Source: Streptomyces sp. PCS3-D2 (GTDB taxonomy: Bacteria > Actinomycetota > Actinomycetes > Streptomycetales > Streptomycetaceae). Taken from it: DNA of 64,000 nt. The notes under the pieces were generated by a model. That model worked only from the letters and a program-made list of their open reading frames with translations, was not told where the DNA came from and did no database searches. Each line of letters begins with the position of its first letter. Positions within the stretch are counted from its first letter, which is position 1. The stretch is taken from contig NZ_CP097800.1 in assembly GCF_000612545.2 (NCBI RefSeq), positions 310,001 to 374,000 of the forward strand. The letters are read 5' to 3'. The position numbers and the translations under genes are program-made. Below, in pieces: positions 1-64,000 of the stretch.

Positions 1-548
1 CGGGCGGTGTGCGCGGCGCGCAGCAGCTCGGCCTGGACGACGGCGCCGCCTGCGGTGACGCCCGCCGCCAGGGCTTCGGCCGCAGCGTGCCAGAGCGCGG
101 CCGCGGCGCCGAGCTGTGCCGGTGTGAGGGCCGCAACGGGCTCGGCGGTCGGGGCGGCGCCGGCGGCGGGCGGCGCCGCCTCGCGCGCTCCCGCGGCCAC
201 GGCACCGGCACCGGCGACGGCCGCGTCCGTGTCCGGTTCGGGCTTCGGCGGTACCGCGTCCGCGAGCGGGGCGGCGCCCAGGGCCGCGGCCCGGTGCAGG
301 CACCGGGGTGCCAGCAGGCACGTGCAGGTGGCCTGTCCGGCCTCGGTCACCGTCCCCGACGGGCCGGGGCGCAGGGTGACGAGGGCATCCGCACCGAACC
401 GGAAGGCGACGCTTCCGTCAGCTGCGCGGAGGGCGGCGTCCGCACAGCCGGCGGTGGCGTCGTCCAGCTTCTTGCGTAGCCGTGCCGTCAGGTTTTCGAC
501 CGCCTCGGCGAGTACCTCGGGTGCGACGGGCGGCAGTGCGGTGCTCAA
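1..548 (-). CDS. SWIM zinc-finger protein, 3' end beyond the window
   Basis: The last gene of the leftward operon; only its first ~182 codons are in the window. The frame is open throughout. About 75 residues in, a C-x-C-x(6)-C-x-H pattern (CTC, then CLH) fits the SWIM zinc-binding motif, usually a DNA- or protein-binding module. A low-complexity Ala/Pro-rich linker follows. No ATG or GTG sits at the right place. A TTG at 548-546 overlaps the TGA of the upstream VWA gene (547-545) as TTGA, with a GGGGAG ribosome site about 7 bases upstream, so I start it there. The coupling suggests stoichiometric expression with the VWA protein. E. coli YehQ, as I recall it, is a SWIM protein in a similar MoxR/VWA neighbourhood. 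The function is unknown. Confidence 0.8.
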   Translation of the reverse strand, partial: MSTALPPVAPEVLAEAVENLTARLRKKLDDATAGCADAALRAADGSVAFRFGADALVTLRPGPSGTVTEAGQATCTCLLAPRCLHRAAALGAAPLADAVPPKPEPDTDAAVAGAGAVAAGAREAAPPAAGAAPTAEPVAALTPAQLGAAAALWHAAAEALAAGVTAGGAVVQAELLRAAHTA

Positions 549-3500
549 CGGGACTCCCCACGGAGGCGGTCGCCCACCCAGCGGGCGAGGGCGAGAGGGC
601 TGAGGGCGGCCACCGGCATACCGGCCGCGACGAGTTGCCGGGCGACCGGGACCGAGTAGCGGGGGTGGCCCGTGTCGTCGAGCGCGGCGCAGCCCATCAG
701 GTGGGCACCGGAGGCGGCCAGCGCGCGGACCTCGCCGAGTAGGCCGCCGATCGGAGCGCCCTCCTCGAAGTCGCTGACCACGACGACGAGGGTGCGGCTG
801 GGGACGGTGATCAGGGAGCGGGCGTGGGCGAGACCGGCGGCGATGTGGGTGCCGCCGCCGACGCGCACCTCCAGCAACAGCGACAGCGGGTCCTCGACCC
901 GGTCGGTGAGGTCCACGACCTGGGTGGAAAAGGCGAGGAAGTGGGTGGACAGGGTGGGGACGCCACCCAGTACCGCCGCGGTCAGGGCCGACCAGATGAC
1001 GGAGGCCTCCATGGAGCCGGACACGTCGACCACCAGGACAAGCCGCCAGTCGGCCTCGCGGCTCGCCCGGGTGCTGAAGACGGGCCGCTCCGGCACGACG
1101 ACCACCGTGCCGTCGGCACGACGGCGGGCCTGTGCGAGGTTGGCGCGCAGGGTCCGGGCGAGGTCGAGCGCACCACCCGGGCGTCGGGTGGGACGGGGGG
1201 TGCTGAGCCCGGACAGGGACGGGCGCAGCCTGGTGGCGAGCTCTCGGGAGAGCTCGTCGACCAGCCTCTTCACCAGGGGCCGGAGACGGGCGAGTTGGGC
1301 CTCCGGCAGGCCGCCGGCGAGGGACAGTACGGAGCTCAGCAGTTCCACGGAGGGCCGTACGGCCGCCGGGTCGAGTTGGGCGAGCACGTCGGTGCGGCCC
1401 GCGTCGGCGGCACCGGCCAGGACTTCTTCCCGTACGTCGGCGCCGAACAGCGCTTCGAGCTCCTGCGACCATGCGCGGGCGGTCGGGAAGGAGGCCTCCT
1501 GGCCGCCGCCCCGGCCCGGCCCCCGGCCGGTGCCGAGGTCGCCGGCGCCTTCGCCGTGTCCCGTGCCGTACAGCTCGTCCAGTGCACGGGCATAACGGCG
1601 GGCGCCGGCGGGGAGCCGGTCGCGTTCGCGGCCGAGCAGCAGCCGCCAGCGGTCGGCCGGGGCGAGCCGGCGCTGCCCGGCGTCGGACCCGGAGGTCCGG
1701 ACGGGCGGTGCGCCGAGGGCGGCCGAGTCCGCGGCCGGGACCGCGGGCAGGGCCGCGGCCGGGTCCCGCGGCGGGGGCAGCGGGAGGGCCTTGAGTGCGG
1801 CGAGGCCCGCGGCATCGGCGGCGGCCCAGAGGCCGAGCAGGGCGGGCGGGGCGTCGAGCGCGAGGTCCACGCGGTCGCCGAGACGTTCGGTGACCGTGTC
1901 CAGCAGCCGGTCGCGGGCAGCCGGGGCGAGGGCGTCGAAGCCCCCGCGCAGGGCTGGGAGCCGGTCGAGGAAGTCCTGGTCGGCGAGGTGGTCGACGCGG
2001 TCGAGGAGCGGCGTGAGGGCGGCCGGGGAGGACTGCAGCAACGGGCCTGCGGCGGTGAGGAGTCCGGCGAGCCGGCGGGACAGCGCGCGGCGGCTGTCGG
2101 CGGTTCCGGCGCCGTCGATCCACCCGGCGGCGCGGTCGCCGAGCGCCCCGGCCGGGTCGAGGTCGAGGAGCACCCGGACGGCCTGGGCCGCGCCCTGCAT
2201 CAGCGGGGACGCGGAGGCGGCGAGGGCGGCGAGCGCGGCGTCCGTGCGCAGCCCCAGGTGATGGGCGGCGGCTCGGTCGGCGAGGGCCACGAGGGCGGCG
2301 GCGTCGGACGGCTGCTCGCTGCCGGCGAGGCCGGGCAGGGACCGCACGGCGGCGTCGAGGAGGTCGTCGGTGAGGGCGGCGCAAGCGGCGCGGGACGCGG
2401 CGGAGGTGCCGGGGAGGTGGCCGCGGTGCAGGGCTTCCAGGAGGTCGAGTGCGTCCAGGAGTTCGGGCAGGGCCGCCGTCTGCGGCAGGACGGTGGCCGC
2501 CTCGTGGAGGCGTACGTCGACCAGCTCGGGCAGATCGCACCGCGCGGCGGCGGCCAGACCGGTGAGGATCTGCGTCGGGGTCGGGCCGCCGTCGGCGGCG
2601 GCCCGGCGGGCGTCCTCGCCGAGCGTCCCCGCGGCCGCCTGGGCGGCGGTGACGCCGCGCACGCCGGTGAGGTCGAGCCGGGCCGGGACGGAAGGCGTCC
2701 AGGAGAGCCGCCATCTGGTGCCGAGGGCGGTGCCGTCCCCCGTGGCGGCGACGGTGAGGGGCTCTCCGTAGGCAGCCCCGCACACGAGGAGCCGCTGGAG
2801 GAGGACCTCGCGCCGGCCGTCGAGGGCGGAGCGGAGCGGGTCGAGGCGGATCTCGCGGGGCGCGGGATCCGCCGGGCACGGCAGGCGCAGCTCGGCGAGT
2901 TCGGCCTCGACGGAGGGGCCGAGGCCGGAGCGGGGGGCGTGCGGGGTGATCCGCCCGCGGCCGGTACCGACGAGCACGGCTTCGAGGGCCTGGGCCAGTG
3001 CCCGGCCGCGGCCGAGGGGTTCGCCCTGGCCGAGGACGGTGGTGACGGCCTCGACGAGTTCTCCGCGGCCGGGTGCGGGCAGCCCCCGCAGGACGGCGAG
3101 GTCGCAGGCGAGCCGCAGGGTCTCGGCGGCTTCGCCGGTCCCGGCGGTGTGTCCGGCCCGGCGGAGTTCCCGGCACAGGCCGGTGACGGCGTGCGAGGCT
3201 GCCTCCCTGAGCCGCTCGGGGTCGCCGCCGGCTTCGAGGACGGCCTGCTGCCAGAGCGGGTCGCGGATGCCGGCGGGGTAACCGGAGCGGGAGTCGAGCA
3301 GGTCGAAGGAGTACGGCACGAGGGAAGTGACGGCCGCTTCCCCGCCGCTCCCCCGCCCGGAGGCCTCGCCGACCGGGCCGCGGCCGGGGGTCGGGCGTCC
3401 GCCCGTCGCGGAGGGCCCTGCGGGAGGGGCGCCCGCGCCAGCGGCCGATCCCGGGCCGGTGCTGCCGCTCGGAGCGGTCCCCGAGCCGAGCGGCCCGGCG

Positions 3501-4417
3501 CCGCCGGGGGCGCCTTCCGTCCCGGTGGTGGAACCGGCTTCCGGGGCGGGTTCGCCCCCGGCGGCCGGCGCCGTGACGGCCGTGGAGTTGCCTTCGGGGC
3601 CGAGGAGGGCGGGGGCGTGGAAGGAGCCGATGACGGCGGCCACGCGCCGGCCGCCGGCGATGGCGCCGGCGATCACGGCGTGCATGTGGGCCTCGCGGGC
3701 GAGGTCCCGGGCAGGGACCGGGCCGTCCTCGCGCAGCGCCCAGCCGACGCCGAGCGCTGCGCGGCGTACGGCCTCCGGGCTGCAGCCCGGGGCGAGGACC
3801 TCGACGGCACGGTCCCACAGGTCGTCGCCGTCACGGCCCGTGCCCGCGGCGGTGAGGGCCGCGGCGAAACCGCCCGCGGGCCGCGGCGCGCCACCGGATT
3901 CCGCGGCCGTGTCCGTCCGGGTGGCCGTGCCCGTGGCCCGGACCGGGACCGTACGGGAGGCCGCGTTCGAGGTGGCGTCCGCCGCCCGGGGCGAAGCCTC
4001 GGGCACGGTGTCGGGCCGGTCTGCGGGTGAGGAGGGGTGCGGGACGGCGGGGCGGGGGGTCCAGCCGGGGTCGGACAGCGGGAGGTCGCAGCACAGGACG
4101 ACCGCGCCCGAACGGCGGGCCCAGCGGATCGCCGCCAGTTCCGGGGAGAAGTCCGCGAACGGGTAGAAGGCCAGGCGTCCGTCCTCGCCGCTGCCCGCGA
4201 GGGCGACGGGCGCGACGGTCTCCGGGTCCGCCAGGTGCTCCACCCAGTTCTGGAAGTCCGCCGGGAGCTCGACGCAGACCGCGTCCGCGCCGGATGCGTC
4301 CAGCAGGGCCGGTACCACCGCGGCCAGCGCGGGGCTGTGGTGCCGTACCCCGATCAGGAAGGGAGCGCGGGCCGCGGCGAGCCCATCGACCGCGGTCCGG
4401 GGGTCGGTGTGCGTCAA
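545..4417 (-). CDS. DUF5682-VWA fusion protein, partner of a MoxR ATPase
   Basis: A 1290-residue protein. The N-terminal ~150 residues (GVRHHSPA near residue 25, then CVELPADF) and later segments fit the DUF5682 family. The middle is Ala/Leu-rich helical sequence with low-complexity Gly/Ser/Pro insertions. Residues ~1120-1250 form a von Willebrand A domain with a full metal site: DVSGS, the Thr of GGGTH, and the Asp of VSDFEEG. VWA proteins paired with MoxR ATPases are usually cofactors or adaptors of chaperone-like complexes. I choose TTG at 4417-4415, because it overlaps the TGA of the MoxR gene (4416-4414) as TTGA, is preceded by GGGAG, and avoids the 40-base overlap that the upstream ATG (4453) would create. 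In E. coli the two halves would be separate genes (YehM and YehP); here they are fused. Confidence 0.85.
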   Translation of the reverse strand: MTHTDPRTAVDGLAAARAPFLIGVRHHSPALAAVVPALLDASGADAVCVELPADFQNWVEHLADPETVAPVALAGSGEDGRLAFYPFADFSPELAAIRWARRSGAVVLCCDLPLSDPGWTPRPAVPHPSSPADRPDTVPEASPRAADATSNAASRTVPVRATGTATRTDTAAESGGAPRPAGGFAAALTAAGTGRDGDDLWDRAVEVLAPGCSPEAVRRAALGVGWALREDGPVPARDLAREAHMHAVIAGAIAGGRRVAAVIGSFHAPALLGPEGNSTAVTAPAAGGEPAPEAGSTTGTEGAPGGAGPLGSGTAPSGSTGPGSAAGAGAPPAGPSATGGRPTPGRGPVGEASGRGSGGEAAVTSLVPYSFDLLDSRSGYPAGIRDPLWQQAVLEAGGDPERLREAASHAVTGLCRELRRAGHTAGTGEAAETLRLACDLAVLRGLPAPGRGELVEAVTTVLGQGEPLGRGRALAQALEAVLVGTGRGRITPHAPRSGLGPSVEAELAELRLPCPADPAPREIRLDPLRSALDGRREVLLQRLLVCGAAYGEPLTVAATGDGTALGTRWRLSWTPSVPARLDLTGVRGVTAAQAAAGTLGEDARRAAADGGPTPTQILTGLAAAARCDLPELVDVRLHEAATVLPQTAALPELLDALDLLEALHRGHLPGTSAASRAACAALTDDLLDAAVRSLPGLAGSEQPSDAAALVALADRAAAHHLGLRTDAALAALAASASPLMQGAAQAVRVLLDLDPAGALGDRAAGWIDGAGTADSRRALSRRLAGLLTAAGPLLQSSPAALTPLLDRVDHLADQDFLDRLPALRGGFDALAPAARDRLLDTVTERLGDRVDLALDAPPALLGLWAAADAAGLAALKALPLPPPRDPAAALPAVPAADSAALGAPPVRTSGSDAGQRRLAPADRWRLLLGRERDRLPAGARRYARALDELYGTGHGEGAGDLGTGRGPGRGGGQEASFPTARAWSQELEALFGADVREEVLAGAADAGRTDVLAQLDPAAVRPSVELLSSVLSLAGGLPEAQLARLRPLVKRLVDELSRELATRLRPSLSGLSTPRPTRRPGGALDLARTLRANLAQARRRADGTVVVVPERPVFSTRASREADWRLVLVVDVSGSMEASVIWSALTAAVLGGVPTLSTHFLAFSTQVVDLTDRVEDPLSLLLEVRVGGGTHIAAGLAHARSLITVPSRTLVVVVSDFEEGAPIGGLLGEVRALAASGAHLMGCAALDDTGHPRYSVPVARQLVAAGMPVAALSPLALARWVGDRLRGESR

Positions 4418-5571
4418 CGCAGGCTCCCGCGCAGGTCCCAGAGACGGCGCCACATCGCCGAGCCGTCCTCGGCCCGGCGCCGGACCGGGCCGTCCCAGTA
4501 GCCCAGCAGCCGTGCGTGGTCGGCGGGGTCGTCCTTGCGGACGACACCCAGCAGGTGCCCCGGCAGCAGGTCCAGCACGTCGCCGTCCGGCAGGTACGCG
4601 GCGGCGACCCCCAGGGAGGCCGCCACCTGCACGGCTTCGGCGGTGGACATGACCGTACCGGGGCGTTCCACGTCCCAGCCCTCGGCGGAACGTCCCGAGC
4701 GCAGGTCGCGGAAGACGGTGACGAGTGCGTCGAGCACCGCGTCGTCGACTCCGAAGGCGGCGCCGGCCCGCTGTACGGCGGCGACGGCCTGACGGCGGAT
4801 CAGTACCGCCTCCGCGTCCGCGTCGGCGATCGGGGCGACGGTCTCGAAGTTGAACCGCCGCTTGAGGGCGGCGGACATCTCGGAGACGCCGCGGTCGCGC
4901 AGGTTGGCGGTCGCGATGACGGTGAAGCCGGGGGCCGCGCAGACCACCGCGTCCTCCGTGGCGGTCAGTTCGGGCACGCTGACCCGGCGGTCCGACAGGA
5001 TCGAGACCAGGGCGTCCTGGACCTCAGGCAGGCAGCGGGTGATCTCCTCCACCCGGACCACGCGCCCGGTACGCATGGCGGAGAGGACCGGGGAGTCGAC
5101 CAGGGCCTGGGGGGTGGGGCCCTGCGCGAGCAGCAGCGCGTAGTTCCAGCCGTAACGGAAGGCGTCCTCGGTCGTGCCCGCGGTGCCCTGGACGGTGAGG
5201 GAACTGGTGCCGCAGACGGCGGCCGCGAGCAGTTCGGAGAGCATCGACTTGGCGGTGCCGGGCTCGCCCGTGAGGAGAAGTCCGCGCTCCCCGGCGAGGG
5301 TCACCACGCAGCGTTCCACCAGGGCGCGTTCACCGACGAACTTGGGCGTCACGGTGAGCTTGGCCGGGAGGCCGGCCCGGCGCCCGGGCAGGGTCAGTTC
5401 GGTTCCGTCGCTGCCGCAGACGAAGGTGACGACGGCGCGCGGGGTGAGTGCCCAGCCGGGCGGCCGGGGGCCGGAGTCGTGGGCGGCGAGGAAGGCGAGC
5501 TCGGCGGCATGGCGCTCCTCGGCGGGCAGCACCTGCCGGGCGGCGGGGGCGGATGGGGCGTTGACGGTCAT
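4414..5571 (-). CDS. MoxR-family AAA+ ATPase
   Basis: A 385-residue cytoplasmic ATPase. Walker A is GEPGTAKS at residues 102-109 and the Walker B region is VVRVEE at 171-176. The sensor segment (TVIATANLRD) and a C-terminal lid follow, the order typical of MoxR/AAA_5 proteins. Such ATPases remodel or metal-load protein complexes together with a VWA partner, and the gene directly downstream encodes one. I start at ATG 5571-5569 (MTVNAP) because AGAGGAAA lies 5 bases upstream; the 18-codon in-frame extension has no ribosome site. The stop overlaps the TTG start of the VWA gene. A strong hairpin lies between this gene and the giant gene upstream, so it may also have its own promoter. Confidence 0.9.
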   Translation of the reverse strand: MTVNAPSAPAARQVLPAEERHAAELAFLAAHDSGPRPPGWALTPRAVVTFVCGSDGTELTLPGRRAGLPAKLTVTPKFVGERALVERCVVTLAGERGLLLTGEPGTAKSMLSELLAAAVCGTSSLTVQGTAGTTEDAFRYGWNYALLLAQGPTPQALVDSPVLSAMRTGRVVRVEEITRCLPEVQDALVSILSDRRVSVPELTATEDAVVCAAPGFTVIATANLRDRGVSEMSAALKRRFNFETVAPIADADAEAVLIRRQAVAAVQRAGAAFGVDDAVLDALVTVFRDLRSGRSAEGWDVERPGTVMSTAEAVQVAASLGVAAAYLPDGDVLDLLPGHLLGVVRKDDPADHARLLGYWDGPVRRRAEDGSAMWRRLWDLRGSLR

Positions 5572-5607
5572 CGGGTTTCCTCTGCACGGGTACGAAAGGG
5601 GTGGTGC

Positions 5608-5652
5608 GGTGCCGGCGGGGCCCACCGGCGTCCGGTGGGCCCCGCCGGCACC
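5608..5652 (-). terminator. Perfect 21-bp hairpin inside the operon
   Basis: Bases 5608-5628 are exactly reverse-complementary to 5632-5652, with a 3-base loop (CGT). The hairpin lies in the only real gap (about 100 bases) of the otherwise overlapping leftward operon. No T-run follows, which is common for Streptomyces terminators. It could terminate or attenuate the DUF4132/giant transcript, or protect one mRNA segment, giving different dosage for the MoxR-VWA-SWIM half. Confidence 0.75.
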
Positions 5653-5673
5653 GGGGGTTCCGGGCCGGTCGGG

Positions 5674-8600
5674 TCAGCGGCGGCGGGTACGGGTGCGCTT
5701 CACCTTGAGCTCCTGCAGGCGCGGGACGTCGCCCTCACGGACCCGCCGCCAGGCCCGGCGGTAGAGCGCCGCGGCCGGTTCGGCGGGTGCCAGTACGCCC
5801 AGGAGCGGCCGGCCGGCGGGGGTGAGGTCGTACATCGGGAGCTTCCACTGCTCCACCGGCAGGGCCGGGGAGGCCAGGTCGGTCCAGGCGCCGGGCAGGA
5901 ACAGCGAGCGTCCGGCGCGGCTGCGGTCGGCGGACACCACCAGGTCGGTGGCGGCCAGTTCGGCTCGGGCGGCCTTGAGCCGGGCCGGCTTCCAGCCCGT
6001 CCACCGGGCGGTGTTGCGGTCGGTCGGGTCGGGCATGGCGAGCAGGGCCAGGTACAGGGCGGCCGCGTCCGCGCCCAGTCCGTACGCGGCGCGGACCTCC
6101 TCCACCAGCTCGGGCACCGAGCGGCTCGGGTCCTGCGGCCACCAGGTGCCGGCCGTGTCGGTCTCGCCGGCCGCGGGCGCGCCGGGGTCGGCGAGGAGTG
6201 CCGCGAAGCGCGGGTCGTGGGCGGTCCGCAGGGCCGTCTCGGCCGCGGTGGGCTGCTGGTCCTCGCCGCGCAGTGCCGGCAGGTGGGGGTCGGAGCCGGT
6301 GGAGTCCAGCAGCGCCGTCCGTACCGCGGGCCTGGGCTGGTCGTCGTGGGTGGCCATGACGACCGCGCCGTAGCGCTCGTAGCCCTCGCCGGTCTCGGTC
6401 GGGGCGCCGGCGACCTTCCGGAAGTGCGGAAGGCTCGTGTAGTGCGCGATCTCCAGGAGCAGTTCGGGCGAGGCGAGGCGCTGCCGTACGGCGGTCAGTG
6501 CGGGCGGCAGGACCGCCCGCACCGGGTCGCCGGCGGGCAGCCGGTGGGCCAGCCACGCGCTCATGGCCAGGGTCGCCATCAGGACCTGCGCGTCGAAGGG
6601 GTCGGTGGCGGCGACGGCGGGCTCCACGTGGTCGCCCTTGACGATCCACGGCACGTCGACGGAGAGCTCGCGCGCGGCGTCGGGGGCGAGCAGCGCCGCC
6701 AGCACGCGGTGGGCGGGCCGTCCGCCGCGGACGGCGCGTGCCGCCTCGGTGGCCAGCCAGTCGGGGACGGGGGTACGGCGGCCGACGTGCCGGTTCCACA
6801 CCTCCGCGGCGGCGGCCGCGTCGGGGCCCTCGCTCCACAGGCGTACCGGATCGGCGGGCAGCAGGGCCGCGACCACGGCGCGCCGGACGTCCGCGCCGAG
6901 GGCCTTGAGCTCGTCGCGGGCGCGGGCGGCGTCGGCGGCCTTGACGCCGAGGGCGGCGCGCACCTGCGCGGGCAGGAAGTTGCGGTCGTAGCTGTCGATG
7001 TGCGGGAGTCCCGCGATCACCAGGCGGGCGAGGGCGCCGGAGACCCCGGTGAGCCGGGAGAACTCCTCCGCTGCCTCCGGTCGGAAGGGCGCCGGGCCGT
7101 GCTCGGCGGCTGCGCCGAGGAAGGCGGTGAGCCAGCCGGGGTCCCGGTCGGGGTCGCCGAGGGGCGCCGTGCCGCGCACGGTGTAGGGGCCGGGGAGGGT
7201 GAAGCGGCCGGTGGGGTCGTGGAGGAGGGCGCCGAACTCGTGCCCGTCGGGCAGGGAGGTGCCGTACCCGGTCACCGCGAGGACGGCTCCGCCGCCGAGC
7301 GGCAGCAGGCTGCGGTGGTGGAGGTTGCGGTCGAGGCCGTCGGGGCCGCGCAGGTGGGCCTGGTCGAGGTGGGCCCGGACCTGGCGCCAGGCGCCGGCCG
7401 AGCCCTGTGCTGAGGCCATGCCGAGCGTGTCCACCTCGCCGAGGACGGTGAGGAGGGCGGCCCGCTGTACGTCGGTGGTCGTCGCGGCGACGGCCCGGTA
7501 GGCGGCGGCCGCGGGCCGGTCGAGCAGCGGCGTCCAGACGAAGTCGTAGTACGGCAGGCCGGGCGTGTCGAAGTGGAGCAGTCCGGGCACCACGGCGGCG
7601 TCGGTACCGGCGCGCGCGGCGCCGAGGAGGGTCAGGGTGTGGTGAGTGCCGTCGGTGTCACCGGCGTAGTGGTGGTGGGTGTGCTCCAGCAGCCCGCTGA
7701 GGGCTTCGCCGAGCAGTCGGTCGGCGGGTCCGGGCTCGCGGTCCGCTGCGGGTGCGGTGTCCGCGGCGAGCCGGGCGGCGATCCCGTCCAGGGCCTTCTG
7801 CTGGGTCAGGGCGAAGCGCAGGACCTCGACGATGCCGCCGATCAGCTTCGGATCGGTGACCTGCGGCAGGGCGGCGCTCACCAGGTCCGGCAGGTCGTCG
7901 GCCCTGGCCGCGGCGGCGGCCGCCTTCAGGAGGGCTCCGACGGTCTCGCGGTCGGCCGTGCGGAGCGCGGCCGAGCCCTGCGGGTCGCGGGGACGCAGCG
8001 CGTACCAGTGGGAGAGCGGCGGGAGGTCGACGCTGCCCGTGCCGAAGGGGGTGTCGTGGCGGTCCTGGCGGGTCTTGGCGGTGACGACGCCTTCGGGGTC
8101 GGTGAGAGCCAGTTCGCGCCAGCTGTGCGAGAGGGCGCGCGGCCGGTCGTCGCCCGGGAAGGTGAGGGCGGCCACCGGCTTGTTGCCGTCTTCGGGGACG
8201 GTGACGGTGCGTCCGGCCGTGTCGGTGCCGACCCAGCCGTTGCCGGGGAGGCGTACGGCGTGCCAGCCCAGGAGGCCGTCGGCGGGCGCGCCGAGCACGG
8301 AGCCCGCCACGGTGGGCGCGGGAAGCAGTCGGCTGGAGTGGCCGGACGAAGCGCTCCCGCCGTACGCCCTCGCGGTGTCGGCGAAGAACGCGGGCATGGA
8401 GGAGCGTCCACAGGCGCCGCTCGCCGGGTCGTACTCGAACCAGCCGCCCTCGTTGTCGTGGTCGCGCTGCCGCCACACCCAGTACGAGGTTCCGTCGGAC
8501 AGGACCGGTCGCTCGTCGGGCAGCCGGGTGTCGCCGCGGTACAGGACTCCGCCACCGGTGGTGCGTCCGCCGCCGGGCAGCGGGAGGGAGAGGTGGTCGC

Positions 8601-10590
8601 TGCGCAGGGACCAGTAGGTCCGGTCGGCGTCCAGGGTGAAGACGGTGGCGGGCGAGGAGTGCCAGTAGCCCTCGGTCCGGTGCGAGCTCCAGTCGGCCCA
8701 GAAGACGAGCAGCTCGCCGTCGACGTAATGGAACCCCGTGCGGCGGTGGGATCCAGCCGGGATGCGCAGGTCGTGCGTGAGGACGGTCGAGTCGGCGTCG
8801 ATGACGCGGACCTGGGCCGCGTTGGCGACGATCAGGTACGGCCAGGCCTCCACGACGGTGAGGCCGTGGCGGTCCCTGCCGGGGGTCAGTTCGCTGACGG
8901 CGCTCTCCCAGGCAGGCCAGGCCAGTTCCTCGAAGAGGCCGCCGCGCAGGGTGCGTGCGAGGGTTTCTCCCAGGTCGGTGGCGGCCGCGGCGGCGACCTC
9001 GTCGCGGGCCAGCAGCAGGGCCTCGGCGGGCAGCCAGGTCAGCCGGTCGATGGCGTCGGGGACCGCGGGCAGGCCTGCGGCAACGGAGGCGCGGGCGACC
9101 TCGCCCGTCCACTCGGCCAGCAGCGGGCGGGCGCCCGGCGAGGCGGCCACGCGGCGGACGACGTCGGTGCAGCCGCTGCCCAGGCTGTTCAGCGCCCGGC
9201 GGAAGGCCGGCTGGAAGCGCGGGTCCGCCGCCACCGCGGCCAGGTCGCGGCGCTCGTCGCGGTCGGACCAGTCCGACAGGTTCAGCGCGTCGTGGCGGTG
9301 CCGGGTGGTGTGGTCCTCGGGTGCGGCGACCGGGACGTCGAGGGTGAGAAGCAGGTCGAGGAGGTCGGCGTCCTGGACGCCGATGCGCAGGCCGCCCTCC
9401 CGCTCGGGCCGGGCGAGTTCGGCGCGCAGCTGCGGGGCGCAGCGCTCGACGACGTCGAGGAGGGCCGGGTGCGAGGGGCGGCGGCCCCAGCCGGAGTGGC
9501 GGGCGGCGTGGAAGCGCTCCAGCCAGCCGGAGGTGCCGTCGGTGCAGCGCTCCTCGTCGGGCAGGGTGGCGTCGGCCAGGCCGGCGGTGGCCCCGGACTC
9601 CTCCAGGACGTCCAGCCACAGGTCGGTGAGGTCGACGTCGCCGCCGGGCGGCGTCAGTGCCAGAAGTGTGCCGCGTACGGCGGGGATGCGGCGGGCGAGT
9701 GCGACGAGGGCGCCGCGGTGGGCCTTCCACCAGCCCAGCGCGGCGCGCAGGGTGGCGGGCAGGGGCAGCAGTTCGGCGAGGTAGTCCTGTTCGGGCTCGG
9801 TTCCGGTCAGGCCGGCGTTGCGGGCCAGGCGGCGCAGCTCGACGGCGGCCTGGGCGGAGGGCGGCAGGCCGCCCGCGGTGCGGCGTACGCACAGGCGGCG
9901 GAAGCGCTCGTATGCCTCGGCGGGACTGACCCGGCCCGCCAGGGCCTTGCCGTAGCCGGCGAGCACCTTCACCGGCAGGGCGCCGGCGAGCGCGAATTCG
10001 AGGAAGACGGAGTCGAGGCGGTCCTCGTCGACGGCCAGCCCGTAGCGGGCCTCGGCGGTACGGGCGCGGCCGAACAACTGGGCGGCGTAGGTGGTGTTCT
10101 CGACGCCGAGGAAGACGCGCGCGGCCTGCTCGTGGAAGAGGGGCAGGAAGTGCGGCACGGACGCGGCGAGGCGGTCGGCCAGTTCGGTGCACGCGTCGAG
10201 CGCGGCCTTGGGCTTGGTCTTGGCCTGGCGGGCGATCCGGTCGAGTTCGGGGACGACGGCGAGGGCGTGGTGTCCGTCCTCGGGGTGGTGCACGAGGACC
10301 CATTCGGGGAAGCCGAGTGCCTGGCGGCGGCTCAGGCCCACGACGGGCGGCTCGGCCTCGTCGCGTACCAGGCCCAGGAAGCCTGCGGCGAGGTCCTCGG
10401 CCGCGCCGAGTTCGGCGGCGGCGAGCCGGACGACGACGCGGCCCTCGTCGAGGCCCGGGTGCCGGTAGGTGCGAGCGGTCAGGTCGACGGCTCCGGCGCC
10501 CGCCCCGGTGGTGCCGTGGGGGAGGACCGCGCCGGCCTGCAGCAGCAGTTCGGTCTCGTTCGCCGCGGTGTCCTTCAGGTTCCTGCTCAT
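5674..10590 (-). CDS. Giant conserved protein (1638 aa) of the MoxR-VWA operon, function unknown
   Basis: The start (MSRNLK, ATG 10590-10588) overlaps the TGA of the DUF4132 gene as ATGA, so the in-frame 41-codon extension upstream is not used. I see no signal peptide, membrane helix, Walker motif or zinc motif. The first ~650 residues look helical and Leu/Ala-rich. A central part (~650-900) is rich in Trp, Tyr and Gly with short strand-like stretches (for example WVGTDTAG and YWVWRQRD), which suggests a beta-propeller-like or similar repeat fold. The rest returns to helical sequence, and the C-terminus is Arg/Lys-rich (KVKRTRTRRR), possibly binding nucleic acid. I do not recognise the family. 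The coupling to DUF4132 and the position before MoxR/VWA imply a scaffold or substrate role in the same complex. Confidence 0.8.
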   Translation of the reverse strand: MSRNLKDTAANETELLLQAGAVLPHGTTGAGAGAVDLTARTYRHPGLDEGRVVVRLAAAELGAAEDLAAGFLGLVRDEAEPPVVGLSRRQALGFPEWVLVHHPEDGHHALAVVPELDRIARQAKTKPKAALDACTELADRLAASVPHFLPLFHEQAARVFLGVENTTYAAQLFGRARTAEARYGLAVDEDRLDSVFLEFALAGALPVKVLAGYGKALAGRVSPAEAYERFRRLCVRRTAGGLPPSAQAAVELRRLARNAGLTGTEPEQDYLAELLPLPATLRAALGWWKAHRGALVALARRIPAVRGTLLALTPPGGDVDLTDLWLDVLEESGATAGLADATLPDEERCTDGTSGWLERFHAARHSGWGRRPSHPALLDVVERCAPQLRAELARPEREGGLRIGVQDADLLDLLLTLDVPVAAPEDHTTRHRHDALNLSDWSDRDERRDLAAVAADPRFQPAFRRALNSLGSGCTDVVRRVAASPGARPLLAEWTGEVARASVAAGLPAVPDAIDRLTWLPAEALLLARDEVAAAAATDLGETLARTLRGGLFEELAWPAWESAVSELTPGRDRHGLTVVEAWPYLIVANAAQVRVIDADSTVLTHDLRIPAGSHRRTGFHYVDGELLVFWADWSSHRTEGYWHSSPATVFTLDADRTYWSLRSDHLSLPLPGGGRTTGGGVLYRGDTRLPDERPVLSDGTSYWVWRQRDHDNEGGWFEYDPASGACGRSSMPAFFADTARAYGGSASSGHSSRLLPAPTVAGSVLGAPADGLLGWHAVRLPGNGWVGTDTAGRTVTVPEDGNKPVAALTFPGDDRPRALSHSWRELALTDPEGVVTAKTRQDRHDTPFGTGSVDLPPLSHWYALRPRDPQGSAALRTADRETVGALLKAAAAAARADDLPDLVSAALPQVTDPKLIGGIVEVLRFALTQQKALDGIAARLAADTAPAADREPGPADRLLGEALSGLLEHTHHHYAGDTDGTHHTLTLLGAARAGTDAAVVPGLLHFDTPGLPYYDFVWTPLLDRPAAAAYRAVAATTTDVQRAALLTVLGEVDTLGMASAQGSAGAWRQVRAHLDQAHLRGPDGLDRNLHHRSLLPLGGGAVLAVTGYGTSLPDGHEFGALLHDPTGRFTLPGPYTVRGTAPLGDPDRDPGWLTAFLGAAAEHGPAPFRPEAAEEFSRLTGVSGALARLVIAGLPHIDSYDRNFLPAQVRAALGVKAADAARARDELKALGADVRRAVVAALLPADPVRLWSEGPDAAAAAEVWNRHVGRRTPVPDWLATEAARAVRGGRPAHRVLAALLAPDAARELSVDVPWIVKGDHVEPAVAATDPFDAQVLMATLAMSAWLAHRLPAGDPVRAVLPPALTAVRQRLASPELLLEIAHYTSLPHFRKVAGAPTETGEGYERYGAVVMATHDDQPRPAVRTALLDSTGSDPHLPALRGEDQQPTAAETALRTAHDPRFAALLADPGAPAAGETDTAGTWWPQDPSRSVPELVEEVRAAYGLGADAAALYLALLAMPDPTDRNTARWTGWKPARLKAARAELAATDLVVSADRSRAGRSLFLPGAWTDLASPALPVEQWKLPMYDLTPAGRPLLGVLAPAEPAAALYRRAWRRVREGDVPRLQELKVKRTRTRRR

Positions 10591-11459
10591 GCGTCCCCGC
10601 CCTCCTCGATCTTGCGCCCGGCGTAGAGTGCCGCGGCCATGCGCATGCCCTCGGACCAGGCCACCGGTCCGACCTTGGTCAGCGGCAGCGCCCGGCCGTC
10701 CGCGTCGTGCCAACTCAGGGCGCCGGTGCTGGTCTCGTCGTCGTAGTAGGGCTCGCCGATCCAGACCGTCGCCTCCGTGCCGGTGCCGGCTCCGGCGTCG
10801 CGGACGCCGCAGGTGGCGTAGCCGCCGGAGACCCGGTAGCCGAGGGCGGTGGCGCGGGCGGCGAGGCTGAAGCGGGTGGGGAAGGCCCCGCCCGCGTAGT
10901 CGCGGACCTCGGTGGCCGTGGCGGCGACGTCGTGGGGCTTGCGCCAGGTGGCGCGGTGGATCTGCTCGACCTGCTGCACGATGCCCAGCTCGGCCGCGAA
11001 CTCCCGTACGTCGTCGAGGTCGGGCAGCAGTACGGGGTGGGGCAGGGTCACGGTGCGCGGGGAGAGCCGGACGGTCTCGCCGTCCAGGTTGACCACCTTC
11101 AGCTCACCGGCCGCGGTGGCGTCCCGCAGGAAGCCCACCTCGCCGGGGTCGTCGCCGACGACCGCCAGGTCGCGCAGGGCCTTCTGCCAGGCCTCGTCGG
11201 GCCAGACCCGGGCGAGCAGTTCGGTCGGCACGGGCAGCGAGGAGACCATCCAGGCGTCGACCTGGGCGACGCAGGCCGCCTCGTGCCGGTCGAGCCATTC
11301 GGCGAGCCGGCGCAGCCGGTCGACCTCGGGATGGTCCTTCAGCGCCTTCGGCAGTGTTTTCAACTGCCGTCCCGCCGCCCGGCCGGTGACGGACCTCGCC
11401 GCCACCCGCCCCTCCACCAGGGCGATCTCGTACCCCTCGCCCGCCGCCAGCCATGCCAT
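10587..11459 (-). CDS. DUF4132 domain protein
   Basis: The first gene of the leftward operon, 290 residues. The central part (residues ~75-175: PTELLARVW, LRDLAVVG, LPHPVLLPD, then an IVQQVEQIHR segment) resembles the C-terminal DUF4132 module known from E. coli YehI and MolR, whose biochemical role is unclear. It is much shorter than those proteins, so it is probably a stand-alone module. ATG 11459-11457 has a GGAGGGG ribosome site 9 bases upstream. The stop overlaps the next start (ATGA at 10590-10587). No signal peptide or membrane segment is visible. The neighbourhood (DUF4132, MoxR, VWA, SWIM) matches my recollection of the yehI-Q region, which supports the call. Confidence 0.75.
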   Translation of the reverse strand: MAWLAAGEGYEIALVEGRVAARSVTGRAAGRQLKTLPKALKDHPEVDRLRRLAEWLDRHEAACVAQVDAWMVSSLPVPTELLARVWPDEAWQKALRDLAVVGDDPGEVGFLRDATAAGELKVVNLDGETVRLSPRTVTLPHPVLLPDLDDVREFAAELGIVQQVEQIHRATWRKPHDVAATATEVRDYAGGAFPTRFSLAARATALGYRVSGGYATCGVRDAGAGTGTEATVWIGEPYYDDETSTGALSWHDADGRALPLTKVGPVAWSEGMRMAAALYAGRKIEEGGDA

Positions 11460-11656
11460 CAGACCGTGCCCCTCCGCCTGTCCGTACGTGTGCGCGCAGC
11501 CCTGACAGGGGGGTGCGAACCCCCTGAGCTGCGGATGTCGGGAGACTAGCGAGGGCCACTGACAACGGCCGTCGGAGGGGCACGCGGAGGTGGTTGTCCG
11601 GTTCTGGGTAGTCTTTCCCGGACAGTGGCGGAGCGGTATCGGCTCGTGGTGGGGTT
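11460..11656. other. Divergent intergenic region with a bulged hairpin
   Basis: This space separates the leftward MoxR-VWA operon from the rightward HNH gene and must hold both promoters. It contains a hairpin at 11496-11532: inner arms CAGGGGG (11506-11512) and CCCCCTG (11520-11526), and outer arms GCAGC and GCTGC with an asymmetric bulge. I could not assign -35 and -10 boxes with confidence. The hairpin would lie in the 5' region of the DUF4132 transcript. Confidence 0.5.
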
Positions 11657-12373
11657 ATGGGACGTCAGATACATGTACCGGGTGCGCTGGTGGCGGCCCT
11701 TCTGCTGGCGGCCGCGGCCGGCTGCTCGGATCCGGGCACGCCGGGCGGCGGGGACCCGAAGCCGCAGCCGTCCGCCTCGCGGGCCGCGCCGCCGGCGGGC
11801 GCGCCGGCCGCAGGGGACGTGCTGCCCGGCATGGTCACCACTGCGGTGGCCCGTGGCCAACTGGCCGAGCTGAAGGTGGCTCCGGTGGGCACGATGGCCG
11901 GCTACAGCCGGGCGAAGTTCACGCACTGGGCCGAGCAGGGCAACAAGTGCGACACGCGCGAGACGGTGCTCAAGCGGGACGGTACCGAGGTGACGCAGGA
12001 CGGCGAGTGCCGGGCCGTGTCCGGCACCTGGACGAGCCTGTACGACGGGGTGGTCGTCAACGACGCGTCCAAGATGGACATCGACCACATCGTGCCGCTC
12101 GCCGAGGGCTGGCGCTCCGGCGCATCCGGCTGGGATGCCGCTCGACGCAAGGCCTTCGCCAACGACCTGACCCACCCCCAGCTGCTGGCGGTCAGCGCGT
12201 CCTCCAACCGGTCGAAGGGCGATCAGAGCCCCGACCTGTGGCAGCCGCCGGACCGCTCCAGCTGGTGCCAGTACGGACGGGCCTGGACCACCGTCAAATC
12301 CACCTACGGGCTGACCGTCACCGAACCGGAGAAGAAGATGCTCACCACGATGCTGGACACCTGCACCTCATGA
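11657..12373 (+). CDS. Secreted lipoprotein HNH endonuclease (DUF1524/GmrSD C-terminal type)
   Basis: A 238-residue protein. Residues 1-23 are a lipoprotein signal (hydrophobic core, then AAAAG followed by Cys23). A short Pro/Ala-rich spacer comes next. The rest is an HNH-type nuclease domain with DIDHIVPLAEGW (the metal and catalytic His pair) and the Asn-containing NDLTHPQLL followed by SNRSKGD, as in the DUF1524 family. Cys residues (CDTRE, GECR, WCQYG, DTC) are spaced for disulfides, as expected outside the cell. Similar secreted nucleases in Streptomyces are thought to act in nutrient recycling or cell-wall-associated DNA cleavage. The start ATG is preceded by a weak purine-rich stretch. 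The stop overlaps the next small gene as ATGA. Confidence 0.85.
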   Translation: MGRQIHVPGALVAALLLAAAAGCSDPGTPGGGDPKPQPSASRAAPPAGAPAAGDVLPGMVTTAVARGQLAELKVAPVGTMAGYSRAKFTHWAEQGNKCDTRETVLKRDGTEVTQDGECRAVSGTWTSLYDGVVVNDASKMDIDHIVPLAEGWRSGASGWDAARRKAFANDLTHPQLLAVSASSNRSKGDQSPDLWQPPDRSSWCQYGRAWTTVKSTYGLTVTEPEKKMLTTMLDTCTS

Positions 12374-12687
12374 CGGGGGCGGAGCACTGGCAGGATGACG
12401 TGCTCGCCGGACCGGGCGGAGCCATGACCGACGAGGTCGGCGTCGTCACCGGCCCGCTCACCCTGCGCACCACGGCCGCCGCCGGGGGCACGGTCCGGTT
12501 CGACGTCCAGTACAAGGACGCCGACGAGTGGTACACACTCACCGGCAGCCCCCGGCCCCACCACGGCGCCCCGGCCGCCCTGCACGCCGCGGCCCTCGCC
12601 GCGATCCGCGCGGGCGGCGCGGCCGAGGCGCCCGCCGCCGGCTCCGGAGGGGGCGGGGCCAGGCGGCTTCCGCCTACCGGAAGGTGA
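12370..12687 (+). CDS. Small hypothetical protein coupled to the HNH gene
   Basis: A 105-residue frame whose ATG (12370-12372) overlaps the TGA of the HNH gene as ATGA, a strong sign of a real, translationally coupled gene. Residues ~20-60 look like a compact beta-rich domain (PLTLRTT, TVRFDVQYKD, EWYTLTG), followed by an Ala/Gly-rich tail. No signal peptide or cysteine is visible, so unlike its partner it should stay in the cytoplasm. Its 3' end overlaps the convergent LPMO gene by 14 bases. I do not recognise the family. An immunity or regulatory role for the nuclease is possible but unsupported. Confidence 0.65.
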   Translation: MTGAEHWQDDVLAGPGGAMTDEVGVVTGPLTLRTTAAAGGTVRFDVQYKDADEWYTLTGSPRPHHGAPAALHAAALAAIRAGGAAEAPAAGSGGGGARRLPPTGR

Positions 12688-13417
12688 CGTCCGAGCAGGA
12701 GTAGAACGCTTCCTCGCTCTGGAAGGAGCCGTCGGGCCGCTTCAGCCCGTGCCAGATCGTGTAGATCAGGTGCTTGCCCTTCTTCTCGGGGAGCACCGCC
12801 CGGAACGTGAACGCCTTCGCGCCGAGGAATCCCGAGGGGGCCGCTGTGGCCGCGGTGTTGTCGGCGCTGAGGAAGGGCGTCTCCTCCAGGTCGGACCACT
12901 TCAGCGGCTTCTTCGGGTCGTAGCCGTCCTTGGTGACGTACATCTCCATGCGGTACGGGTTGTGCAGCGCGCTGATGTCGTAGCGGAGGTCGTACTCGGC
13001 GCCGCCGGGCAGCGTCGTCGAGGGGAAGTCGTCCCGGGCCAGGTCGAGGCCGGAGAACTGTGCGTTGCCGGCGCTGCACAGCTTGCCGTCGGGTATGCGG
13101 GCGCGGTGCTGCGGCGAGGAGGTGGGGGTGCTGTGGTCGATGGCGCGGCCCTGGACGATCGACTTCCAGTCGCCGGGGATGCCGGGGCTCTGGGCGAGGG
13201 CGAGTCGACAGGCCTCGCCGGCCTTCGGGTTCTTGGTGCAGGCCACGCTGCGGCTGACCGGGTCGGCGGTGGATCCGTGCGCGGAGGCGGGCGCGGAGCC
13301 GAGGGCGGTCACGGCGAGGGGGAGGGCCACGAGCGCGGTGAGGCGCAGGAAGGCGGTCCGGCGGGCCGGGAGCCGTGCCTGGTCGGGAGTGCTGGTGGCG
13401 GGGCGGGCCGTGGTCAT
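12674..13417 (-). CDS. Secreted AA10 lytic polysaccharide monooxygenase
   Basis: A 247-residue copper enzyme that oxidatively cleaves chitin or cellulose. The signal peptide ends at SAPASA, leaving His47 as the mature N-terminus, the first ligand of the copper histidine brace. The second is probably His152 (SALHNPYRMEMYVT). The C-terminus EAFYSCSDVTF is typical of AA10. No carbohydrate-binding module is attached; the co-oriented gene 60 bases upstream supplies CBM and FnIII domains and is probably in the same transcript. I start at ATG 13417-13415, because AGGAG lies about 10 bases upstream; the ATG seven codons earlier has no ribosome site. Confidence 0.9.
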   Translation of the reverse strand: MTTARPATSTPDQARLPARRTAFLRLTALVALPLAVTALGSAPASAHGSTADPVSRSVACTKNPKAGEACRLALAQSPGIPGDWKSIVQGRAIDHSTPTSSPQHRARIPDGKLCSAGNAQFSGLDLARDDFPSTTLPGGAEYDLRYDISALHNPYRMEMYVTKDGYDPKKPLKWSDLEETPFLSADNTAATAAPSGFLGAKAFTFRAVLPEKKGKHLIYTIWHGLKRPDGSFQSEEAFYSCSDVTFR

Positions 13418-13476
13418 GAGGGGGACGCTCCTGGTCATGAGTCGGTCGTGCGCGTGGGTCGGTGGTCGGCGGCCGG

Positions 13477-14829
13477 TCAGCCGGCTGTCTTCACGGTCAG
13501 CTCGCGGGAGAACGCGCCCCATGTGCCGTCGCCGAGCCGCGCCCGGATCTTCACGGTGTACGTCGTGCCGGGATGGGCGCCGACGAGCACCTCGCGCGAA
13601 CCCCTCGTCGTCGGTACGGGCAGCACCGGGTCGCCGGTGCCCCACATGAAGGTCTGGGCCGGCTTGCCGTTCAGGTAGACCTGGTAGGTGGTGATCTGGC
13701 CGACGCCCTGCGGGACGGACCAGGTGAGGTTCAGGTAGTGCTGGGTGACGGCGCCGTCCTGCTTCGTGGCGGTGGTGGCGGCGAGGTCGCCGGGGGCTGC
13801 GGTGCCGCCGTTGCCGTCGGGGGCCGCGGTGGTCGTCACCTGGGCTTCGCGGGTCGGGTCGGACTCCTTGCCGGAGGAGTCCACGGCGGTGACCTTGAAG
13901 CGGTAGGCGGTGCTCGCGGTCAGGCCGGAGACGGTGGCCGAGGTGGCCTTGGCGTCCGCCTCCTGGACCTTGGCACCGTTGCGGTAGATCCGGTAGCCGG
14001 TGACGGCGACGTCGTCGGTCGCCGCGCGCCACCGCAGGGCGACCTGGTACGGGCCGGAGGGCGCCGCCTCCAGGTCCGCGGGGATGACCGGCTTCGCCCT
14101 GTCCTGGCCGGGCGCCGCGTGCGTGGTGAGCACGATGTCCTTGCTGAAGCCGGTGGTGCGGCCGTCGGCGCGGACGGCGCGGACGGCGCGGACCGTGAAG
14201 GCGTAGCGGGTGGCGGGAGCCAGCCGCTCGATGTCGGTCATCGTGTCCTTGACGGTCTTGATCTGCTTGCCGTCCTGGAAGACCTCGTAGCGCACGATCT
14301 CGGCGCCACCGGCGGGCGGCTTCCACATCAGGTGGACGGCGGTGTCGTCCTTGACGAAGGAGCCGCCGTCCGCGGGGACGGCCGCGTTCGTGCCGGTGTC
14401 GCTGCCGCTGCCGCTGCCCGAAGGGCCGTTCACCTTGCATCCGGTGATCTTGGGTATGCCCTTGCCGGCGGGGTTGATACCGACCTTGACCACCCGGTTG
14501 CCGCTCCCGGCCAGGTCGGCGCGGTCGGCGACCGGCTTGACGGTGACGTGCCGGCCGGTCTGGCGGAGTTCGTACGCCCAGGGGTTGTCCAGGGTGACCT
14601 GCCCCTGCGACACGTCGAACTCGGCGGTCCAGTCCCGTACGGGCCGGTCCCCCTTGGTCGCCAGGGAGACCTCGCCGGTGGCCCACCACACGGTGGCCTG
14701 GTCAGCGACGCGGCAGGCGGCGTTGAGGCCGTTGTCCTCCTCTCCCGCGTTGGCGGCCACGGGGACGACGACGGAGCCGATCCCCACGACCGCGGCCGCA
14801 CAGGCCAGGGCAATTCGCTTTCGGGACAT
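13477..14829 (-). CDS. Secreted CBM2-like and fibronectin type III protein
   Basis: A 450-residue protein. A signal peptide (RKRIALACAAAVVG to VAANA, ~30 residues) is followed by a ~95-residue domain bounded by Cys residues (AACRVADQ to ITGC) with Trp-rich strands (ATVWWATGEV, DWTAEFDV), similar to CBM2-type cellulose/chitin-binding modules. Three fibronectin type III repeats follow (~145-245, ~255-345, ~355-450; note WKPPAGG, YRIYRNG, YQVYLNG). There is no catalytic domain. It probably binds polysaccharide and works with the LPMO encoded next downstream. The start MSRKR has AGAGG upstream (spacing ~7), so the 22-codon extension is unlikely. Confidence 0.85.
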   Translation of the reverse strand: MSRKRIALACAAAVVGIGSVVVPVAANAGEEDNGLNAACRVADQATVWWATGEVSLATKGDRPVRDWTAEFDVSQGQVTLDNPWAYELRQTGRHVTVKPVADRADLAGSGNRVVKVGINPAGKGIPKITGCKVNGPSGSGSGSDTGTNAAVPADGGSFVKDDTAVHLMWKPPAGGAEIVRYEVFQDGKQIKTVKDTMTDIERLAPATRYAFTVRAVRAVRADGRTTGFSKDIVLTTHAAPGQDRAKPVIPADLEAAPSGPYQVALRWRAATDDVAVTGYRIYRNGAKVQEADAKATSATVSGLTASTAYRFKVTAVDSSGKESDPTREAQVTTTAAPDGNGGTAAPGDLAATTATKQDGAVTQHYLNLTWSVPQGVGQITTYQVYLNGKPAQTFMWGTGDPVLPVPTTRGSREVLVGAHPGTTYTVKIRARLGDGTWGAFSRELTVKTAG

Positions 14830-14954
14830 CAGAAACCTCTTGGTAGAGCCGATCCGCCGGTGCAGCGGCGGTATCGGAAGTGCCTCGGTCAACACCCGTG
14901 ACCCTAAGCGCGGTTCGCGCCGCGACCGGGCCTCCGACGGGCTGCCGGGCGGCT

Positions 14955-14960
14955 ATTATA
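14955..14960 (-). promoter_or_regulatory. Consensus -10 box upstream of the CBM/FnIII-LPMO operon
   Basis: Read leftward, the sequence is TATAAT, a perfect -10 hexamer and unusual in such GC-rich DNA. It lies 126 bases upstream of the CBM/FnIII start. No good -35 is visible at 16-18 bases, so an activator may be needed. A CCTTAAGG palindrome sits just upstream of it. Confidence 0.5.
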
Positions 14961-15070
14961 CGTCCCTTAAGGTCCGGATAGGGCGCCCTTGATCCCCTGT
15001 TGGCGCCCTGCGACCCTGCGGCTTTTGAAGATCACTCTCTGTGCCCGGTGCACTGTTGCGGGGCCCCGGA

Positions 15071-15604
15071 TCAGGCCTCGTACTCGGTGAGGTCGATGCC
15101 GTGAATGTGGACGGGGTGGCCGTGGCGGGGGTCGGTGGTCTCGCGTTCCCGCACCATGTCGAGCTTGCGGATCACGTTCTCGGAGGCGGTGTCGCCGAGC
15201 CGGTTGACGGCGACGACGCGGTCCAGGCCGCGGTCCTGGAGGGCGAACTCCAAGGTGGCGTGGGCGGCTTCGGAGGCATAGCCCTGACCCCAGTACTGGC
15301 GGCCGAGCAGCCAGCTGATCTGCACGTCGGCCCGGGCGTCCGGCAGGCCCTCGATGACCGAGAGGCCGACGGCTCCGACGAGCTCGCCGGAGCCGAGGAG
15401 CTCGACGGCGAAGAGCCCGAAGCCCTCCTCGTCCCACTCCTCCTGCCAGCGCTCGATCGTCTCGGCCGTCTCGTCGAGACCGAGGGTGGATCCGTCGCCG
15501 ACCCAGCGCATCACCTCCGGGTCGGCGTGGATCTCGGCAAGGGGGACGAGGTCGTCGTCGGTCCAGAGGCGGAGGAGGAGGCGGGGGGTACGGATCTCGG
15601 TCAT
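15071..15604 (-). CDS. GNAT-family N-acetyltransferase (RimJ/RimL type)
   Basis: A 177-residue protein of the type that acetylates an amine or protein N-terminus using acetyl-CoA. The start MTEIRTPRLLLR is the usual opening of the RimJ/RimL group. A GNAT core is visible: the substrate-side strand WLLGRQYWGQGYASEA carries the Q/R-x-x-G-x-G/A pyrophosphate loop (QYWGQGYA), and NRLGDTASENVIRKLDM matches the C-terminal N-x-x-S-x-x-x-x-E/K-L motif. I prefer ATG 15604-15602 with a GATGAGG stretch upstream over the longer frame. No operon partner is evident. The substrate cannot be inferred. Confidence 0.85.
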   Translation of the reverse strand: MTEIRTPRLLLRLWTDDDLVPLAEIHADPEVMRWVGDGSTLGLDETAETIERWQEEWDEEGFGLFAVELLGSGELVGAVGLSVIEGLPDARADVQISWLLGRQYWGQGYASEAAHATLEFALQDRGLDRVVAVNRLGDTASENVIRKLDMVRERETTDPRHGHPVHIHGIDLTEYEA

Positions 15605-15878
15605 GTGCCTCATCCTGCCGAAATTCCCCGGACCAGCGGTAATCGGCCTTCGAGGCCGGACCACGGGCCCGCGTCCGGCCGTGCTCGTGCTCCCGCGGGC
15701 GGTGCCCTCGCGGCGGTACCGTGGGCGGCGGGCGGGACCGGCAGGGGCGGGGCGGCGGCTGCGGCAATCGATGTCGGGGCCTGGCGGTGACGCCCCGCGC
15801 GCACGGCACCCCGGCGGGTCGTCACCCTGCCGGTGGATCGGGCGCCTCTCTCGCCCCCTGGGGGGGCTTCGGGCGGCG

Positions 15879-16865
15879 TCAGTCCGTGGGACTCGTTCCG
15901 GTCGGAACGGTGATGGCCCGGAGCTTCTCCCGCAGGTACGTGTGCGAGTCGACGGGGTCGTGCAGTACGCGGCCGATGGGGGCGGGGAGGGACTCCACCC
16001 GGGTGTGCGCGTCGCATTCGTAGAAGTAGACGAGCGAGATCAGCTCCTCGGCGGGGGCGTCGGCCGGTGGGGGCAGTACGCGGTGGCGGCCGGCGCGCCA
16101 GCGGTCGCCGGTCCAGCGGGCCATCAGGTCGCCGATGTTGACGGTGAGCGCGGCCGGGTCGTAAGGGGCGTCCTGCCAGCCGTCGGCGTCGGTGTGGATC
16201 TGGAGGCCGCCGGAGCCCGGCTGCCGGTCGAGGACGGTGACCGTGCCGAAGTCGGTGTGGGCGCCGATGCGGAACTGGCCCGGCAGGGGCGCGCCGACGG
16301 TCTCGGTCCCGGGGTACCAGTTGAGGTTGAATCCCCAGGTGGGGTGCCCCGTGTGGCGCGTGAAGCGGTCCTCGGCGAGCCCGAGGGCGGTGGCGAGGAG
16401 TTCGAGCAGCTCGTCGCAGAGGGCCCGCATCCCGGTCAGGTAGTCGGTCACCAGCGGCCGCAGCTCCGGCGCCTCCTCCGGCCAGGTGTTGGGCCGGAAC
16501 CACTCGATGTCCACGGCCGGGTCCCCGGTCGGTTCGTCGGCCGCGAAGGACCACGACTCCTTGAGGTCGGGCGGCGAGGCGGTGCCTTCGGCGTAGCTGT
16601 TGGCCTCCGCTCCCGGGCCCAGCCAGCCCCGGCCGCCGACCGTGACGGTGTACGGCTCTTTCAGGGCGGCCGGCAGCCGGAAGAACGTCCGGGCGGCCTC
16701 CCGGATCCGTTCCGGCAGCGAGGGGTCCACCCCGTGGCCGGTGACCAGCAGGAACCCGGCCACCTGCAGGGCCTCGTCGACGCGGGCGGCAGTCCGGGCC
16801 CGCTCCTGCGGCCCGCCGGACCGCCACCGCCCGAGATCGATCACGGGTACCTGGGATCCGGCCAT
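15879..16865 (-). CDS. Fe(II)/2-oxoglutarate (isopenicillin N synthase-like) oxygenase
   Basis: A 328-residue enzyme of the isopenicillin N synthase/flavanone hydroxylase superfamily, which oxidises small molecules. The N-terminal DIOX_N part starts VPVIDLGRW, with GFLLVTGHGV at ~37-46. The C-terminal jelly roll has the iron ligands HxD (GAHTDFG) and a distal His (GRHRVLPP). The position of the usual R-x-S motif, which holds the 2-oxoglutarate carboxylate, reads L-I-S (EELISLVYF), so the Arg is absent. Either the co-substrate is held differently or, as in IPNS, none is used. ATG 16865 (MAGSQVPV) is a reasonable start. It is divergent from a VOC gene across ~200 bases. Confidence 0.85.
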   Translation of the reverse strand: MAGSQVPVIDLGRWRSGGPQERARTAARVDEALQVAGFLLVTGHGVDPSLPERIREAARTFFRLPAALKEPYTVTVGGRGWLGPGAEANSYAEGTASPPDLKESWSFAADEPTGDPAVDIEWFRPNTWPEEAPELRPLVTDYLTGMRALCDELLELLATALGLAEDRFTRHTGHPTWGFNLNWYPGTETVGAPLPGQFRIGAHTDFGTVTVLDRQPGSGGLQIHTDADGWQDAPYDPAALTVNIGDLMARWTGDRWRAGRHRVLPPPADAPAEELISLVYFYECDAHTRVESLPAPIGRVLHDPVDSHTYLREKLRAITVPTGTSPTD

Positions 16866-16940
16866 GGGAGACCTGCCTTCCGACGCCGCGCGGTGGTGTC
16901 CGGTACCGAGGCTATCGCCGCTCAGGACCGGAGGGGCTCG

Positions 16941-16960
16941 ACACGGAACGACACGGAACG
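16941..16960. repeat. Tandem 10-bp repeat in the divergent oxygenase/VOC promoter region
   Basis: ACACGGAACG occurs twice head to tail. About 50 bases further on, ATCGT-C-ACGAT (17009-17019) forms a short palindrome. Both lie between the divergent oxygenase and VOC genes and could be regulator sites. Confidence 0.5.
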
Positions 16961-17064
16961 TGGTTCTCGGCCACTTTGTGTGCGCTTCGACGGCCGCGGG
17001 CCGCGATGATCGTCACGATAAGGACCAGAATGGTACGACGGGTGCCTCAGGGACGGAGCATGCG

Positions 17065-17889
17065 GTGGAGATTTCGACACGGGAGGTCTTCGGGGCACCG
17101 TGCTGGGTGAGCCTGATGACGCGGGACCTCGAGACCGCACAGCGCTTCTACGGCGCGGTGGCCGGGTGGCGGTTCCGGCCGGCCCGCCTCGGTGACGCGT
17201 TCTCGGTGGCGTTCCTGAACCGGGTCCCGGTGGCGGGCATCGGGGCGCTGGCCGCGGATCTGGGGGTCGCGGCGGCGTGGACCCCGTACTTCGCGGTGGA
17301 CGACGCCGACGTCGCGGTGGACCGCATCCGGGAACGGACCGGCACCATCGCGGTCGGCCCGGTGTCCTTCGAGTCCGGCGGCCGCGCGGCGCTCGTCGCC
17401 GATCCGGACGGCGCGGTCTTCGGGATCTGGGAAGGCGATGTGGCCGCGGACTGGCGGGCCGGCAAGGGTCCACTGCCGGCCTGGCTGGAACTGCGCACCA
17501 GGAATGCCCTCGACGCCGCGATGTTCTACGGCGCGGTACTGGAATGGGCCACCGACCGGCCGGGCTGCTGCACGGTCTCCTACGAGGAGGACCAGGTCGT
17601 CCTGCGGCAGAACGGCGAGCCGGTCGCCCGCCTCAACAGCGGTCCGGTCGAGCTCGCCGCCTACTCCCCGTACACCCGGCCGCGGTGGCACGTGCACTTC
17701 CGCGTGCCCAGGCTCCGGCCGGCGATCGAGGCGGCCGTCGTGCTCGGCGGCCGCATGGTCTCGGACATCACCTCGAACGCCACGGAGCGGTGGGTGACCC
17801 TCCGCGACCCGGACGGGGCGCTCTTCACACTCACCACCGGCCTCGGGGCGGATTCGGACGAGGACCTCGCCCGGCCCGGCCTGTACTGA
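17065..17889 (+). CDS. Two-domain VOC (glyoxalase/bleomycin resistance-like) protein
   Basis: A 274-residue protein with two tandem vicinal-oxygen-chelate domains. The first (residues ~8-130) opens with PCWVSLMTRDLETAQRFYG and closes with LVADPDGAVFGIWEG. The second (~140-262) has WLELRTRNALDAAMFYGAVLEW and LRDPDGALFTLT. The pattern matches actinobacterial two-domain VOC proteins of unknown substrate; the family includes dioxygenases, lyases and drug-binding proteins. I start at GTG 17065 (VEISTREVFG) because GGGACGGAGC precedes it and homology begins there. The frame is open far upstream, but that stretch covers the oxygenase promoter region. Confidence 0.8.
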   Translation: MEISTREVFGAPCWVSLMTRDLETAQRFYGAVAGWRFRPARLGDAFSVAFLNRVPVAGIGALAADLGVAAAWTPYFAVDDADVAVDRIRERTGTIAVGPVSFESGGRAALVADPDGAVFGIWEGDVAADWRAGKGPLPAWLELRTRNALDAAMFYGAVLEWATDRPGCCTVSYEEDQVVLRQNGEPVARLNSGPVELAAYSPYTRPRWHVHFRVPRLRPAIEAAVVLGGRMVSDITSNATERWVTLRDPDGALFTLTTGLGADSDEDLARPGLY

Positions 17890-18292
17890 CGGGACGGGCC
17901 GGTACCCGACCGCACGGGCCGGTACCCGATCGCACGGGCCCGTACCGGCCGCAGGCGCGGCGGCGCCGGATGTCCGAAGCCGGCCGGGGCCCGGTAGGGG
18001 GCGAAAGGCGGCTCGCGCGACGGACGCACACCCGCCGGGCGTACGTCCCCCTCGGACCTGCGCGGTGGCCGCCGCGGCGCACGTCCGGGCGAGGGCGCGC
18101 CGTTGGCGGGTGTGGGGCCGCGACGGGGTCCGTTCGGCTCACCACCGCGTGTTCACCCGCGGCCCGGGGTCCGGCGTCCATGGGCGGGTCGGGCGCGGCG
18201 GATCACCGTCGGTGACGCTTCGAGATGCGGGCGTACCGCAGTGCTGGTTCGCTGATTCCGCCCGCTCTCCCCCACGGACACAAGGAGCGATC
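17890..18292. other. 403-base intergenic region
   Basis: It holds a 20-bp tandem repeat at its left end (listed separately). After that I see only GC-rich sequence without a convincing frame, then the leader of the DUF6381 gene. No clear -35/-10 pair is visible. Confidence 0.4.
17894..17953. repeat. 20-bp tandem repeat, three copies, the last degenerate
   Basis: The unit is ACGGGCCGGTACCCGAYCGC, at 17894-17913 and 17914-17933, with a diverged copy at 17934-17953. Each unit contains the palindrome GGTACC, and the diverged copy reads GGCCCGTACCGGCC, so the array can fold as RNA. It starts 5 bases after the VOC stop codon and may act as its terminator. Confidence 0.7.
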
Positions 18293-18481
18293 ATGAGCGT
18301 TTCAGGCGAGTCCCGCGGCCGGTCCCAGCAGATGCGCACGAAGGCCAAGGAGCTGAACGAGGCCGCCGAGCGGTCCACCGACCCGGAGGAGCGCCGCCGG
18401 CTGAAGGAGAAGGCCCGCCGCCTCCAGGAGCAGAGTGAGCAGGAGAGCCGGATGGACGACCGGGGCATGGACCCCATGTAG
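18293..18481 (+). CDS. DUF6381-type small protein
   Basis: A 62-residue, highly charged protein (MSVSGESRGR, then Lys/Arg/Glu-rich helix to QEQSEQE, ending RGMDPM). The helix has coiled-coil character and no hydrophobic segment. It matches my recollection of small Streptomyces DUF6381 proteins of unknown function. AAGGAG lies 7 bases upstream of the ATG, an optimal ribosome site. It is a monocistronic gene with no partner. Confidence 0.8.
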   Translation: MSVSGESRGRSQQMRTKAKELNEAAERSTDPEERRRLKEKARRLQEQSEQESRMDDRGMDPM

Positions 18482-18638
18482 TCCGAGCCTCACTGGTCCG
18501 GAGTTTCAGTAGTCCCGAGTCCCACCCCGCGGGACCGCGCATCGGCCGGTGTCCGCCGCGATCCCCCGTCGCCGCGGCACCGGCCGCCGTGCGGCCCCGC
18601 GGGCCCGGCCCGGCGGGAACGACCGGTCCCGCCGCCGT

Positions 18639-18664
18639 CCGGCGGGGCGCACCCGCCCCGCCGG
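18639..18664. terminator. Perfect 9-bp hairpin downstream of the DUF6381 gene
   Basis: CCGGCGGGG (18639-18647) pairs exactly with CCCCGCCGG (18656-18664) around an 8-base loop. It lies in the 295-base gap between the DUF6381 and TIGR03086 genes and is a plausible T-run-less terminator. The rest of the gap holds nothing I can identify. Confidence 0.5.
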
Positions 18665-18776
18665 GTGGACGCCCGTCATGGCGGACCGGCGCCCCGCCAC
18701 TCGGCGAAAGGCCGGGCGTCCTGTCCGGCAGCGATCTATGGTGGCGGTCCGATGCCGGAACACGGGAGGGCGACGG

Positions 18777-19358
18777 ATGGCCGTCGACGGTTTCACACTG
18801 CTCGCTGACGCACACGACTACCTGCTCGCCGCCGTCCGCGGTGTTCCCACCGCGGCATGGGGGGATCCGACGCCGTGCACCGGGTGGACGGTGCGTCAGG
18901 TGCTCAACCACGCACGCCTGGACCAGCAGGCTCTGGTCATGCAGATCACGGGCGTCGCGCCCGCGACCGACCCCTTCGAGCCCCCCGACACGACCAGCGG
19001 TGACCCGGTCGCGGAACTGGCGGCCGTGCTGAAGGAGACGCTGGCGGCGTGGGAGTCAAGGAGGGGCGACGAAAGCGTTCCCACCCCGATGGGACCGATG
19101 CCGGCCGATGCCGGCACGGCCGCCGCGGCACTCGACGCCGGCATCCACGCCTGGGACATCGCCCGGGCTACCGGGCAGGACCTGCCGCTGACCGAGGAGA
19201 TGGCCGAGGCCCTGGAGGACATCGCGGCGAGGATCGTCGTCTTCGTCCGGGATTCCTTCGGCAAGTACGCACCGCCGCTGACCGTTCCGGAGGGGGCGAG
19301 TCGCGCCGAGAAGCTCCTTGCGTTCACCGGGCGGGACGCCCACTGGTCGCCGCGCTGA
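18777..19358 (+). CDS. TIGR03086-type DinB/maleylpyruvate isomerase-like metal-binding protein
   Basis: A 193-residue four-helix-bundle protein. The N-terminal part LLADAHDYLLAAVRGVP and TPCTGWTVRQVLNHARLDQQAL is characteristic of the mycothiol-dependent/DinB superfamily. A likely metal triad is His at NHARLD, Glu/Asp in the middle, and His of AGIHAWDIARATGQD. The C-terminus (FTGRDAHWSPR) is the standard ending of TIGR03086 proteins. Family members are thought to be mycothiol-dependent transferases, but none of this subgroup is well characterised. GGGAGGG precedes ATG 18777. Confidence 0.85.
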   Translation: MAVDGFTLLADAHDYLLAAVRGVPTAAWGDPTPCTGWTVRQVLNHARLDQQALVMQITGVAPATDPFEPPDTTSGDPVAELAAVLKETLAAWESRRGDESVPTPMGPMPADAGTAAAALDAGIHAWDIARATGQDLPLTEEMAEALEDIAARIVVFVRDSFGKYAPPLTVPEGASRAEKLLAFTGRDAHWSPR

Positions 19359-19401
19359 CCCCTCGGCGCATGCACGCGCACCCTCCGGGACGGGCCGCCG
19401 C

Positions 19402-19424
19402 GCCCGGCACCCGGTGAGCCGGGC
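19402..19424. terminator. Hairpin between convergent genes
   Basis: GCCCGGC (19402-19408) and GCCGGGC (19418-19424) with a 9-base loop, between the convergent TIGR03086 and M64 genes. It could terminate both directions. Confidence 0.45.
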
Positions 19425-19460
19425 ACGGGGCCGAGTGCGGCCGGGGGCGGCCCGGCGCGC

Positions 19461-20843
19461 CTAGAGCCTGACCTGCCATTCCACCGTGGAGCGCAGGGCG
19501 CGGATGGTCTTCGGGTCGCGGACCGACGGCGTGCGATCCTCGACCGTCACCGACAGGCGGTGGGTCCGCAGGTCGAAGAGCCACAGTTCCGCCACCGACA
19601 CCTCGGTGCGCCCCGCGAACCTCGCCAGCTCCCTGCCGTCCAGGTACCAGCGGACCACGAGCTGCCGGCCGTCCGCTCCGGAGAGCCTCGGGACAGTCAC
19701 TCTGGCCGTGTTGCGCAGCCTCAGGGTTCGGTCCGTCGGCGTGACCGCCGTGGCGATCCGCGCGTGCCGGTGGAAGCCGGCGATCATCGCCTCGACTCCG
19801 GGCAGGTTGAAGGGCTTGCCCAGGGTCCGCATGAGGGAGCTGTCCGTGGGCCGGTACAGCCCCGTCGCGTAGTAGTTGCCGCCCTCGTACGCCCCGACCT
19901 CGCCCCCGTCGGGGGACTCCTCGCCGAGCCAGCGGTACCACTTGGCGCGCCGGGAGGCCATCCGGTCGGCGGTCAGGCCGGAGCTGTTGGACTCGGCGGG
20001 TTCGGGGCCGGTGTACTTCTCGTAGTCCGGCACGCCAGGGTAGAAGTACTCGTCGGCGAGCTTGCCCAGCGAGTGGCCGGTCTCGTGGATGGCGACCTGG
20101 CCGGACTTCGGATGGCCGGCCGAGGCGGTGGATATCCCCTCGTAGCCGAGGGTGGCGCTGGGCTCGTTGTAGCCCGCTCCGCCGTACTTCGCGCTGTTCG
20201 CCAGCACGATGACCAGGTCGGCCTCCGGCGCCTTCGCCACGTACGCGTCGACCCTGGGCTGATCGATGCAGAGCAGCCGTTCGATGCCCTCGCACCAGAA
20301 GTACGAGCCGAGGGCGGTGTCGCGGACGGTCTCCGGGTCGGGGTCGCCGGAGACGCCCGACTCGCGGGAGACCGCGTCGACGGTCCAGACGTTGAAGAGG
20401 CTTCGGTAGGTGGTGTACGGCTCGACTGCGGCCACCTCGGCCCATTTCTGCTCGGCGTCCGCGTGGAACTGCGGCAGTTCGGCCGCGGTGTAGCCGTCCC
20501 CGATGACGACGACGTCGAGGCGGTCCGCGGTGGAGCCGTTGTCGATGATCTTGGTGATCTCGCCGTCGGCCGACCGCTCGGCCTCCGTGAGCCGTCCCGC
20601 GCTCTTCGCCGGGCTGTCGGCAGCGGGCACCAGGGCATGCCCGGATCCGGCGTCACCGCCCTGTTCGGGCCCGGGGATCTCGACCTCCGCCCGGAGCCCG
20701 GCCGGCTCGGCCGCCGCGTCCGCCGGGCCCGCGGCCGCGAGCGCGGCGCTCACGCAGAGGATCGCGAGCAGCGTCCGCAGCGTCGGGCGCCCGACCGGGC
20801 GGCGGGCCGCCCGTCCGATGGCCCCGCCAGTGACCGGATCCAT
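19461..20843 (-). CDS. Secreted M64-family metallopeptidase (IgA peptidase-like)
   Basis: A 460-residue zinc peptidase. The signal peptide lies within residues 1-45 (Arg-rich start, TLLAILCVSAALAAAG, cleavage near ADAAA). The M64 fold starts near residue 95 (ITKIIDNGSTADRLDVVVIGDGY). The catalytic motif HETGHSLGKLADEY (residues 253-266) is the M64 HExxH with downstream Asp/Glu. A C-terminal beta-rich module of ~110 residues (RTLRLRNTARVTV to the end) may bind substrate. GGGGAGG lies upstream of ATG 20843. It is divergent from an XRE-TPR regulator; the shared promoter region contains a symmetric inverted repeat. Confidence 0.9.
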   Translation of the reverse strand: MDPVTGGAIGRAARRPVGRPTLRTLLAILCVSAALAAAGPADAAAEPAGLRAEVEIPGPEQGGDAGSGHALVPAADSPAKSAGRLTEAERSADGEITKIIDNGSTADRLDVVVIGDGYTAAELPQFHADAEQKWAEVAAVEPYTTYRSLFNVWTVDAVSRESGVSGDPDPETVRDTALGSYFWCEGIERLLCIDQPRVDAYVAKAPEADLVIVLANSAKYGGAGYNEPSATLGYEGISTASAGHPKSGQVAIHETGHSLGKLADEYFYPGVPDYEKYTGPEPAESNSSGLTADRMASRRAKWYRWLGEESPDGGEVGAYEGGNYYATGLYRPTDSSLMRTLGKPFNLPGVEAMIAGFHRHARIATAVTPTDRTLRLRNTARVTVPRLSGADGRQLVVRWYLDGRELARFAGRTEVSVAELWLFDLRTHRLSVTVEDRTPSVRDPKTIRALRSTVEWQVRL

Positions 20844-20867
20844 GAAGTCCTCCCCCGGGACAGGAAG

Positions 20868-20905
20868 TTAAGCAGATGGATAAGCGTGTTGAATCGGCTG
20901 CTTAA
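20868..20905. promoter_or_regulatory. Inverted-repeat operator between the M64 peptidase and the XRE regulator
   Basis: TTAAGCAG at 20868-20875 and its exact complement CTGCTTAA at 20898-20905 flank 22 bases in this AT-richer patch. The half-site centres are 30 bp apart, about three helical turns, which suits a dimer or tetramer on one DNA face. A plausible leftward promoter (TTTAAG, 18 bases, TATCCA) overlaps it, so binding would control the peptidase gene. Confidence 0.55.
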
Positions 20906-20983
20906 ACTAGGCGGGGCGCGGGAGGTGCGCAATGGCGTACTCCGGCTGAATACTGGGGACTTCGAGCAACCAGGGGGTACTTC

Positions 20984-22360
20984 ATGGACGAACCGGGCGA
21001 GATCGGCCGTCGGGTCCAGCGCATGCGCCTCGAACGTGGTCTGACCCAGAAGCAGTTGGCACACCCGTCGTACACCTCGGCCTACGTCTCCACGCTGGAG
21101 TCGGGCAAGGTCCGCCCCTCCGAGACCGCGCTGCGCTTTCTTGCCGGCCGCCTGGGCACGTCGTACGAGGAGCTGGCCACCGGCCGCCCCGCCCACCTGG
21201 CCACCGAACTGCGTCTCGCCCTCACCGACGCGCAGCGCACGCTCACCACCGGCGCGGCCGACGAGGCCGCCGTACGCTACCGCCGCCTGCTCACCGAGGC
21301 GGCGGAGCTCGGGCTGGTCCCCGAACAGGCACAGGCACGGCTCGGGCTCGGCGAGTGCGCCCTGGAGTCCGGTGAACTCCAGTCTGCCATCGAGCACTTC
21401 GAGGAGGCCGAGCGCCTCCTGGCCGACGAGCCGCTGACGCACCGCGTCCGCCCGCTGCGCGGCCGGGCCGTGGCGCACCTGCTCGCCGGCGAGCTCCGCT
21501 ACGCCTGTTACCTGCTGGAGTCCGCCATCGACGAGCTGGGCGCGAGCGGGCTGGCCGATCCGGACGCGCTGGTCCTGCTGCACGCCGCGGTCATCGGTCC
21601 CTACATGGACATGGGCGCCCACGCGCGGGCCGCCCGCTCGGCCGAGCTCGCACTCGCCCTGGCCCCCCGGGTCAGCGATCCGGCGCTGGTGGCGGGCATG
21701 CACCGGCAGGTGGCCCGGACCTTCCTCGCCGAAGGGCGGGTGGCCGAAGCGGACGCCTCGCTGGCGCAGGCACAGGCGATCTACGGCAGGCTGCAGCTGA
21801 GCACGGACCTGGCGCACTGCCACTGGATGCGCGGCTACGTACTGGCGCAGAACGGGGAACTCGGCCCGGCCGAGCGGGAGCTGCGCACGGCCCGGGACAT
21901 GCTGTCGGCCCGGCGCGCCGGCCTCTACACGGCCCAGGTGGAGGTGGAGCTGGCGGACGTACTGCGCCGCCTGGGCCGGACCGAGGAGGCCGTCCGGCTC
22001 CTCGCGGCGCTGCTGGAGCTGGGCAACAGCCACGGGGCCGTGCACGCCGGCGGCGCGCACCGGCTCCTCGGCCTGATGGCCGAGGAGCGTGGTGAGACGG
22101 AATCCGCCGAGGAGCACTACGTACAGGCGCTGGCGCTGCTGGAGCGCAGCGGGGCCACGGGCGACCTCGCCGACCTGTGCCGCCTGCTGGGCGACCTGCT
22201 GCGGCGCACCGGCCGGGTCGAGGCGGCCCTGGACGCCTACCGCACGGGCCTGGGGCACCGGGCGGCGCCGGGCACCACCACCCTGGGCCCAGCGCCCGCG
22301 GCCGCGTTCCGGCCCGGTCGGATCAGTGGTTCTCGGTGGGCCGCAGATCGCGGGGAATGA
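20984..22360 (+). CDS. XRE-type HTH regulator with TPR repeats
   Basis: A 458-residue protein. An N-terminal helix-turn-helix of the XRE type spans residues ~5-62 (IGRRVQRMRLERGLTQKQLA, YVSTLESGKVRPS, LRFLAGRLGT). The rest is a superhelix of tetratricopeptide-like repeats (~75-440; for example AVRYRRLLTEAAELG and AIEHFEEAERLL), the layout of peptide-sensing or multidrug-type regulators. GGGGGTACTTC precedes ATG 20984. It reads away from the M64 gene across the TTAAGCAG inverted repeat and is the obvious candidate to bind it. Its 3' end overlaps the convergent MFS gene by 38 bases. Confidence 0.85.
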   Translation: MDEPGEIGRRVQRMRLERGLTQKQLAHPSYTSAYVSTLESGKVRPSETALRFLAGRLGTSYEELATGRPAHLATELRLALTDAQRTLTTGAADEAAVRYRRLLTEAAELGLVPEQAQARLGLGECALESGELQSAIEHFEEAERLLADEPLTHRVRPLRGRAVAHLLAGELRYACYLLESAIDELGASGLADPDALVLLHAAVIGPYMDMGAHARAARSAELALALAPRVSDPALVAGMHRQVARTFLAEGRVAEADASLAQAQAIYGRLQLSTDLAHCHWMRGYVLAQNGELGPAERELRTARDMLSARRAGLYTAQVEVELADVLRRLGRTEEAVRLLAALLELGNSHGAVHAGGAHRLLGLMAEERGETESAEEHYVQALALLERSGATGDLADLCRLLGDLLRRTGRVEAALDAYRTGLGHRAAPGTTTLGPAPAAAFRPGRISGSRWAADRGE

Positions 22361-23846
22361 GCGTCCAGGTCGTGGCAGCCGCGGCGACAGCGAGACCGCC
22401 CGCCATCAGGAACGCCGGGGTGATGGCGAGGGTGTAGGCGTGCGAGGCGGTGTCGAGCAGGGCCTGTCCGACGACGCCCCCCAGCCGTTCGGCGATGTGC
22501 GCCGCCTCACCGACGGAGTCCCGTGCGGCGTCCGCGGTCGGGCCGTCCAGTGCGAGGTCGGGCAGGTTGCCGCGGTAGAGCGCGGCCGCGGTGGAACCGA
22601 GGACGGCGACCCCCATCGCGGAGCCGAGCTCGTAGCACGTCTCCTCGATGGCGGCGGCGCTGGAGACCTCGGCGGCCGGGGCGGCGGAGACCAGCGTCAC
22701 CGAGGCCACGGTCGTGGCGAGGCCGGCGCCCAGTCCCATGACGGTCAGAGCGGCCGCGAAGGCCGGGTAGCCGAGGTCGGTGAACTGTTGCAAGGTCCAC
22801 GGCAGGGCCATGCCCGCGGCCAGGACGACGAGTCCGGCACCGAGCACGTGGCGGATCGCGAAGCGCTGCATCAGCGCGGGCGCAACCATGGAGGCGGCGA
22901 TCAGGGCGAGCGGAGCCGGCAGTAGGCGCAGACCGGCCTCCAACGGGGCGTAGCCCTCGCCGTACTGGAACCATTGGGTGACCAGGAACAGGATCGCGCC
23001 CATGCCCACCATGGGCAGGAAGATCGCGGTGGCGGCCACGCTGAAGGCGGGCTCGGTGAAGAGCCGCACCTGGAGCAGGGGGTTGTCGATCCTGGTCTGG
23101 CGGCGGACGAAGACGGTCAGCGCGACGGCCGCGACGAGCAGCAGGGCCCAGGGCAGGGGGTCGGCGACCCCGCCCTTGCCGAGCTGCTTGATGCCGCCGG
23201 CCAGGGCGAGCATGCCGACGACGGACTGCCCGACACCCCACCAGTCCCACGCGCCGGTGCTGCGCGGGGAACGCGATTCGGGCAGGTAGCGCAGGCCGGC
23301 CGCGACGATGACGGAGGCGACGGGCAGGTTGAGGAGAAAGGCCGAGTGCCAGCCGTGCTCCTGGACCAGGAGGCCGCCGACGACCGGTCCGAAGGCCATG
23401 CCGCCACCGAACACGGCGGCCCAGACGGCGAGGGCGAAGGCGCGTTCCCGGGCGTCGGTGAAGACGGTGCGCAGGATCGAGACGGTGGCGGGCATGATGG
23501 CCGCGCCGCCGATGCCGAGCAGGGCTCGGGCCGCGATCAGGTGCCACGCCTCGGTGGCGCACACGGCCATGAGCGAGGCTGCCGAGAAGATACCGAAGCC
23601 GGCCATGAGCAGCCGCTTGCGGCCCCAGCGGTCGCCGAGGGCACCCGCGGTGACGAGCAGGCCGGACAGGGCGAGCGCGTAGACGTCGATGATCCACAGC
23701 TGCTGCACGGCGCTGGGCCGGAGGTCGCCGACGAGCGAGGGGAAGGCCACGTTGAGGATCGTGGTGTCCATGGAGATGAGCAGGAGACTGCCCGAGAGTA
23801 TCGCCAGGACGATCCACCTGCGGGGGTCCGGCGTGGGGGTGCGCAT
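22323..23846 (-). CDS. DHA2-family MFS drug exporter (14 TMS)
   Basis: A 507-residue membrane protein. It shows the 14-segment EmrB/QacA pattern: TM1 WIVLAILSGSLLLISMD with the D-T-T-I motif, motif A (GALGDRWGRKRLLMAG), and motif C in TM5 (GPVVGGLLVQEHGW). Such proteins export hydrophobic cations or antibiotics by proton antiport. ATG 23846 has CGGAAG 4 bases upstream. It converges on the XRE-TPR gene with a 38-base 3' overlap. No dedicated regulator is adjacent on its own strand. The substrate is unknown. Confidence 0.9.
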   Translation of the reverse strand: MRTPTPDPRRWIVLAILSGSLLLISMDTTILNVAFPSLVGDLRPSAVQQLWIIDVYALALSGLLVTAGALGDRWGRKRLLMAGFGIFSAASLMAVCATEAWHLIAARALLGIGGAAIMPATVSILRTVFTDARERAFALAVWAAVFGGGMAFGPVVGGLLVQEHGWHSAFLLNLPVASVIVAAGLRYLPESRSPRSTGAWDWWGVGQSVVGMLALAGGIKQLGKGGVADPLPWALLLVAAVALTVFVRRQTRIDNPLLQVRLFTEPAFSVAATAIFLPMVGMGAILFLVTQWFQYGEGYAPLEAGLRLLPAPLALIAASMVAPALMQRFAIRHVLGAGLVVLAAGMALPWTLQQFTDLGYPAFAAALTVMGLGAGLATTVASVTLVSAAPAAEVSSAAAIEETCYELGSAMGVAVLGSTAAALYRGNLPDLALDGPTADAARDSVGEAAHIAERLGGVVGQALLDTASHAYTLAITPAFLMAGGLAVAAAATTWTLIPRDLRPTENH

Positions 23847-23944
23847 GGGCTTCCGTTCGGGGTCTGTACGGGGTGACGGGCGGGTCGGGGTGCAGGGCCG
23901 GCGGGGAAGGCGGCGCGCGGGGCTGCGTCCGCCGAGGAAGGGGG

Positions 23945-24349
23945 TCAGATCCGGACGGCCGCACTGCCGGGTGGCGAGGTGCCCGTCCCGTGCGCGCTCG
24001 GGGACTGCGTCGCGAGGTCCTGGCAGGGCGTACCGGATCCAGTGCGGCGGGTGGGTGGCCCGCAGCCGTCCCGGCCGCCCGCCGGGGCCGGGGACGGCGA
24101 GGGCCCTCCGGGGCCGGCGGTCCGCTCCGCCCAGGAACCGGGGCGGGCGCGCACGGTGGCGTCGCGTGAGTCGACCACCTCGACCGGCCGGCCTGCGGCC
24201 GTCGCCGGCCGGGCTTCGCGGGGCGCGCGGCGACGGCCGGGCGCGGCGCGGCGGGTACGGGCTCCGGCGGCGATCCGAATCATCGAGGAGCTGTGGTCGC
24301 CGGCGAGGACGCGTGCCGTGCCGTTCAGCGGTTCTTCTTCGTGCGCCAT
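23945..24349 (-). CDS. Small hypothetical protein with a well-defined promoter
   Basis: A 134-residue frame. The N-terminus (MAHEEEPLNGTARVLAGDHSS) is acidic; the remainder is Arg/Pro/Ala-rich and appears disordered. No signal peptide, cysteine cluster or membrane helix is seen, and I do not recognise a family. Support comes from the upstream DNA: GAAGGAGG lies 7 bases before ATG 24349, and a -35/-10 pair (TTGGCT, 17 bases, TATCGT) comes just before that. The low-complexity C-terminal half could be spurious, and the functional part may be the first ~40 residues. Confidence 0.55.
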   Translation of the reverse strand: MAHEEEPLNGTARVLAGDHSSSMIRIAAGARTRRAAPGRRRAPREARPATAAGRPVEVVDSRDATVRARPGSWAERTAGPGGPSPSPAPAGGRDGCGPPTRRTGSGTPCQDLATQSPSAHGTGTSPPGSAAVRI

Positions 24350-24370
24350 ATCGAGCCTCCTTCGCCTCGA

Positions 24371-24399
24371 ACGATACAAGAATGTCTCATTCGAGCCAA
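24371..24399 (-). promoter_or_regulatory. Leftward promoter with a palindrome in the spacer
   Basis: Read leftward: -35 TTGGCT (24399-24394), a 17-base spacer, -10 TATCGT (24376-24371), then the ribosome site. The spacer contains the palindrome GAATG-TCT-CATTC (24380-24392), positioned as a repressor operator would be. Confidence 0.6.
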
Positions 24400-24710
24400 A
24401 GGCGACCCATAACTGGTGGACCGAAGGGGCCTCCGCCGGCGATTCCTCTCCCACCGCCCCCCTCGACCGGTCCGCGTCGCCGCCACCAGCGCCGGGCCGG
24501 GCGCGGAACGGCAGGCAGGGACAGGGGGACAGGCGGGGCGGGACAGGCAGGGCGGGATGGGGGCGCCGCCGGGACGGCGGCACACACGTGCCGTCGCGCC
24601 GGTTCACCGAGGAGTCGTCCCGCGGGCGGCCCAACAGGGCCCACGACGACACCTCGGCAGCACGTCACGAAGCGGTCGTCCCGCGGGCAGCCGAACGGGA
24701 CGACCCCTGA
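24400..24710. other. Intergenic region with a diverged 18-bp direct repeat
   Basis: There is no supportable gene here. The only structure I see is GTCGTCCCGCGGGCRGCC at 24614-24631 and again at 24675-24692, 61 bases apart, each followed by a short C/A-rich stretch. It lies downstream of the DUF6158-type gene. The rest is low-complexity GC-rich sequence. Confidence 0.4.
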
Positions 24711-24971
24711 TCACATGGGCCGTTCCCTGCGCTCGCCGTCGGTGCGGGCGCGGGCTCCCGATCGGGTGCGCGCGGCGGTCTGGGCTCGCTGCGGATGGCG
24801 GCGCACGTACTCGTGCTCCAGTTCGTTCATCCGCTTCGTGTGCGTGACCAGGGCGTCGTCGGACCCGTACAAGAGGGTCTCGTGGCGCGTGCGGTGGATG
24901 GCCTCCAGCTCCTTGAGCAGCCGGCCCTCCTCCAACGTGCGTGCTGACGGACCGCCGTCGTGCTCCGTCAT
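24711..24971 (-). CDS. DUF6158-type small protein
   Basis: An 86-residue charged, helical protein (RLLKELEAIHRTRHETLLYGSDDAL, then RMNELEHEYVRRHP). It matches my recollection of the small Streptomyces DUF6158 family, which has no known function. The Arg-rich tail after residue ~63 looks disordered. GAGGAGG lies ~10 bases upstream of ATG 24971. No membrane or secretion signal is visible. Neighbours on both sides have separate promoters. Confidence 0.8.
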   Translation of the reverse strand: MTEHDGGPSARTLEEGRLLKELEAIHRTRHETLLYGSDDALVTHTKRMNELEHEYVRRHPQRAQTAARTRSGARARTDGERRERPM

Positions 24972-25072
24972 GGCAGGTGCACCTCCTCCTCGGGCCCCCG
25001 CCCCACCATCATCCTCCGCGCCGCGCCGCGCGTCCCGTCAGCGGCCGCCGCTCCGGCCCCCCGGCGCGAGCG

Positions 25073-25102
25073 GTAGACACTGTCTACTCCCGCTGGTAGA
25101 CA
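25073..25102 (+). promoter_or_regulatory. TetR operator/promoter with three GTAGACA half-sites
   Basis: GTAGACA-C-TGTCTAC (25073-25087) is a perfect 15-bp palindrome, and a third half-site GTAGACA occurs at 25096-25102. The two TAGACA hexamers are exactly 17 bases apart and can serve as -35 and -10. The second ends 7 bases before the ATG at 25110, the hallmark of a leaderless transcript; no ribosome site is present. Confidence 0.7.
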
Positions 25103-25109
25103 AGGGTCC

Positions 25110-25712
25110 ATGAACCAGGAGAGACATCTGCGGGAACGACTGATCGACGCCGGCGCCGAGCTCGTTGCGAGCGAGGGCACCTCAGCCCTCGGACTGCGGG
25201 AGATCGCCCGACGGGCGGGGGTCTCGCACGGGGCGCCGCGGCGGTACTTCCCCAGCCACCACTCCCTGCTGTCGGCGATCGCCCGGCGCGGCTTCGCCGA
25301 TCTCGGCGAGCAGGTCGGCGCGCTGGAGGCCGCGGCGGGGCAGGCATCGCCGCGAGAACGGGTGCGGGCGATCGGGCGCACTTACGTCGGCTACGCACGG
25401 GAGAACCCCGGAATGTTCGAGCTGATGTTCCGCCACGACCTGCTCGACAGTACGGGCCGGGACCCGTCGGACGAGCCGCGGCTGCGGGAGTCGACCCTGC
25501 CGCTGTTCACCCTTCTCGTCACGCTCGTCGCCCGATGCGGGGCGGCCGAGCCGTCCCTCACCGCCGCCGCGCTGTGGGCCAACCTGCACGGCGTGGCACA
25601 GCTGTGGCGCTGGGGCAGCCTGCCCCTGGCCCTGGGCGAGGACCCGGCCGTGGGTGCGGACCGGCTGGTCGACGCGGCCGTCGACGCGCACCTCGGGGGT
25701 ACTCCCGCGTGA
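25110..25712 (+). CDS. TetR/AcrR-family repressor (WHG-type C-terminal domain)
   Basis: A 200-residue repressor. The HTH spans residues ~5-50 (LRERLIDAGAELVASEGTSALGLREIARRAGVSHGAPRRYF). The C-terminal ligand domain has the WHG-type signature (ALWANLHGVAQLWRWGSL). It overlaps the start of the MFS gene downstream (GTGA at 25709-25712), so the pair is translationally coupled and the MFS pump is the expected target. The palindrome directly upstream of its own start is the likely operator. The transcript looks leaderless. Confidence 0.9.
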   Translation: MNQERHLRERLIDAGAELVASEGTSALGLREIARRAGVSHGAPRRYFPSHHSLLSAIARRGFADLGEQVGALEAAAGQASPRERVRAIGRTYVGYARENPGMFELMFRHDLLDSTGRDPSDEPRLRESTLPLFTLLVTLVARCGAAEPSLTAAALWANLHGVAQLWRWGSLPLALGEDPAVGADRLVDAAVDAHLGGTPA

Positions 25713-27183
25713 GGCAGCGGACCACCCTGCTGGTCAGTGTGACCGGAGCGATGCTCGTCGCGCTCGACGGCACCGTGTTGGCGGTGGCGCAGCCGAGCCT
25801 CGCGACCTCGGGGCAAGCGTCGCGCAGGTCCAGTGGACCAGTACCGCCTACCTACTGGCGGTGGCCGCGTTCCTGGTGCCCGCCGGGCGGCTCGGTGACC
25901 GGTACGGGCACGCCCGGCTGCTGTTCGTCGGCGTGCTCGGGTTCGCCGCGGCCTCGGCGGGCATCGTGTCAGCACCGGGCGTGGGCTGGGTGATCGCACT
26001 GCGCGCCGTGCAGGGCCTGTTCGGTGCGCTGCTCCAGCCGGCGACGCTGGCGCTGCTGAGGCTGGCGTATCCGCCCGAGCGGCTGGCCACGCCGGTGGCC
26101 GTACGGACCAGCGCGATCGGGGCGGCCGCGGCCGCCGGTCCACTGCTGGGCGGTCTGCTGGCGGCCTGGTGGGACTGGCGGGCCGTGTTCGTACTCAACG
26201 TGCCCGTCGCCGTGCTGACCGCCGCGCTGACGCTCGCCGTTCGGACCCCCGCGCCGCCGGCGGGTGCGCGGGCGCGACGGTGGGAACTCGGTGGCGCGGC
26301 TCTGCTCGCCACGGCCCTCGCGGTCTTCGTGCACGCGCTGGTGGGCGTGCCCGAGCACGGATGGACGGCGACGTCGACGCTGCTCGGGTTCGCGGGTGCC
26401 GCCGGGCTCGCAGCCTTGTTCGTACGCCGTGAGCGGCGCTCGGCGCGGCCGCTGCTCCCCCCGGCCGTGGCCCGGGCCCGAGCGGTCACGGCCTCGATGG
26501 CCTTGCTGCTGGTGGTCTCCGCAGGCATGTTCGGGGCCTTGTTCACGGCGACGTTCCGGCTCCAGGACGTCTACGGGCTGGGCCCGCTGGACACCGGACT
26601 GCGGGTGCTGCCGCTGACGGTGGCGATCATCGCCGGTGCTCCGGTGGCGGGGATGGCACTGCGGCGGTTCGGGGCGCGCCGGACCGCGTTGACCGGTACG
26701 GCGCTGGTCGCCGCCGGGATCGCCGGGCTGGGCTCCGCCTCGGGGCCCGCCTTCGCGGTGCTCGGCGCCGGCTTCGCCACCGTCATGGTCACCGCCACCG
26801 GCGCGGTGGTCGGCGAGGCCCCGGCCGAATACGCCGGGGTCGTCGGCGGGCTGAAGCAGACCGCCATGAACGTGGGCCCGGCCCTGGGCATCGCGGTGGC
26901 CGCGGGCACCGGGGTGCGGGGGCCGTCGCTGACGGCCCTGGCCGTGCTGGCGGCGGCCGGTCTGGCGGCGGCCTCACGGCTGCCCGGCCGCGCGCGCCCG
27001 GCAGCTGCGGGCCACCTCGTCGGCGAAGACGAGGGCCGGCGGGGCGAGGGCCGCCCAGCGGCGGACGGCCCAGCCGACGGCGAGCGGCGGCAGGGCGGGG
27101 ACCGGCACCAGGCGCAGCGGGCCGTCGGAGCCGGGGACCTGCCAGCCGGGCAGGGCCGGCACCACGGCATGGCCCAGGCCTAG
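25709..27183 (+). pseudogene. MFS drug exporter broken by a frameshift
   Basis: The N-terminus begins at GTG 25709 (overlapping the TetR stop as GTGA) and reads TM1 and the DGTVLAVAQPSLA motif in one frame. From about base 25806 the homology continues in another frame (DLGASVAQVQWTSTAYLLAVAAFLVPAGRLGDRYG and 12 more helices). A one-base loss near 25800-25812 (GCGGAC to GCGAC), or a 4-base loss, would restore a ~490-residue 14-TMS protein. Either the gene is inactive or this is an assembly error in a GC-rich run. The last ~70 residues are hydrophilic and antisense to the LysR gene, so the original stop may also be lost. Confidence 0.75.
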
Positions 27184-27882
27184 TTCGGCGAGCAGCAGGG
27201 CGGTGTCCCAGTCCGCCACGCTGGTGTCGGAGCGCACGTGGATGCCGGACTCGGCGAAGGCGGCGTCGAGGTGGGCCCGGGAGGCGGAGTTCCGGGGCAG
27301 CCGGATGTGACGGATCCCGGCGAGGTCGGCCGGGGTGAGTGCGTCCCGTCGGGCGAGGGGGTCGTCGGCGCCGACCGCGAGCACCCAGGGCAGTTCCATC
27401 ACGGGGCGCTGCTCGATGCCGCGGACGGGGCCGCCGATGGTGATCCAGGCGAGGTCGAGGTCGCCGGAGGCGAGGGCGTCGAAGCAGCCGCTGCTGGAGT
27501 TCTCGGTCTGGAACTCCAGGCTCACCCCGGGGTGACTGCGACGGAAGGAGACGACGGCCTCGGACATGAAGTGCCGCACGGTCGTCGCGCCCGTGGTGAC
27601 ACGCACGCTGCCGCCGCCGCCCCGTACCAGGTCCTCCACGCGGCGCAGGGCGCCGTCGAGGCCGGCGATGCCGTCGGCTGCGGCCGCTTGCACGATACGG
27701 CCGGCCTCGGTCGGCACGACGCCGCGGGCGTGCCGCTCCAGCAGGCCGGTACCGGTCTCCTTCTCCAGACGGCGGACGTGCTGGCTGACGGCGGACTGGG
27801 TGCAGCCGAGGTCGCGGGCGACGGCACTGAGGCTGCCGGCACGGCAGACGGCCACGAACACGCGGAGGTCGTCGAGGGTCAT
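26974..27882 (-). CDS. LysR-family transcriptional regulator
   Basis: A 302-residue regulator. A winged HTH occupies residues ~1-60 (MTLDDLRVFVAVCRAGSLSAVARDLGCTQSAVSQHVRRLE), followed by a LysR substrate-binding domain (~90-290). The start MTLDD is the standard LysR opening, so the long upstream extension is rejected. There is no ribosome site; TACCTT lies 7 bases before the ATG, which suggests a leaderless mRNA. The 3' end lies opposite the tail of the broken MFS gene (210-base overlap). No divergent target gene is adjacent, so its target is unknown apart from probable autoregulation. Confidence 0.85.
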   Translation of the reverse strand: MTLDDLRVFVAVCRAGSLSAVARDLGCTQSAVSQHVRRLEKETGTGLLERHARGVVPTEAGRIVQAAAADGIAGLDGALRRVEDLVRGGGGSVRVTTGATTVRHFMSEAVVSFRRSHPGVSLEFQTENSSSGCFDALASGDLDLAWITIGGPVRGIEQRPVMELPWVLAVGADDPLARRDALTPADLAGIRHIRLPRNSASRAHLDAAFAESGIHVRSDTSVADWDTALLLAELGLGHAVVPALPGWQVPGSDGPLRLVPVPALPPLAVGWAVRRWAALAPPALVFADEVARSCRARAAGQP

Positions 27883-27887
27883 GAGAC

Positions 27888-27903
27888 CCAAGGTATTCCT
27901 TGG
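27888..27903 (-). promoter_or_regulatory. Palindrome in the LysR promoter
   Basis: CCAAGG-TATT-CCTTGG on the plus strand is a perfect 6-4-6 inverted repeat. It overlaps the presumed -10 (TACCTT, read leftward) of the LysR gene and starts 5 bases upstream of its ATG, the position of an autorepression site. Confidence 0.55.
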
Positions 27904-28100
27904 ATGTGGGGAGCAAACCAGAGGATTGACTTGGGTTTTGGGGTGGATCAGGATCGGTGCAGGGCCCGGGCGGCAACCCGTCCCCGCCTTCGCCACGGGG
28001 TCCGGACCCCCGGCGAGAGGTGCGGACGGGTGCCGACCCACCACCCCGAAGCCGGTTCCCGGGAGGGTCCGTGTCGGACAGCACGGCCGCATGGCTGCGG

Positions 28101-28134
28101 GAGCACGGCCCGGCGGGAGTGCCGGGCCGTGCTC
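28101..28134 (-). terminator. Perfect 14-bp hairpin after the GH31 gene
   Basis: GAGCACGGCCCGGC (28101-28114) pairs exactly with 28121-28134 around a 6-base loop, 16 bases beyond the GH31 stop codon. It separates that gene from the LysR region. Confidence 0.75.
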
Positions 28135-28149
28135 GGCGGCGGCCAGGGG

Positions 28150-31038
28150 TCAGCGGTCGGGGGCGGCTCGCTCCGGGGGCCCGGCGGCCCGGCCGGTGAG
28201 GGTGATCTCGGCGGCGCTGGTCCAGGGGCCGCGGCCGCCGGCCTCGGTCAAGGCTCTGAGGAGGAGGTGGCGGCCGGTCTTCGGGGCGAGGACGGTGGTC
28301 TTGGCGGCGGCGGTGTCGGCGAAGGTGCCGCTCGCCACCGGCGCACCCCAGTCGGCGCCGGTGTCGCGGACGTAGACCTCGTAGCCGCCGATGCGGCCGT
28401 TGGCCCCGCCGTCCTGGCGCGGGAGGTAGCCGAGGGAGTCGAGGGTGTAGCGGGCGCCGAGGTCGATCCGGATCTCGTGCGGGAGCGCCGCGGGCGTACC
28501 GGAGGACCAGGCGGTGTGCCACATCGTCGCGGGGTCGCCGTCGAAGGCACCGACGGCGGCGCCGTTCTCGGCGGCCGTCTCCTGGCTGTCGGCGTGGATC
28601 AGGGACCAACCCGCCCGGTCGATCGGGGCGGAGGAGGGCAGGGGCTCGGCGGCGGGGACGGCGGTGCCGGCAGCCGAAACGGTGAAGGCACCGGACGTGG
28701 TGCCGGTCTTGACCCGCAGGACGCCCTCGCGGTCGGCCGGATCGAAGAACCAGCCGGTGGCGGCGGAGTCGTAGGCGGAGGAGGAGGCCAGGCGCGGCAC
28801 GGCGGCCCGGTCCACCGTGACGGCGGTGGGCGCGGCGGACACGTGGAGGGTGAACTCGTAGCCGCGGGCCGCCGGTTTGCCTGCGTAGCTGCCCGTGGGG
28901 GCGCCGACGGAGACGGTGACCGTGCCGGTGCCCGTCGTCGGCGCGGTGACGTCGACCCGCTGGAGGGCGTAGGCGCCGGACTCGTGGGCGCGGGTGCGGC
29001 CGTCGTCCTCGTAGAGGCTGAAGGAGGAGGCGCCACGTGGGTGGATGTCGTAGGTGAGGGTGGAGACCGGCTTCTCCCCCGTGTAGTTCATCTGCGGCCA
29101 CATCGGCACGATGCCGCCGCCCTTGACGAACAGCGGGAGGATATCGAGCGGGGCCGGGTACCCGTCGAGCCAGCCCGGGCCCTCGTACGTGCGGCCCGTC
29201 CAGTAGTCGGTCCAGGTGCCGGCGGGCAGGTAGATGCCGTCGCGGACCTCGGTGTCGGAGACGACGGGGGCGACGAGGAGGGAGTCGCCCGCCATGAACT
29301 GGCCGCTGGTGGCGTTGCCGCGGGCGACCGGGTCGTCGGGATACTCCAGCACCATGGCACGGGTGCTGGGAACGCCGGTCTCGTGGGCGACGCGGCTCAT
29401 CGTGTAGAGGTAGGGCATCAGTCGCATCTTCAGCTGCAGGTACTTGCGGTTGACGGACAGGTACGGCTCGGCGAAGCGCCACGGCTGCTTGTCGCGGTAG
29501 CCGGCGGACGGGTTGACCGCTCCCCAGCCCGACATGGTCATGAAGGCGGGGGTGAAGGCCTTCCACTGGAGGTCGCGGGTGTACGTCTTCGGGCTGCCGC
29601 CGAAGATCCCGTCGATGTCGCCGGCGGCGTAGTTGAGGCCGGAGAGGCCCGCGCCGGTGATGGCGGGGACGTGCCAGCGCATGTCGTCCCAGGTGCCGTA
29701 GGTGTCGCCGGTCCAGACGACGGCGTTGCGCTGGGTGCCCGCCCAACCGTCGACGGTCCAGACGAAGCGGCGGGCGTCGGAGTTCTTCTCGATTCCTTCG
29801 ACGGCCTGCCGCACGCCGTCGAAGGCGTGTTTGTAGCCGCTTCCGATCCATGCGACGTCGGTCTTCACAGCACGGCTGCCGGCGGTTCCCACCTCGTCGG
29901 TGATGGCCCCGAGGCCGGTGGAGGTCCACAGGCCGGTCTGGAAGCCCTTGGCCCTGAGGGCGTCGACGGTCGGCTTCAGCGGTGCGGTGTAGCCGCAGCC
30001 GTAGCCGTCGTTGGGAAGGAACCAGCCCGAGGGCATGTCGGCGGCGCGGGCGTCCGACGCGTAGCCGACGACGTCGGGGGTGCTCTGGTGGCGGGGGCGG
30101 CCGTGGTCACCCTGGTAGTCGGGGTTGGAGGCGTTGAAGCAGTCGGCGTTGCCGAGCTCGAAGCCCCACAGCGGCGCCAGGAAGGGTTTTCCGCTGACGT
30201 CGGTGTAGGCGTCGAGCACGGATTTCGGCGAGTCGCCCGTGAAGTACCAGGCGTCGAAGCGCCTTTCGTCGTGGGTGAGGGTGGTGGGGGCGTTGAAGCC
30301 GTAGGAGCCCGGGGCCCAGGTGTTGCGCATCACGCCGTAGCCGTTGGTGGACATGTAGAAGGGGGCGGGGCTCGCGTTGTCGTTCTCGCGCCACTTGTTG
30401 TCGACGGCGATGGGGACGGTGCGGCCGCGCAGCGCCCACGCGCCGAGGCGCAGGCCGGTGCCGTAGAACTGCTCGTCCGCGCCGCGGGCGAGGTGCTGTG
30501 TGGTGCGGTTGCCGGTCCAGCTGGTGGGCCGGGTCTCCTGCCAGACGGGGGTGGTGTCGTCCGCGCGGTAGACGGAAAAGCGCAGCGGCGACTTGTCGAC
30601 CCTGATCGAGAGGGAGCCCGTGCTGATCCGGTGGTACGCGCCCGCGTCACTGTGGGTTGCCGCCACCGAGCCGAAATCGGTGGTGACGGCGAGGTCGGAG
30701 CCTGCCGGGTCGTCGGTGAAGGTCCCATCGGGCGAGAGCCAGAGGCGGAAGATGTCGGCGCGGGCGACGACCACGCGGGCCTTGGCACCACTGGAGGCTG
30801 TGATGGTGAAGGTGTTGCCGGACCGGGTGAAGCCGGTGACATCGCCCGCGGTGGCCGTGGCCCCCGAGGGGACGGCGGTGGCGGGTGCGACGAGTGGTCC
30901 GGCGGCGGCCAGTCCCGCGACGGCGAGGGCGGCGGCGAGCAGGGCGGTGCCCGGGGTGCGGGGGCCCCGTCGCCGTGGTGTGCGCGGCCGTCCGGATAAG
31001 GGGACCCGTCGGCTCCTGCTGAAGCTTGGCAGTCTCAT
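28150..31038 (-). CDS. Secreted GH31 glycoside hydrolase with a C-terminal F5/8 (CBM32-like) domain
   Basis: A 962-residue exported enzyme. Residues 1-55 form a long Arg-rich signal peptide (possible Tat substrate; hydrophobic core TALLAAALAVAGLAAAG). An N-terminal beta-sandwich (~60-250) is followed by the GH31 barrel (~270-620), GH31-type beta domains (~620-800), and a discoidin-type domain (~820-950; AFDGDPATMWHTAW, HEIRIDLG). The nucleophile segment reads FVWTVDGWAG instead of the common W-x-D-M-N-E, and the acid/base segment is WTGDTYGTWDD. This fits a divergent GH31 subgroup (alpha-galactosidase, -glucosidase or similar); specificity cannot be stated. ATG 31038 with GAGGAG upstream is preferred over the ATG 17 codons earlier. 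Confidence 0.85.
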   Translation of the reverse strand: MRLPSFSRSRRVPLSGRPRTPRRRGPRTPGTALLAAALAVAGLAAAGPLVAPATAVPSGATATAGDVTGFTRSGNTFTITASSGAKARVVVARADIFRLWLSPDGTFTDDPAGSDLAVTTDFGSVAATHSDAGAYHRISTGSLSIRVDKSPLRFSVYRADDTTPVWQETRPTSWTGNRTTQHLARGADEQFYGTGLRLGAWALRGRTVPIAVDNKWRENDNASPAPFYMSTNGYGVMRNTWAPGSYGFNAPTTLTHDERRFDAWYFTGDSPKSVLDAYTDVSGKPFLAPLWGFELGNADCFNASNPDYQGDHGRPRHQSTPDVVGYASDARAADMPSGWFLPNDGYGCGYTAPLKPTVDALRAKGFQTGLWTSTGLGAITDEVGTAGSRAVKTDVAWIGSGYKHAFDGVRQAVEGIEKNSDARRFVWTVDGWAGTQRNAVVWTGDTYGTWDDMRWHVPAITGAGLSGLNYAAGDIDGIFGGSPKTYTRDLQWKAFTPAFMTMSGWGAVNPSAGYRDKQPWRFAEPYLSVNRKYLQLKMRLMPYLYTMSRVAHETGVPSTRAMVLEYPDDPVARGNATSGQFMAGDSLLVAPVVSDTEVRDGIYLPAGTWTDYWTGRTYEGPGWLDGYPAPLDILPLFVKGGGIVPMWPQMNYTGEKPVSTLTYDIHPRGASSFSLYEDDGRTRAHESGAYALQRVDVTAPTTGTGTVTVSVGAPTGSYAGKPAARGYEFTLHVSAAPTAVTVDRAAVPRLASSSAYDSAATGWFFDPADREGVLRVKTGTTSGAFTVSAAGTAVPAAEPLPSSAPIDRAGWSLIHADSQETAAENGAAVGAFDGDPATMWHTAWSSGTPAALPHEIRIDLGARYTLDSLGYLPRQDGGANGRIGGYEVYVRDTGADWGAPVASGTFADTAAAKTTVLAPKTGRHLLLRALTEAGGRGPWTSAAEITLTGRAAGPPERAAPDR

Positions 31039-31286
31039 GGGGCAGCTCCTCGTGCGGTCCGGAGACGGACACAGCTCTTTGGCATGCACCCGGCAAGATA
31101 GCGTTCAGGGCCGCCCGCTTGAAGGATTCTGCTCGAAATGGCTTCCGCTCAAGCATCTTTGAGCACCCATCAGACATGTGCGGGTGCCCGGAAACCGCAC
31201 GCGGCAAGGGGCGGTGCAGCGGTGTCGGGCAGCAGTGGGCAGGCGTCGAGGCGCGACGGACGGGGCTGCGGGAAGCGTCCTGAGCG
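31039..31286. other. Left half of the GH31/helR divergent region
   Basis: With the leader elements listed next, this forms a 411-base gene-free region. It must contain the leftward GH31 promoter. The stretch 31093-31160 is AT-richer, with repeated GCTCGAA/GCTCAAG-like words that could be a sugar-regulator site, but I cannot define an operator. The short frame 31138-31362 has Arg/Ser-rich content and is not convincing. Confidence 0.35.
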
Positions 31287-31322
31287 GACGAGAAGGTCGA
31301 CGAGAAGCTCGACGAGAAGAGT
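31287..31322. repeat. 12-bp tandem repeat upstream of helR
   Basis: GACGAGAAGGTC, GACGAGAAGCTC and GACGAGAAGAGT follow head to tail. The array ends one base before the SD-like hairpin of the helR leader. Confidence 0.7.
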
Positions 31323-31345
31323 CAAGGAGGTGAACCCACTCCTTG
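31323..31345 (+). promoter_or_regulatory. Hairpin sequestering a perfect Shine-Dalgarno in the helR leader
   Basis: CAAGGAG (31323-31329) pairs with CTCCTTG (31339-31345). The left arm and loop contain AAGGAGGTGA (31324-31333), a near-perfect complement of the 16S rRNA 3' end. TTG 31343, within the right arm, opens a 76-codon frame that runs through the RAE and past the helR start. A GTG at 31330 opens a 10-codon frame (ending TTA-TAG at 31357-31362). This could be a translational leader or attenuator, but it is unproven. Confidence 0.45.
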
Positions 31346-31370
31346 CCACTCTCAACTTATAGCGCACCGG

Positions 31371-31390
31371 GGGGCTTGCGGCAAGGCCCC
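31371..31390 (+). promoter_or_regulatory. Rifamycin-associated element (RAE)
   Basis: GGGGCTTGCGGCAAGGCCCC is an imperfect inverted repeat (one bulged G) and matches the RAE as I remember it from upstream of rifamycin-resistance genes (rph, rox, arr and helR) in Actinobacteria. It lies 59 bases before the helR start, right after an AT-rich CTTATAGC that could be a -10. It is expected to mediate induction by rifamycins. Confidence 0.9.
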
Positions 31391-31449
31391 GTCGGCGGGG
31401 CAAAATCGCGCACCGAAACCAGAAGCTGCAGAAATGGGAGATTCACGAA

Positions 31450-33672
31450 GTGCATGCGTTCTTGCCGGTTCACCCATCGTGCGGCGACGACGAGCCGGTT
31501 CCGGCCGCCCCGCGGACCCGCAGCGCGTTCGACCTTCCCGACCATCTCTCCCCCAAGGCCGACCCGGCCCTGACCGACGGCGACGAACGGCACTTCGCGG
31601 CCGTTTCGGAGAGCCTCGCCCAGTCCATCGCCGAACTCTCCGCGCGCCTCGACGCCGAACGCAGGGCACCCGGACGCATCGGCCGTGAGGCGATGGACCG
31701 GGACGCGGAGATCCACCGCCTGACCGCGCGCCTGCGCACCCTGCGCCGTTTCGGACTCGACCTGTGCCTGGGACGCATCGTCCCGGCCGACGGCCGGGAG
31801 CCCGTGTACGTGGGGCGGCTCGGCCTCACCGACAGCGCGGGGCGCCGGCTGCTGCTCGACTGGCGCGCCCCGGCGGCCGAGCCGTTCTTCGCGGCGACCC
31901 ACGCCGACCCGATGGGGCTGGCGAGCCGCCGCCGCTACCGCTGGACCAGTGGCCGGATCAGCGACTACTGGGACGAGGTGTTCAGCACCGACGCGCTCGA
32001 GGGCCACGCTGCTCTGGACGACCAGTCCGCGTTCATCGCGAGCCTGGGCGGTGACCGGTCGCCCCGGATGCGCGACGTGCTCTCCACCATCCAGGCCGAC
32101 CAGGACGCCGTCATCCGGGCGGGCTCCCGCGGCGCCCTCGTCGTCGACGGCGGACCCGGTACGGGCAAGACCGTCGTCGCACTGCACCGCGCGGCCCATC
32201 TCCTCTACTCCGACCCCCGCCTCGGCCACCGCCGCGGCGGCGTCCTGTTCGTCGGCCCGCACCAGCCCTACCTGGCCTACGTCGCCGACGTGCTGCCCAG
32301 CCTCGGCGAGGAGGGCGTACAGACCTGCACGCTGCGCGACCTGGTGGCGGAGGGCGCCGGGGCGGCGGAAGAGCGCGACCCGGCCGTGGCCCGGCTCAAG
32401 TCCTCGGCGGACCTGGTGAAGGCGATCGACGCGGCCGTCCGCGTCCACGAGGAACCGCCGACCCGGGGGATGACCGTCTCCAGTCACTGGTCCGACGTCT
32501 GGCTGAGCGCGGACGACTGGGCGGCGGCGTTCGACGCGGTGGAGCCGGGAACCCCGCACAACGAGGCCCGTGAGCAGATCCTGGAGGAACTGCTCACGAT
32601 CCTCATGGCCCGGCACGAGGACGGCGGCGAGGGCCACGACGTCCCGCCGGAGCTGCTGCGGCGGTCCCTGTTGCAGGACAGGGAGTTCACCAGGGCCCTC
32701 AACCGGGCGTGGCCGATGCTGGAGGCGACCGACGTCGTCGGGGACCTGTGGTCGGTGCCGGCCTACCTGCGCAGGTGTGCGCCCTGGCTGGGGCCCGAGG
32801 ACGTGGCCAGGTTGCAGCGGGCGGAGGCCCAAGCCTGGACGGTGTCCGACCTGCCGTTCCTGGATGCGGCCCGGCAGCGGCTGGGGGACGCGGAGGCATC
32901 CGTGCGCCGGCGCCGGCACGAGGCGGCCGCGGCCGCCGAGCGCGCACGCAGGGCCGACGTCATCGACAGTCTGCTGCAGAACGTCGAGATCGACGAGAGC
33001 GAGGGCGCGATGGGGATGCTGCACGGTCGCGACCTCCAGGAGGCCCTGGTCGACCGGAGCGCGCTGCCCGGTGCCGAACCGGACCTCCTGGCCGGCCCGT
33101 TCGCGCACGTCGTCGTGGACGAGGCGCAGGAGATGACCGACGCCGAATGGCAGATACTGCTGGCCCGTTGCCCATCGCGGAGCTTCACGGTCGTCGGCGA
33201 CCGGGCCCAGGCACGGCACGGGTTCGCGGAGTCCTGGACGGATCGACTCGAACGCGTCGGCTTCGACCGGATCACGGTGGCCTCCCTGAGCATCAACTAC
33301 CGCACCCCGGAGGAGGTCATGGCCGAGGCCGAGCCCGCCATCCGGGCCGTGCTCCCCGATGCCAACGTACCGGCGTCCATCCGCAGCAGCGGCATCCCCG
33401 TCGTCCACGGATCCGTCAGCGACCTGGAACCGCTCCTGGAGAGCTGGCTCAGCACGCACCGCGGGGGGATCGCCTGTGTCATCGGCGACCCGGCGTTCCG
33501 GCCGACCCCGCGCGTCCGTTCGCTGACGCCGTCGCTGTCGAAGGGGCTCGAATTCGACCTGGTCGTCCTCGTCGACCCGGATCGGTTCGGCGAGGGGATC
33601 GAGGGAGCCGTGGACCGGTACGTCGCCATGACCCGCGCGACCCGCCGGCTCGTCGTCCTCAGGAGCTCATGA
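31450..33672 (+). CDS. helR: HelR, helicase-like RNA polymerase-protecting ATPase
   Basis: A 740-residue UvrD/HelD-like ATPase. HelR displaces rifamycin from RNA polymerase and rescues stalled enzyme, giving tolerance to rifamycins. Walker A is GGPGTGKT (~residues 234-241), the Walker B/motif II region is VVVDEAQEMTD (~555), and late helicase motifs are present (FTVVGDRAQ, INYRTPEEV, SLSKGLEFDLVVLVD, YVAMTRATRRL). Residues ~45-110 form an Arg-rich coiled coil like the secondary-channel arm of HelD proteins. The start is GTG 31450 with GGGAG 9 bases upstream. The RAE upstream strongly supports the HelR call over generic HelD. The gene ends with ATGA but I see no credible coupled downstream gene. 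Confidence 0.93.
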   Translation: MHAFLPVHPSCGDDEPVPAAPRTRSAFDLPDHLSPKADPALTDGDERHFAAVSESLAQSIAELSARLDAERRAPGRIGREAMDRDAEIHRLTARLRTLRRFGLDLCLGRIVPADGREPVYVGRLGLTDSAGRRLLLDWRAPAAEPFFAATHADPMGLASRRRYRWTSGRISDYWDEVFSTDALEGHAALDDQSAFIASLGGDRSPRMRDVLSTIQADQDAVIRAGSRGALVVDGGPGTGKTVVALHRAAHLLYSDPRLGHRRGGVLFVGPHQPYLAYVADVLPSLGEEGVQTCTLRDLVAEGAGAAEERDPAVARLKSSADLVKAIDAAVRVHEEPPTRGMTVSSHWSDVWLSADDWAAAFDAVEPGTPHNEAREQILEELLTILMARHEDGGEGHDVPPELLRRSLLQDREFTRALNRAWPMLEATDVVGDLWSVPAYLRRCAPWLGPEDVARLQRAEAQAWTVSDLPFLDAARQRLGDAEASVRRRRHEAAAAAERARRADVIDSLLQNVEIDESEGAMGMLHGRDLQEALVDRSALPGAEPDLLAGPFAHVVVDEAQEMTDAEWQILLARCPSRSFTVVGDRAQARHGFAESWTDRLERVGFDRITVASLSINYRTPEEVMAEAEPAIRAVLPDANVPASIRSSGIPVVHGSVSDLEPLLESWLSTHRGGIACVIGDPAFRPTPRVRSLTPSLSKGLEFDLVVLVDPDRFGEGIEGAVDRYVAMTRATRRLVVLRSS

Positions 33673-33861
33673 CCGCCCCGGCGGGCTCCCCCGCGGCCTT
33701 CCCCGTCGGGCCCGGCGCGCCCGGCCCGGCTGTGCCCCCGCACCGTCCGGTGTCCGGGCAGCACCTGGAAGCGCGACTCCACCAGGGCCGGCATCGCGGT
33801 CGGCGGCGACCGGGGCGCACAGGTGCTCCCGGGCGGGTACGAGGCACGCGCATGCGCCGGC

Positions 33862-34098
33862 TCAGCCGGCGTCGGCGTGACCGCGCACCCGTGGTGGGGT
33901 GACCGCGAGGACGGGCGGAGCGGGGGTGCTCCAGTGGTGGCCGCAGGGGTCGAAGACCAGCCGTACCGGCTGTGCCGGTCGCTGGCGCCAGGAGATGCGC
34001 TCCGGCACTCCGCCACACACCGGACAGCACGGCAGCGGACCGGCCCCGGGCAGGCATCCGGGGGCGGCCGCGAGCGGCGTGACGTGCGGATCGCGCAT
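33862..34098 (-). CDS. Small Cys-rich (zinc-ribbon-like) protein
   Basis: A 78-residue frame starting at ATG 34098 with AGGGAGCC upstream. Two Cys pairs and His (CCPVCGG near residue 24, then DPCGHH near 50) form a probable zinc ribbon. The C-terminus is Pro/Val-rich. It lies between helR (convergent) and the IS110 element; the element sits just upstream of its start and may have separated it from its promoter. I do not recognise the family. The 189 bases between it and helR show nothing identifiable. Confidence 0.55.
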   Translation of the reverse strand: MRDPHVTPLAAAPGCLPGAGPLPCCPVCGGVPERISWRQRPAQPVRLVFDPCGHHWSTPAPPVLAVTPPRVRGHADAG

Positions 34099-34192
34099 GG
34101 TGGCTCCCTGGTCGTGCGGGCGGGCTGATCGCACTGTGCCATGGCCGAGGCCTCCTCCGCACGGGCGAATCATCCAGTGTTCCGGCTGGTCA

Positions 34193-34216
34193 GACATCCC
34201 ATGGCGCAGGGATGTC
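34193..34216 (-). terminator. Hairpin at the 3' end of the IS110 transposase
   Basis: GACATCCC (34193-34200) and GGGATGTC (34209-34216) are exact complements around 8 bases. The right arm overlaps the transposase stop codon (34217-34215). It is a terminator or the subterminal structure of the element's right end. Confidence 0.6.
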
Positions 34217-35450
34217 AAGCGGAGGTGGCGAGGGTTGCGTGGTGTGACCACGCGGTGGCCTCGTCGTAGGGGGTGCGGGTCTTGAGACACCCGTGGAGGA
34301 TGCCGACGAGCCGGTTGCCGAGCTGGCGCAGGGCGGGGTTGTAGCCGGCGTCGCGAGCGCGTTGCTTGTCGTAGTAGCGCCGGGCGCCGGGCGAGGTGTT
34401 GATGGCGGAGAACGCCTGCCGGTGGAGGGCGTCGGCGAGGCGGTCGTTGCGCGCGTGGCGGGCGTGGACGGCGTGGGTCCTGCCGGAGGCGCGGGTGATC
34501 GGGCTGGTGCCCGCGTAGTTCTTGCGGGCCTTGGCGGAGGTGTAGCGGGTGGGGTCGTCCCCGAACTCGGCCAGCACCCGGGCGCCGGTGATCGCGCCGA
34601 TGCCGGGCATCGACAGGTAGATCTCAGCGTCCGGGTGCGCGAGAAAATGCGCGCTCACCTGCTCTTCCATCGCAGCTATCTGTTCGTTCAGCGCGATCAG
34701 CAGGTTGGCGTGTGCGGTCGCCGCCGCGGCGTAGGCGGCGGCGACCGGTGCGGCGACACCGAGCTGCGGCTCGCGCAGGCCGGCCTGGATCGCGGCGGCC
34801 CTCTGGTCCCGGTTGCGGCGGCGGTGCCGGGCCAGGACGGCGGTGATCTGCTGCTTGGTCAGCTTCGCAGCCTGCTCGGGCGTCGGGGCCTTGAGCAGCA
34901 GTTCCAGTGCGTCGGTGCTGGTCAATTCCAGGGAGGCGTAGGCGGTCAGCGCGCCGGGGAAGTACTCGCGCAGCGTGTTGCGCAGGCGCTGGAAGGCGCG
35001 GGTGCGTTCCCAGATCAGGGTCTGGTGGGCGCGGGCGACGACCTTGATCGCCTGGGCCTGGTCGCTGTCTCCGGCGACCGGCCGCAGCTGGTCACCGTCG
35101 ATGCGGACCATGTCCGCCAGCGCGTGGGCGTCTCCCTTGTCGCTCTTGGCCCCGGAGGTGCCGTACCGCTCCTTAAACCGCGCCGCCTGTCGGGGGTTGA
35201 CCGCGTAGATGCGGTAGCCGGCTGCGATCAGCGCCTGCACCCAAGGCCCCCGATCGGTCTCGATCCCGACCATCACCTGGGCGGATTCCGGGTCTTCGCC
35301 ACTGTGCCGGGCGACGAGGGTGTGAAGCTTCGCGATGCCCTCCACGCCTTCCGGTAGCCGCGCGGTGGCGAGCTTGCGGCCTGCCTCGTCTTGGATCTCG
35401 ACATCGTGGTGGTCTTCGGCCCAGTCGTCGCCGATGAACAGCATCAGCAC
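34215..35450 (-). CDS. IS110-family transposase/recombinase
   Basis: A 411-residue DEDD recombinase. The N-terminal RuvC-like domain (~1-165) has the first Asp in LFIGDDWAED, Glu in VGIETDRG, and Asp residues in SDKGDAHALAD. A coiled linker (~170-270) leads to the C-terminal Transposase_20 domain (MPGIGAITGARVLAEFGDD, then KNYAGTSPITRASGRT and a serine). IS110 enzymes are guided by an RNA encoded in the element's own flank. The length is typical and the frame intact. The upstream part of the ORF beyond MLMLFIGDDW has no better start. Confidence 0.95.
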   Translation of the reverse strand: MLMLFIGDDWAEDHHDVEIQDEAGRKLATARLPEGVEGIAKLHTLVARHSGEDPESAQVMVGIETDRGPWVQALIAAGYRIYAVNPRQAARFKERYGTSGAKSDKGDAHALADMVRIDGDQLRPVAGDSDQAQAIKVVARAHQTLIWERTRAFQRLRNTLREYFPGALTAYASLELTSTDALELLLKAPTPEQAAKLTKQQITAVLARHRRRNRDQRAAAIQAGLREPQLGVAAPVAAAYAAAATAHANLLIALNEQIAAMEEQVSAHFLAHPDAEIYLSMPGIGAITGARVLAEFGDDPTRYTSAKARKNYAGTSPITRASGRTHAVHARHARNDRLADALHRQAFSAINTSPGARRYYDKQRARDAGYNPALRQLGNRLVGILHGCLKTRTPYDEATAWSHHATLATSA

Positions 35451-35742
35451 CCGCCCCCTCGCTCTCGTCCGATCATGACGTGCAGCCCGCGGAAGGCACG
35501 GCTCGCTCTCTAATGGATCAAGTGCTCACGCCCAACCACCGGGCGGGCACGCCATCCCATCAGCAGTCAGGCCTCCCGGCCGACCAACGGGGGCACGGTC
35601 TGACCACAGAACTCGCAATGGCTCGGAGGTACGGAGTGCTCACCCGCTGGCAGCTACGAACCGTAGTCTCCTACGGCCCGACGAGACCCATTAGAGGTAG
35701 GGACACCAGGAGGATTCCGATCCTCTTGCGGGCACTTGGTGA
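35451..35742 (-). ncRNA. Candidate bridge RNA region of the IS110 element
   Basis: This non-coding stretch lies 5' of the transposase, where IS110-group elements encode their bridge RNA. On the leftward strand it contains CCGTAG-GAGA-CTACGG (35676-35661), a 6-bp stem closed by a GNRA tetraloop, and GAGGAT-CGGA-ATCCTC (35725-35710). Both fit structured RNA; the second could instead be the terminator of the response-regulator gene. No convincing frame exists here. I could not identify target- or donor-guide loops, so the call rests on position and folding only. Confidence 0.35.
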
Positions 35743-36420
35743 TCAACCGCTCCCGCAACCCGCCTCCACCAGGCCCGATTCGTAGGCAGCGATGACCGCC
35801 TGAGCACGGTCGCGGACGCCCAGCTTGCCGAAGACGCCGGTGATGTGGTTCTTGACCGTGGAAACGCTGATGTCCAGTTCCGCGGCGATCTCCGTATTGT
35901 CGAGGCCGGTGGCCAGGAGCCGCCAGATCTCCCGTTCGCGCGGAGTCATCCCGGGTGGGACGGACGCCACGGCGGCCGTGGCCGGGCGGGCCGGCGTGGG
36001 GGTGCGTACGTAGGCGGAGAGCAGCCGGGTGAGCAGCCGGGGTGCGACGACCGCCTCGCCGCCGTGCACGGTGCGGACCGCGGCGGAGAGTTCCTCCGGG
36101 GAGACGTCCTTCGGGAGGAAGCCGTACGCTCCCGCGCGCAGGGCGGAAACGACGTACTCGTCCATGTCGAAGGTGCTGAGCGCCAGGACGCGGACGTCGG
36201 GGAGGGTCCGTGCCAGCTCCGTTGTGGCGCGGACGCCGTCGAGGACGGGCATCCGGATGTCCATGACCACCACGTCGGGCCGCAGCTCCCCGGCGAGGGT
36301 GACGGCTCGGGCGCCGTCCTCGGCCTCGCCGACCACCTCGATCTCTGGGTCGGGGCCGAGGATCAGGGCGAGACCCCGCCGGACCAGCGGCTGGTCGTCG
36401 GCTATGAGCACTCGGATCAT
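35743..36420 (-). CDS. NarL/LuxR-type response regulator
   Basis: A 225-residue response regulator. The receiver domain (~1-120) has the acidic pocket (IADDQ), the phospho-acceptor Asp in VVVMDIRMPVLDG, the Ser/Thr switch (LALSTFD) and Lys (LPKD). The output domain is a LuxR-type HTH (~155-215; TPREREIWRLLATGLDNTEIAAELDISVSTVKNHI). Its ATG overlaps the stop of the histidine kinase gene as ATGA. It probably binds the GGACCAGGACC inverted repeat in front of the divergent MMPL gene. The IS110 element lies directly downstream. Confidence 0.92.
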   Translation of the reverse strand: MIRVLIADDQPLVRRGLALILGPDPEIEVVGEAEDGARAVTLAGELRPDVVVMDIRMPVLDGVRATTELARTLPDVRVLALSTFDMDEYVVSALRAGAYGFLPKDVSPEELSAAVRTVHGGEAVVAPRLLTRLLSAYVRTPTPARPATAAVASVPPGMTPREREIWRLLATGLDNTEIAAELDISVSTVKNHITGVFGKLGVRDRAQAVIAAYESGLVEAGCGSG

Positions 36421-37586
36421 CGGTGTGGCTCCCCTCCCTCGCCGCCCCGCCCCGACGGTGCCGGAAGGCGGGCCGCCACCCGGAATCCGCCGCCGTCCCG
36501 TGCGGCCGCCTCCAGGGTTCCGCCCTGGAGTGCTACGCGTTCGTGCATACCGATCAGACCGTACCCGGTGGCCGCTGCGGGCCGGGCGGGCGGCGGGGAC
36601 ACACCGGCCCCGTCGTCACACACCTCCACACAGATCTCGTCCCGTCCGTAGGTCAGCCGCACCCGGGCCCGGGCCTGATCGGCGTGCTTGCGGGTGTTGG
36701 TGAGCGCCTCCTGCACGATGCGGAAGACCGTGAGGCCGACGCTGGGCGGCAGCGGGCGCACGGTGCCGCCCACGGTGAACTCCGTCTCGGTGCCCGCCAG
36801 CCGTGACTCGGTGACGATCCGCTCCAGGTCGGCGGCGCCCGGCTGGGGCGCCGGAGGGGTGTCGTCCGGTTCCTCTCCGGCGCGCAGCACGTCGAGGAGT
36901 TGGCGCATCTCGCGCAGGGCGATGCGGCCGGAGTCCTCCAGGCTGACGAGGGCCTCGCGGGCCGCCTCGGTGTCGTGTGCCAGATTGGCCCGGGCGCCGC
37001 CCGCCATCAGCTGCATGGCGGTGATGTGGTGGGCGACGATGTCGTGGAGTTCGCGGGCGATCCGGCGGCGTTCCTCGGCAACCGCGCGCTCGGCCCGGCG
37101 GGCGTGGTCGGCTGCGGCCTCCCGATGCCAGCGGTTGACGACCAGGGCAGCGCCGGCGACCAGGGCCGTGGCCGCAGCGCCGGCGACGAGCGTCCAGCCG
37201 GCCGGTACCAGCCGGCCGCCCTGGCCCACCGTGGCCAGCGGCACGGTGAGGACGGCGGCCGACGCGGCGACCGCGGGTCTGCTGAACCGGACCACCGAGT
37301 ACAGGGCAACGGCGAGGCCGAGAGGGATGTGCGGTGCGGCATCCGGGACGGCGAAGTTGGGCACGACCCCCAGGAGCAGCACCGCGGCGAGCACGGCGAC
37401 CGGGCGGCTGCGGCGGGCGAGCAGGCACACGGCCGCCGCCACCAGCGCGCAGACGGCCGGAACGGGCACGGACGCCCCCTCTGTCCGGATGCCGAGCGAG
37501 AAGCCCAACAGGTCCACCGCGGCGACCCCGAGGGCCACCAGTGCGTCGTTGCGCGTCCAGCGCAGCCTGTCGGCGCCTGTGTCCAT
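36417..37586 (-). CDS. NarL-type sensor histidine kinase (HisKA_3)
   Basis: A 389-residue kinase. Five to six N-terminal membrane helices (~10-160) leave little extracytoplasmic sequence, so the signal is probably sensed in the membrane. The HisKA_3 motif is RRRIARELHDIVAHHITAMQ (His in ELHD), and the HATPase_c domain has FRIVQEALTNTRKHA and GYGLIGMHERV. I start at ATG 37586 (MDTGADRL) with GGGGAGG upstream; the frame's long upstream extension would cover the operator region. It is co-transcribed with the response regulator and divergent from the MMPL exporter, a layout typical of an envelope- or drug-stress circuit. Confidence 0.9.
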   Translation of the reverse strand: MDTGADRLRWTRNDALVALGVAAVDLLGFSLGIRTEGASVPVPAVCALVAAAVCLLARRSRPVAVLAAVLLLGVVPNFAVPDAAPHIPLGLAVALYSVVRFSRPAVAASAAVLTVPLATVGQGGRLVPAGWTLVAGAAATALVAGAALVVNRWHREAAADHARRAERAVAEERRRIARELHDIVAHHITAMQLMAGGARANLAHDTEAAREALVSLEDSGRIALREMRQLLDVLRAGEEPDDTPPAPQPGAADLERIVTESRLAGTETEFTVGGTVRPLPPSVGLTVFRIVQEALTNTRKHADQARARVRLTYGRDEICVEVCDDGAGVSPPPARPAAATGYGLIGMHERVALQGGTLEAAARDGGGFRVAARLPAPSGRGGEGGEPHR

Positions 37587-37706
37587 CCGTGCCGGTCCTC
37601 CCCGCCGGCGGGCCTCCCGCCGGTGCGGGGAGCGGTTCGTGCCGGTTCCTCTCGTTCCATTCTGGCAGCCCGGCGGACCGCTGCCGTCGTCCCGTGGGCC
37701 TGCCGC

Positions 37707-37746
37707 GGACCAGGACCGTGGTCCTGGTCCGGGCCGGACCAGGACC
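37707..37746. promoter_or_regulatory. Operator: 11-bp inverted repeat plus a third half-site
   Basis: GGACCAGGACC (37707-37717) is followed after GT by its exact complement GGTCCTGGTCC (37720-37730), and a third direct copy lies at 37736-37746. It sits between the kinase and MMPL genes, about 110 bases before the MMPL start, as a response-regulator binding site would. Confidence 0.7.
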
Positions 37747-37854
37747 CTGCTCCCGGGTGCGGTTCCTCCCGTGCGCCGACGTGTCGGCCGCCCGCTCCTG
37801 ATGGTCTGGAGACCGGCCGGGAGCCCCCGGTCCGCCCGCAACCTGAGGAGTACC

Positions 37855-40056
37855 GTGATCCGCGCCCTGACCGGGTTCTCGACGAGGAATCCGTGGAAGG
37901 TGATAGCCCTCTGGGCCGTGCTCGGCATCGCCCTGGCCATCGCCGGCCAGGCGTTCGTCTTCCGCGCCACCCAGAGCAGCACCGGCAGTTTCCTGCCTCC
38001 GTCCTACGACTCGGCGGCGGCCCTGAAGGTCGCCGAGGAGCGGTTCGGGGTGGAACCGGACGCCAACACGCTCACCGTGCTGGTGGCCCGACCGGACGGG
38101 GCGCAGCTGAGCGCCGACGACGAGCGGCGCATCGACGAGGAGGCCGCGGAGCAGGGACGCCACCGGGTGGTCATGCCCACACCCGAGAAGGAGGTGCCGT
38201 TCGCCCAGGACCATTCGCAGACCCCGGAGGTCGCCGGACTCGTGACGGCTCCCGACCGCAGCTTCCGGCTGCTGTCCGTGGAGCTGAAGGGCAACCCCAT
38301 GGACCCAGGAGTCCAGGACACCTACCGGGCCTTTCGCGAGCAGTCCCGGGCCGGGTTCGCGGAGGCCGGGTTCCGGACCGGCTTCACGGGCGGGCTCGCC
38401 TCGGCCGTCGACGGCGTCGACGCCGAGGAGAGCCGGGCCCGGGTGATCGGCATCGTGATGCTCGGTGTGATCGTTCTGCTGCACATCCTGGTGTTCCGCG
38501 GCGTGCTCGCCGCGCTGCTCCCGCTGATCGCCGTGTCCGTCATCGGCGGCGCCGCGACGGGCACGGTGGTCGGTGTCGCGATGCTGACCGGTACCGCCCT
38601 CGACCCGTCCACCCCTCAGCTCATCAACGTCGTGCTGGTGGGCATCGGCATCGACTACTTCCTCTTCCTGCTGTTCCGCCTCCGCGAGCAGCTGCGCCGC
38701 AGGCCAGAGCAGTCGGGCAAGGCCGCCGCGGCCGAGGTGTCCGGGCGCGTGGGTACGGCGGTGACCTCGGCGGCGCTCACCATCGTCGCGGCGTTCGCCA
38801 CGCTCGGAGTTGCCTCCTTCGGACAGTTCCGGGTGCTCGGTCCGGCCATCGCCGTGTCCGTGCTGGTGATGCTGCTCGGGAGTCTCACCTTCATGCCGGC
38901 CCTGCTCGCGGTCACCGGGCGCAGGATGTTCTGGCCGTCCCAGGCCCACCGGCACGAGCCCCGCGGCGGCTCGGCCGCCCGGCTGGGCACCTGGCTGGCC
39001 CGGCGTCCCCTCACGGCGGCCGTCGCCGCCGTCCTCCTGCTCGGCGCCCTCGCCGCCGGCATGGCCGGCGTACGGATGGACTACGGGTCGGGTGACGCGG
39101 GCGGTGAGCCGACGGCCGCCGCGGCCACCGCGGCCGAGATCTCCCGGGCGATGCCGGCCGGGGTGTCGGACCCGATCAGCGTCTACGTCACGACGTCGGA
39201 CGGCGCACCGCTGACGGTCGGCCGGGTCGAGGGTCTGTCCGGCGCACTGTCCCGGCTGGAGGGCGTGGGGCAGGTCGCCCCGACGGTGCTCAGCGAGGAC
39301 CGTCGCGCAGCCCGCCTCGACCTGTTCCCGAACGTCGACCCGCACGGCCAGGAGGCCCGCGACCTGGCATCGGGCACGGTTCGCGACGCGGTCTCCGCGC
39401 ACCGGCCGGACGGCACCGAGGCCCACGTGGGCGGCACCGCGGCGGTGTTCGCCGACGTGTCGGCGGCCGTGGACCGGGACCTGCGGCTGGTGTTCCCGGT
39501 CGCGGCGGCCCTGATCGCGCTCATCCTCTTCCTGCTGCTGCGCAGCCTCCTCGCCCCGCTGATCCTGATGCTGGCGGTGGGTCTGGGATTCGCTGCGACG
39601 CTGGGTGCCGCGGCGCTCGTCTTCCAGCACGGGCTGGACCAGCCGGGTGTGGCCTTCACGCTGCCACTGGTGCTGTTCCTGTTCGTGGTCGCGCTGGGCA
39701 CCGACTACAACATCCTGGTGACCGACCGGATCCGGGAGGAGATGGAGCGGCCCGGTCCGGCCCGGGAGGCGGTGGCTCGGGCGGTGCGGCACACCGCGCC
39801 CGCCGTCGCGACGGCCGGGGTGGTACTGGCCGCCTCCTTCGGCAGCCTCGCGGTCAATCCGGTCGCGGCCACCCAGCAGATCGGCTTCGCGACGGCCCTC
39901 GGGATCCTGCTCTCCGCCTTCGTCCTGTCGATCGTGCTGGTCCCGGCGTGCGCGGTGCTCCTGGGCCGGTCCCTGTGGTGGCCCGCGAAGCCCCGGCCGG
40001 CGGCGGCCGAGCCGGCATCGGAGACCGGGACGCCCGAACGCGCCTTGGTGCCCTGA
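37855..40056 (+). CDS. MMPL-family RND transporter
   Basis: A 733-residue membrane protein with the two-fold MMPL layout: TM1 (NPWKVIALWAVLGIALAIAG), a periplasmic loop (~45-175), TM2-6 (~180-370), TM7 (~395), a second loop (~410-540) and TM8-12. GIGIDYFLFLLFRLRE and GTDYNILVTDRIREE are the conserved Asp-Tyr proton-relay motifs of TM4 and TM10. MMPL proteins export lipids, siderophores or drugs. I start at GTG 37855 (VIRALTGFSTRNPWK) with GAGGAG 5 bases upstream; the ATG at 37801 lacks a ribosome site. It is divergent from, and probably controlled by, the adjacent two-component system. Confidence 0.9.
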   Translation: MIRALTGFSTRNPWKVIALWAVLGIALAIAGQAFVFRATQSSTGSFLPPSYDSAAALKVAEERFGVEPDANTLTVLVARPDGAQLSADDERRIDEEAAEQGRHRVVMPTPEKEVPFAQDHSQTPEVAGLVTAPDRSFRLLSVELKGNPMDPGVQDTYRAFREQSRAGFAEAGFRTGFTGGLASAVDGVDAEESRARVIGIVMLGVIVLLHILVFRGVLAALLPLIAVSVIGGAATGTVVGVAMLTGTALDPSTPQLINVVLVGIGIDYFLFLLFRLREQLRRRPEQSGKAAAAEVSGRVGTAVTSAALTIVAAFATLGVASFGQFRVLGPAIAVSVLVMLLGSLTFMPALLAVTGRRMFWPSQAHRHEPRGGSAARLGTWLARRPLTAAVAAVLLLGALAAGMAGVRMDYGSGDAGGEPTAAAATAAEISRAMPAGVSDPISVYVTTSDGAPLTVGRVEGLSGALSRLEGVGQVAPTVLSEDRRAARLDLFPNVDPHGQEARDLASGTVRDAVSAHRPDGTEAHVGGTAAVFADVSAAVDRDLRLVFPVAAALIALILFLLLRSLLAPLILMLAVGLGFAATLGAAALVFQHGLDQPGVAFTLPLVLFLFVVALGTDYNILVTDRIREEMERPGPAREAVARAVRHTAPAVATAGVVLAASFGSLAVNPVAATQQIGFATALGILLSAFVLSIVLVPACAVLLGRSLWWPAKPRPAAAEPASETGTPERALVP

Positions 40057-40064
40057 GCGCGGCG

Positions 40065-40101
40065 GCCCGGCCGGATAACGACCGCGCCGCCTCGGCCGGG
40101 C
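40065..40101. terminator. Hairpin between the convergent MMPL and GntR genes
   Basis: GCCCGGCCG (40065-40073) and CGGCCGGGC (40093-40101) pair exactly across a 19-base loop. It could terminate both transcripts. Confidence 0.55.
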
Positions 40102-40108
40102 GGCCGGA

Positions 40109-40882
40109 CTACAGGACGCGGAATCCGGCAACGGCGGGGTGGCGGCGGTCGCGATGGAAGGTCAGGTGGTCCCAGGTGGGGAAGGCCAGGTCGGTCACGG
40201 CCAGCAGCCTGCCGGAAGGATCCTGGACGGTACGGCGTACGGTCAGGCCGCAGGCGGGGCCCGGGGCCGGCGGGTGGACCGTGCGGGTCATGGTGATGGT
40301 CTCGGCGACCCGCCCGGCCGCCGAGACCCGCTCCAGCCAGCCCCGGAGAGGAGCCGGGTCCGCGTCGCGGGAGTGCTCCGCCCGGTTGCGGCAGGCGGCC
40401 AGTTCGGGGGTGCGCGCGACGGCGTCCGGGCTGAAGTAGGTGACGGCGTGCCGGAGGGTCTCCCCCGCCCGGCCCTGCTCCCGCCGGTGATGGACCAGGG
40501 TGCGCTCCCCGCCGGACATGCCGAGCGGCACGGCGATCGACGGCGGGACGGTGACCACCGTGACCCAGCTCCGAGTGGGGCCGGGCGCGGGGGACGTGGG
40601 CCCGAAGTCCACCGGATCGGCCGCCGTGGGGAGGACCTCGGCCGTGACGGCGGGGCGGGAGCCGCGGCGCCCGGTCACGACCAGTCCGCCTTCGCGCAGG
40701 TGCTGCAGCGCGGCCCTGATGGTCTGCCGGTTGACCTGGTAGCGGGCGGCCAGGCTGCGCTCCGAGGGCAGCCTTCCGCCGGGGGTGCGCGCGGCTCGGT
40801 CGAGATCGCGGCGCAGCGCTGCGGCGATCCGCTGGTACTTGGGCACGGCGGCCGGGCCGCCGCCCCGTGAAGGGGAGGGCAT
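40109..40882 (-). CDS. GntR-family regulator, HutC subfamily
   Basis: A 257-residue regulator. A winged HTH spans residues ~14-75 (KYQRIAAALRRDLDRAARTPGGRLPSERSLAARYQVNRQTIRAALQHLREGG), followed by a UTRA ligand-binding domain (~95-250; LVHHRREQG, TYFSPDAVA). HutC-type regulators usually sense sugar phosphates, histidine intermediates or antibiotics. GAGGAG lies 5 bases upstream of ATG 40882. Its promoter contains GGTCTATACC, close to the HutC-family consensus, which suggests autorepression. The adjacent MBL gene is co-oriented upstream and may be a separate unit. Confidence 0.9.
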   Translation of the reverse strand: MPSPSRGGGPAAVPKYQRIAAALRRDLDRAARTPGGRLPSERSLAARYQVNRQTIRAALQHLREGGLVVTGRRGSRPAVTAEVLPTAADPVDFGPTSPAPGPTRSWVTVVTVPPSIAVPLGMSGGERTLVHHRREQGRAGETLRHAVTYFSPDAVARTPELAACRNRAEHSRDADPAPLRGWLERVSAAGRVAETITMTRTVHPPAPGPACGLTVRRTVQDPSGRLLAVTDLAFPTWDHLTFHRDRRHPAVAGFRVL

Positions 40883-40938
40883 GGCTTCTCCTCTGACGGG
40901 CGGTCAAGGACTGCGCGGTCTGCCCGACCAACCTAGCA

Positions 40939-40952
40939 TTGGTCTATACCTT
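40939..40952 (-). promoter_or_regulatory. HutC-type operator in the GntR promoter
   Basis: TTGGTCTATACCTT contains GGTCTATACC, resembling the GT-N-TA-N-AC HutC-family core and the DasR dre site. Read leftward, an extended -10 (TGC TAGGTT) lies just downstream, placing the operator in the promoter spacer, where binding would block polymerase. Confidence 0.6.
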
Positions 40953-41022
40953 TGAGTGAGAGGGGATCGGGCACATCGCCCACCTTGGCCGGTTCCCGAC
41001 CCCGCGCCGCCCGACCCCCGCG

Positions 41023-41883
41023 TCAGTCGCGGTAGACGAGGACGAAGTCCCCGCAGGGGTGCGTGCCGCGGCGGTCCGCCGTCTCGTCGAGGGCTCTGCG
41101 CAGGGCGCGCAGATGGTCCGCGGTGAGCTGGAGCGGCGGCTCGTCCGGCTGGTACGTGGTACCCCGGGGATAGTCCTCGCCCGGCGTGGCGGTCATCTCG
41201 ATGTGACAGCCGAGGACGTGGCGGACCGGCCGGGTGGAGCAGAAGTCCAGCAGCCGGTCCACGGTGGCCGAGTAGGCCTCCCGGTCCTCGATGTAGAGCC
41301 GCCCCGGGTAGAGGGAGTCGCCCGTCAGCAGGAGGCCGGTGTGGCGGTCGTGGAAGACCAGGGCGGCCCGGTGGTGGCCGGGGCCGGGGATCAGGTCGAG
41401 GACCCGACCTCCCAGGTCCAACGTCCCGGTGCGGTGCGGCCAGTCGGTGAGACCGAAAGCGGCCGTGACCTCGGCCAGCCGGGGGCCCACCAGCGTGGTG
41501 CGCGGCCGGTCCGCGAACTGCCCGTCCGCCGCGACGTGGTCGCCGTGCCCGTGGGTGTGGGCGACCACCAGCGAGTACCCCGGCCTCGGATGGCGCTGCA
41601 ACCAGTCAGCGACGAGCCGGTCGACGGTGTCCCGCAGGGGGAAGTGGGCCGGGTCGGTGGAGGCGCCCGTGTCGAGGAGCAGGGCCCGTTCGTTGCCGAA
41701 GAGCAGGAAGAGGAACGGGGCTTCGAAGTGCACGGACTTGTTCTGCCGCAGAATCACCGTGTGTTCGGAGTAGGCGTGGACCTGGATCTCCGGAGCCGGG
41801 TCGTGCTTCGGGGAGGGCCAGCCCGCGTGCCAGACGACGTCGAGGCTGCCTGCGACCGGGGCGCCCCGGCGGAAATCGATCAC
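41023..41883 (-). CDS. MBL-fold metallohydrolase
   Basis: A 286-residue metallo-beta-lactamase-fold enzyme. The metal motif is THGHGDHVA (~residues 109-117), with later His and Asp ligands in GPGHHRAAL and LLTGDSLYPG, and a final His in LGCHIEMT. It is of the glyoxalase II-like hydrolase type; the substrate is unknown. The first codon is GTG (MIDFRRG); GGAGGG directly abuts it, so spacing is poor and AGGATA further upstream may serve. It is transcribed in the same direction as the IucA/IucC gene 96 bases upstream and may be in its operon, possibly processing a siderophore ester. That link is inference. Confidence 0.85.
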   Translation of the reverse strand: MIDFRRGAPVAGSLDVVWHAGWPSPKHDPAPEIQVHAYSEHTVILRQNKSVHFEAPFLFLLFGNERALLLDTGASTDPAHFPLRDTVDRLVADWLQRHPRPGYSLVVAHTHGHGDHVAADGQFADRPRTTLVGPRLAEVTAAFGLTDWPHRTGTLDLGGRVLDLIPGPGHHRAALVFHDRHTGLLLTGDSLYPGRLYIEDREAYSATVDRLLDFCSTRPVRHVLGCHIEMTATPGEDYPRGTTYQPDEPPLQLTADHLRALRRALDETADRRGTHPCGDFVLVYRD

Positions 41884-41979
41884 CCCTCCAACCTATCCTC
41901 ACCGCCCGGCGCCCGGGAGCGGGCCGTCGGCCGGACCCGCCCGGATCGCGCGCCCGGCGACGGAGGCGACGGACAGACC

Positions 41980-43530
41980 CTAGGTACGCAGGGGGTTCGG
42001 CAGGGGGCGGTAGCGGGCGTCCGCCCCGTCGGCGCGGGTCCAGCGCAGCAGCAGGTTGGTCTTCGCGGGCAGCGCGGGGGCGGTGAGGAGCGCGGCGATT
42101 TCGGGAAGCCCGCGCTGTTCCTCGTAGCGCAGCAGTTCCTCCCGTACGGCCGGCCACAGGAGCGGTGAGACGTCCGGGTACCGGCCGGCGAGCACCCCCG
42201 CGATCTCCGCCAGGTTGTTGACCACCAGGCAGTACACCAGGCGTTGCCAGGCGTCCGCGCGCGACAGGTCCGGGAGGAGTTTGACTCCTTCGGCGTCCCG
42301 GAAGAGGGCCTGCACGGGCATGCCCGACGCGTCGACCGCGACCAGGGTGTTCTGCAGGTGCGCCTCCAGTACGACGCCGTGCCGGGCGAAGAGTTCGAGC
42401 ACCGGCGGCACGACCTGGCGCAGGTAGGCCCGCCACCACGCCAGCGGGTCGCCGGCACCCGGCGGAGGGCTTCCGGGACCGCCCTCCGCCAGCGCTGCGG
42501 CCAGCAGCGGGGTGCCTCCGGGCACGGTGTGGGCGCGCAGGCCGTCGCGTACGAGGACCGCGAGCTCCTCGAAGGCGAAGGCGGCGGTGCGGTATCCGCG
42601 GTCGGCGAGCCAGGCGGCGTCCGAGCCGGCCTCTCGCAGTGCGGCGAACCCGGCCTCCACGGCCGCGTCGGTCCGGCGCAGCTTGAGCAGGTCGTGCCGC
42701 CAGAGCCGGCGCACGTCGTTGGTGATCCGCACGTCGAGGCTGAACTTCACGAACAGGTCCGCCGACGGATCCGGAACGTGGAGGGTCCGGATGGACGCGG
42801 TGGGCCAGGCCGGCCGCCGGCTCTCACCGAGCGACAGCAGCCGCCCGTCGGCGAACGCCTCGCGCACCGCGGGCCGGTCCCCCGCCAGGCGGAGCTGCCA
42901 GGGGTGGGCGGGCAGCAACCGGTAGCCGGCGGGAGGGCGCGGCCCGTCGAGGAGATCGGCGAGGGAGTCGATCGCACCGGTCGCGGCCGCGCCCCCCTCC
43001 TCCCAGCAGCTGTCCTCGCGCAGCCCCAGGAAGACCAGCGGGAAGCGGGCGTGCGCCTCGGGTGCGTACGGCAGCCAGCTCCCGGCCGGCGCCCCGCCGC
43101 GGGCCTTGGGGGCGGGGTGGTGCGGGTGGCCCATCACCAGGGACTGCTCCGAGAGCAGATACGGGTCGGCCGGGGGCTCCGCGCAGGCCCGGGCGGCGAG
43201 CAGCGCGGCGAGCGCGTCGCGGCTGTCGGTGATCTCGACCGGCAGTTCGTCGTTGGTGACGCCCGTGAATCGGCCGAGCTCGTCGGAGACGAGTTTGACC
43301 AGTTCGGTGTGGCGGAGCGGGTGCCAGCCGCTGGCCGTGCGCAGTTCGGGGCACACGGGGCGGCGGCCGCCGCGCACGCGGAGCAGCCGCCCGCTGCCCC
43401 GCAGCCGGTGGACGGCCGTGCCGGCGGGCCCGTCCGGCCCCGCGGGCTCGGCCGCCTCGCGGAGCAGGCAGTTCAGGAGCGGGGTGGCGGCGTAGGCGTC
43501 TGCGGCGGCGTTGAGGTCCACTGGTTCCAT
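41980..43530 (-). CDS. IucA/IucC-family NRPS-independent siderophore synthetase (leftward copy)
   Basis: A 516-residue ligase that joins a carboxylate (often citrate) to an amine using ATP. The N-terminal part has MGHPHHPAPKARGG (the ATP/substrate His motif H-P-x-H-P-x-x-K) and LPAHPWQLR. The C-terminal FhuF-like/transporter-like part has HGVVLEAHLQNTLVAVD, the signature E-A-H-x-Q-N. The start is uncertain: ATG 43530 (MEPVDLNAAAD) has a weak GGATGG upstream, while ATG 43539 and GTG 43572 are alternatives. It is divergent from a second IucA/IucC gene with 140 bases between them; no DmdR/IdeR iron box is obvious there. Confidence 0.88.
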   Translation of the reverse strand: MEPVDLNAAADAYAATPLLNCLLREAAEPAGPDGPAGTAVHRLRGSGRLLRVRGGRRPVCPELRTASGWHPLRHTELVKLVSDELGRFTGVTNDELPVEITDSRDALAALLAARACAEPPADPYLLSEQSLVMGHPHHPAPKARGGAPAGSWLPYAPEAHARFPLVFLGLREDSCWEEGGAAATGAIDSLADLLDGPRPPAGYRLLPAHPWQLRLAGDRPAVREAFADGRLLSLGESRRPAWPTASIRTLHVPDPSADLFVKFSLDVRITNDVRRLWRHDLLKLRRTDAAVEAGFAALREAGSDAAWLADRGYRTAAFAFEELAVLVRDGLRAHTVPGGTPLLAAALAEGGPGSPPPGAGDPLAWWRAYLRQVVPPVLELFARHGVVLEAHLQNTLVAVDASGMPVQALFRDAEGVKLLPDLSRADAWQRLVYCLVVNNLAEIAGVLAGRYPDVSPLLWPAVREELLRYEEQRGLPEIAALLTAPALPAKTNLLLRWTRADGADARYRPLPNPLRT

Positions 43531-43618
43531 TCGGTCCATCCGGTGGGCAGGAGGTCCGCGGAGCGGTACCACCGGCCGTGATCGTCGGTATCCGCAATGA
43601 TTACTTGATCATCCCGTG

Positions 43619-43654
43619 AAGCGACATTCGAAGCGAAACTCGAAGCGCCATTCC
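43619..43654. repeat. 12-bp imperfect tandem repeat before the rightward IucA/IucC gene
   Basis: AAGCGACATTCG, AAGCGAAACTCG and AAGCGCCATTCC follow head to tail. A GTG at 43616 opens a frame through the array, encoding a Lys-Arg-x-Ser repeat. It is probably a leader or regulatory array, not a gene. Confidence 0.55.
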
Positions 43655-43670
43655 GAAGGCGGAGCCCAGC

Positions 43671-45185
43671 ATGCCCTTTCCCTCCTCCGCGGCCGAAGAA
43701 GCCGTCGCCGCCGAACTGGCCGCCGTACGGCCCGCGCTCGTGCCCGCCTACGCCGCCTCGCTGGGCGGCGCCCGGGCGGCCGTGCTCACCCGGCTGTGGC
43801 GGGCCCTGGCCTTCGAGCCCCTGCCCTGGATCGCGGGCCGGAAGGGGGCGCCGGACGGGCTGACGCTGCTGCTGGCGGGGGGCGGCCGGCTGGAGGGTCC
43901 ACCGCCGGACCCGTACGCGACGCGGCCCTACGTGGAGGAGCTGCTGCTGGACGGCACGGCCCACCACCGGGCCGGACAGCTCGTCCGAGCCCTCGGGATC
44001 CCGCACGGGGAGGACTTCGCTGCCGAGCTGGACGCCAGTACGGCCTCCCTGGCCCTCTCCCGGGCCGGGCAGCCGTCCGACGGGCAGGACCCTGTGCCGC
44101 AGAGCACCCGGGAGTGGGAGCAGCGGGTGGTCGACGGCCATCCCTACCATCCCAACTGCCGTTCCCGGCCCGGCTTCTCGGTCGCCGAGGAGCTGGCCTA
44201 CGCACCCGAGCACCGGCCGGTGGTGGAGCTCGGCCTGGTCCCCGTGCGGGCCGAGGAGTGTCTGGTCACCGGCAACTGGCCGGAGCGGCTGCGGGAGGAC
44301 GGGCGGATCCTGGTCCCGGTGCATCCGTGGCAGGCGGCGCACGTACTGGGGCGCGAGCGGGTGCGGTCCGGCTTCGCGGCCCATCCGCTGATGGCGCTGC
44401 GCACGCTGGCTCCCGCCGACGGCGGCGCGCACGTGAAGACCGCGCTGAGTGCCCGGCTGACCTCGTCCGTCCGGGACATCTCGGTGTACTCCATCGAGAC
44501 GGCGGCGGCCGTGTCCGGCTTCGCGCAGGGGCTGGCCGAGCGGCTCGACGGGCGGCTGCACATCACCCGCACGCTGGGAGCGGCGACCGCGCACAGCCCC
44601 GACCTCGCGGCCGTGCTGCGCGAGCCGCCCGAGCTGTACGCGGACGCCGCCGCCGGTGAGCGCGTGCTGCCGGTGGCCGCCCTGGCCTGCTATCCGCCCG
44701 CCCGGTCGGCGGCGTGGCGGGCGCGGTTCGCCCGCCTCGCGCTGTCGGTGTGCCTGCGGGTGCTGGAACTGGGGGTGGCGCTGGAGGCCCACGGGCAGAA
44801 CCTCCTGGTCGTCCTGTCCCCCACGGGCGCGCCCCTGCGGCTGGTCTACCGCGACCTCGCCGACATCCGGATCAGCCCGGCCCGGCTGCGGGCGCACGGA
44901 CTGCCGGTGCCCCCGCTGTCGGGCAGGCTGGTGACGGACGACGTGGCCGTGCTGCGCCGCAAGCTCTTCGGGTCCCTGCTGACCGGGGCGCTCGGCGCCA
45001 CGGCGGGCTCGGCCGGAGCCTTCGCCGAGGTGCTCGCGGAGGCGGCCGGCCTGCCGGCCACCTCCGACACCGAGGCCCTGCTCACGGGCCTGCTGCCCAC
45101 CAAGGCCCTCACCTTCATGCGGCTGAGCCCGGACGTCCCGGGCGACCAGTGGGCGGAATTGCCCAATCCGCTGAGCGGAGGATGA
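43671..45185 (+). CDS. IucA/IucC-family NRPS-independent siderophore synthetase (rightward copy)
   Basis: A 504-residue protein. It carries DGHPYHPNCRSRPGFS (H-P-x-H-P-x-x-K/R), VPVHPWQAAHVL, KTALSARLTSSVRDI and EAHGQNLLVVL, the ordered NIS-synthetase motifs. It is diverged from the leftward copy, so the two probably act on different intermediates of one carboxylate or hydroxamate siderophore, as IucA and IucC do for aerobactin. ATG 43671 has GGAG 7 bases upstream. A methyltransferase gene follows 33 bases downstream. No monooxygenase, decarboxylase or siderophore transporter gene is present nearby, so the pathway must rely on genes elsewhere. Confidence 0.9.
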   Translation: MPFPSSAAEEAVAAELAAVRPALVPAYAASLGGARAAVLTRLWRALAFEPLPWIAGRKGAPDGLTLLLAGGGRLEGPPPDPYATRPYVEELLLDGTAHHRAGQLVRALGIPHGEDFAAELDASTASLALSRAGQPSDGQDPVPQSTREWEQRVVDGHPYHPNCRSRPGFSVAEELAYAPEHRPVVELGLVPVRAEECLVTGNWPERLREDGRILVPVHPWQAAHVLGRERVRSGFAAHPLMALRTLAPADGGAHVKTALSARLTSSVRDISVYSIETAAAVSGFAQGLAERLDGRLHITRTLGAATAHSPDLAAVLREPPELYADAAAGERVLPVAALACYPPARSAAWRARFARLALSVCLRVLELGVALEAHGQNLLVVLSPTGAPLRLVYRDLADIRISPARLRAHGLPVPPLSGRLVTDDVAVLRRKLFGSLLTGALGATAGSAGAFAEVLAEAAGLPATSDTEALLTGLLPTKALTFMRLSPDVPGDQWAELPNPLSGG

Positions 45186-45218
45186 TCCGGGGCCCCGGGC
45201 GGGCTACTGTTCAGGGGC

Positions 45219-45989
45219 ATGACAGCTTCCTCGTACTTGCACTCCGTACGGGCGTACTACGACGCCGTCGCCGTCGACCACGCGCGGCGACACCGCACGG
45301 AACTGGCCGGGAAGCCGCTGGACAGAGCCATGCTGGCCGCATTCGCCGCGTGCGTGCGCGGCGAGGACGGCGGGGCCGGCCGCGCGGTCGCCGACCTGGG
45401 CTGCGGTCCGGGGCGGGTGACGGCACATCTGGACGGCATCGGGGTGCGTGCCTTCGGCGTGGACCTGTCCCCGGCGATGGTGGCGGTGGCCCGCCGGACG
45501 TATCCGGGGCTGCGGTTCGAGGTGGGGTCGATGGCCGCGCTGGACATCGCCGACGGGGTGCTCGGCGGGGTCGTCGCCTGGTATTCCACGGTGCATACGC
45601 CGCCCACGGAACTGCCCTCGGTTTTCTCGGAGTTCGCGCGCGTGCTGGCGCCGGGCGGTCACGCCCTGATCGCCTTCGAGCCGGGCGACGAGCGGTCCCG
45701 GCCGCAACACACGGCCGGGGACCCCGTCGGCCTGGACGTGTACCGGATACCGCCGGACCGCATCGCCGCCCTGCTGTCCGGGGCCGGCCTAGCAGAGGTC
45801 GCCCGCCTCCTCCGCGAACCGACACCCTGCGAAACCTCCCCGCAGGCCTTCCTGCTGGCCCGCAAGGGACGGACGGGCGCGGAGCCGGCCGCCGCTTCCG
45901 CCCGGCACGCGGACCCGTCCGGGACCCCCGGACCACCCCCGGCCGCAGGCCTCGCCGGTCGGCGGCCGACGGCCCGCCGCCGGGGCTGA
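45219..45989 (+). CDS. Class I SAM-dependent methyltransferase
   Basis: A 256-residue enzyme with motif I VADLGCGPGRV (~residues 51-61), an acidic end of strand 2 (FGVDLSPAMV), and VVAWYSTVHTP in the motif IV region. The closing strand ALIAFEPG is typical of small-molecule methyltransferases. The C-terminal ~45 residues are Pro/Ala/Arg-rich and disordered. It follows the rightward IucA/IucC gene by 33 bases on the same strand, so it may methylate a siderophore or its precursor (inference). Start ATG 45219 is supported by CAGGGGC upstream. Confidence 0.85.
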   Translation: MTASSYLHSVRAYYDAVAVDHARRHRTELAGKPLDRAMLAAFAACVRGEDGGAGRAVADLGCGPGRVTAHLDGIGVRAFGVDLSPAMVAVARRTYPGLRFEVGSMAALDIADGVLGGVVAWYSTVHTPPTELPSVFSEFARVLAPGGHALIAFEPGDERSRPQHTAGDPVGLDVYRIPPDRIAALLSGAGLAEVARLLREPTPCETSPQAFLLARKGRTGAEPAAASARHADPSGTPGPPPAAGLAGRRPTARRRG

Positions 45990-46137
45990 CGCCCCTGCTC
46001 GCGCACCGCTGCCGGTCGGTCGAAACCGCGGCAACAGGACGCTTCGAGGCGGACCGGTGGTCACCTGTCCACCCGCCCGGCAGCCCGGCCGGTCCGGCCC
46101 TCGGCGATCGGCGGGGCGGCTCCGTACACTGCCCGGC

Positions 46138-46536
46138 ATGGCATGCCGCATCAGTGAGCTGGTCCTGGACTGTACCGAGCCCGAGCGACTCGCCGAGTTC
46201 TGGGGCAAGGTCCTCGGTTACGTCGAGCTCGGCCGCGAGGACGACGGGAGTATCGAGATCGGGCCGCCCGGCACCGGGTTCGGCGGCCCGCAGCCCACGC
46301 TCGTCCTCAGCCCGAGCGACGATCCGCGGACCGGCAAGCTCCCGCTGCACATCGACGTCAACGCCACCGACCGGGACCCGGCCGCAGAGCTGGAACGGCT
46401 GCTCGCCCTCGGTGCCCGGCCCGTCGACATCGGCCAGGACGGCACGGAGAACTGGCACGTCCTGGCCGACCCCGAAGGCAACGAGTTCTGCCTGCTCCAG
46501 CGCCGCCTGCCGCCCCTCGGGCCACCGGCTCCCTGA
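46138..46536 (+). CDS. VOC-family glyoxalase-like protein
   Basis: A 132-residue single-domain VOC protein (MACRISELVLDCTEPERLAEFWGKVLGY, LPLHIDVNATDRD, WHVLADPEGNEFCLLQ). The pattern matches the Glyoxalase_6-type proteins common in Streptomyces; function unknown. I start at ATG 46138, where homology begins, although the frame is open to 46057. A 33-bp tandem repeat covers its stop codon, so in-frame length variants are possible. It has no operon partner; it reads toward the P450 gene. Confidence 0.85.
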   Translation: MACRISELVLDCTEPERLAEFWGKVLGYVELGREDDGSIEIGPPGTGFGGPQPTLVLSPSDDPRTGKLPLHIDVNATDRDPAAELERLLALGARPVDIGQDGTENWHVLADPEGNEFCLLQRRLPPLGPPAP

Positions 46537-46586
46537 CGCCCCGCACCCCTCGGAACGCCGGCTCCCTGACGCCCTGCACCCCTCGG
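46514..46586. repeat. 33-bp tandem repeat spanning the VOC stop codon
   Basis: Copies begin with CCCTCGG at 46514, 46547 and 46580 (the last partial), each followed by CCGGCTCCCTGACGCC. The repeat contains the TGA stop, so duplication has copied the end of the gene downstream without altering the protein. Confidence 0.75.
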
Positions 46587-46639
46587 GCGCGACCGGGTGC
46601 CGACACGGTCCGCCGCCCCGGACCGATCCAGGCGCCGGG

Positions 46640-47842
46640 TCACCAGCACAGGGGCAACCGTGTCACGCCACGCATCAGGGTGCCCGGGAGCCAGTCGCGC
46701 GGTCCGGCCTCCGGGTCCTCGGCCAGGCCGGGGAAACGTTCCAGCAGCGAGCGGATCGCGATACGGCCCTCCAACCGGGCGAGCGGTGCGCCGAGGCAGT
46801 GGTGGATGCCGTGGCCGAAGGCCAGGTGACCCTGGCCGGTGCGCCGGATGTCGAACACCTCCGGTCCGGGCAGCCCCGGCGCGGTGAACCGCGCCGGATC
46901 TCGGTCGGCGGCGGCGAGGGCGACCATGACGGAGGATCCGGTCGGGATGGAGACGCCACCGAGCTCCAGATCGGTGTCGGCGAAGCGGTACGTGGCATGC
47001 TGCACCGGCCCGTCGTAGCGCAGCATCTCCTCCACCGCGCCGCCGATCAGCCCGTCCGGGTCGGCACGGAGCGCGGCGAGCTGCCCGGGATGTGCGAGCA
47101 GGGCCCGCACCCCGTTGCCGATCAGGTTGACGGTGGTCTCGTGGCCCGCGACCAACAGCAGGAAGGCCATTCCGATGAGCTCGTCCGGGGAGAGCTGATC
47201 GCCGTCCTCGTCGCGGGTCCGGATCAGGGCGCTGAGCAGGTCCTCGCCCGGCTCCTGGGCCTTGGCCGCCACGAGTTCGAAGAGGTAGGCGGTCATCTCC
47301 TCAAGGACGCGGGGGTCCGCGCCGGCGCCGTCGAGCGGGGCGACGATCTCGCCCGACCAGTAGCGGAAACGGGCGCGGTCCAGGTTGGGGACGCCCAGCA
47401 GCTCGCAGATGACGGTCATCGGCAGCGGTACGGCGAAGGAGGCGATCAGGTCGGCCCGGCGTCCGGGCAGGGCCTCCATCGCGTCCAGCAGCCCGTCGGT
47501 GATCTGTTGGACCCGGGGCCGCAGGGACTCGACCCGGCGGGCGGTGAACTCGCGGGCCACCAGACGCCGCAGCCGGGTGTGGTGCGGCGGGTCCGTGTCC
47601 AGCATGTTGGTGGCGACGGCGGGGACCTGCGTGACCTCGATCAGCTCGGATCCGAGCCAGTTCTTCGACAGGGCCGGGTGGTTCAGGGCCTCTCTGGCCT
47701 CTTCGTGGCCGACGACCAACCAGGCGCGTTCACCGCCCAGCACCAGCCGGTGGACGGGGCCGGCGGCGCGCAGGGCCTCGTAGAAGGGGTACGGGTCGGC
47801 GTTGAACTCTTCGGCGTGCGCTGTGAGGTCCACAAGACTCAT
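46640..47842 (-). CDS. Cytochrome P450 (CYP107-like)
   Basis: A 400-residue soluble haem monooxygenase. I-helix LLVAGHETTVN, ExxR region EEMLR, and the haem-binding loop FGHGIHHCLGAPLAR with Cys349 as the iron ligand. The N-terminus (LTAHAEEFNADPYPFYEALR) and PPHHTRLRRLVAREFT are typical of Streptomyces CYP107-type enzymes that hydroxylate polyketides, terpenoids or xenobiotics. No ferredoxin gene is adjacent. ATG 47842 has only a poor ribosome site. It is divergent from the FAD oxidoreductase gene 184 bases away. Confidence 0.92.
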   Translation of the reverse strand: MSLVDLTAHAEEFNADPYPFYEALRAAGPVHRLVLGGERAWLVVGHEEAREALNHPALSKNWLGSELIEVTQVPAVATNMLDTDPPHHTRLRRLVAREFTARRVESLRPRVQQITDGLLDAMEALPGRRADLIASFAVPLPMTVICELLGVPNLDRARFRYWSGEIVAPLDGAGADPRVLEEMTAYLFELVAAKAQEPGEDLLSALIRTRDEDGDQLSPDELIGMAFLLLVAGHETTVNLIGNGVRALLAHPGQLAALRADPDGLIGGAVEEMLRYDGPVQHATYRFADTDLELGGVSIPTGSSVMVALAAADRDPARFTAPGLPGPEVFDIRRTGQGHLAFGHGIHHCLGAPLARLEGRIAIRSLLERFPGLAEDPEAGPRDWLPGTLMRGVTRLPLCW

Positions 47843-48026
47843 GGGGGGCAGCCTACGGCGGCGGGTTCGCCGGGCGGGGGTCGGTTCGGGCGTTCACGCG
47901 AGCGCGATCCGGGCCGCGGGCCCGACGAGTGGAAACCGCCTCCGCGATGCGCCGTTCGGGGGTCAGCGCGGTGCGCGTGGGACCCGCCTGCACCGGGATC
48001 CGGGTGGACGGTGGCAGGAAGGAGGC

Positions 48027-49583
48027 ATGAGCCTCCCTCGGCGCCGGGTCCTCGGCGGTGCGGCCGCGGCCGTCCTCGCCACCGTCGGCGCGGCGGCCGG
48101 GGGCCCCGACCTCGGCGCACTGGCCCGCGGGATCGACGGGCGGCTGGTGCTTCCGGGGGACCGCGACTACCCGGAGGCCCGGCGGCTGTTCCAGCCCCGC
48201 TACGACGCCGTCGCGCCGGCCGCGGTGGCCTATCCCGCGCACGCCGGGGACGTCGCCGTCTGCCTTGACTTCGCCCGGCGCTCGGCCGTGCCCGTGGTAC
48301 CGCGCGGCGGCGGGCACAGCTACGCCGGCTGGTCCGCCCGAACCGGCGCCCTGCTCGTCGACACCGGAGCGATGGCCGCGGTGAGCGTCGAGGGGGACCG
48401 CGTACGGATCGGGGCGGGCGCCCGGCTCGGCGACGTGCACACCGCCCTCGCCGCGCGGGGGCGGGCCGTGCCGGCCGGGCTGTGCCCGTCCGTCGGCATC
48501 GCCGGGCTCACGCTCGGCGGTGGGCTCGGCCTGGCCTCCCGGGCGTACGGGACCACCGCGGACCGGCTGACCGGGGCGCGGGTGGTGACCGCCGACGGGA
48601 CCGTCCGCGAGGTCGCGGCGGACCGGGATCCGGACCTGTTCTGGGCGCTGCGCGGCGGTGGCGGTGGCAACTTCGCCGTGGTGACCGAGTTCCGCTTCCG
48701 CACCCACCCGGCCGGCGACTGCGCCTTCGCGGAACTGCACTGGCCCGCCGCCGCTTCCGCGGACGTCCTGCGCGGCTGGCAGCGCTGGCTGGGCGGTCTG
48801 CCGGACCCGTTCTGGAGCCAGGTGGAGTTCACGGTCGAGGCAGGGTCCGGGTCCGCACCCGGACCAGGGCCGGCGTCCGGGCCGCGCGGCGACGCCGCGG
48901 TGGCGCCCTCCGTCCGGGTGGTGTGCCTCGACGGACGCCAGGAACTGGAACGTCAGTTGACGCGGCTGTCCGACCTGGTGGGCGCGGTGCCGCGGGACAG
49001 CTGGATCGTCGTACGCAGCCACGGGGACACCCTGCGGGCCATGTCCGGGTGCCTGGACCTGAGCGCTCCGGAGTGCCGGCTGCCCGGCATCCTGCCCGGT
49101 CGGGATCCCCGGGGGCGCCTCGGCAGGGACTCGTACGCCGCCCGCTCCGACTTCTGGGACGGCGCGGGTCTGCCGGACGCGGCGATCGGCGCGGTCCTGG
49201 ACGCCGTCCGGCGATACGGGGCCGACGCTCCTCGCGGCGGGCTCGGCGTGGTCCAGCTCGACGGGGTCTGCGGCGGCGCCGTGAACCGGGTCGCGGTCGG
49301 CGACACCGCCTTCGCGCACCGCGACAGCGCCTTCCTCGCCCAGTACCTCGTCTACTGGCCGGAATCCGCTTCCGCCTCCGACACGGCCCGGCACGAGGCC
49401 TGGCTCGACGGGCTGTGGCAGGACCTCCGCCCGTGGGCGAGCGGCCGCGCCTACCAGAACTACATCGACCCGAAGCTCAGTGGCTGGCGCGAGGCCTACT
49501 ACGGCTCGAACCTCGCCCGGCTGGAGGAGGTCCGGCGTACCCACGATCCGGACCGGCTCTTCCGTTTCCCCCAGGCCGTTTAG
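48027..49583 (+). CDS. Tat-exported FAD-linked oxidase (berberine bridge enzyme-like)
   Basis: A 518-residue flavoprotein. The N-terminus SLPRRRVLGGAAAAVLA is a twin-arginine signal. The FAD_binding_4 domain (~60-230) contains both covalent flavin attachment sites: His97 in GGGHSYAGW and Cys153 in GLCPSVGIAG (bicovalent FAD). The C-terminal BBE motif is RAYQNYIDPKLSGWREAYYGSNLARLEEVRRTHDPDRLFRF. Such enzymes oxidise sugars, alcohols or alkaloid-like products and make hydrogen peroxide. ATG 48027 follows GGAAGGAGGC closely. The serine protease gene starts 12 bases after its stop; the P450 gene is divergent. Confidence 0.9.
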   Translation: MSLPRRRVLGGAAAAVLATVGAAAGGPDLGALARGIDGRLVLPGDRDYPEARRLFQPRYDAVAPAAVAYPAHAGDVAVCLDFARRSAVPVVPRGGGHSYAGWSARTGALLVDTGAMAAVSVEGDRVRIGAGARLGDVHTALAARGRAVPAGLCPSVGIAGLTLGGGLGLASRAYGTTADRLTGARVVTADGTVREVAADRDPDLFWALRGGGGGNFAVVTEFRFRTHPAGDCAFAELHWPAAASADVLRGWQRWLGGLPDPFWSQVEFTVEAGSGSAPGPGPASGPRGDAAVAPSVRVVCLDGRQELERQLTRLSDLVGAVPRDSWIVVRSHGDTLRAMSGCLDLSAPECRLPGILPGRDPRGRLGRDSYAARSDFWDGAGLPDAAIGAVLDAVRRYGADAPRGGLGVVQLDGVCGGAVNRVAVGDTAFAHRDSAFLAQYLVYWPESASASDTARHEAWLDGLWQDLRPWASGRAYQNYIDPKLSGWREAYYGSNLARLEEVRRTHDPDRLFRFPQAV

Positions 49584-49595
49584 GGAGTGTCCGGC

Positions 49596-50723
49596 ATGCG
49601 ACGTACGTTGACGGTGACCGCGGCCGCGGCCGCCCTGCTGGTGTCCGCGGGGCCGCTGCCCGTGGCCGGGGCGGAGGTCGCCGCCGCGGTGGCCCCGGGC
49701 CGCTGGAGCGCGCACGACGCGGAGTCCTTCTGGACGCCCGAGCGGATGGCGGTGGCCCGCCCCCTGCCGCCCGTTGCGCCGGAGGCGGCCGTGGCACCGG
49801 GGCCCCCCGTCGTACCTCCGTCGCCCGCCCCACCCGGGGCACCCGCGCCGCCGCTTCCGGTCCCGCCGGTCCCACCGGCGGCCACCCCGGCGAAAACGCG
49901 GCCGGAGACGCCGCCGCCCTCCCCCACCGCGCCGGTCCCCCTCCCGGCACCCGCTCCCCCTCCCGCCGGACCGGCCCAGCCCCGGATCCCCGCCGCCGGC
50001 CCCGGTGTCGGGCAGGACTTCGGCGGGCTTCCGGTCGTCGGCCGGATGTTCCTCGTGAAGGGCGGCGGCTCCTACTTCTGCACCGCGAGCGTGGTCGCCT
50101 CCCCCGGCCGCAATCTGGTCATCAGCGCCGCGCACTGCCTGCTCGGGGCCGACACCCGGCAGGTGGCCTTCGTCCCGCGGTACACGCGGGCCACGCCGCG
50201 GCCCTTCGGCATGTTCCCGGTCGTGCGCACGGCGGCGGGGCGCTCCAAGATCTGGATCGACCAGCGCTACCGCACCCAGGGCGTCAACCGCGCGGCCGCG
50301 CTCGACGTGGCCTTCGCCCAGGTCGGGCCGGGTCCGAAGGGGCGGCGGGTGCAGGACGTGGTCGGCGGCAACCGACTGGTCACCGGTGCGGGCTTCACCC
50401 ACGCGCGGGTCACGCTCATCGGGCACCCGTCCACCGCCGCCCGGCCGCGCCGGTGCGTGAACCGGACGACGAAGTACACCAGCACCGACGCCCGGATCCC
50501 GGGCTCGTTCCTGCGGATCGCCTGCACCGGCTACCCCGGCGGCACCAGCGGCGGCCCCTTCCTGCTGCGGCTGAACGACCGCACCGGAACCGGCGACGTG
50601 GTCGGCGTCATCGGCGGCTGGAAGACGGGCGGGAACACGCCCGACGTGTCATACAGCTCCTCCTTCGGCACGGACATCAGGAAGTTGTACGAGAAGGCGG
50701 TTGCCGGGGCGAAGGCGCGGTGA
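49596..50723 (+). CDS. Secreted trypsin-like/V8-like serine protease
   Basis: A 375-residue exported protease. A signal peptide (MRRTLTVTAAAAALLVSAGPL) is followed by a long Pro/Ala-rich spacer (~50-135) that may cross the cell wall. The catalytic triad is His in LVISAAHCL, Asp in AALDVAFAQVG, and Ser in GYPGGTSGGPF. Disulfide-type Cys pairs (FCTASV/AAHC, RRCVNR/IACTG) are present. I start at ATG 49596, because GGAG lies 8 bases upstream; GTG 49587 has none. It follows the FAD oxidase by 12 bases, so the two are co-expressed. Confidence 0.9.
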   Translation: MRRTLTVTAAAAALLVSAGPLPVAGAEVAAAVAPGRWSAHDAESFWTPERMAVARPLPPVAPEAAVAPGPPVVPPSPAPPGAPAPPLPVPPVPPAATPAKTRPETPPPSPTAPVPLPAPAPPPAGPAQPRIPAAGPGVGQDFGGLPVVGRMFLVKGGGSYFCTASVVASPGRNLVISAAHCLLGADTRQVAFVPRYTRATPRPFGMFPVVRTAAGRSKIWIDQRYRTQGVNRAAALDVAFAQVGPGPKGRRVQDVVGGNRLVTGAGFTHARVTLIGHPSTAARPRRCVNRTTKYTSTDARIPGSFLRIACTGYPGGTSGGPFLLRLNDRTGTGDVVGVIGGWKTGGNTPDVSYSSSFGTDIRKLYEKAVAGAKAR

Positions 50724-51069
50724 GGGCCCGTACCCACCGCGTCCGCCGCGGGTTGCCGACCGAACGCGGGGTCGCCGGCAGCCCGTCGCCGGTCAGCGGC
50801 TCGGCGGGCGCCAGGCCGAGCCGGCGGCGCAGGTCGGCCAAGGCCGCGTGGACGGGTGCCAGGACCACCTCGGCGCCCGGCGCGGCGGACGCGAGGGCGT
50901 ACGCGGTGGTCTCGATCGCCTCGGCGGCGTCCTCGGCCGCGGTCCGGCTCCACCCGCCGGGCGCGCCGGGCCCCCAGGGCGCGACGCTGTCGTAGAGGTG
51001 GCAAGCGGCATCGGCCGCGGCGTCGGCCCGTTCCCCGACGCCCGGCGCCGCGATGGTCGGCAGTTCCAT
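50677..51069 (-). CDS. Hypothetical protein, 130 aa
   Basis: The N-terminal ~100 residues look like a real helical domain (ERADAAADAACHLYDSVAPWG, EDAAEAIETTAYALAS, VLAPVHAALADLRRRLGL) with normal codon bias. The last ~30 residues are Arg/Ser/Pro-rich and lie opposite the 3' end of the protease gene (47-base overlap). ATG 51069 has only a weak upstream purine stretch. There is no signal peptide or recognised family. It is transcribed away from the AEC transporter's stop and has no clear partner. Confidence 0.5.
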   Translation of the reverse strand: MELPTIAAPGVGERADAAADAACHLYDSVAPWGPGAPGGWSRTAAEDAAEAIETTAYALASAAPGAEVVLAPVHAALADLRRRLGLAPAEPLTGDGLPATPRSVGNPRRTRWVRALTAPSPRQPPSRTTS

Positions 51070-51136
51070 GCCGGATCAACGAGCCGGTCCCGCCCGGGGG
51101 TACGTGAACACCGGTGCCGTTCGTACCGCGGGCCGC

Positions 51137-52084
51137 TCAGAAGGCGAACGTCCGCAGCCAGAGGGGCAGCAGCACCAGCGACACGAGCGAGGTCTTGATC
51201 ACGACCGAGGCGGAGAGGTCGACGCCCACGCCGTAGCGCTGGGCGAAGATGAACAGGTTCTGCTGGGTCGGCATCGCGGCGATCAGAACCAGGTACGCCA
51301 GCCAGTCGCCCCGCACACCGAAGACCGGCCCGCAGACCGTCCACGTCAGCAGGGGGAACGCCAGGCACTTGAAGCCGATCAGGGCCAGTTCCTCGCGCGC
51401 TGTGCCCCGCAGGCGGAGGCCGACCCCGCCGAGGTGCAGACCGAGGGCGAACAGGGCCACCGGCGAGGCGCTGTTGCCGACGAAGGCGGCTCCGTCGAGC
51501 AGCACGGCCGGAACCCGCACCGACAACAGGTTGAGCAGGATGCCCGTGTTGCAGGCGAGGACCAGCGGGGTGGTGAGCGAGGTGCCGGCGGCCCGGTACA
51601 GCCGCCGGCCCGGTCCGGCCCCGTCGGGGGCGGACCGGCCCAGCTCCATAAGGGCGATGACGACCAGGGACAGGACGCAGACCTGGAAGAGCAGGATCGG
51701 GAAGATCGGCGCGGCCGTCCCGAAGACGGTGATGAACACGGGGACGGCGAAGTAGGCCGTGTTCACCTGGACTGCGGCCATCACGCGCAAGGCCACATCG
51801 CGGGGCTCCCGCAGCCCCCGGGCGACCACCGCCAGCGCGACGGCCGCCGCGGCGATCGTCGCGGCCGCGGCGTAGCCGCCGATCGACCGCCGGTCGAACA
51901 GGGTGGCGAGGTCGCTCGTGTAGATGTTGCCGAAGAGATAGCACGGCACCGCGAAGAGGAAGGCGTAGTCGGAGAAGACCTTGGACGCCGCTGCCGGAAC
52001 GGCCCTGCGGCGCGCGAGGAGGACTCCGCCGCCGAAGGCCAGCAGCACCGGCACCAGTTTCTCCAGCGCGGCCGCCCCGCCCAT
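51137..52084 (-). CDS. AEC-family (auxin efflux carrier) transporter
   Basis: A 315-residue membrane protein with ten helices in the AEC 5+5 arrangement: LEKLVPVLLAFGGGVLLAR, FSDYAFLFAVPCYLFGNIY, then VQVNTAYFAVPVFITVFG, and in the second half LVLIAAMPTQQNLFIFAQRYG, with the central Pro of each half. AEC carriers move organic anions such as malate or auxin-like acids. I start at ATG 52084 with GGGGGAG 8 bases upstream; the frame's extra 23 residues are not needed. It is divergent from the histidine kinase gene 83 bases away. Confidence 0.88.
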   Translation of the reverse strand: MGGAAALEKLVPVLLAFGGGVLLARRRAVPAAASKVFSDYAFLFAVPCYLFGNIYTSDLATLFDRRSIGGYAAAATIAAAAVALAVVARGLREPRDVALRVMAAVQVNTAYFAVPVFITVFGTAAPIFPILLFQVCVLSLVVIALMELGRSAPDGAGPGRRLYRAAGTSLTTPLVLACNTGILLNLLSVRVPAVLLDGAAFVGNSASPVALFALGLHLGGVGLRLRGTAREELALIGFKCLAFPLLTWTVCGPVFGVRGDWLAYLVLIAAMPTQQNLFIFAQRYGVGVDLSASVVIKTSLVSLVLLPLWLRTFAF

Positions 52085-52167
52085 GCCAACATCTCCCCCA
52101 TGATCGGCTCGGGTGCAGCGTACCCCGGCGCCCTCGCGGGCCCGGCGGATCATAGGCTGGTGCGATC

Positions 52168-53586
52168 ATGAGCGACAGAGCCCGCGAACGGACCGGAAGC
52201 CACCCCCCGGCAGGGGCGCCCGCCCGCACCGCCGACCCGTGGGGGCCCGGCGCCCGGACCCGAATCAGCGAGGCCCTGCGCGCCGGCGCCGCTCCGACCC
52301 CGCCGCTGTTCGCACGGGCTCCCAAGGCCTGGCAGCGCGCGCTCCCCTACCTCGTGACCGGGGTCTTCGTGGTCGCGCTGCTGCCGACGACCATATCGGT
52401 GCTCACCAACGACTACGGCATGGACGGGGGTTGGGCGGGCGCGTTCGCAGTGGCGCAGACGGTGCCGCTGCTCCTCGCGGTGACCCGGGCGCTGCCCGCC
52501 TGGCTGCTCGTCCTGGTGGCGGACACCGCCGGTGCGGTCCCGCTGGCCCTGGCCGACGAGGTGGCCGGACACCCCTGGCCGTGGACGCCGATGGCCATCG
52601 TCGGCTACCTCGTGCTGATGGCCTGCCTGGGGCTGCGCGAGTCCGTCCGGACCCTGGTCGGGGTGTGGCTGGCGACGGGCGTCGTCGGTGCCGTGCTGGG
52701 CTTCTTCCAGCCCCGGCACACCATGAACAGCGCAGCGCTGCTCTTCGTGCTCGCCGGTGTCGTGCTGGCGCTGACGGGCGCCCTGCGCGGGCTGGGCGAC
52801 GCGCGCCGGCGGATCGCCGAGCAGGAGGTCATCAGCGAGGCCGAACGGTCCCGGCGCACCCTGCTGGAAGAACGCGCGCGGATCGCACGCGAGTTGCACG
52901 ACGTCGTGGCCCACCACATGTCGGTGATCACTGTGCAGGCCGATTCGGCGCCCTACCGGCTGCCGGGCATGCCGGAACCGGTGCAGCAGGAGTTCGCCGC
53001 GATCGCGGCCGGCGCGCGGGAATCGCTCGCGGAGATGCGCCGGCTGCTGAGCGTCCTGCGGGCCCCCGACGGGGCGGGTCCCGCGGACGGCCCCGGTGGA
53101 GGCGACGGCGCCGCCGCCGGCGAGCGGGCTCCGCAGCCGGGGATCGGCCGGCTCCAGCAGCTGGTGGAGGCCACCGTACGGGCGGGCCAGCCGGTGGAAC
53201 TGTCGCTGGCGGCCGGCGCGGCGCAGGCGGCCCCGCCCGCGGCGGACCTGTCGGCGTACCGGATCGTGCAGGAGGCACTCGCCAACGTGGTGCGCCACGC
53301 GCCGGGCGCACCGACCCGGGTCTCGGTCACGGCCGACGAGGACGAGGTGCTGGTGCTCGTCGTCAACGGGCCGGCGGACCGGGAGGCGCTGGTGGAGCCG
53401 CGGGGTCCGGGCACGGGGCACGGTCTGGTGGGGATGCGGGAGCGCGTACGGTTGACCGGGGGGACGCTGGACACCGGGCCACTGCCCGACGGGGGCTTCC
53501 GGGTCGCCGCGCGCCTGCCGGTGCGCGGCGGTGACGGGACCGCCGCAGGGTGCGAAGCGAACGAGACGTACGAGGAGCGCAGTTGA
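52168..53586 (+). CDS. NarL-type sensor histidine kinase (second system)
   Basis: A 472-residue kinase. A Pro/Ala-rich cytoplasmic N-terminus (~1-55) precedes about five to six membrane helices (~58-210). HisKA_3 motif: RARIARELHDVVAHHMSVITVQADSAPYRL. A Gly-rich insertion (GGGDGAAAGERAP) lies before the HATPase_c domain (AYRIVQEALANVVRHA, GHGLVGMRERV). The stop overlaps the TTG start of the response regulator as TTGA (53583-53586). ATG 52168 has a weak ribosome site. The kinase is divergent from the AEC transporter, which may be a target along with the downstream hydrolase/acyltransferase. Confidence 0.9.
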   Translation: MSDRARERTGSHPPAGAPARTADPWGPGARTRISEALRAGAAPTPPLFARAPKAWQRALPYLVTGVFVVALLPTTISVLTNDYGMDGGWAGAFAVAQTVPLLLAVTRALPAWLLVLVADTAGAVPLALADEVAGHPWPWTPMAIVGYLVLMACLGLRESVRTLVGVWLATGVVGAVLGFFQPRHTMNSAALLFVLAGVVLALTGALRGLGDARRRIAEQEVISEAERSRRTLLEERARIARELHDVVAHHMSVITVQADSAPYRLPGMPEPVQQEFAAIAAGARESLAEMRRLLSVLRAPDGAGPADGPGGGDGAAAGERAPQPGIGRLQQLVEATVRAGQPVELSLAAGAAQAAPPAADLSAYRIVQEALANVVRHAPGAPTRVSVTADEDEVLVLVVNGPADREALVEPRGPGTGHGLVGMRERVRLTGGTLDTGPLPDGGFRVAARLPVRGGDGTAAGCEANETYEERS

Positions 53587-54263
53587 CCATCCGCGTGGTC
53601 ATCGTCGACGACCAGGCCATGGTGCGGGCGGGATTTGCCGCGCTGCTGTCCGCGCAGGCCGACATCGACGTGGTGGGCGAGGCCCCGGACGGCCGGCAGG
53701 GGGTGCAGGTGTCCCGCTCCACGCATCCCGACGTGGTGTTGATGGACGTACGGATGCCGGAGATGGACGGACTGACGGCGGCCAGGGAGATCCTCGAACC
53801 GCCGCCCGGGGTGGTGCACCGGCCGCGGGTGCTGATGCTGACCACCTTCGACATCGACGACTACGTGTACGAGGCACTGCGCGCCGGGGCCTCGGGCTTC
53901 CTGCTGAAGGACGCCCCGCCGGCCGATCTGATCGCGGCGGTACGCGTCGTGGCGTCGGGCGAGGCACTTCTGGCGCCCTCGGTGACCCGGCGGCTGATCG
54001 CGGACTTCGTCCGGCAGCGGCCCGCGCCGCGCAGGGACCCGGCGCTACGGCTCAACGGTCTGACCCCGCGCGAGACCGAGGTGCTGGAGCTGATCGCGCG
54101 GGGGCTGTCGAACCAGGAGATCGCCGGTCACCTGGTCCTGGCGGAGCAGACGGTGAAGACGCACATCGGGCGGGTGCTGGCCAAGCTCGACCTGCGGGAC
54201 CGGGCCCAGGCGGTGATCTTCGCCTACGAGGCGGGCCTGGTGCGGCCGGGCGGCTCGGCCTGA
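53583..54263 (+). CDS. NarL/LuxR-type response regulator (second system)
   Basis: A 226-residue regulator. The receiver has VIVDDQ, phospho-acceptor Asp in VVLMDVRMPEMDG, LTTFD and LKDAPP. The LuxR HTH (~155-215) reads TPRETEVLELIARGLSNQEIAGHLVLAEQTVKTHIG. The start is TTG at 53583-53585: it overlaps the kinase stop as TTGA, GAGGAG lies 5 bases upstream, and homology (TIRVVIVDDQ) starts there; the upstream ATG 53550 would add an unlikely 11 residues within the kinase gene. A hairpin follows the stop. Confidence 0.9.
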   Translation: MTIRVVIVDDQAMVRAGFAALLSAQADIDVVGEAPDGRQGVQVSRSTHPDVVLMDVRMPEMDGLTAAREILEPPPGVVHRPRVLMLTTFDIDDYVYEALRAGASGFLLKDAPPADLIAAVRVVASGEALLAPSVTRRLIADFVRQRPAPRRDPALRLNGLTPRETEVLELIARGLSNQEIAGHLVLAEQTVKTHIGRVLAKLDLRDRAQAVIFAYEAGLVRPGGSA

Positions 54264-54274
54264 GCCGACGGGCA

Positions 54275-54310
54275 GCCCGGCGCGCGGAGCGGACGGGACG
54301 TCCGCCGGGC
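54275..54310 (+). terminator. Inverted repeat after the second two-component operon
   Basis: GCCCGGCG (54275-54282) and CGCCGGGC (54303-54310) with a 20-base loop that can fold further. It lies 12 bases after the response-regulator stop. Further right, CCCC-TACC-GGGG (54354-54365) is a small palindrome ~90 bases before the hydrolase start. Confidence 0.45.
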
Positions 54311-54454
54311 ATCGGCCCGCGGCGGGTCCGCGCGAGGCCGCGTCCTCCTCCACCCCCTACCGGGGTATGACATCCGGCTTGGCTCCACGGTCGGACGTGC
54401 CCGCAGGCTCCGTCTTCCTACCTTCCCCCTCGTCACGAGGAGAGGAGAAGGGGC

Positions 54455-55513
54455 ATGCGCCGCTTGGGAAGGGCACTGGTCACGGCCGCGCTGGCAGTGG
54501 CCGGGGCCGGGGGGACGGCCGGTTGGGCCTCGGGCGACAGCCAGTCGGCGGTCACCGGGCCGCCGCCGGGCAGCGCCGCCTGGCGTGCCGACACGGCCTA
54601 CGGCCGGGCGCTGCCCGATCCGGCGACGGCGACGCCGCACGAGGTGGCCCGGTTCTTCGCAGGGCTCGACGCGGCGGCGCGCACGGCGCTGGTACGGTCC
54701 CATCCGCTGGTGGTCGGCAATCTCGACGGGGCTCCGGTGCCCCTGCGGTACGAGGCCAACCGCATCGCCGCGGCCGCCACGGGTGATGCGCGGTACGCGT
54801 CCCTGGCCGCGCCCGACCGGCAGATCCTGGCCTTCGACCCGCGCGGCCGGGGGCAGGTCGCCGAGGTCTTCGGAGATCTGGAACACGCCGCGCACGTGTC
54901 GGTGATCGTGCCCGGCAACGACAACGACGCCGCTTCCTACGACGCCCGGCGCGCGCCGCACACCGGCCCGGCCGCAATGGCCCGGGCGCTGCGCGCGGCG
55001 ACCGAGGGGGCCGCGCCCGGCGGTTCGGTGGCCGTCGTCGCGTGGACGGGGTACACCACTCCGGTCGGCGTCGGCCTCGACGCCGCCGGCGGACGGCTGG
55101 CCGCGGCCGGGGCGATCCGCCTGACCCGCTTCACCGCGGGGCTCGACGCGGTCGGCGCACCCGACCCGGTGCTGTTCTGCCACAGCTACGGCTCGGTGGT
55201 CTGCGGACTGGCAGCCCGGCACACCGACGCGACCGACCTCGTCGCCTTCGGTTCTCCGGGCATGCGGGCGGACACCGCGGACGCCCTGCACACCGGCGCC
55301 CGTGTCTGGGCGGCCCGGGGGCCCTCGGACTGGATCGCGGATGTTCCGAACGTCAGCCTCGCCGGGATCGGCCACGGCGCGGACCCGACCTCCGCGGCCT
55401 TCGGCGCGCGCCGGGTACCCGCGGCCGATGTGCGGGGCCACGCGGGCTACTTCGCGCCCGGCACGCAGTCCCTCGCGGCGTTCGCGGCGATCGCCAAGGG
55501 GGAGGCCCGATGA
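54455..55513 (+). CDS. Secreted DUF1023-type alpha/beta hydrolase
   Basis: A 352-residue protein. A signal peptide covers residues ~1-27 (RALVTAALAVAGAGGTAGWASG). The alpha/beta-hydrolase domain (~85-345) resembles DUF1023: VSVIVPGNDNDAASYD, VAWTGYTTP, and the nucleophile elbow FCHSYGSVV, where Cys replaces the usual Gly of GHSxG, then GIGHGADPTS and a late His in DVRGHAGYF. The substrate is unknown; lipids or peptide esters are plausible. GGAGAAGGGGC precedes ATG 54455. It is translationally coupled (ATGA) to the acyltransferase gene, so the pair likely handles an extracellular acyl group. Confidence 0.85.
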   Translation: MRRLGRALVTAALAVAGAGGTAGWASGDSQSAVTGPPPGSAAWRADTAYGRALPDPATATPHEVARFFAGLDAAARTALVRSHPLVVGNLDGAPVPLRYEANRIAAAATGDARYASLAAPDRQILAFDPRGRGQVAEVFGDLEHAAHVSVIVPGNDNDAASYDARRAPHTGPAAMARALRAATEGAAPGGSVAVVAWTGYTTPVGVGLDAAGGRLAAAGAIRLTRFTAGLDAVGAPDPVLFCHSYGSVVCGLAARHTDATDLVAFGSPGMRADTADALHTGARVWAARGPSDWIADVPNVSLAGIGHGADPTSAAFGARRVPAADVRGHAGYFAPGTQSLAAFAAIAKGEAR

Positions 55514-56751
55514 GAGCCGCGATGAGCCCGGCCACGGTCCTGGCACCCCTGCGCCGGACCGTCGGGCGGATCGACCGGCAGACCCCCGCCCACCGCGACC
55601 GGGCGGTCGACGGGCTGCGCGCCCTGGCGCTGCTGGCCGTACCGACCGGCCACTGGATGCTCGGCGGCTTCACCCTCGACGCCGACGGCGCTCTGCACAA
55701 CTCCAGTCCGCTGTCGTCCTTCGGCGAACTGGCGCCGGCGAGCTGGCTGCTGCAGATGCTGGGAGTCTTCTTCCTCGTCGGCGGGTACGCCTCGGTGCTC
55801 TCCCACCGGCGCCGTTCGGGGTCGACGGGCGCCTGGCTGAAGGGCCGGATCGTCCGCCTGGGGCGGCCGGTGCTCGGCGTCACCGCGGTGTGGGGACTGG
55901 CCGCGCCGGTGCTGTACGCGGCCGGGGTGCCGGAGGCGACGCTGCGGACCGGCGCGACGCTGGTCGTCCAACCGCTGTGGTTCGTCGCCGTGTACGTGGT
56001 GGTCACCGCACTGACCCCGTACTGTGCGCGGGCCGCGCAGCGGCTCGGAGGCTGGGCGGCGGCGCCGATGCTGGTCTCGGTCGCGGTGGTGGACCTCCTG
56101 CGCTACGGCCCCACCGCGCAGTCCGTGCCGTCGTGGCTGCCGGTGCTGAACGTCCTGCCGGGCTGGCTGTTCGCGTACCAGCTGGGCGTTGCCTGGGGCG
56201 AGCGGCGGATCGGGCGCCGCGGGGCCCGGCTGCTGCTGGTCGGCGGGGTGCTGCTGTTCGCGGTGCTGCTGGCGGTCTTCCACTATCCGGCGTCGATGGT
56301 GGGAGTGCCGGGTGCGGCCCGGACCAACTCGCACCCGCCGTCGCTGCTCGTGCTCGCCCTGGCCTCGGCGCAGTCGGGTGCGGCGATCCTGCTGCGCGAC
56401 CGGCTGGCCCGGCTGCTGGCCCGGCCCGCCCTGTGGGCCCCGGTGGTGGTGGTCAACCTGTGTGCGATGACGATCCTGTGCTGGCACCAGACGGCGATGC
56501 TGGCGGCTGCCGTGCCGGCGTCGTTCGCGGGTGGTGTGGCCGGGCTCACCGCGGCGCCGGACAGTCCGGGCTGGATCGCGGCGCGGATGGCGTGGATGCC
56601 GGTGTTCGCGGCACTGCTGGTGGCGATCGCCCGGTACGCGCGGCGGTTCGAGGCGCCGCCGGCGCCGGGCCGGCCGCCGAGCGCGGCGCGGCGTACGGTG
56701 GCGGGACTGCTGGCGGCGGGCTTCGGACTGTTCGCGCTGGGGCTGGCCTAG
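55510..56751 (+). CDS. Membrane acyltransferase (AT3/OafA-like)
   Basis: A 413-residue protein with about ten membrane helices. The opening RDRAVDGLRALALLAVPTGHWMLGG is the AT3/OpgC N-terminal signature with the catalytic-region His in GHW, and RLGRPVLGVTAVWGL is the conserved R-x-x-R-P-type loop. AT3 proteins transfer acyl groups to sugars or other molecules across the membrane. The ATG overlaps the hydrolase stop (55510-55513). Transcription ends at a strong hairpin shared with the convergent DUF350 gene. Confidence 0.85.
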   Translation: MRAAMSPATVLAPLRRTVGRIDRQTPAHRDRAVDGLRALALLAVPTGHWMLGGFTLDADGALHNSSPLSSFGELAPASWLLQMLGVFFLVGGYASVLSHRRRSGSTGAWLKGRIVRLGRPVLGVTAVWGLAAPVLYAAGVPEATLRTGATLVVQPLWFVAVYVVVTALTPYCARAAQRLGGWAAAPMLVSVAVVDLLRYGPTAQSVPSWLPVLNVLPGWLFAYQLGVAWGERRIGRRGARLLLVGGVLLFAVLLAVFHYPASMVGVPGAARTNSHPPSLLVLALASAQSGAAILLRDRLARLLARPALWAPVVVVNLCAMTILCWHQTAMLAAAVPASFAGGVAGLTAAPDSPGWIAARMAWMPVFAALLVAIARYARRFEAPPAPGRPPSAARRTVAGLLAAGFGLFALGLA

Positions 56752-56811
56752 TGCTGTGACCGGAAGGGTGTCCGCGCGGCGAGACCGGGCCGGGGGGTGC
56801 CGGTACCGGTA

Positions 56812-56853
56812 CGCAGCGAGCGCCGCTCCCCTGACGGATCGGCGCTCGCTGCG
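56812..56853. terminator. 14-bp hairpin between convergent genes
   Basis: CGCAGCGAGCGCCG (56812-56825) pairs exactly with 56840-56853 across a 14-base loop. It separates the acyltransferase and DUF350 genes and can act on both strands. Confidence 0.75.
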
Positions 56854-56871
56854 CGTTCGACTGCTCCCGCG

Positions 56872-57294
56872 TCAGGCGATCGAGGCGGCGACGATCGCGG
56901 CGACGGCGAGGTTGCAGGCGGCGGAGACCCACACCGCAGGGTGGGGCTCCGGATCGACGACGATGGTGCCGAGCTTGCCCGGCGTCACCAGGTCGAGCAC
57001 CAGGAAGGCCACGGCCATCAGGAGCAGACCGAGGAGGCCGAAGGCCGCCGTCGCCGCCAGGCCCTTGCCGAAGTCGTCGTAGGTGGTCCAGATCGACGTG
57101 AAGACGATGCCGCCGACGCCAAGGAGGGCCGAGCTGAGGAAGAGGGCCGCATTGCGGTTGCGCTCCTCCCAGATCAGCTTCGGGAGCTTCCCGGGCGTCA
57201 GCACGTCCACCAGGACGATGCCGAGAATCAGCAGCACCAGGCCCAGGGCACCGTAGGCGCCGGTGCGGCCAAGTCCGTTGATGATGTCGCTCAT
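56872..57294 (-). CDS. DUF350 membrane protein
   Basis: A 140-residue protein with four predicted helices in two repeats: GAYGALGLVLLILGIVLVDVLTPGKL, then FLSSALLGVGGIVFTSIWTTYDDFGKG, LLGLLLMAVAFLVLDLVTPGKLG, and a C-terminal helix. The repeated D-x-x-TPGKL motif is the DUF350 signature. Function is unknown; in some bacteria DUF350 is linked to glutathionylspermidine-like genes. ATG 57294 is preceded by GGAGA at a long spacing. It is divergent from the GNAT/ATP-grasp gene with 94 bases between. Confidence 0.85.
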   Translation of the reverse strand: MSDIINGLGRTGAYGALGLVLLILGIVLVDVLTPGKLPKLIWEERNRNAALFLSSALLGVGGIVFTSIWTTYDDFGKGLAATAAFGLLGLLLMAVAFLVLDLVTPGKLGTIVVDPEPHPAVWVSAACNLAVAAIVAASIA

Positions 57295-57388
57295 TGAGAA
57301 GCCCGTCTCCGATGGGTGTGAAAATACGTGCCGTGGGGAGGCCGAATCTATCGCACGCCCTTCCGGCGGACCATGGGGAGGTCGGCGA

Positions 57389-59182
57389 ATGGCAGAGGTC
57401 AGGGCCGCGCGGGCGGCTGAGGCGGAGGCCCTGACCGCTCTGGTGATGCGGTCGAAGGCGCACTGGGGGTACGACCGTGGAATCCTGGCCGCCTGCGCCC
57501 CGGAACTGCGGATCCGGCCCGACGAGGTGGACGCGCGCCGGATCGTGGTCGCCGAGGATCCGCAAGGGGCGGTCCTCGGGCTCGCCTCCCTGGAAGGCGC
57601 CGCCCCGCTGGCGAGGTTGGGGCTGCTCTTCGTCGAACCGTCGGCCATCGGGCGGGGCGTGGGGCGCCTCCTCTACCGCGACGTGCTGCGGCGGGCCGTG
57701 GACCTGGGGGTGCGCAGGCTGGTCATCGACTCGGACCCGCACGCGGCGGGCTTCTACCGGGCGATGGGAGCGGTGGCGGTCGCGGCCGGATCCGCCCCGG
57801 CGGCGACCGGGCAGCCGGGTTCCCTGGTGCGGTTCGAGGCCGCCCCGGCCCCGCTGGCCGACTGGGCCCGGGCCTGGACCGGCGGCGGGCGGGCCGTGCA
57901 CGTGGGCAACGTCGCCGAGTTCAACGCGCAGTTCGGCGACTCCTCGCTGGACCGCGAGCAGTCGGCCGCACACCACTACTCCTGCCTGGCCGCCTTCTAC
58001 AGCCCCTGCCCGTCCGCACTGGTGCTGCCCCGGGCGGTGCCCGCCGGCTGGACGGAGCTGGTCTGCCGGCAACTGGACTGGACGGGGGTCGAGGTGTACG
58101 ACGGCCTGGTGGAGCGGGGTCCCGGGCTCGTGGACGCCGTACGGGCCCGGCCGGCGCTGGCCGCGCGGCTGACGGATGCCGGGGAGCCGCTCGTACCGTG
58201 GGGGCGGACCCGGCCGTTCGGGCTGCTGACGGGTCGGGCATGGCAGCCGGCGGAGCTGCGCTACGAGTCGAAGGCCGCGGCGCACGCTCTGTTCGGGCGG
58301 AACCTGGCGCAGGGCGGGCACCCCGGGATCGTGCTGCCCGCACAGGCGCGGGCGGCGACGCGATGGGTGGCGGTTCGGCTGCTGGCCGCACGGGCGCGGG
58401 CGGGCATGGGCACCGTGCTGAAATCGGAGCACGGCGTAGGGGGTTCGGGCACCACGGTGCTCACCGCCGGGCAGGTCCGGGCGGCGGGTGGAGCCCGGGC
58501 CGTCCTGCGTCGGCTGCCGCGCGGGCCGCTGCTGGTGGAGGAGTTCATCGAGGGGCCGGCGGAACCGGGCGCCGCCCGGGACCTGACCTACGACGGTTTC
58601 GTGGACGCGGCCGGCGAGGTGCACGAGGTCGGCGCGGCTGTGATGGACGTGACGGCGGCGGGCGCCTACCGCGGCGCCACGGTGGGCCCCGGAGCGGTCC
58701 CGGAATGGGCGCGCGAGCCGGTCCTCGCCTTCGGCGGGGCGGTGGGGCGGGAGCTCGCCGCGTCCGGCTACCGGGGCTGGTTCGACGTGGACTTTGTCGC
58801 GGACACCGCGGGGCGGCTCGCCCCCACCGAGACGAACCTGCGGCTGACCGGGCCGTCGGCCGCCTTCATGGTGGCGGCCCGGCTCGACGCGCTGCGGGGC
58901 GCGGGGCACCTCGTACGGATCGTCGACCGGGTGGAGCTCGGGGCTCGGCTGCCCGAGGTTCAGCTGGACGAACTGTGCGCGGGCCTGGCCCGGTCATGCG
59001 CGGACATCGGGGCGGTGTTCGTCCCCGCGATCCCGACCGCGGCCTTCGAACCGGCGCCCTGGCTGGGGGTGCTGGTGGCCGCGCACGCTCTGGAGGTCCT
59101 GGACGCGGCCGAGGACCTGGTCCGCTCCGGGGCGGCGGCCGTCGGCGCGATGTTCGACGATCCGGCGCACGCCGCCTCATGA
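57389..59182 (+). CDS. GNAT acetyltransferase fused to an ATP-grasp ligase
   Basis: A 597-residue protein with two domains. Residues 1-~148 form a GNAT domain (IVVAEDPQGAVLGLASLEG, IGRGVGRLLY as the acetyl-CoA loop, DPHAAGFYRAMGAV). Residues ~165-590 form an ATP-grasp-like ligase preceded by a pre-ATP-grasp segment (VGNVAEFNAQFGDSSLDREQ). ATP-grasp features: ESKAAAHALF, Lys345 with the Gly-rich loop (VLKSEHGVGGSG), and the metal/ATP site DVDFVADTAG with TETNLRLTG. Related peptide ligases join carboxylates to amines; the GNAT half could acetylate the product or substrate amine. GGGGAGG lies 7 bases upstream of ATG 57389. Its 3' neighbour (convergent, 23 bases) is the adenylation/membrane fusion. 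Confidence 0.82.
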   Translation: MAEVRAARAAEAEALTALVMRSKAHWGYDRGILAACAPELRIRPDEVDARRIVVAEDPQGAVLGLASLEGAAPLARLGLLFVEPSAIGRGVGRLLYRDVLRRAVDLGVRRLVIDSDPHAAGFYRAMGAVAVAAGSAPAATGQPGSLVRFEAAPAPLADWARAWTGGGRAVHVGNVAEFNAQFGDSSLDREQSAAHHYSCLAAFYSPCPSALVLPRAVPAGWTELVCRQLDWTGVEVYDGLVERGPGLVDAVRARPALAARLTDAGEPLVPWGRTRPFGLLTGRAWQPAELRYESKAAAHALFGRNLAQGGHPGIVLPAQARAATRWVAVRLLAARARAGMGTVLKSEHGVGGSGTTVLTAGQVRAAGGARAVLRRLPRGPLLVEEFIEGPAEPGAARDLTYDGFVDAAGEVHEVGAAVMDVTAAGAYRGATVGPGAVPEWAREPVLAFGGAVGRELAASGYRGWFDVDFVADTAGRLAPTETNLRLTGPSAAFMVAARLDALRGAGHLVRIVDRVELGARLPEVQLDELCAGLARSCADIGAVFVPAIPTAAFEPAPWLGVLVAAHALEVLDAAEDLVRSGAAAVGAMFDDPAHAAS

Positions 59183-59205
59183 GGGGGGTCGCGGACGGAG
59201 GGCGG

Positions 59206-61269
59206 TCAGGTCCTGTCCTCGACGTCGAAGGGCGAGTCGGGCGGGCGGGCCAGGTGGAGGGCCAGGACGATGCCCGCGATCATCAGCGGGATGTTGAAGG
59301 TGTAGACGAGGAGCGCCTGGAGCGGCCAGTCCTGTCGGGCGGCCAGCCGGTAGGCGTTGTCCTGTGGCCACCAGGCGAGCAGCAGGTAGCTCACGGCGAG
59401 GTGGACGGCCCTGATGCGGACCGGGGACCGGCCGCGCTCGCGGCGTTCGACCAGGCGGTGGCCGGTGAACAGGAACGCGAGGCCCGCGCCGAAGGCCACG
59501 CTCTCGGCCACATAGAGGAGGAAGAAGAGGGCCGCCCACGGGTAGGGCACGGCGGAGAGGTCCGTGGATCCGGGCCACACCGCAGGGGTGAGCGCCAGGG
59601 TGAGGAAGGCGAGGACGATCGTCAGGCACCCGGCGGTGACGAGGCGGCCGCCATCCGCGTCACCGGGACGGACCACCGCCCGGGTGAACTTGCCGCCGTG
59701 CAGGGCGGGCCGGTCGGAGCCGGGCCGTGCGGGCAGCGGCAGGGCCGAACGGTCCTCCTGTCCGCCGCGCTTGCGCGGCAGGGCCCGCAGCCGGATGAGG
59801 ACGGTGGGCGACTCCTCCTTGAGGACGACGCCCGCCAGGTGGTTGCGCAGGCCGCGGATCTCGGGCAGTGGCGCGGAGGCGTCCCAGGCCGGGTCGCCCG
59901 GCGGCGGAGACACGTAGGCGACGAGCCGGCGCTCCCCGTCCTTGTCCACACCGGCGAGGACGGCGCCGCCGATTCCCGGGTGGGTTCGGATCGCCGCCTC
60001 GACGGGGTGGGGGTCCAAGGAGCCCCCCTGGACGGGGATCCGGTGCCGGAGCCGGCCGGCGTACTCCAGCAGGCCGTCGGGGCGGAGCACGCCGAGGTCG
60101 CCGGTGGGGAGCGCGTCACCGCCGCCGGGCGGGGTGAGGTGTATCTCCCCGTCCCGCACGTCGACCCGGCATCCCGCGAAGGGGGTGCCCAGCAGGGCGA
60201 GCCGCTCCGGTTCGGTGACGGGGGCGGGCAGGTGAGGGAGTTCGAAGCAGGTGCCCGCTCCGGCGGTCTCGGTGAGGCCGTAGACGTCGAGGATCCGTAC
60301 GCCCGGGCGCAGCCGGACGTGCAGGGCGTCCAGTTCGTCGAGGTGGAGGCGGTCGCCGGTGACGGTGGCCAGCCGCAGCGAGCGCAGCGGCCGGGGGCCG
60401 CTCCTGCGGTCGGCGGCGGCGGGCCGGGGCCCGTCGATCACCAGCGCGGCGATTCCGGCGGGGTCCGTGTGCAGCACCGTGACCTGCTCGGCCTCGACCG
60501 CCGCGCGGACCTGGTCCGGGGTCTCCGTACGCCAGGAGGCGTCCGGCGGCACGACGAGAGCGCCGCCCGTGCACAGGGCCCGGGTCCAGCCCGCGGCGAA
60601 GGCGGTGACGTCCGGGCGGGCGGTGATGAGGTGGCGGTCCTGCGGGGTCGGCCGGGCCAGCTCCGTCCAGCCCGCGTGGGCTGCGAGCAGCACCGGGTGG
60701 CCGACGGCGACGGGCCGCGGTGTGGTGCTCGCCGTGAACAGGACGGCCGCGCGGCCGCCGGGGGGCGGCGGTGCGAGGCCGTCGGCCGCCTGTGTGAGGT
60801 CCGGTGCGTGTCCGGGCCGGGCGGCGATCTCGGCGGCGTCGTCGTCGGTCCGGATCGCGCGCAGGCCCGATCCGGTGTCGAGGGCGGCCCGGTGGGGCGC
60901 GCGAGTGAGCAGCGCGAACGGCGACAGGTGGTGCAGTGCGGCGAGCTGCTGCCGGCCGGTGCGGGGCGTCTCGGCGTCGAGGAGGGTGTAGGAGCCGCCG
61001 GCCTTCAGGACGGCGAGGATGCCGACGACGAGTTCCTCGTGTCGGGTGGTGCCGAGGGCGACGAGACCGCCGGGCGGCAGACCGCGGGCGAGCAGATGGT
61101 GCGCCAGCCGGTTGGCCCGGGCGTCCAGTACCCCGTAGGGGAGCCGGTGCTTCGGGGCGGCGATGAGGGCGGGCGCCTCGGGTGTCTCCCGTGCCCAGCG
61201 CTCGAAGTGGTGCAGGACGGTGCCGGTGGTTCCCCCGGCGTGGCGGACGGAGTCGGATCCCTGCGTCAT
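59206..61269 (-). CDS. Adenylation-like domain fused to four membrane helices
   Basis: A 687-residue protein. Residues ~20-510 form an ANL/NRPS-type adenylation fold: A3-like LFTASTTPRPVAVG (177-190), A5 VYGLTETAG (329-337), A7 PTGDLGVLRPDGLLEYAGR (388-406). Two hallmark residues are gone: A3 lacks the usual Gly/Lys pattern (T-S-G-T-T-G-x-P-K), and A10 reads RGGQEDRSAL (501-510), with Gln where NGK has the catalytic Lys. Residues ~545-672 contain four membrane helices. No carrier-protein domain is present. It may be a catalytically reduced acyl- or aminoacyl-adenylate sensor or flippase-linked enzyme. ATG 61269 has a weak ribosome site. It is divergent from the ABC exporter. Confidence 0.82.
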   Translation of the reverse strand: MTQGSDSVRHAGGTTGTVLHHFERWARETPEAPALIAAPKHRLPYGVLDARANRLAHHLLARGLPPGGLVALGTTRHEELVVGILAVLKAGGSYTLLDAETPRTGRQQLAALHHLSPFALLTRAPHRAALDTGSGLRAIRTDDDAAEIAARPGHAPDLTQAADGLAPPPPGGRAAVLFTASTTPRPVAVGHPVLLAAHAGWTELARPTPQDRHLITARPDVTAFAAGWTRALCTGGALVVPPDASWRTETPDQVRAAVEAEQVTVLHTDPAGIAALVIDGPRPAAADRRSGPRPLRSLRLATVTGDRLHLDELDALHVRLRPGVRILDVYGLTETAGAGTCFELPHLPAPVTEPERLALLGTPFAGCRVDVRDGEIHLTPPGGGDALPTGDLGVLRPDGLLEYAGRLRHRIPVQGGSLDPHPVEAAIRTHPGIGGAVLAGVDKDGERRLVAYVSPPPGDPAWDASAPLPEIRGLRNHLAGVVLKEESPTVLIRLRALPRKRGGQEDRSALPLPARPGSDRPALHGGKFTRAVVRPGDADGGRLVTAGCLTIVLAFLTLALTPAVWPGSTDLSAVPYPWAALFFLLYVAESVAFGAGLAFLFTGHRLVERRERGRSPVRIRAVHLAVSYLLLAWWPQDNAYRLAARQDWPLQALLVYTFNIPLMIAGIVLALHLARPPDSPFDVEDRT

Positions 61270-61367
61270 GGACCGATGATGCCACCGGGTACCGACAGCG
61301 CAGCAGAGCCCGAAATCAGGTTCCGCGGGCCGCAGTTGCTCCGGACGGGGGGGCCGGAGCCGAATCC

Positions 61368-61398
61368 TTGACCTCACCTTTGCTTCAGGTCCTAGCGT
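61368..61398 (+). promoter_or_regulatory. MerR-type promoter of the ABC exporter
   Basis: -35 TTGACC (61368-61373) and -10 TAGCGT (61393-61398) are separated by 19 bases. Imperfect symmetric arms GACCTCA and TTCAGGTC occupy the spacer edges (GACCT 61370-61374, AGGTC 61387-61391). A long spacer with a centred inverted repeat is the hallmark of MerR-family activated promoters. The -10 ends 7 bases before ATG 61406, so the transcript is leaderless. A further hairpin GCTCCGG/CCGGAGC lies at 61338-61360. Confidence 0.7.
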
Positions 61399-61405
61399 GC
61401 TGTGC

Positions 61406-63319
61406 ATGGACATGGAAGTCACCGCTTGGACATCGCTGCACAGCGCGATCAACGCCCGGCAGGGCCGTCGCCCCCTCTCCCGGGACGGTCTGCGCCGCGT
61501 GGCCGCCTTCGCCCGCCCGCACCACCGCGGGCTCGTTCTCTTCCTGCTGCTGAGTGTGGTGACCGCCCTGCTGGCGGTGGCCACCCCGGTGCTCGCCAGC
61601 CGGGTCGTGACCGCCATCGTGGACGGCCGGGACACCGGCACGGTGACCCGGCTCGCCCTGCTCATCGCACTGATCGCGGTCGCGGAGGCCGGGCTGGGGC
61701 TGCTGGCCCGCCGGCTCTCCGCCACCCTCGGCGAGGGGCTGATCCTGGACCTGCGGACCGCGGTCTTCGACCACGTGCAGCGGATGCCCGTCGCCTTCTT
61801 CACCCGGACACGGACCGGAGCCCTCGTCAGCCGCCTCAACAACGACGTCATCGGAGCCCAACGGGCCTTCGCGAACACCCTGTCGGGAGTGGTCGGGAAC
61901 ACCGTGACCCTGCTGCTGACCCTCACCGTGATGCTCGGCATCTCCTGGCAGATCACCCTGCTGGCGCTGGTGCTGCTGCCCGTGTTCGTCCTGCCGGCCC
62001 GCCGGATGGGCGCCCGGATGGCCGCCATGCAGCGGGAGGCCTCGGCGCTGAACGCCGCAATGGGCACGCAGATGACCGAGCGGTTCTCGGCGCCCGGCGC
62101 GACCCTGGTGAAGCTGTTCGGGCGGCCCGCCGACGAGTCCGCGGAGTTCGCGGTCCGGGCGGCCCGGGTGCGGGACATCGGGATCCGCACGGCGATGGCC
62201 CAGTCCGTGTTCATCACGGCCCTCACCCTGGTCTCGGCCCTCGCCCTGGCGCTCGTCTACGGACTCGGCGGGTACTACGCCCTGCGCGGGAGTCTGGACG
62301 CCGGTTCCGTCGTCGCCCTCGCGCTGTTGCTGACCCGGCTGTACGCGCCGCTGACGGCGCTCGCCGGTGCCCGCGTCGAGGTGATGAGCGCGCTGGTGAG
62401 CTTCGAGCGGGTCTTCGAGATCCTCGATCTCACGCCGCTCATCACACAGCGGCCGGACGCCCGCCGGGTGCCGGAGGGGCCCGTGACCGTGGAGTTCGAC
62501 CGGGTCTCCTTCGGCTACCCGGCCGCCGACAAGGTCTCGCTCGCCTCGTTGGAGGAGGTCGCCGCCCTCGACGTACGCGGCGGCACGCAGGTGCTGCACG
62601 AGGTGTCCTTCCGCGCCGAGCCCGGCCAGATGATCGCCCTGGTGGGCTCCTCCGGCGCCGGCAAGTCGACCATCGCACAGCTGCTGCCGCGGCTTTACGA
62701 CACCGACGCGGGCGCGGTCCGGCTCGGCGGGGTCGACGTACGGGACCTGACGGCCGACTCGATCCGCGAGACGCTCGGCATGGTCACGCAGGACGGCCAC
62801 CTCTTCCACGAGTCGGTCCGGGCCAACCTGTTGCTGGCCCGGCCGGACGCCACCGAGGAAGAGGTCTGGGAGGCGCTGCGCAGGTCCCGGCTGGACGGCC
62901 TGGTCGCCTCACTGCCCGACGGTCTGGACACCGTGGTCGGCGAACGCGGCTACCGGCTGTCCGGCGGCGAGCGGCAGCGACTGACCATCGCCCGGCTGTT
63001 GCTGGCCCGACAGCGGGTCGTGGTCCTGGACGAGGCCACCGCCCACCTGGACTCGACCTCGGAGGCGGCGGTGCAGGAAGCCCTCGGTGAGGCCTTGGCG
63101 GGCCGCACCGCCGTGGTGATCGCGCACCGGCTGTCGACGGTGCAGGCGGCCGACCTGATCCTCGTGGTCGAGGACGGCCGGATCGTGGAACGGGGCACGC
63201 ACACCGCTCTGCTGGCGGCGGGCGGCCGGTACGAGGAGCTGTACCGCACGCAGTTCGCCGCGGCGGACACGCCCGCGGGCACGGAGACGGACGGCGCGGC
63301 ACCGGTGCGGGGAGCATGA
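61406..63319 (+). CDS. ABC exporter, fused permease and ATPase
   Basis: A 637-residue half-transporter. An N-terminal six-helix type IV exporter domain (~30-330; RPHHRGLVLFLLLSVVTALLAVATPVLASRVV, TGALVSRLNNDV) precedes the nucleotide-binding domain (~345-600) with Walker A GSSGAGKST, signature LSGGERQR, Walker B VVVLDEATAHLD and the switch His (VIAHRLSTV). An unusual ~20-residue insert (VSLASLEEVAALDVRGG) lies between the first NBD strands. It probably works as a homodimer exporting a drug or peptide. ATG 61406 sits 7 bases after the -10 with no ribosome site: leaderless. It is followed 4 bases later by a VOC gene and is divergent from the adenylation/membrane fusion. Confidence 0.92.
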   Translation: MDMEVTAWTSLHSAINARQGRRPLSRDGLRRVAAFARPHHRGLVLFLLLSVVTALLAVATPVLASRVVTAIVDGRDTGTVTRLALLIALIAVAEAGLGLLARRLSATLGEGLILDLRTAVFDHVQRMPVAFFTRTRTGALVSRLNNDVIGAQRAFANTLSGVVGNTVTLLLTLTVMLGISWQITLLALVLLPVFVLPARRMGARMAAMQREASALNAAMGTQMTERFSAPGATLVKLFGRPADESAEFAVRAARVRDIGIRTAMAQSVFITALTLVSALALALVYGLGGYYALRGSLDAGSVVALALLLTRLYAPLTALAGARVEVMSALVSFERVFEILDLTPLITQRPDARRVPEGPVTVEFDRVSFGYPAADKVSLASLEEVAALDVRGGTQVLHEVSFRAEPGQMIALVGSSGAGKSTIAQLLPRLYDTDAGAVRLGGVDVRDLTADSIRETLGMVTQDGHLFHESVRANLLLARPDATEEEVWEALRRSRLDGLVASLPDGLDTVVGERGYRLSGGERQRLTIARLLLARQRVVVLDEATAHLDSTSEAAVQEALGEALAGRTAVVIAHRLSTVQAADLILVVEDGRIVERGTHTALLAAGGRYEELYRTQFAAADTPAGTETDGAAPVRGA

Positions 63320-63323
63320 TGCT

Positions 63324-63713
63324 GTGATGGACATCAAACTGGAGCTCGTCGCCGTGCCGGTCACCGATGTCGACCGCGCCAAGGCCTTCTACGAGAAGAT
63401 CGGTTTCAACGCCGACCACGACGTCACCGTCAGCGAGGACATCCGGTTCGTGCAGCTGACCCCGCCCGGGTCGGCCTGTTCGATCGCCATCGGCAGGGGC
63501 CTCACCCGGATGACTCCCGGATCCCTCGACAACATGCAGGTCGTCGTGGCCGACATCGAGGAGGCGTACGAGGACCTGCGCGGCCGGGGAGTCGAGGTGA
63601 CGGAGGTCCAGGACCTGCCGTGGGGCTCCTTCGTCTACTTCTCGGACCCGGACGGCAACGGCTGGGCGGTCCAGCAGACCACCCCGCGGCCGTCGGCGGG
63701 CACCGGCGTGTGA
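63324..63713 (+). CDS. VOC-family protein downstream of the ABC exporter
   Basis: A 129-residue VOC protein (MMDIKLELVAVPVTDVDRAKAFYEKIGFNADHDV, RGVEVTEVQDLPWGSFVYFSDPDGNGWAVQQT), the common glyoxalase/bleomycin-binding type. I start at GTG 63324, 9 bases after GGAG; ATG 63327 is equally possible. The 4-base gap to the exporter shows an operon. With the MerR-type promoter this looks like a drug-response unit: exporter plus a drug-binding or -modifying VOC protein (inference). Confidence 0.85.
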   Translation: MMDIKLELVAVPVTDVDRAKAFYEKIGFNADHDVTVSEDIRFVQLTPPGSACSIAIGRGLTRMTPGSLDNMQVVVADIEEAYEDLRGRGVEVTEVQDLPWGSFVYFSDPDGNGWAVQQTTPRPSAGTGV

Positions 63714-63737
63714 CGTCCGCGCCGCCCGGCGGGGACG

Positions 63738-63771
63738 CCGCGTCGCACGGCACAAGTTCCGTGCGACGCGG
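63738..63771. terminator. Perfect 13-bp hairpin between convergent genes
   Basis: CCGCGTCGCACGG (63738-63750) pairs exactly with 63759-63771 around an 8-base loop. It ends the exporter/VOC operon and the convergent gene at the window end. Confidence 0.8.
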
Positions 63772-63783
63772 GGTCCGACGCTG

Positions 63784-64000
63784 TCAGGCCTGCGCGGCCG
63801 CGTGCCGGTGGTCGAGCTCCCAGGCGTGGTGCTTGAACTCGTGGCGGAAGTCCGCGTGGTCCTCCCACTGGCGGGCGATGCCGCGCAGCACGTCCCAGTG
63901 GTGCTCGACGGACTGGTCGATGACGCGGCGCACGGCCGGCTCGGCGGATTCGCGCTGCGGCATGAGGCCCTTGACCGCCGAGGCCTCCAGGACGGAGTTG
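63784..64000 (-). CDS. C-terminal part of a His-rich hypothetical protein
   Basis: The last ~72 codons of a gene that starts beyond the window; stop TGA at 63786-63784. The fragment is helical and rich in His and acidic residues (DQSVEHHWDVLRGIARQWEDHADFRHEFKHHAWELDHRHAA). The spaced His residues could bind metal, but it is too short to assign a family. Confidence 0.65.
   Translation of the reverse strand, partial: NSVLEASAVKGLMPQRESAEPAVRRVIDQSVEHHWDVLRGIARQWEDHADFRHEFKHHAWELDHRHAAAQA

Follow-up and report, generated by a model that had tools for sequence, protein, structure and literature searches.

Among the closest described systems to the locus analysed here are the MoxR-vWA-beta-propeller ternary systems of Kaur et al. 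2020 (PMC7159879). As defined in the available portions of that paper, their third component carries TPR and propeller domains, their vWA component strictly has a C-terminal beta-propeller, and their MoxR often has a GXXXTAKS P-loop that is common to the FtsH systems. The same families occur in the E. coli cluster yehF-yehH-yehI-yehK-yehL-yehM-yehP-yehQ, which encodes proteins with DUF4132 (YehI), MoxR (YehL), DUF5682 (YehM), VWA (YehP), and SWIM (YehQ) domains. In Deinococcus, drA0165-drA0166 (DRA0166 has DUF4132) is up-regulated on DdrO depletion, according to the part of the source available, which also cites MolR as a LexA regulon member (PMC8533742). For the mycobacterial PafBC (RecA-NDp) regulon, the published RecA-independent promoter consensus is tTGTCRgtg-8nt-TannnT (PMC5656591), recA is a target, and no MoxR-VWA operon is named as a member in the accessible text. 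According to a review, promoters of this type had already been studied outside mycobacteria.

The window (the whole 64,000-nt stretch analysed: Streptomyces sp. PCS3-D2, NZ_CP097800.1 positions 310,001-374,000, forward strand) contains an operon in which a MoxR AAA+ gene adjoins a vWA gene, as in MoxR-vWA ternary systems generally. Like the beta-propeller systems, it has a MoxR and vWA core with a GXXXTAKS P-loop (94 of 94 relatives), and its largest protein has a predicted TPR-like solenoid and propeller that recall their third component, although the structural matches are of modest Z and there is no sequence match. Unlike those systems as described in the available text, the window vWA lacks a C-terminal propeller (the VWA_CoxE match runs to residue 1293 in a 1302-residue frame), MoxR scores 20.9 bits against the bpMoxR profile, below the Pfam cut-off of 27, and DUF5682, SWIM, and DUF4132 proteins are present in addition.

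Organization of the operon

All five genes lie on the minus strand, with the following features:

10587-11459, minus strand: DUF4132 protein, 290 aa, first gene of the operon (Pfam PF13569, 102.9 bits)
5674-10590, minus strand: BIG, 1638 aa (no Pfam match up to E 10)
4414-5571, minus strand: MoxR AAA+ ATPase, 385 aa (Pfam AAA_5, 122.9 bits)
545-4417, minus strand: DUF5682-VWA fusion, 1290 aa (DUF5682, 663.9 bits; VWA_CoxE, 209.7 bits)
1-548, minus strand: N-terminal part of the SWIM zinc-finger protein, TTG start at 548, 627 aa in full
10587-10590 (ATGA), 4414-4417 (TTGA), and 545-548 (TTGA): 4-base overlaps at three of the four junctions
5607-5653, minus strand: perfect 22-bp hairpin in the gap between BIG and MoxR

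The sequence-only reading had described five leftward genes with three 4-base overlaps, and the coordinates and junction sequences confirm this layout; the families and their order also stand, but the fifth gene is not contained in the window, as the SWIM gene ends 1335 bases to the left of its edge. The sole gap in the operon (102 bases, BIG to MoxR) holds the hairpin, which may act as a partial terminator or as a site of mRNA processing. The linkage of the five families is conserved elsewhere: all five genes are present in 66 of the 79 best-matching named BIG loci, a further 11 of the 79 reach a sequence edge, and the overlap between DUF4132 and BIG is kept in all 22 relatives checked. A region from Embleya that lacked annotation was left out of the comparison. 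The stable gene set in near relatives, the gene fusion, the 4-base overlaps, and the retained P-loop variant support the earlier proposal that the five products form one complex, which is probable.

A predicted DNA-damage promoter

Two elements were identified upstream of the DUF4132 gene:

11543-11565, minus strand: predicted PafBC-type (RecA-independent) promoter, TTGTCAGTG-N8-TAGTCT, 83 bases before the DUF4132 start codon
11506-11526, minus strand: inverted repeat CAGGGG-N9-CCCCTG, between the promoter and the DUF4132 gene

The promoter matches the published PafBC consensus exactly and is the sole match in the window (0 of 100 shuffles). Amongst 100 related upstream regions, the motif is exact in 65 and within one mismatch in 87 (0 of 2000 shuffled upstreams), with 68 of these 87 placing it 101-120 bases before the start, while the remaining 13 regions have at least two mismatches. 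Even amongst representatives with BIG identity under 60%, 11 of 17 carry the motif at no more than one mismatch. Allowing for one mismatch, 35 of 100 related upstreams contain the inverted repeat, a pattern chosen post hoc, versus 8 of 1000 random 130-base windows; it is possibly a second regulatory element. The actinobacterial LexA (SOS) box has the consensus GAACNNNNGTTC; LexA control of the operon was considered and rejected, this box being absent from the window and present in 1 of 100 related upstreams.

Across the genome, the motif has seven exact copies (control, 0), which lie before this operon, recA, polA, ruvC, ung, a gene for a WGR protein, and one for a DUF6412 protein. Sites with at most one mismatch number 49, versus 5 for the reversed pattern. 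From the 42 one-mismatch sites, 20 were fetched (chosen, not random) and 10 downstream proteins scanned; nine match DNA-transaction families (UvrB, UvrC, a UvrD-type helicase, DnaX, AlkZ-like, SNF2, RecD2-like, and, named from their domains, RadA-like and exonuclease III-like proteins) and one has no family. The operon is thus a predicted member of the PafBC regulon and, judged from its sequence, is expected to be induced by DNA damage. The sequence-only reading, made without tools, missed this damage promoter common to recA, polA, ruvC, and ung, which is the strongest clue at the locus.

The encoded proteins

At E values up to 10, BIG matched nothing in Pfam; it matched no characterised family amongst PDB sequences, and a search of NCBIfam returned one chance row (E 0.39). 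Its earlier description as unrecognised consequently holds for Pfam and PDB sequences, and profile search did not assign it to an unrelated, well-characterised family. Structure prediction, for which the sequence-only reading had called, gave two AlphaFold2 models with mean pLDDT 88.9 (residues 1-870) and 90.1 (residues 845-1638), in which three folds are predicted:

8971-10302, minus strand: BIG residues 97-540, predicted helical solenoid, TPR-like
7981-8949, minus strand: BIG residues 548-870, predicted beta-propeller
5728-6123, minus strand: BIG residues 1490-1621, predicted winged helix

Structure matches for these folds have modest Z values (4.6-9.3), and the winged-helix region belongs to the most conserved portions of BIG. 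Two possible relationships found no support: hhalign gave no match between BIG and the YehI N-terminus as its split-off source, nor between the C-terminal half of BIG and DUF5691 (YehI and DUF5691 each entered as a single sequence).

The MoxR P-loop variant is GEPGTAKS, a form of the GxPGTAKS found in all 94 relatives. The DUF5682 part of the fusion has the N-terminal motifs GxRHHxP, ExP, RExxM, and GxxHxP, with a MIDAS VWA domain at the C-terminal end, and its conserved columns are common to the fusion, YehM, and a second copy in this genome (see below). This conserved His/Glu-rich site may be a hydrolase or client-binding site. The motifs recall, in our view, TIKI/TraB/EreA-type hydrolases; since a profile search of PDB sequences with the N-terminus gave no match and the literature searched offered nothing useful on it, this likeness stands as a lead. 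The SWIM protein scores 18.8, just below the Pfam cut-off of 19.6, but nonetheless has the CxC...CxH motif, which is present in 81 of 85 relatives.

Comparison with the E. coli yeh cluster

The resemblance to the E. coli yehI-yehQ region that had been noted earlier is borne out by families and order: the window order matches yehI-L-M-P-Q, with MoxR, DUF5682, VWA, and SWIM following yehL-M-P-Q, and YehL has a P-loop (GEPGTAKS) identical to that of the window MoxR. The clusters differ in that E. coli has no BIG gene, that YehM and YehP are separate whereas DUF5682 and VWA are fused in the window, and that DUF4132 occupies residues 954-1138 of 1210 in YehI, near the C-terminal end, while the window DUF4132 protein stands alone. 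At 1e-5, phmmer found no match between the window SWIM protein and YehQ or between the window DUF4132 protein and YehI, whose kinship is one of Pfam domain only.

Nine bases before yehF, the WGR gene that heads the E. coli cluster, lies CTGGATAAAATTACAG, which we take to be a LexA-type box, after the published molR box, noting that chance predicts 0.49 occurrences of a loose LexA pattern in that stretch and that 76 of 200 shuffles contain one. The pattern CTGT-N8-ACAG has no match in the yehI-yehQ stretch. Both clusters have a probable damage-type operator at the head (in E. coli by likeness to the molR box), with PafBC as the predicted regulator here versus LexA there. Reports of DUF4132 in E. 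coli ST131 were set aside, as they concern a transposon insertion site in the text available (PMC9334617).

A core operon in the same genome

A second, core operon was found in the same genome:

G000:C1, about 2984200-2989000: core MoxR-DUF5682-VWA operon, with a divergent DUF5691 gene nearby

It shares with the window operon the identical order of MoxR, DUF5682, and VWA and a similar damage-type promoter, but its DUF5682 and VWA are unfused, BIG is absent, and a DUF5691 protein is nearby. The promoter, TTGTCAGTG-N8-CAnnnT, is a one-mismatch copy (-10 element CAnnnT versus TAnnnT of the consensus) present in 29 of 30 genomes of the same genus and in 0 of 10 from the other family tested. Within the 19.5-kb locus, phmmer found no SWIM protein for the core system. 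Transcribed divergently from the core MoxR would be a 485-aa frame, but it matches no family, looks low-complexity, and is probably not a gene as listed.

Proposed function and alternatives

The interpretation that we favour, and regard as reasonably probable, is that this predicted PafBC-regulon operon encodes an AAA+ remodelling complex made in response to DNA damage. Once damage has activated it, PafBC would switch on the operon at the 11543-11565 promoter, and MoxR, judging from its family, would assemble as an ATP-driven hexameric ring, for which the VWA domain fused to DUF5682 would act as a metal-dependent adaptor gripping a client peptide. BIG, from its predicted folds, could be a large scaffold that works through its solenoid, beta-propeller, and winged helix and cooperates with the SWIM and DUF4132 proteins to recruit the motor to DNA that is damaged or to protein-DNA complexes that have stalled. 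ATP hydrolysis would then pull such complexes apart or remodel them, helping recovery. Damage-controlled transcription alone does not show a repair role.

More tentatively, DUF4132, MoxR, DUF5682, VWA, and SWIM may represent a conserved damage-response machine placed under unrelated regulators across phyla: Streptomyces would use PafBC, E. coli LexA, and Deinococcus perhaps DdrO (for DUF4132). In this picture BIG would be a novel scaffold that targets DNA and directs the MoxR ring against protein-DNA complexes that are damaged or stalled. The predicted damage promoter gives this poorly understood family, E. coli included, a directly testable role in the DNA-damage response. The open-access literature searched yielded no paper naming DUF5682, and the only items naming at least two of yehL, yehM, yehP, and yehQ were, by title, a genome announcement and a strain resource.

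Alternatively, the operon could be an anti-phage or abortive defence system with the damage promoter as its alarm: DNA damage from phage attack would switch on the machine, which would then target the invader or bring about cell death. The available text of two papers is consistent with this, as MoxR-vWA systems have been proposed as conflict systems (PMC7159879) and further vWA-MoxR systems are described in the neighbourhood of CRISPR loci (PMC10910872). The accessory operon is also patchy (BIG in 28 of 61 relatives versus DUF5682 in 48 of 61) and occurs on large plasmids, and BIG is the component that multiplies, with four copies in Actinocorallia populi and two (the second partial) in another genome. 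However, none of the five proteins has an effector domain recognisable with Pfam, the gene set in near relatives is stable, without the effector swapping described for conflict systems, and the promoter is common to core repair genes. The conflict or defence role raised in the sequence-only reading gained no direct support from PADLOC, which covers described systems and whose sole row linked MoxR to a REase profile at E 0.051, not a credible match; we consider such a role unlikely.

More doubtful still is a chelatase-like or CoxD-CoxE-like chaperone that matures a client enzyme by supplying it with a metal or cofactor and is in greater demand after damage. The best score of the VWA domain is to VWA_CoxE, MoxR matches the Mg-chelatase family weakly in Pfam, and near the core locus lie frames for a B12-binding domain and for an ATP-grasp CoA-ligase, yet no client enzyme is seen inside the operon, and the BIG winged helix and the repair-gene promoter are left unexplained. 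That TTGTCRGTG-N8-TAnnnT is a general promoter here, its link to damage being coincidental, is highly improbable: although the sample is small (seven exact sites and ten one-mismatch targets) and one exact site precedes the DUF6412 protein of unassigned role, five of the six other exact sites precede recA, polA, ruvC, ung, and the WGR protein, and DNA-transaction families account for nine of the ten scanned one-mismatch targets.

Candidates for the regulator of the favoured damage-induced complex are two adjacent WYL genes that follow the second Pup-ligase match at distances of 2.1 and 3.2 kb; because this is the place of pafBC, the pair is read as pafB-pafC, the names being inferred from position. 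In S. venezuelae, an initial search for the mycobacterial PafBC motif found none, as stated in the available portion of that study (PMC9380542). The present data bear on the question raised there, as the motif is present in a Streptomyces-type genome: exact copies precede recA, polA, ruvC, and ung, and one-mismatch copies precede uvrB and uvrC.

Organization and conservation of the five-gene operon

The five leftward genes of the sequence-only reading are present as described, in the order DUF4132, a 1638-aa protein outside the sequence families searched (BIG), MoxR, a DUF5682-VWA fusion and SWIM, and the 4-base overlaps claimed at three of the four junctions were borne out. The window covers positions 310001-374000 of a 7.5-Mb contig, and the 3' end of SWIM, the last gene, lies 1335 bases outside its left edge. 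At the fourth junction BIG and MoxR stand 102 bases apart, the operon's one true gap, and this spacer contains a perfect 22-bp hairpin by which the downstream mRNA may be reduced or processed.

5607-5653: hairpin between BIG and MoxR
5674-10590, minus strand: BIG
11543-11565, minus strand: predicted PafBC-type (RecA-independent) DNA-damage promoter, before DUF4132
12674-14895, upstream of the operon and unrelated: a lytic polysaccharide mono-oxygenase domain plus fibronectin III repeats, encoded in overlapping frames

Matches to BIG and to DUF5682 were obtained in 28 and 48 of 61 relatives, respectively. DUF4132 and BIG occur together in 22 loci of the first locus set, always with their 4-base overlap; 19 of the 22 have all five genes, and the exceptions are a locus without a SWIM match (L045), one cut by a contig end (L049), and one missing MoxR and the later genes despite 10 kb of sequence (L054). 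The second set, comprising the best 80 of 507 relatives from a scan of genome contigs (kept as 79 loci, with at least three contigs, judged by their lengths, shared with the first set), contains all five genes in 66 of these 79 best matches; of the other 13, 11 are cut by a sequence end, L117 is apparently broken, and L104 is an orphan BIG. Linkage of the five families elsewhere therefore holds for near relatives, the 79 loci being best matches only. The best-matching named relatives of BIG are from Streptomyces (identity up to 87% in the best segment), and the present genome is accordingly assigned to that genus.

Motifs were counted by regular expressions on open frames, some of which are cut by contig ends. 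The variant MoxR P-loop GxPGTAKS is found in 94/94 relatives and in YehL of the E. coli yeh cluster; that of the core copy (a separate, unfused MoxR-DUF5682-VWA operon of the same genome, without BIG) is GVPGTAKT. The VWA MIDAS motif is found in 84/93 relatives, the DUF5682 GxRHH motif in 93/93 and the later GxxHxPA site in 82/93, and the DUF5682 sites are common to the window fusion, YehM and the core copy. The paired GxxH and Glu motifs of DUF5682 may resemble those of TIKI/TraB/EreA-type hydrolases, a likeness that a profile search of PDB sequences did not confirm. A Pfam domain ties the SWIM protein to YehQ and the DUF4132 protein to YehI, and phmmer at 1e-5 gave no match for either pair.

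A predicted damage promoter before the operon

The sequence TTGTCAGTGGCCCTCGCTAGTCT at 11543-11565, the sole match in the window, fits tTGTCRgtg-8nt-TannnT, the published consensus of the mycobacterial damage response that is independent of LexA and RecA (PMC5656591). Among 100 upstream regions of related operons (99 loci plus the window, some genomes counted twice; loci admitted if their DUF4132 match had a score of 150 bits or more and began no later than query residue 4), 65 have an exact match, 22 one mismatch, and 13 two or more. After thinning to one representative per cluster below 80, 70 or 60% BIG identity, matches with at most one mismatch remain in 52/64, 22/33 and 11/17. Base-shuffled upstreams gave 0/2000, and 300-base stretches drawn at random from these loci gave 10/1000, some of them possibly the operon promoters themselves. 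A CAGGGG inverted repeat (at most one mismatch) directly follows the promoter in 35/100 upstreams.

Across this genome the motif has seven exact matches (reversed control, none), preceding this operon, recA, polA, ruvC, ung, and genes for a WGR-propeller protein and a DUF6412 protein. Allowing one mismatch gives 49 sites versus five in the control. Twenty of the 42 one-mismatch sites were selected by hand and fetched, and 17 of these are closely followed by an open frame of 100 codons or more; DNA-transaction families, UvrB and UvrC included, were found in 9 of the 10 targets scanned among the 17 frames. The second match to Pup ligase is followed by two adjacent WYL matches, the arrangement that a pafB-pafC pair would show. 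The promoter type extends to other Actinobacteria, according to a review (PMC8223512), and an initial search in S. venezuelae is reported not to have found it (PMC9380542). The WGR and propeller-like protein lies at L168:2178-3632 of this genome (contig G000:C1, about 5785700-5787130), behind its exact promoter; yehF, the first gene of the E. coli yeh cluster, also encodes a WGR protein.

Proposed function and related systems

The stable gene set, the fusion, and family knowledge of MoxR-vWA pairs (PMC7159879) support the five genes forming one ATP-driven remodelling complex, and the predicted promoter supports a complex that would be used after DNA damage. Acting on a putative client, it may serve in repair or replication recovery, in defence, or in controlled death. 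The vWA protein of the published beta-propeller subsystem has a C-terminal propeller, whereas that of the window has none and the window MoxR scores below the bpMoxR cut-off; the operon is therefore not in that subsystem, although its mode of action may be similar.

Upstream of the core operon (41 loci, one left out for having no MoxR in range), TTGTCAGTG-N8-CAnnnT occurs in 29/30 same-genus genomes, the remaining one having two mismatches, and in another family 10/10 genomes show 4 to 6 mismatches. At L005:13049-16310, one-mismatch damage promoters pointing both ways lie between the core MoxR operon and an opposite-strand block with a DUF5691 protein. The E. coli order is yehF (WGR), yehH (pseudogene), yehI, yehK, yehL, yehM, yehP, yehQ. 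Nine bases before yehF lies CTGGATAAAATTACAG, found with a loose pattern expected 0.49 times in that stretch, which we take to be the published molR LexA box. Deinococcus drA0165-drA0166 (DUF4132 in DRA0166) rises upon DdrO depletion (PMC8533742).

Copies of BIG

Full-profile BIG matches are rare phylum-wide, occurring in 7/296 genomes (the present one among them) when two candidates are scored in each, and BIG is the component of the operon that multiplies. Actinocorallia populi has four full-length copies and one other genome two, the second partial (L132 and L061, at the operon). Five further BIG-like open frames, divergent in sequence and 1412-2039 codons long (L056-L060), have no partner families in the fetched 20 kb, and no damage-promoter match directly before them; L060 belongs to this genome, near G000:C1:52079-55903. 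The orphan BIG of Streptomyces sp. BR123 (L104:9841) has a one-mismatch copy of the promoter just upstream. Near full-length BIG also occurs on five Streptomyces plasmid records of 0.85-1.27 Mb (NZ_CP108277.1 and four others); the five-gene set is complete in both of the two records opened, and on the S. atratus plasmid it adjoins an IS110 transposase gene.
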